From Streptosporangiaceae bacterium (GTDB lineage: Bacteria > Actinomycetota > Actinomycetes > Streptosporangiales > Streptosporangiaceae): a DNA stretch of 5,910 nt. Below the pieces are notes generated by a model. It had not been told where the DNA came from, searched no databases, and saw only the letters and a list, made by a program, of their open reading frames with translations. The translations under genes and the position numbers were made by a program. Below are positions 1 to 5,910 of the stretch, in pieces. The DNA is taken from assembly GCA_030050125.1 (NCBI GenBank), contig JASIJN010000515.1:1-5910 (forward strand), written 5' to 3'. Each line of letters opens with the position of its first letter. The stretch's first letter is position 1.

Positions 1-48
1 CCGCCCCCTCCCGGCGGCCCGGGAGCCTACGAACCCCCGCCCCCTCCC
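1..48. repeat. C-rich stretch with a 12-bp direct repeat
   Basis: The 12-mer CCGCCCCCTCCC occurs at 1-12 and again at 37-48 within a strongly C-rich stretch beyond the end of the minus-strand gene block. No open frame with convincing coding character covers it. It may simply be low-complexity intergenic DNA, since C runs of this kind recur by chance at this base composition. What lies to the left is outside the window. Confidence 0.4.
8..25. terminator. Short GC-only hairpin, possible terminator
   Basis: CTCCCGG (8-14) and CCGGGAG (19-25) form a perfect 7-bp stem around a CGGC loop. There is no T-run on either side, so it is not a classical intrinsic terminator. U-less hairpins are common at actinobacterial gene ends. 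It could end a gene lying to the left of the window or act as a second barrier after the hairpin at 84-123. The assignment is weak because short GC stems are frequent here. Confidence 0.3.
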
Positions 49-83
49 CCGCCGGGCGGCTCTGGGCCGGGGTAGCGGGGCGG

Positions 84-123
84 CCGTCCGGGCCGGGGCA
101 GCCGCGCGCTCCGGCCCGGACGG
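84..123 (-). terminator. Strong hairpin closing the minus-strand gene block
   Basis: CCGTCCGGGCCGG (84-96) pairs perfectly with CCGGCCCGGACGG (111-123), giving a 13-bp uninterrupted stem with a 14-nt loop. It begins 9 nt after the cupin stop codon at 133-135 on the minus strand. Position and stability argue for a transcription terminator or 3'-end stabiliser of the cupin transcript. There is no U-tract, which fits the U-less terminators typical of high-GC actinobacteria but makes the call less certain than for a classical Rho-independent site. Confidence 0.6.
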
Positions 124-132
124 GACCACATG

Positions 133-513
133 CTACGGAAGAGGGGGAGGCTGGCCGGCCTCGGCGATCTGCGCGGCCAGCCGGGATGGCCCGGTGATCA
201 CCAGGGCCCGGGCCGGCTCATCGCTGGTCACCGCGAAGCCGTGGCAGCAGTCGCGGGGCATGAACACGAAGCTGCCCGCTGTGGCGATCCAGCCGTCGTC
301 GCCACAGAAGCCGGTGAGCTCGCCGGCCAGGACGTAGAACATCTCGTCCTCGCCCTCGTGCACGTGCGGCGGCACCACCAGGCCCGCCGGGTAGCCCGAC
401 TCCATCACGCCCAGCTGGCCGCGTGTGTGCGCCGCCGATGCCTTGATCACGACCGTGGCCCCGTGGAACCCGTAGGCCGGGCCCTCCTGCGAGCCAAGCA
501 CGAACCCGGACAT
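133..513 (-). CDS. Small single-domain cupin protein
   Basis: A 126-residue protein made of one cupin beta-barrel. Cupin motif 1 is clear: G44, then H50-V-H52, E57 and G64 with the expected spacing. Motif 2 is G80, P86 and H91. The predicted metal ligands are therefore H50, H52, E57 and H91, all present. Single cupins of this size include metal-dependent dioxygenases, isomerases, and sugar or small-molecule binding proteins, so the reaction cannot be named. There is no signal peptide, so it is probably cytosolic. The ATG at 513 follows a purine-rich AAGGGGGAG a few bases upstream. It is the last gene of the minus-strand block, 88 nt after the oxidoreductase stop, and is followed by a strong hairpin. 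The context suggests an accessory step or substrate handling in the same catabolic route. The cupin fold is secure; the role is inference. Confidence 0.85.
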   Translation of the reverse strand: MSGFVLGSQEGPAYGFHGATVVIKASAAHTRGQLGVMESGYPAGLVVPPHVHEGEDEMFYVLAGELTGFCGDDGWIATAGSFVFMPRDCCHGFAVTSDEPARALVITGPSRLAAQIAEAGQPPPLP

Positions 514-601
514 CCGCTCCCCCTTGCCCGACGCCTACGCCGAGCGTACTGCCGGTCCGCGGGCGGGCCGGCGGGGCCCGGGCCGGGGCACGAGCAGGAG
601 A

Positions 602-1573
602 TCAGGGGATCAGCACAACGCGCCGGTACGGAGGCTGCCCGCACCGCGACCATCCGTCGGCGGCCCGGGTGAGCGGCATGGTCTGGCGATCGGCGGTCAG
701 GCGCCCCGCCGCCGCGTGGGCCAGGATCTGCCCCAGCGCGGCGGCCTTCTGCTCCTGGCTGAGCGCGTTGTTGGTGTAGCCGAGGACGGACAGCACGCCG
801 CCGCGCACGGCGGCCGACCCGAAGGCGGCCAGGGGCCCGGCCGCTGATCCGAGGTTGACCAGCCGGCCGTGCGGGGCCAGGACGCCGAGCGCGGCCTCGG
901 CGGGCCGTCCCCAGACCGGGTCCAGCACCAGGTCGGCCCGGCCGGCCGTGGCCTCGGCCAGCCGGGTCCTGATCGTGTCCGCGTCGTCCCCCGACAGGTC
1001 GGCGACGGCATCGGCGCCCAGTTCGGCCGCCCGGGCCCGGCCCTGCGGGTCGCGGCAGGCGGCCACCACCCGTGCGGCGCCGTGCAGTCGCGCCACCTGA
1101 ATGCCGACCTGGCCGACCGCGCCGCTGGCCCCGAGTATCAGCACGTGGTCGCCCGGACGCAGTCCGCCTCGCCAGGTCAGCGCCATCCACGCCGCGACCG
1201 CGGACAGCCCGAGCGCCGCGGCGAGGTCGTCGCTCACCCCGTCGGGCAGCGGCACGATCCCGGCCTCGTCCGCGACGCACAGTTCGGCCATGGCGCCGTC
1301 GCCCGGCCGCATCCCCGCGTCACAGCTGAACCAGGCCCGCTGACCCGGTCGCAGCCCGGAAGCCTCCTCGATCACCCCGACGCCCTGGACGCCCGGCGCG
1401 TAGGGCAGCGCGGGCGCGCCGAAATACGACGTCCCGGAGGCGCACAGCAGGTCGAGCGGGCTGATCGGGGCCGCCGTCACCCGGATCAGCGCCTGGCCCT
1501 CCGCGCGGAGCGGCGCCGGGTGCGACCCGAACTCCGGAGCTGCGCCGTGACGGCGGAGAACCGCTGCCCGCAT
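602..1573 (-). CDS. Zinc-free medium-chain dehydrogenase/reductase, quinone oxidoreductase-like
   Basis: A 323-residue NAD(P)H-dependent oxidoreductase of the MDR superfamily. The N-terminal GroES-like catalytic domain (about 1-125) begins with the typical MRAAVL strand and carries the YAPGVQGVGVI segment (58-68). The Rossmann domain (about 126-260) has the nucleotide-binding loop LGASGAVGQVG (147-157). Neither the catalytic zinc ligands nor the four-cysteine structural zinc lobe of alcohol dehydrogenases is visible, which places it in the quinone-oxidoreductase/zeta-crystallin group. Family members reduce quinones or activated enones with NADPH; the substrate here is unknown. The ATG at 1573 is chosen because GGGAGGAGG lies 10 nt upstream and the protein then starts as family members do. 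An alternative ATG at 1633 overlaps the amidohydrolase stop as TGATG and would add a Gly/Ala-rich 20-residue extension. It is cotranscribed with the amidohydrolase in all likelihood. The family is certain; the function is inferred. Confidence 0.9.
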   Translation of the reverse strand: MRAAVLRRHGAAPEFGSHPAPLRAEGQALIRVTAAPISPLDLLCASGTSYFGAPALPYAPGVQGVGVIEEASGLRPGQRAWFSCDAGMRPGDGAMAELCVADEAGIVPLPDGVSDDLAAALGLSAVAAWMALTWRGGLRPGDHVLILGASGAVGQVGIQVARLHGAARVVAACRDPQGRARAAELGADAVADLSGDDADTIRTRLAEATAGRADLVLDPVWGRPAEAALGVLAPHGRLVNLGSAAGPLAAFGSAAVRGGVLSVLGYTNNALSQEQKAAALGQILAHAAAGRLTADRQTMPLTRAADGWSRCGQPPYRRVVLIP

Positions 1574-1583
1574 GCGCCGCGTG

Positions 1584-1592
1584 CCTCCTCCC
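1584..1592 (-). promoter_or_regulatory. Ribosome binding site deciding the oxidoreductase start
   Basis: On the minus strand GGGAGGAGG lies 10 nt before the ATG at 1573. It is the strongest Shine-Dalgarno match in the amidohydrolase-oxidoreductase junction. It favours independent initiation at 1573 over the coupled TGATG start at 1633. Confidence 0.6.
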
Positions 1593-1632
1593 GCGTGGCC
1601 GGCCCCCTGCGGGCCGGCCATGGCGCCCGTCA

Positions 1633-3141
1633 TCAGGACTGCGCGCCCGCGTCCTCGGTATAGGTGTAGGTGTACGGGTTGTCCAGGACCCTGGTCTCGG
1701 GGATCTCCGGGTGCATGCCCTCGTTCCAGGCCTCCGGCCCGAGGACGCCGCGCAGGTAGTCGACCGTCTGCCCGACCACCTCGCGTGCCCTGGCCAGGTC
1801 CACGCCCACCAGCGCGTGGTCGTACTTCACGACCCGGCCGTTCACCACCACCGTGTGCACGTCGCCGCGCTGGGCCTGGAAGACGACGTGCCCGTAGGGG
1901 TGCAGCAGCGGGAACATCACCGGCGAGGCGTCGTTCTTGATCAGCACCACGTCGGCCTTCGTGCCCGGCTTCAGGCTGCCCACCACCGAGTCCAGCCCGA
2001 GCGCCCGGGCCCCGCCCCGGGTCGCCCAGTCCACCACCTGCTCGGCGCGCAGCTTGTGGTGGGTGACGGTCTCGTCCCTGCTGTGCGCCTCCAGGTGCTC
2101 GCGGGCCCGGTCCGCGCTGAGCGTGGCCCGCATGGCCGAGAACAGGTCGGCGCTCCACCAGACGCTGGTGTCCATGGACAGCGACACGTCGATGCCGTGC
2201 TCGCGCAGCTTCCAGGTGGGCGGGTAGCCCTGCCCGGCGCTCTGCTCGCTCTCGGTGGACAGCGAGACCGATCCGCCGGTCGCCGCGATCCGGTGGTAGG
2301 AATCCGGCGACAGGCTGGCCGAGTGCACGTAGATCGTGCCCGGGGTCATGAACCCGTGCTCGTGCATGAGCCTGATGCCCTCGTCGGTGGTCACCTTCCA
2401 CACCCCGGCGTGCGTGGTCACCGGCACGCCCAGGTCCCTGGCCACCTCGAACGCCGCCTTCTCCGGGAAGTCCGGGCTGGCCGGCGGCACGTCGAAGGCC
2501 ATCTGGAAGCCGAGCATGTCGCTGCCGCCGCCGAAGTGGCGGCCGACGAAGTCGCGGAACTCCGGGGTGGCCGACCACTCCCACGGGGCCTGCTGGATGT
2601 TGCCGTAGGCCAGGACGAACCGGCCGGGAACCGCCCGGAGCGCGTCCAGGGCCGCCTCCGCGTGCTCGGTCGTCTGCAGGTTGTGCGACCAGTCCACGGT
2701 GGTGGTGACGCCGGCGTCGATCGCCTCGATCGCGCTGAGCAGGTTGCCCGCGTAGATGTCCTGCGGCCGGAATGACTTGCCCCACTGCAGGTAGTTCCAC
2801 ACGAAGTACTGGGTCAGCGTCCAGTCGGCGCCGTAGCCCCGCATCGCGGTCTGCCACATGTGCCGGTGCGTGTCGATCATGCCCGGCATCACGATGCCGC
2901 CGGTCGCGTCGATCTCGGCCGTGCCCTCGGGCACCTCGAGGCGCGGGCCCACCGCGGCGATGCGCTCGCCGCTGATCAGGACGTCGCCGCCGGACAGCAC
3001 GTGATGGCCGTCATCCATGGTCAGTACGGTGGCGTTCCGGAACACCACCGGTCGGCCCGGGGTCAGGTCGGCGGCACTCGGGCTGGCCGCGGGCGCGCCC
3101 CGCGTGCCTGTCGTATTATCGGCGCCCGGCGTGGCTGTCAT
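1633..3141 (-). CDS. Amidohydrolase, deaminase/chlorohydrolase (AtzA/TrzN/SAH-deaminase-like) branch
   Basis: A 502-residue metal-dependent hydrolase with a TIM-barrel core. The pattern is H92-x-H94 in MIDTHRHMWQ, H244 in TTHAGV, H273 in YVHSASLS and D324 in SLSMDTSVWW. This is the mononuclear-metal ligand set of cytosolic deaminases and s-triazine hydrolases. The small beta-sandwich is built from about residues 33-80 and 385-435 (SLKPGTKADVVLIKND, then VVVNGRVV). Family members hydrolyse C-N or C-Cl bonds on purines, pyrimidines, triazines or amino compounds; the substrate is not predictable. The usual Glu three residues after the third metal His is V247 here, so catalysis may differ. Residues 1-30 are Ala/Pro/Thr-rich and probably disordered; the C-terminus has a curious YTYTYT run (490-495). 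The ATG at 3141 follows GGAGGG by 4 nt. The start is 193 nt from the transporter stop, in a gap full of operator-like repeats, so it probably has its own promoter. Confidence 0.93.
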   Translation of the reverse strand: MTATPGADNTTGTRGAPAASPSAADLTPGRPVVFRNATVLTMDDGHHVLSGGDVLISGERIAAVGPRLEVPEGTAEIDATGGIVMPGMIDTHRHMWQTAMRGYGADWTLTQYFVWNYLQWGKSFRPQDIYAGNLLSAIEAIDAGVTTTVDWSHNLQTTEHAEAALDALRAVPGRFVLAYGNIQQAPWEWSATPEFRDFVGRHFGGGSDMLGFQMAFDVPPASPDFPEKAAFEVARDLGVPVTTHAGVWKVTTDEGIRLMHEHGFMTPGTIYVHSASLSPDSYHRIAATGGSVSLSTESEQSAGQGYPPTWKLREHGIDVSLSMDTSVWWSADLFSAMRATLSADRAREHLEAHSRDETVTHHKLRAEQVVDWATRGGARALGLDSVVGSLKPGTKADVVLIKNDASPVMFPLLHPYGHVVFQAQRGDVHTVVVNGRVVKYDHALVGVDLARAREVVGQTVDYLRGVLGPEAWNEGMHPEIPETRVLDNPYTYTYTEDAGAQS

Positions 3142-3179
3142 GTTTCCCTCCGCTAGCTCGCAGGCAGATATCGGCGATG

Positions 3180-3193
3180 CGGACGCTCGTCCG
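3180..3193. promoter_or_regulatory. CGGAC-N4-GTCCG inverted repeat in the amidohydrolase leader
   Basis: CGGAC (3180-3184) and GTCCG (3189-3193) flank GCTC. The same element with an AATC centre is found at 5123-5136, before the dioxygenase; the two 14-mers match at 12 positions. The left arm is also the end of an 11-nt block, GCGATGCGGAC (3174-3184), that is shared exactly with the operator-like site at 4067-4083. A regulatory site is likely. The binding protein is inferred to be the neighbouring IclR-type regulator. Confidence 0.45.
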
Positions 3194-3199
3194 TCTCAC

Positions 3200-3213
3200 G
3201 GCTGGACCCAGCC
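3200..3213. promoter_or_regulatory. Perfect inverted repeat GGCTGG-AC-CCAGCC
   Basis: Two perfect 6-bp arms separated by AC lie between the two GTCCG-type elements upstream of the amidohydrolase. It could be a protein-binding palindrome; a 2-nt loop is too tight for an RNA hairpin unless the end of the stem opens. It is not repeated elsewhere in the regulatory gaps, so its meaning is uncertain. Confidence 0.3.
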
Positions 3214-3230
3214 TGTCCGGAAGCGTCGCG
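3214..3230. promoter_or_regulatory. Degenerate operator-like site with one good half
   Basis: TGTCCGG-AAG-CGTCGCG keeps only the left arm of the 17-bp palindrome seen elsewhere in the window. The 13-mer CCTGTCCGGAAGC (3212-3224) is the exact reverse complement of 5137-5149 at the dioxygenase operator, which is why it is listed. It overlaps the candidate -10 region of the amidohydrolase promoter. Confidence 0.35.
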
Positions 3231-3251
3231 GCTTTCGTGATCGGTTGTCAA
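3222..3251 (-). promoter_or_regulatory. Candidate promoter of the amidohydrolase operon
   Basis: On the minus strand a perfect TTGACA (3251-3246) is followed after 18 nt by GACGCT (3227-3222), a poor -10 resembling the actinobacterial TAGACT only at A, C and T. Transcription would start near 3215 and give a leader of about 75 nt. A weak -10 beside good operator-like sites would suit a regulated, perhaps activator-dependent promoter. This is inference from sequence only. Confidence 0.35.
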
Positions 3252-3292
3252 GGCCCGGCCCGCGCCCCGGCGGCGACCGGTCCGGCGGGGCC

Positions 3293-3309
3293 TGTCCGCA
3301 TCGCGGTCG
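3293..3309. promoter_or_regulatory. Operator-like palindrome A, upstream of the amidohydrolase
   Basis: TGTCCGC-ATC-GCGGTCG. Read on the other strand it matches the site at 4067-4083 in 16 of 17 positions, in a gap with no coding function. It sits about 40 bp upstream of the candidate -35 element of the amidohydrolase promoter, a place more typical of activator binding, and just beyond the hairpin that follows the transporter. IclR-family proteins of the PcaU/PcaR group bind interrupted palindromes and often activate. The link to the regulator at 4264-5079 is inferred. Confidence 0.6.
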
Positions 3310-3311
3310 GG

Positions 3312-3328
3312 CCCGGCCAGCGGCCGGG
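3312..3328 (-). terminator. Hairpin after the transporter gene
   Basis: CCCGGCC (3312-3318) and GGCCGGG (3322-3328) form a perfect 7-bp stem with an AGC loop, 6 nt beyond the transporter stop codon on the minus strand. There is no U-tract. It probably ends or attenuates the transporter transcript, supporting a separate promoter for the amidohydrolase. Short GC stems are common here, so confidence is moderate. Confidence 0.5.
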
Positions 3329-3334
3329 GACCGG

Positions 3335-4009
3335 CTACTTGCCGCCGAGCAGGCTCAGCACGGGCTTGCCGAACGGCAACGGCTTGCCGCCCACCGACAC
3401 GATCGCCGTGCCCAGGTACCCGTAGTACCCGAGGGCCGCGAACACCAGCACGAACACCCCGCCCACGCGTTCGGTTCCGGTGGAGGACTGCAGCACGCCG
3501 ATGGTGATCAGCGTGACACCGACCACCCCGGCCCCCAGGATCAGCGAGAACAGCAGCGGGATACGGAGGCTGACCAGGAACAGCATGAAGATCACGATGT
3601 CCCAGGAGATCAGGAACTCCCCGATGGTGTGCAGGATGCTGGCAGGCGGGATCCCGTACCAGTTGTGGGTGAGCCCGAGCACCAGCGCGGCGTAGCTGAT
3701 CCAGAAGCACGCGAACGCGCCCAGCACGGTGGCCACGAAGGTCTGGCCGAGCGCCACCGCCCACACCGTGGTCACCAGCAGGCCAAGGCCGGTGGCCGCG
3801 TAGACGATCGGCATGATCGTGTTGCCCTGGACCGCCAGCGGCACGTAGCCGAGCAGCGAGATGCCCAGAACGGTGCTGCCGAGCGCGAAGACCAGCAGCC
3901 CGAGCGGGACCGGGTCGCCGGCCGGCGGCGCGGCCACCATCTCCTCCGCGGGCGCGGGAGGCGCCTCGGGGATCTTCTCGTCGCTGGTGTCTGCCTGAAC
4001 TTCTGTCAC
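3335..4009 (-). CDS. GPR1/FUN34/YaaH (SatP-type) acetate/dicarboxylate transporter
   Basis: A 224-residue membrane protein with six predicted helices at about 36-56, 66-87, 89-113, 131-149, 150-173 and 183-204. The family signature preceding helix 1, usually NPAPLGL, is D32-P-V-P-L-G-L here. FWIS (102-105) in helix 3 and LISWDIVIFMLFLVSLRI (133-150) also fit the family. Known members are acetate or succinate channels/symporters in the cytoplasmic membrane. The hydrophilic N-terminus (1-30) is acidic and Pro/Ala-rich. The GTG at 4009 is preferred because AGGAGG lies 5 nt before it. Upstream alternatives (ATG at 4054, TTG at 4084) lack a comparable site and would run into the operator-like sequence at 4067-4083. 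The gene is divergent from the IclR-type regulator and upstream of the amidohydrolase. It may take up a growth substrate or move acids produced by the pathway. Family good; substrate inferred. Confidence 0.85.
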   Translation of the reverse strand: MTEVQADTSDEKIPEAPPAPAEEMVAAPPAGDPVPLGLLVFALGSTVLGISLLGYVPLAVQGNTIMPIVYAATGLGLLVTTVWAVALGQTFVATVLGAFACFWISYAALVLGLTHNWYGIPPASILHTIGEFLISWDIVIFMLFLVSLRIPLLFSLILGAGVVGVTLITIGVLQSSTGTERVGGVFVLVFAALGYYGYLGTAIVSVGGKPLPFGKPVLSLLGGK

Positions 4010-4014
4010 CGGAG

Positions 4015-4020
4015 CCTCCT
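4015..4020 (-). promoter_or_regulatory. Ribosome binding site deciding the transporter GTG start
   Basis: A perfect AGGAGG on the minus strand is separated by CTCCG from the GTG at 4009. It sets the start 25 codons inside the longest open frame. Confidence 0.65.
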
Positions 4021-4066
4021 CATGTGGTGGCACATCGCCAGGGAACGGGACCATCGCGGCCAGCCG

Positions 4067-4083
4067 TGACCGCGATGCGGACA
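4067..4083. promoter_or_regulatory. Operator-like palindrome B, transporter side of the divergent gap
   Basis: TGACCGC-GAT-GCGGACA is an interrupted 7-3-7 palindrome with only one mismatched pair between arms. It shares the 11-mer CCGCGATGCGG with the site at 4198-4214 and is nearly identical to the reverse complement of 3293-3309. It lies 57 nt upstream of the transporter start, downstream of the candidate start point, where bound protein would repress. It is most likely a site for the adjacent IclR-type regulator (inference). Confidence 0.65.
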
Positions 4084-4107
4084 AAGACTCGCATAGTGAA
4101 CGCGCAC

Positions 4108-4136
4108 AGCATTTCTCTCCGCCATACGGAAGTCAA
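4108..4136 (-). promoter_or_regulatory. Candidate transporter promoter
   Basis: On the minus strand TTGACT (4136-4131) is followed after 17 nt by AATGCT (4113-4108). The region 4081-4140 is visibly richer in A/T than its surroundings, as expected of a promoter. The -10 match is modest. Transcription would begin near 4101, placing palindrome B in the early leader. Confidence 0.35.
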
Positions 4137-4197
4137 TAGCCCTGCCGCACCGCGAGAAGCTGGCTCATGGGACCGCCGTACCGGTTGCGCAAATGGG

Positions 4198-4214
4198 TGT
4201 CCGCGATGCGGCCA
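4198..4214. promoter_or_regulatory. Operator-like palindrome C, regulator side of the divergent gap
   Basis: TGTCCGC-GAT-GCGGCCA differs from palindrome B at two positions and shares its centre exactly. It begins 66 nt before the IclR-type start codon and would overlap the regulator's -35 region, fitting autoregulation, which is common in this family. A perfect 8-bp palindrome TTGCGCAA (4185-4192) lies just to its left. The centre-to-centre distance to B is 131 bp. Confidence 0.65.
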
Positions 4215-4237
4215 GAAAACGGCCGTCACGATACAGT
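4209..4237 (+). promoter_or_regulatory. Weak candidate promoter of the regulator gene
   Basis: TACAGT (4232-4237) is a fair -10 hexamer, with CGGCCA (4209-4214) 17 nt upstream as a poor -35. Transcription would start near 4244, giving a leader of about 20 nt. The poor -35 overlaps palindrome C, so the regulator may control its own synthesis. Low confidence. Confidence 0.3.
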
Positions 4238-4263
4238 CGGTGTCGGCTAGCGAGAGGAGGGCC

Positions 4264-5079
4264 ATGGCCCGCCGTGATAGCAGTCCGGACTTCATCGAGG
4301 CACTGGCCCGCGGCCTCGATGTGCTCCGCGCGTTCGAGCCGCGCCAGCCCGTCATGTCCCTGGCCGCCGTGGCCGCCGCCGCCGGGCTGCCCCGGCCCAC
4401 CGCGCGGCGGGTGCTGCTCACCCTGGAACGCCTGGGCTACGTGCGCGTCGCCGAGCCGGGCGGCTTCGAGCTGACGCCGCGGGTGCTGGAACTCGGCACC
4501 AGCTACGTGCTGTCGCGCGGCCTGTGGGAGGTGGCCCGGCCGCACATGGAGCGGCTGGTCGCGCGCACCCACGAGTCGTCGTCCATCGCCCAGCTCGACG
4601 GCTCCGACATCGTCTACGTGGCCAGGGTCGCCGTCCCGAAGATCATCGCGCTGGCGGTGACCATCGGCACCAGGTTCCCGGCCATGCAGACCTCGCTGGG
4701 CAAGGTCATGCTCGCGGCGCTGCCCCCGGACGAGGCCGAGCGGGTGCTGGCCGAGCCGAGCCGGTCCGGGATCACCGCACGCTGGCAGCCGGACGCCGCG
4801 GAGCGCGCCGCGGCCCTGCGCGAGGTGCGGGCGCGGGGCTGGGCGCTCACCGACGAGCAGCTCGCGCTGGGGATCCGCTCCGTGGCCGCCCCGCTGCGCG
4901 ACGGCGACGGGCGGGTCATCGCCGCTATGAACGTCACGGTGCACGCCGCGGAGACCCCGGTCGAGACGCTGACCGGGGAGTACCTGCCGCTGCTGCTGCA
5001 GACCGCCGGGGCGGTCAGCGCGGACTGGGCCGCGTGCCATGCCGCGCCCCAGATCATGGTGGCCCAGGCCACGTCCTGA
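4264..5079 (+). CDS. IclR-family transcriptional regulator, PcaR/PcaU/PobR subgroup
   Basis: A 271-residue DNA-binding regulator. The N-terminal winged helix-turn-helix (about 10-75) contains the characteristic EALARGLDVLRAF opening (12-24), the MSLAAVAAAAGLPRPTARRV helix pair (31-50) and the wing ending FELTPRVLELG (68-78). The effector-binding IclR domain follows (about 85-252). The text of the HTH-wing region is that of the PcaR/PcaU/PobR subgroup, whose known members respond to protocatechuate, 4-hydroxybenzoate or beta-ketoadipate. Ligand specificity here is not predictable. The ATG at 4264 follows GAGAGGAGGG closely. The long in-frame extension upstream has no coding character and covers the operator region. 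The gene is divergent from the transporter and 79 nt upstream of a ring-cleaving dioxygenase, the classical setting of a local pathway regulator. Palindromes at 3293, 4067, 4198 and 5131 are its likely targets (inference). Confidence 0.93.
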   Translation: MARRDSSPDFIEALARGLDVLRAFEPRQPVMSLAAVAAAAGLPRPTARRVLLTLERLGYVRVAEPGGFELTPRVLELGTSYVLSRGLWEVARPHMERLVARTHESSSIAQLDGSDIVYVARVAVPKIIALAVTIGTRFPAMQTSLGKVMLAALPPDEAERVLAEPSRSGITARWQPDAAERAAALREVRARGWALTDEQLALGIRSVAAPLRDGDGRVIAAMNVTVHAAETPVETLTGEYLPLLLQTAGAVSADWAACHAAPQIMVAQATS

Positions 5080-5083
5080 CTGC

Positions 5084-5113
5084 TTGACAGGGGTCTGGAC
5101 GTCCGCCCAGACT
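5084..5113 (+). promoter_or_regulatory. Probable promoter of the dioxygenase gene
   Basis: A perfect TTGACA (5084-5089) and CAGACT (5108-5113), five of six matches to the actinobacterial TAGACT, are separated by 18 nt. This is the best housekeeping-type promoter in the window. It starts only 4 nt after the regulator's stop, so the dioxygenase can be transcribed separately. The start point would be near 5120, immediately before the operator-like cluster at 5123-5147. Confidence 0.6.
5093..5112. promoter_or_regulatory. Inverted repeat inside the dioxygenase promoter spacer
   Basis: GTCTGG (5093-5098) and CCAGAC (5107-5112) are perfect 6-bp arms around 8 nt, with the palindrome GGACGTCC (5097-5104) nested within. 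As RNA it could be a weak terminator of the regulator transcript; as DNA it lies between -35 and -10, so a bound protein would affect promoter use. The two readings cannot be separated from sequence. Confidence 0.35.
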
Positions 5114-5122
5114 GCAGATCGT

Positions 5123-5147
5123 CGGACAATCGTCCGGCTTCCGGACA
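5123..5147. promoter_or_regulatory. Operator cluster D of three GTCCG half-sites before the dioxygenase
   Basis: Three half-sites follow one another: CGGAC (5123-5127), GTCCGG (5132-5137) and CCGGAC (5141-5146). The last two make a perfect 6-3-6 palindrome, a variant of the 17-bp motif found in the other gaps. The first two make the CGGAC-N4-GTCCG element also found at 3180-3193. The half-sites repeat about every 10 bp, so they lie on one face of the helix. The cluster is just downstream of the predicted start point, suited to repression. For the related PcaU, binding to three 10-bp repeats (a palindrome plus a direct repeat) is known. Confidence 0.6.
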
Positions 5148-5151
5148 GGAG
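5147..5151 (+). promoter_or_regulatory. Ribosome binding site deciding the dioxygenase start
   Basis: AGGAG lies 7 nt before the GTG at 5159 but only 1 nt before the in-frame GTG at 5153. The later GTG is therefore chosen. The site abuts operator cluster D. Confidence 0.55.
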
Positions 5152-5158
5152 AGTGCGC

Positions 5159-5910
5159 GTGGCCACGATCGCCGCGATCATCGCGTCCACCCACCACCCC
5201 TTCTTCCTCCGGGCCAGTACGGCCTCCGGCGAGGACCGGCCGCCGTTCGCCGACGAGTGGGTGGCCAAGATCGAGGCCTTCCGCGAGACCCTGACCCGGG
5301 CCCGGCCCGACGTGCTCGTCATGGTCGGCAGCGATCATTTCCACCAGCTGTGGCTGGACAACATGCCCCAGTTCCTGGTGGGGAAGGCCCCGTTCTACGA
5401 CGCGAACTACTACAACGAGGAGCGGGAGTTCGGGCTGCCCAGGATGAGGCTGCGCGGCGACGAGGACCTGTCGGCGCACCTGCTGCGCGGCGGCATCGAC
5501 GCCGGCTTCGACCTGGCCTTCAGCAACGAGCTGCGGGTCGACCACAGCATCACCTGCCCGATCATCACCCTGCGGCCGCAGGCGGACCTGCCGATCGTGC
5601 CGGTGTACACCAATATCTTCGCCCCGCCGATGCCGCAGCCCAAGAGGTTCGTGGAGCTCGGCCAGGCCATCCGGGCCCTGGTGCAGAGCTGGCCGAGCGA
5701 CCAGCGGGTGGCGATCATCGGCACCGGCCACCTGTCGCTGGAGCTGGGCGGGCCGCGGCAGTTCGGCCCGCACGGCCCCGACCCGGAGTTCGACCGCAAG
5801 GCCGTGGCCTGGATCGCCTCGTCCGACCTGGACGCCGCCCTGGACGAGGTCAGCCTGGACAGCCTGTGGCAGCCCGGGAACGCCACCCACGGGTTCATGG
5901 ACTTCATGCT
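5159..5910 (+). CDS. LigB-like class III extradiol ring-cleavage dioxygenase (3' end outside window)
   Basis: The first 250 residues are visible; family members are about 270-300, so little is missing. The LigB fold is recognised by ASTHHP (9-14), GSDHFH (57-62), RVDHSITCPI (126-135) and IIGTGHLSLELGGP (186-199). H12 and H60 correspond to the two iron-binding histidines of LigB (His12, His61). Such enzymes use Fe(II) and O2 to cleave protocatechuate-type catechols or aminophenols in the cytosol. Two positions are odd. Where LigB-type proteins have the acid-base His in GTGG-x-SH, this one has L194, with a His at 191 instead. Where the iron ligand Glu is expected near the C-terminus, the segment reads GNATHGFMDFM (240-250) with Gly at the aligned place. 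It may be a divergent subfamily or not a dioxygenase at all. It has its own promoter and operator behind the IclR-type gene. Family call good; activity uncertain. Confidence 0.83.
   Translation, partial: MATIAAIIASTHHPFFLRASTASGEDRPPFADEWVAKIEAFRETLTRARPDVLVMVGSDHFHQLWLDNMPQFLVGKAPFYDANYYNEEREFGLPRMRLRGDEDLSAHLLRGGIDAGFDLAFSNELRVDHSITCPIITLRPQADLPIVPVYTNIFAPPMPQPKRFVELGQAIRALVQSWPSDQRVAIIGTGHLSLELGGPRQFGPHGPDPEFDRKAVAWIASSDLDAALDEVSLDSLWQPGNATHGFMDFM

Follow-up and report, generated by a model that had tools for sequence, protein, structure and literature searches.

The window analysed here, a stretch of 5,910 nucleotides from a Streptosporangiaceae bacterium (GCA_030050125.1, contig JASIJN010000515.1), carries a gene for an IclR-family regulator among predicted catabolic genes, with interrupted palindromes in the gaps between them. 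The question raised by this locus is whether the palindromes are operators of the adjacent regulator and, if so, how it would act on its neighbours. The genes concerned are:

602..1573, minus strand: quinone-oxidoreductase-like dehydrogenase, behind the amidohydrolase gene (family match)
1633..3141, minus strand: amidohydrolase, AtzA/TrzN/deaminase-like, PRK08204 (family matches); predicted target
3335..4009, minus strand: GPR1/FUN34/YaaH-family transporter (family match); predicted target
4264..5079, plus strand: IclR-family regulator, PcaR/PcaU/PobR-like, 271 aa (Pfam HTH_IclR and IclR_C)
5159..5910, plus strand: LigB-type class III extradiol dioxygenase (Pfam LigB, 83.4 bits), running off the window; predicted target

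The regulator scores above the cut-offs for PF09339 (59.1 bits) and PF01614 (108.6 bits), placing it in the IclR family. Its best NCBIfam match, TIGR02431, reaches 258.2 bits, below the cut-off of 284.75, and so does not assign it to the PcaR/PcaU/PobR subfamily; its PDB relatives are 2ia2 and 8eju, the latter carrying the name 'Pca regulon'. The dioxygenase is 86% identical to the gene in one relative (L002), and its nearest NCBIfam model, PRK13364, is matched below cut-off. By tblastn, the amidohydrolase has a match in 71 of 80 loci and the dehydrogenase, which is possibly in the same transcript, in 57 of 80. The transporter has a match in only one of the 80 (L004); its longest open reading frame reaches 4084, but the GTG at 4009 has a Shine-Dalgarno-like sequence and aligns with the L004 protein from residue 1.

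A preliminary description of this DNA listed four 17-mers, at 3293-3309, 4067-4083, 4198-4214 and 5131-5147, and we confirmed all four at exactly these positions. Direct reading also bears out that the first matches the second, in opposite orientation, at 16 of 17 positions, and that the 17-mers at 4067 and 4198 have CCGCGATGCGG in common. Mismatches to the consensus TGTCCGC-N3-GCGGACA number two at 3293, one each at 4067 and 4198, and three at 5131. With up to three mismatches allowed, the window holds six matches against 1.11 expected, the remaining two being at 636 and 3169; six matches were reached in 1 of 200 dinucleotide shuffles of the window. On a two-box matrix built from relatives only, with 100 windows resampled with the same dinucleotide steps as the null (maximum 18.3 bits, 95% level 14.5 bits), the sites at 4198 and 4067 exceed the null maximum, and those at 5131 (17.3 bits) and 3293 lie between the 95% level and the maximum. 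The list itself needed revision in two respects. The 17-mer at 5131, described as a variant, makes up the right-hand two thirds of a three-box site of 25 bp at 5123-5147, which is the best site in the window (26.0 bits on the relatives' matrix, against a null maximum of 16.8), and a site at 3180-3204, with an exact CGGAC-N4-GTCCG and 17.6 bits against the same maximum, had gone unlisted. The sites and putative promoter elements are:

5123..5147, plus strand: predicted three-box operator CGGAC-N4-GTCCG-N5-CGGACA in the dioxygenase gene leader (matrix from relatives, sequence)
5084..5113, plus strand: putative dioxygenase promoter, TTGACA (5084-5089), 18 bp, CAGACT (5108-5113) (direct reading)
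4198..4214, strand not assigned: predicted two-box operator of the regulator gene itself, covering the place expected for the -35 of its promoter (19.5 bits)
4232..4237, plus strand: putative -10 (TACAGT) of the regulator gene (direct reading)
4067..4083, minus strand: predicted two-box operator in the transporter gene leader (19.4 bits)
4108..4136, minus strand: putative transporter promoter, TTGACT (4136-4131), 17 bp, AATGCT (4113-4108) (direct reading)
3180..3204, plus strand: predicted three-box operator upstream of the amidohydrolase gene, third box degenerate, CGGCTG (matrix)
3169..3193, minus strand: the same site read in the opposite orientation, overlapping; third box CCGATA (18.8 bits)
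3246..3251, minus strand: putative -35 (TTGACA) of the amidohydrolase promoter (conserved in relatives)
3293..3309, plus strand: two-box palindrome TGTCCGCATCGCGGTCG, about 150 bp from the amidohydrolase start; weakest of the set (16.2 bits)

A sigma-70 scan of positions 3100-5200 returned no promoter at its thresholds; the putative promoters were named from conserved TTGAC spacing together with direct reading. The palindrome at 3293 was dropped as a main operator: its score is low, and no counterpart was found in L004, the one fetched relative with the transporter. The site at 4067 and its surroundings are kept in L004, which has TTGACA-17-AATGCT at the place of the transporter promoter.

Examination of 80 relatives supported a local IclR regulon but altered the description of its sites. 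Upstream of the regulator gene, an exact CGGAC-N4-GTCCG occurs in 66 of 79 relatives, against 0.83 expected in an unbiased count of dyads, and the third box that accompanies this dyad in relatives is conserved on one side. At the enzyme operons the conserved unit is a three-box site, CGGAC-N4-GTCCG-N5-CGG(A/T)CA, located in the leader; at the regulator's own promoter two boxes are usual, the two-box core being present in 64 of 80 loci (window included) and a third box in 12 of those 64. Beyond the regulator stop codon, a region left out of matrix training, 53 of 79 loci (window included) have a site, in the same orientation in all 53, and TTGAC precedes the operator by 33-40 bp at 39 of these 53 sites. 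On the amidohydrolase side, an exact TTGACA stands at -42 to -47 in 32 of 35 cases; by direct reading the distance from 3180-3204 to TTGACA in the window is 47 bp. TANNNT at distances similar to that of the putative -10 of the regulator gene was seen at a minority of 52 own-promoter sites in relatives. Several Microbispora and Nonomuraea loci retain three-box sites even with the amidohydrolase about 5 kb from the regulator, and the region upstream of the L004 amidohydrolase has no site above threshold. These positions come from the matrix, except around 4067, the only region for which we used a multiple alignment of the regulator gap; the alignment was otherwise too gapped and misplaced the L004 own-promoter site. 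Conservation in the equivalent gaps of relatives was a check proposed in the preliminary description, and it came out in favour of an autoregulated local regulon, with sites kept at the regulator's own gene and at neighbouring operons together with the regulator.

Judged from sequence, the local PcaU/PobR-like regulator very probably binds the palindromes and thereby controls both its own gene and the ring-cleavage genes next to it. A dimer or tetramer of the regulator would recognise TGTCCG half-sites, arranged as three alternating half-sites (CGGAC-N4-GTCCG-N5-CGGACA) in the leader of the ring-cleavage transcript and in that of the amidohydrolase. The enzyme operators lie just 3' of the putative -10, where bound protein could block transcription, and the palindrome of two half-sites at the -35 expected for the regulator gene would provide autoregulation. 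Repression would be released once the C-terminal domain binds an aromatic acid or a ring-cleavage intermediate. Binding itself, a repressing and not an activating role, and the nature of the effector are our inferences, and we consider effector-relieved repression of an aromatic ring-cleavage cluster the likely mechanism. As an account of the locus as a whole, operators of the regulator at 4264-5079, combining such repression of the enzyme genes with autoregulation, are in our view a good deal more probable than any other.

The same operators and regulator might instead act mainly in effector-dependent activation, as for PcaU and PobR, which we regard as unlikely. TIGR02431 is the best NCBIfam match, though below cut-off, and the sites have three boxes, as in PcaU; the titles of cited papers call PcaU and PobR transcriptional activators, so resemblance to them does not settle the sign of regulation. 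Against activation, the enzyme-gene operators come after the putative -10, at a position suited to blocking.

Specificity was assessed on other genomes as stand-ins for that of the window. Across 11 genomes the strict three-box site has 0-4 occurrences in each, and it is present in 42 of 56 genomes with an ortholog of the regulator (14 of 56 lacking a match) compared to 12 of 94 without (Fisher p 1.4e-14, kinship not corrected for). Of 82 strict sites, 45 are within 8 kb of an ortholog; the 37 elsewhere compare with 28 hits for the reversed control pattern. Further ortholog promoters had a site in 14 of 20 cases, with none above threshold in the other 6, and a scan of 20 paralog promoters found none (0/20). 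It is very unlikely that the palindromes serve another transcription factor encoded elsewhere, with the IclR gene a fellow target: against this stand the association just given, the lack of sites at paralogs, the agreement with the TGT-11-ACA and three-box types of IclR operators, and the recurrence of a site at the promoter of the regulator gene; the 13 strict hits in 12 ortholog-less genomes, which such a factor might explain, are at about the reversed-control rate. The 17-bp consensus fared differently. With at most one mismatch it is found 46 times across 11 genomes, between 1 and 9 times in each, and only 6 of these hits fall in the fetched clusters. That total is far below the thousands contemplated in the preliminary description but close to the 28 of the reversed control, and on this count we dropped it as a genome-wide marker. 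The local IclR regulon proposed there is supported by conserved gaps, ortholog tracking and paralog absence; the idea that the 17-bp consensus by itself marks it is not. Taken alone, the two-box consensus hardly rises above the genomic background, and our case rests on the three-box site and its position. That very GC-rich DNA produced these palindromes by chance is scarcely credible as a general explanation. For 5123, 4198 and 4067 the null tests and the conservation at fixed places across loci already contradict it, even though one-mismatch copies of the two-box core turn up in 821 of 3497 control 200-bp stretches, whole genomes carry the 17-bp consensus at close to the background rate, and 3293 taken by itself would be unremarkable.

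These results assign predicted operators and likely targets to an actinobacterial regulator group for which the literature searches listed no description, and connect aromatic ring cleavage with a conserved catabolic cluster. More tentatively, one regulator may use two operator grammars, three-box in enzyme leaders and two-box at its own promoter, in an undescribed ring-cleavage pathway joining an AtzA-like amidohydrolase, a class III CoA-transferase, a citryl-CoA lyase-like enzyme and an extradiol or intradiol dioxygenase. If true, this would offer a natural setting in which to examine the alternative dimerisation proposed for IclR proteins, and three-box and two-box sites under one regulator offer a clean place to test IclR pairing on DNA. 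Literature on the substrate gave no matching cluster among the matches listed; a 4-hydroxypyridine cluster (PMC7356986) was set aside as a match, since it has an amidohydrolase-family dioxygenase but its regulators are of the FadR and AraC types.

Sites of this type have been described before in the regulator family, so the cluster adds an example and not a kind of its own. The preliminary description did not recognise the motif as a described operator, yet Suvorova and Gelfand (2021, PMC8222616) describe IclR subgroup i operators of the TGT-11-ACA type, TGTYCRYW3RYGRACA, in regulons where aromatic metabolism and transport genes are overrepresented. Our two-box consensus is a 17-bp palindrome of this class, sharing its length, spacing and half-site; the window sites show 1-3 mismatches and do not keep the A/T-only centre of that motif. 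The same paper lists three-box sites for PcaU, PobR and HmgR; 5123-5147 and the sites of relatives fit this operator class, defined by three alternating half-sites with one pair of group 1 and the other of group 2. The Acinetobacter baylyi PobR motif given there, TTGTCCGATSATCGGACAR, has the same TGTCCG half-site, and PobR and PcaU of that species use three-box sites, as at the enzyme operons here. Their targets are 4-hydroxybenzoate and protocatechuate genes (PMC8222616), whereas the cluster here has other genes, and, unlike in those systems, the own promoter here is mostly two-box and leaders hold the enzyme operators. Within the same bacterial family, IclR paralogs that are 43-53% identical, here labelled PcaR-like, have similar repeated half-sites at several promoters, with GTTCG/CGAAC in place of GTCCG/CGGAC.

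Without assuming a motif, we searched the 280 bp before the regulator gene of 79 relatives for exact 5-mer inverted repeats and tallied every one. The closest relatives of the IclR regulator that we found belong to Streptosporangiaceae and other actinomycetes; of 187 stretches encoding a relative, the best 80 were kept (70–86% identity in the best segment). L078 was left out of the count, since its sequence begins inside the regulator gene. The top dyad, CGGAC-N4-GTCCG, was found in 66 of 79 relatives, where 2678 control stretches taken from these loci predict 0.83, and the second, GTCCG-N5-CGGAC, in 30 of 79 versus 0.91 expected. When the 66 sites were stacked, a third box, CGG(A/T)CA, became visible on the right, separated from GTCCG by 5 bp; the left side shows no comparable conservation. 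From this third box, we conclude that the predicted operator consists of three half-sites in alternating direction.

The genes of the window are:

133–513, minus strand, cupin protein
602–1573, minus strand, quinone-oxidoreductase-like protein
1633–3141, minus strand, amidohydrolase
3335–4009, minus strand, GPR1/FUN34/YaaH transporter
4264–5079, plus strand, IclR regulator
5159 onward, plus strand, LigB-type dioxygenase

The preliminary description had listed four palindromes, beginning at 3293, 4067, 4198 and 5131, with the 17-bp consensus TGTCCGC-N3-GCGGACA, and all four are indeed present. Allowing up to three mismatches, this consensus matches the window six times versus 1.11 expected, a number reached by 1 of 200 shuffles. 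We scored the window with a three-box matrix for which relatives supplied 62 distinct sites, the window being held out, and with a two-box matrix (no third box) from 42 sites; for the null, 100 windows were resampled with their dinucleotide steps preserved, and the top score of each was taken. On the three-box matrix (null median 5.3, maximum 16.8), 5123–5147 scored 26.0 bits, 3169–3193 (minus strand) 18.8 bits, and the overlapping 3180–3204 (plus strand) 17.6 bits. On the two-box matrix (null 95% level 14.5, maximum 18.3), 4198 scored 19.5 bits, 4067 19.4, 5131 17.3 and 3293 16.2. Hence, the palindrome at 5131, described as a variant, belongs to the strongest site; the original list was incomplete, as a site close to the start of the amidohydrolase gene had been overlooked; and of all the sites, 3293 is the least certain.

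The cluster common to the relatives comprises genes for the amidohydrolase, the regulator, a class III CoA-transferase, a citryl-CoA lyase-like protein, a dioxygenase and the quinone-oxidoreductase-like protein. Across 951 kb (80 loci and the window), we found 228 sites, part of which also trained the matrix: 204 near gene starts, under a generous definition (−120 to +350 bp, with the longest possible ORFs), 22 inside called ORFs and 2 elsewhere. A site lies at the start of the amidohydrolase gene in 65 loci, the regulator gene in 61 and the CoA-transferase gene in 44. Several Microbispora and Nonomuraea loci retain the sites with the amidohydrolase gene about 5 kb from the regulator. Genes for the CoA-transferase and lyase-like protein, which come after the regulator in many relatives, are absent from 5080–5158, where the dioxygenase gene follows directly; they may lie beyond the window end. 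The transporter had a tblastn match in 1 of 80 fetched loci (L004; at most 6 kb searched per side), and may have joined the regulon recently, with a site and a promoter of its own.

The region after the regulator stop codon was not in the training set. A three-box site scoring 18 bits or more is present there in 53 of 79 loci, counting the window (two were too short), and all 53 sites are oriented alike. In 49 of the 53, TTGAC stands no more than 60 bp before the site, and in 39 it stands at 33–40 bp; exact TTGACA occurs in 15. A Shine-Dalgarno-like sequence, loosely defined and without a control, begins 0–2 nt after it in 39. Thirty-five loci combine a divergent amidohydrolase gene no more than 700 bp away with a site of 18 bits or more. 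These sites all point the same way, which is no independent test because they overlap the training set, and exact TTGACA lies 42–47 bp before 32 of them. In the window, these distances are 39 bp (TTGACA at 5084, site at 5123) and 47 bp (3251 to the site end at 3204). Given a 17–18 bp promoter spacer, both groups of sites would fall just past the transcription start. In the promoter region of the regulator itself, 64 of 80 loci show a two-box core, and 12 of these 64 add a third box. For the two other regions, the corresponding numbers are 56 of 80 loci (46 of the 56 with a third box) and 58 of 79 (52 of the 58 with a third box). Control 200-bp stretches, some of which hold real cluster sites, contained a two-box core in 821 of 3497 and a three-box site in 70 of 3497; the two-box background is high because that criterion is loose.

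The strict three-box pattern occurs 0–4 times per genome in 11 genomes. With up to one mismatch allowed, the 17-bp consensus has 46 sites in the same genomes (1–9 each), no more than 6 of them inside the fetched clusters; its reversed control has 28. Thus, the two-box form alone is not diagnostic, and the three-box form and the position are. Among 150 genomes of one family, 54 contain 82 strict three-box sites, 45 within 8 kb of a regulator ortholog (matches of at least 53% identity being counted as such) and 37 farther away; the reversed control pattern matched 28 times. Of the 56 genomes that have an ortholog, 42 contain a strict site, versus 12 of the 94 without (Fisher 1.4e-14, a value that overstates independence, since the genomes are related). 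In four orthologs (G014, G116, G156, G089), a single in-frame TGA falls within the match. A matrix site is present in 14 of another 20 ortholog promoters: 8 of 14 chosen because the genome lacked a strict site (one of the eight, L094, is training locus L004), and all six others, four with a strict site known beforehand. Promoters of matches taken as paralogs (43–53% identity, E near 1e-60 to 1e-71) had a matrix site in 0 of 20. Several of these (L112–L131) carry similar repeated half-sites with GTTCG/CGAAC replacing GTCCG/CGGAC, as if the same grammar were used with another half-site.

Because of the site positions, repression is the better supported mode of action. The regulator would repress a small catabolic regulon until an effector relieves repression, and would control its own gene; since it resembles PcaU and PobR, it may instead act as an activator. 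An autoregulating, effector-relieved repressor is the best supported reading. The dioxygenase is LigB-type in 48 loci (including the window), intradiol in 24, both in none and neither in 9. This either/or distribution hints that the substrate may be a vicinal trihydroxy ring: chemically, three adjacent hydroxyls, as in gallate or pyrogallol, would be the simplest way for both types to yield the same product. A 119-aa protein without a Pfam match (cluster c7) is encoded in 13 loci, among them L007 (7741–8100), often beside the LigB-type gene; our guess is a LigA-like small subunit.

Among publications retrieved with TGTCCG and IclR, only Suvorova and Gelfand 2021 (PMC8222616) concerns IclR operators, judging by title. 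The literature searched yielded no matching description of the cluster itself, and the ortholog group may stand in the supplements to that article. The palindromes are real, and the proposed local IclR regulon is well supported by comparison; the motif itself belongs to a type already described. The consulted parts of PMC8222616 define a TGT-11-ACA subgroup of IclR operators, TGTYCRYW3RYGRACA, in whose regulons aromatic metabolism is overrepresented, and report three-box sites in 32 ortholog groups of the family. The PobR motif given there has a half-site identical to that of the predicted window operators.
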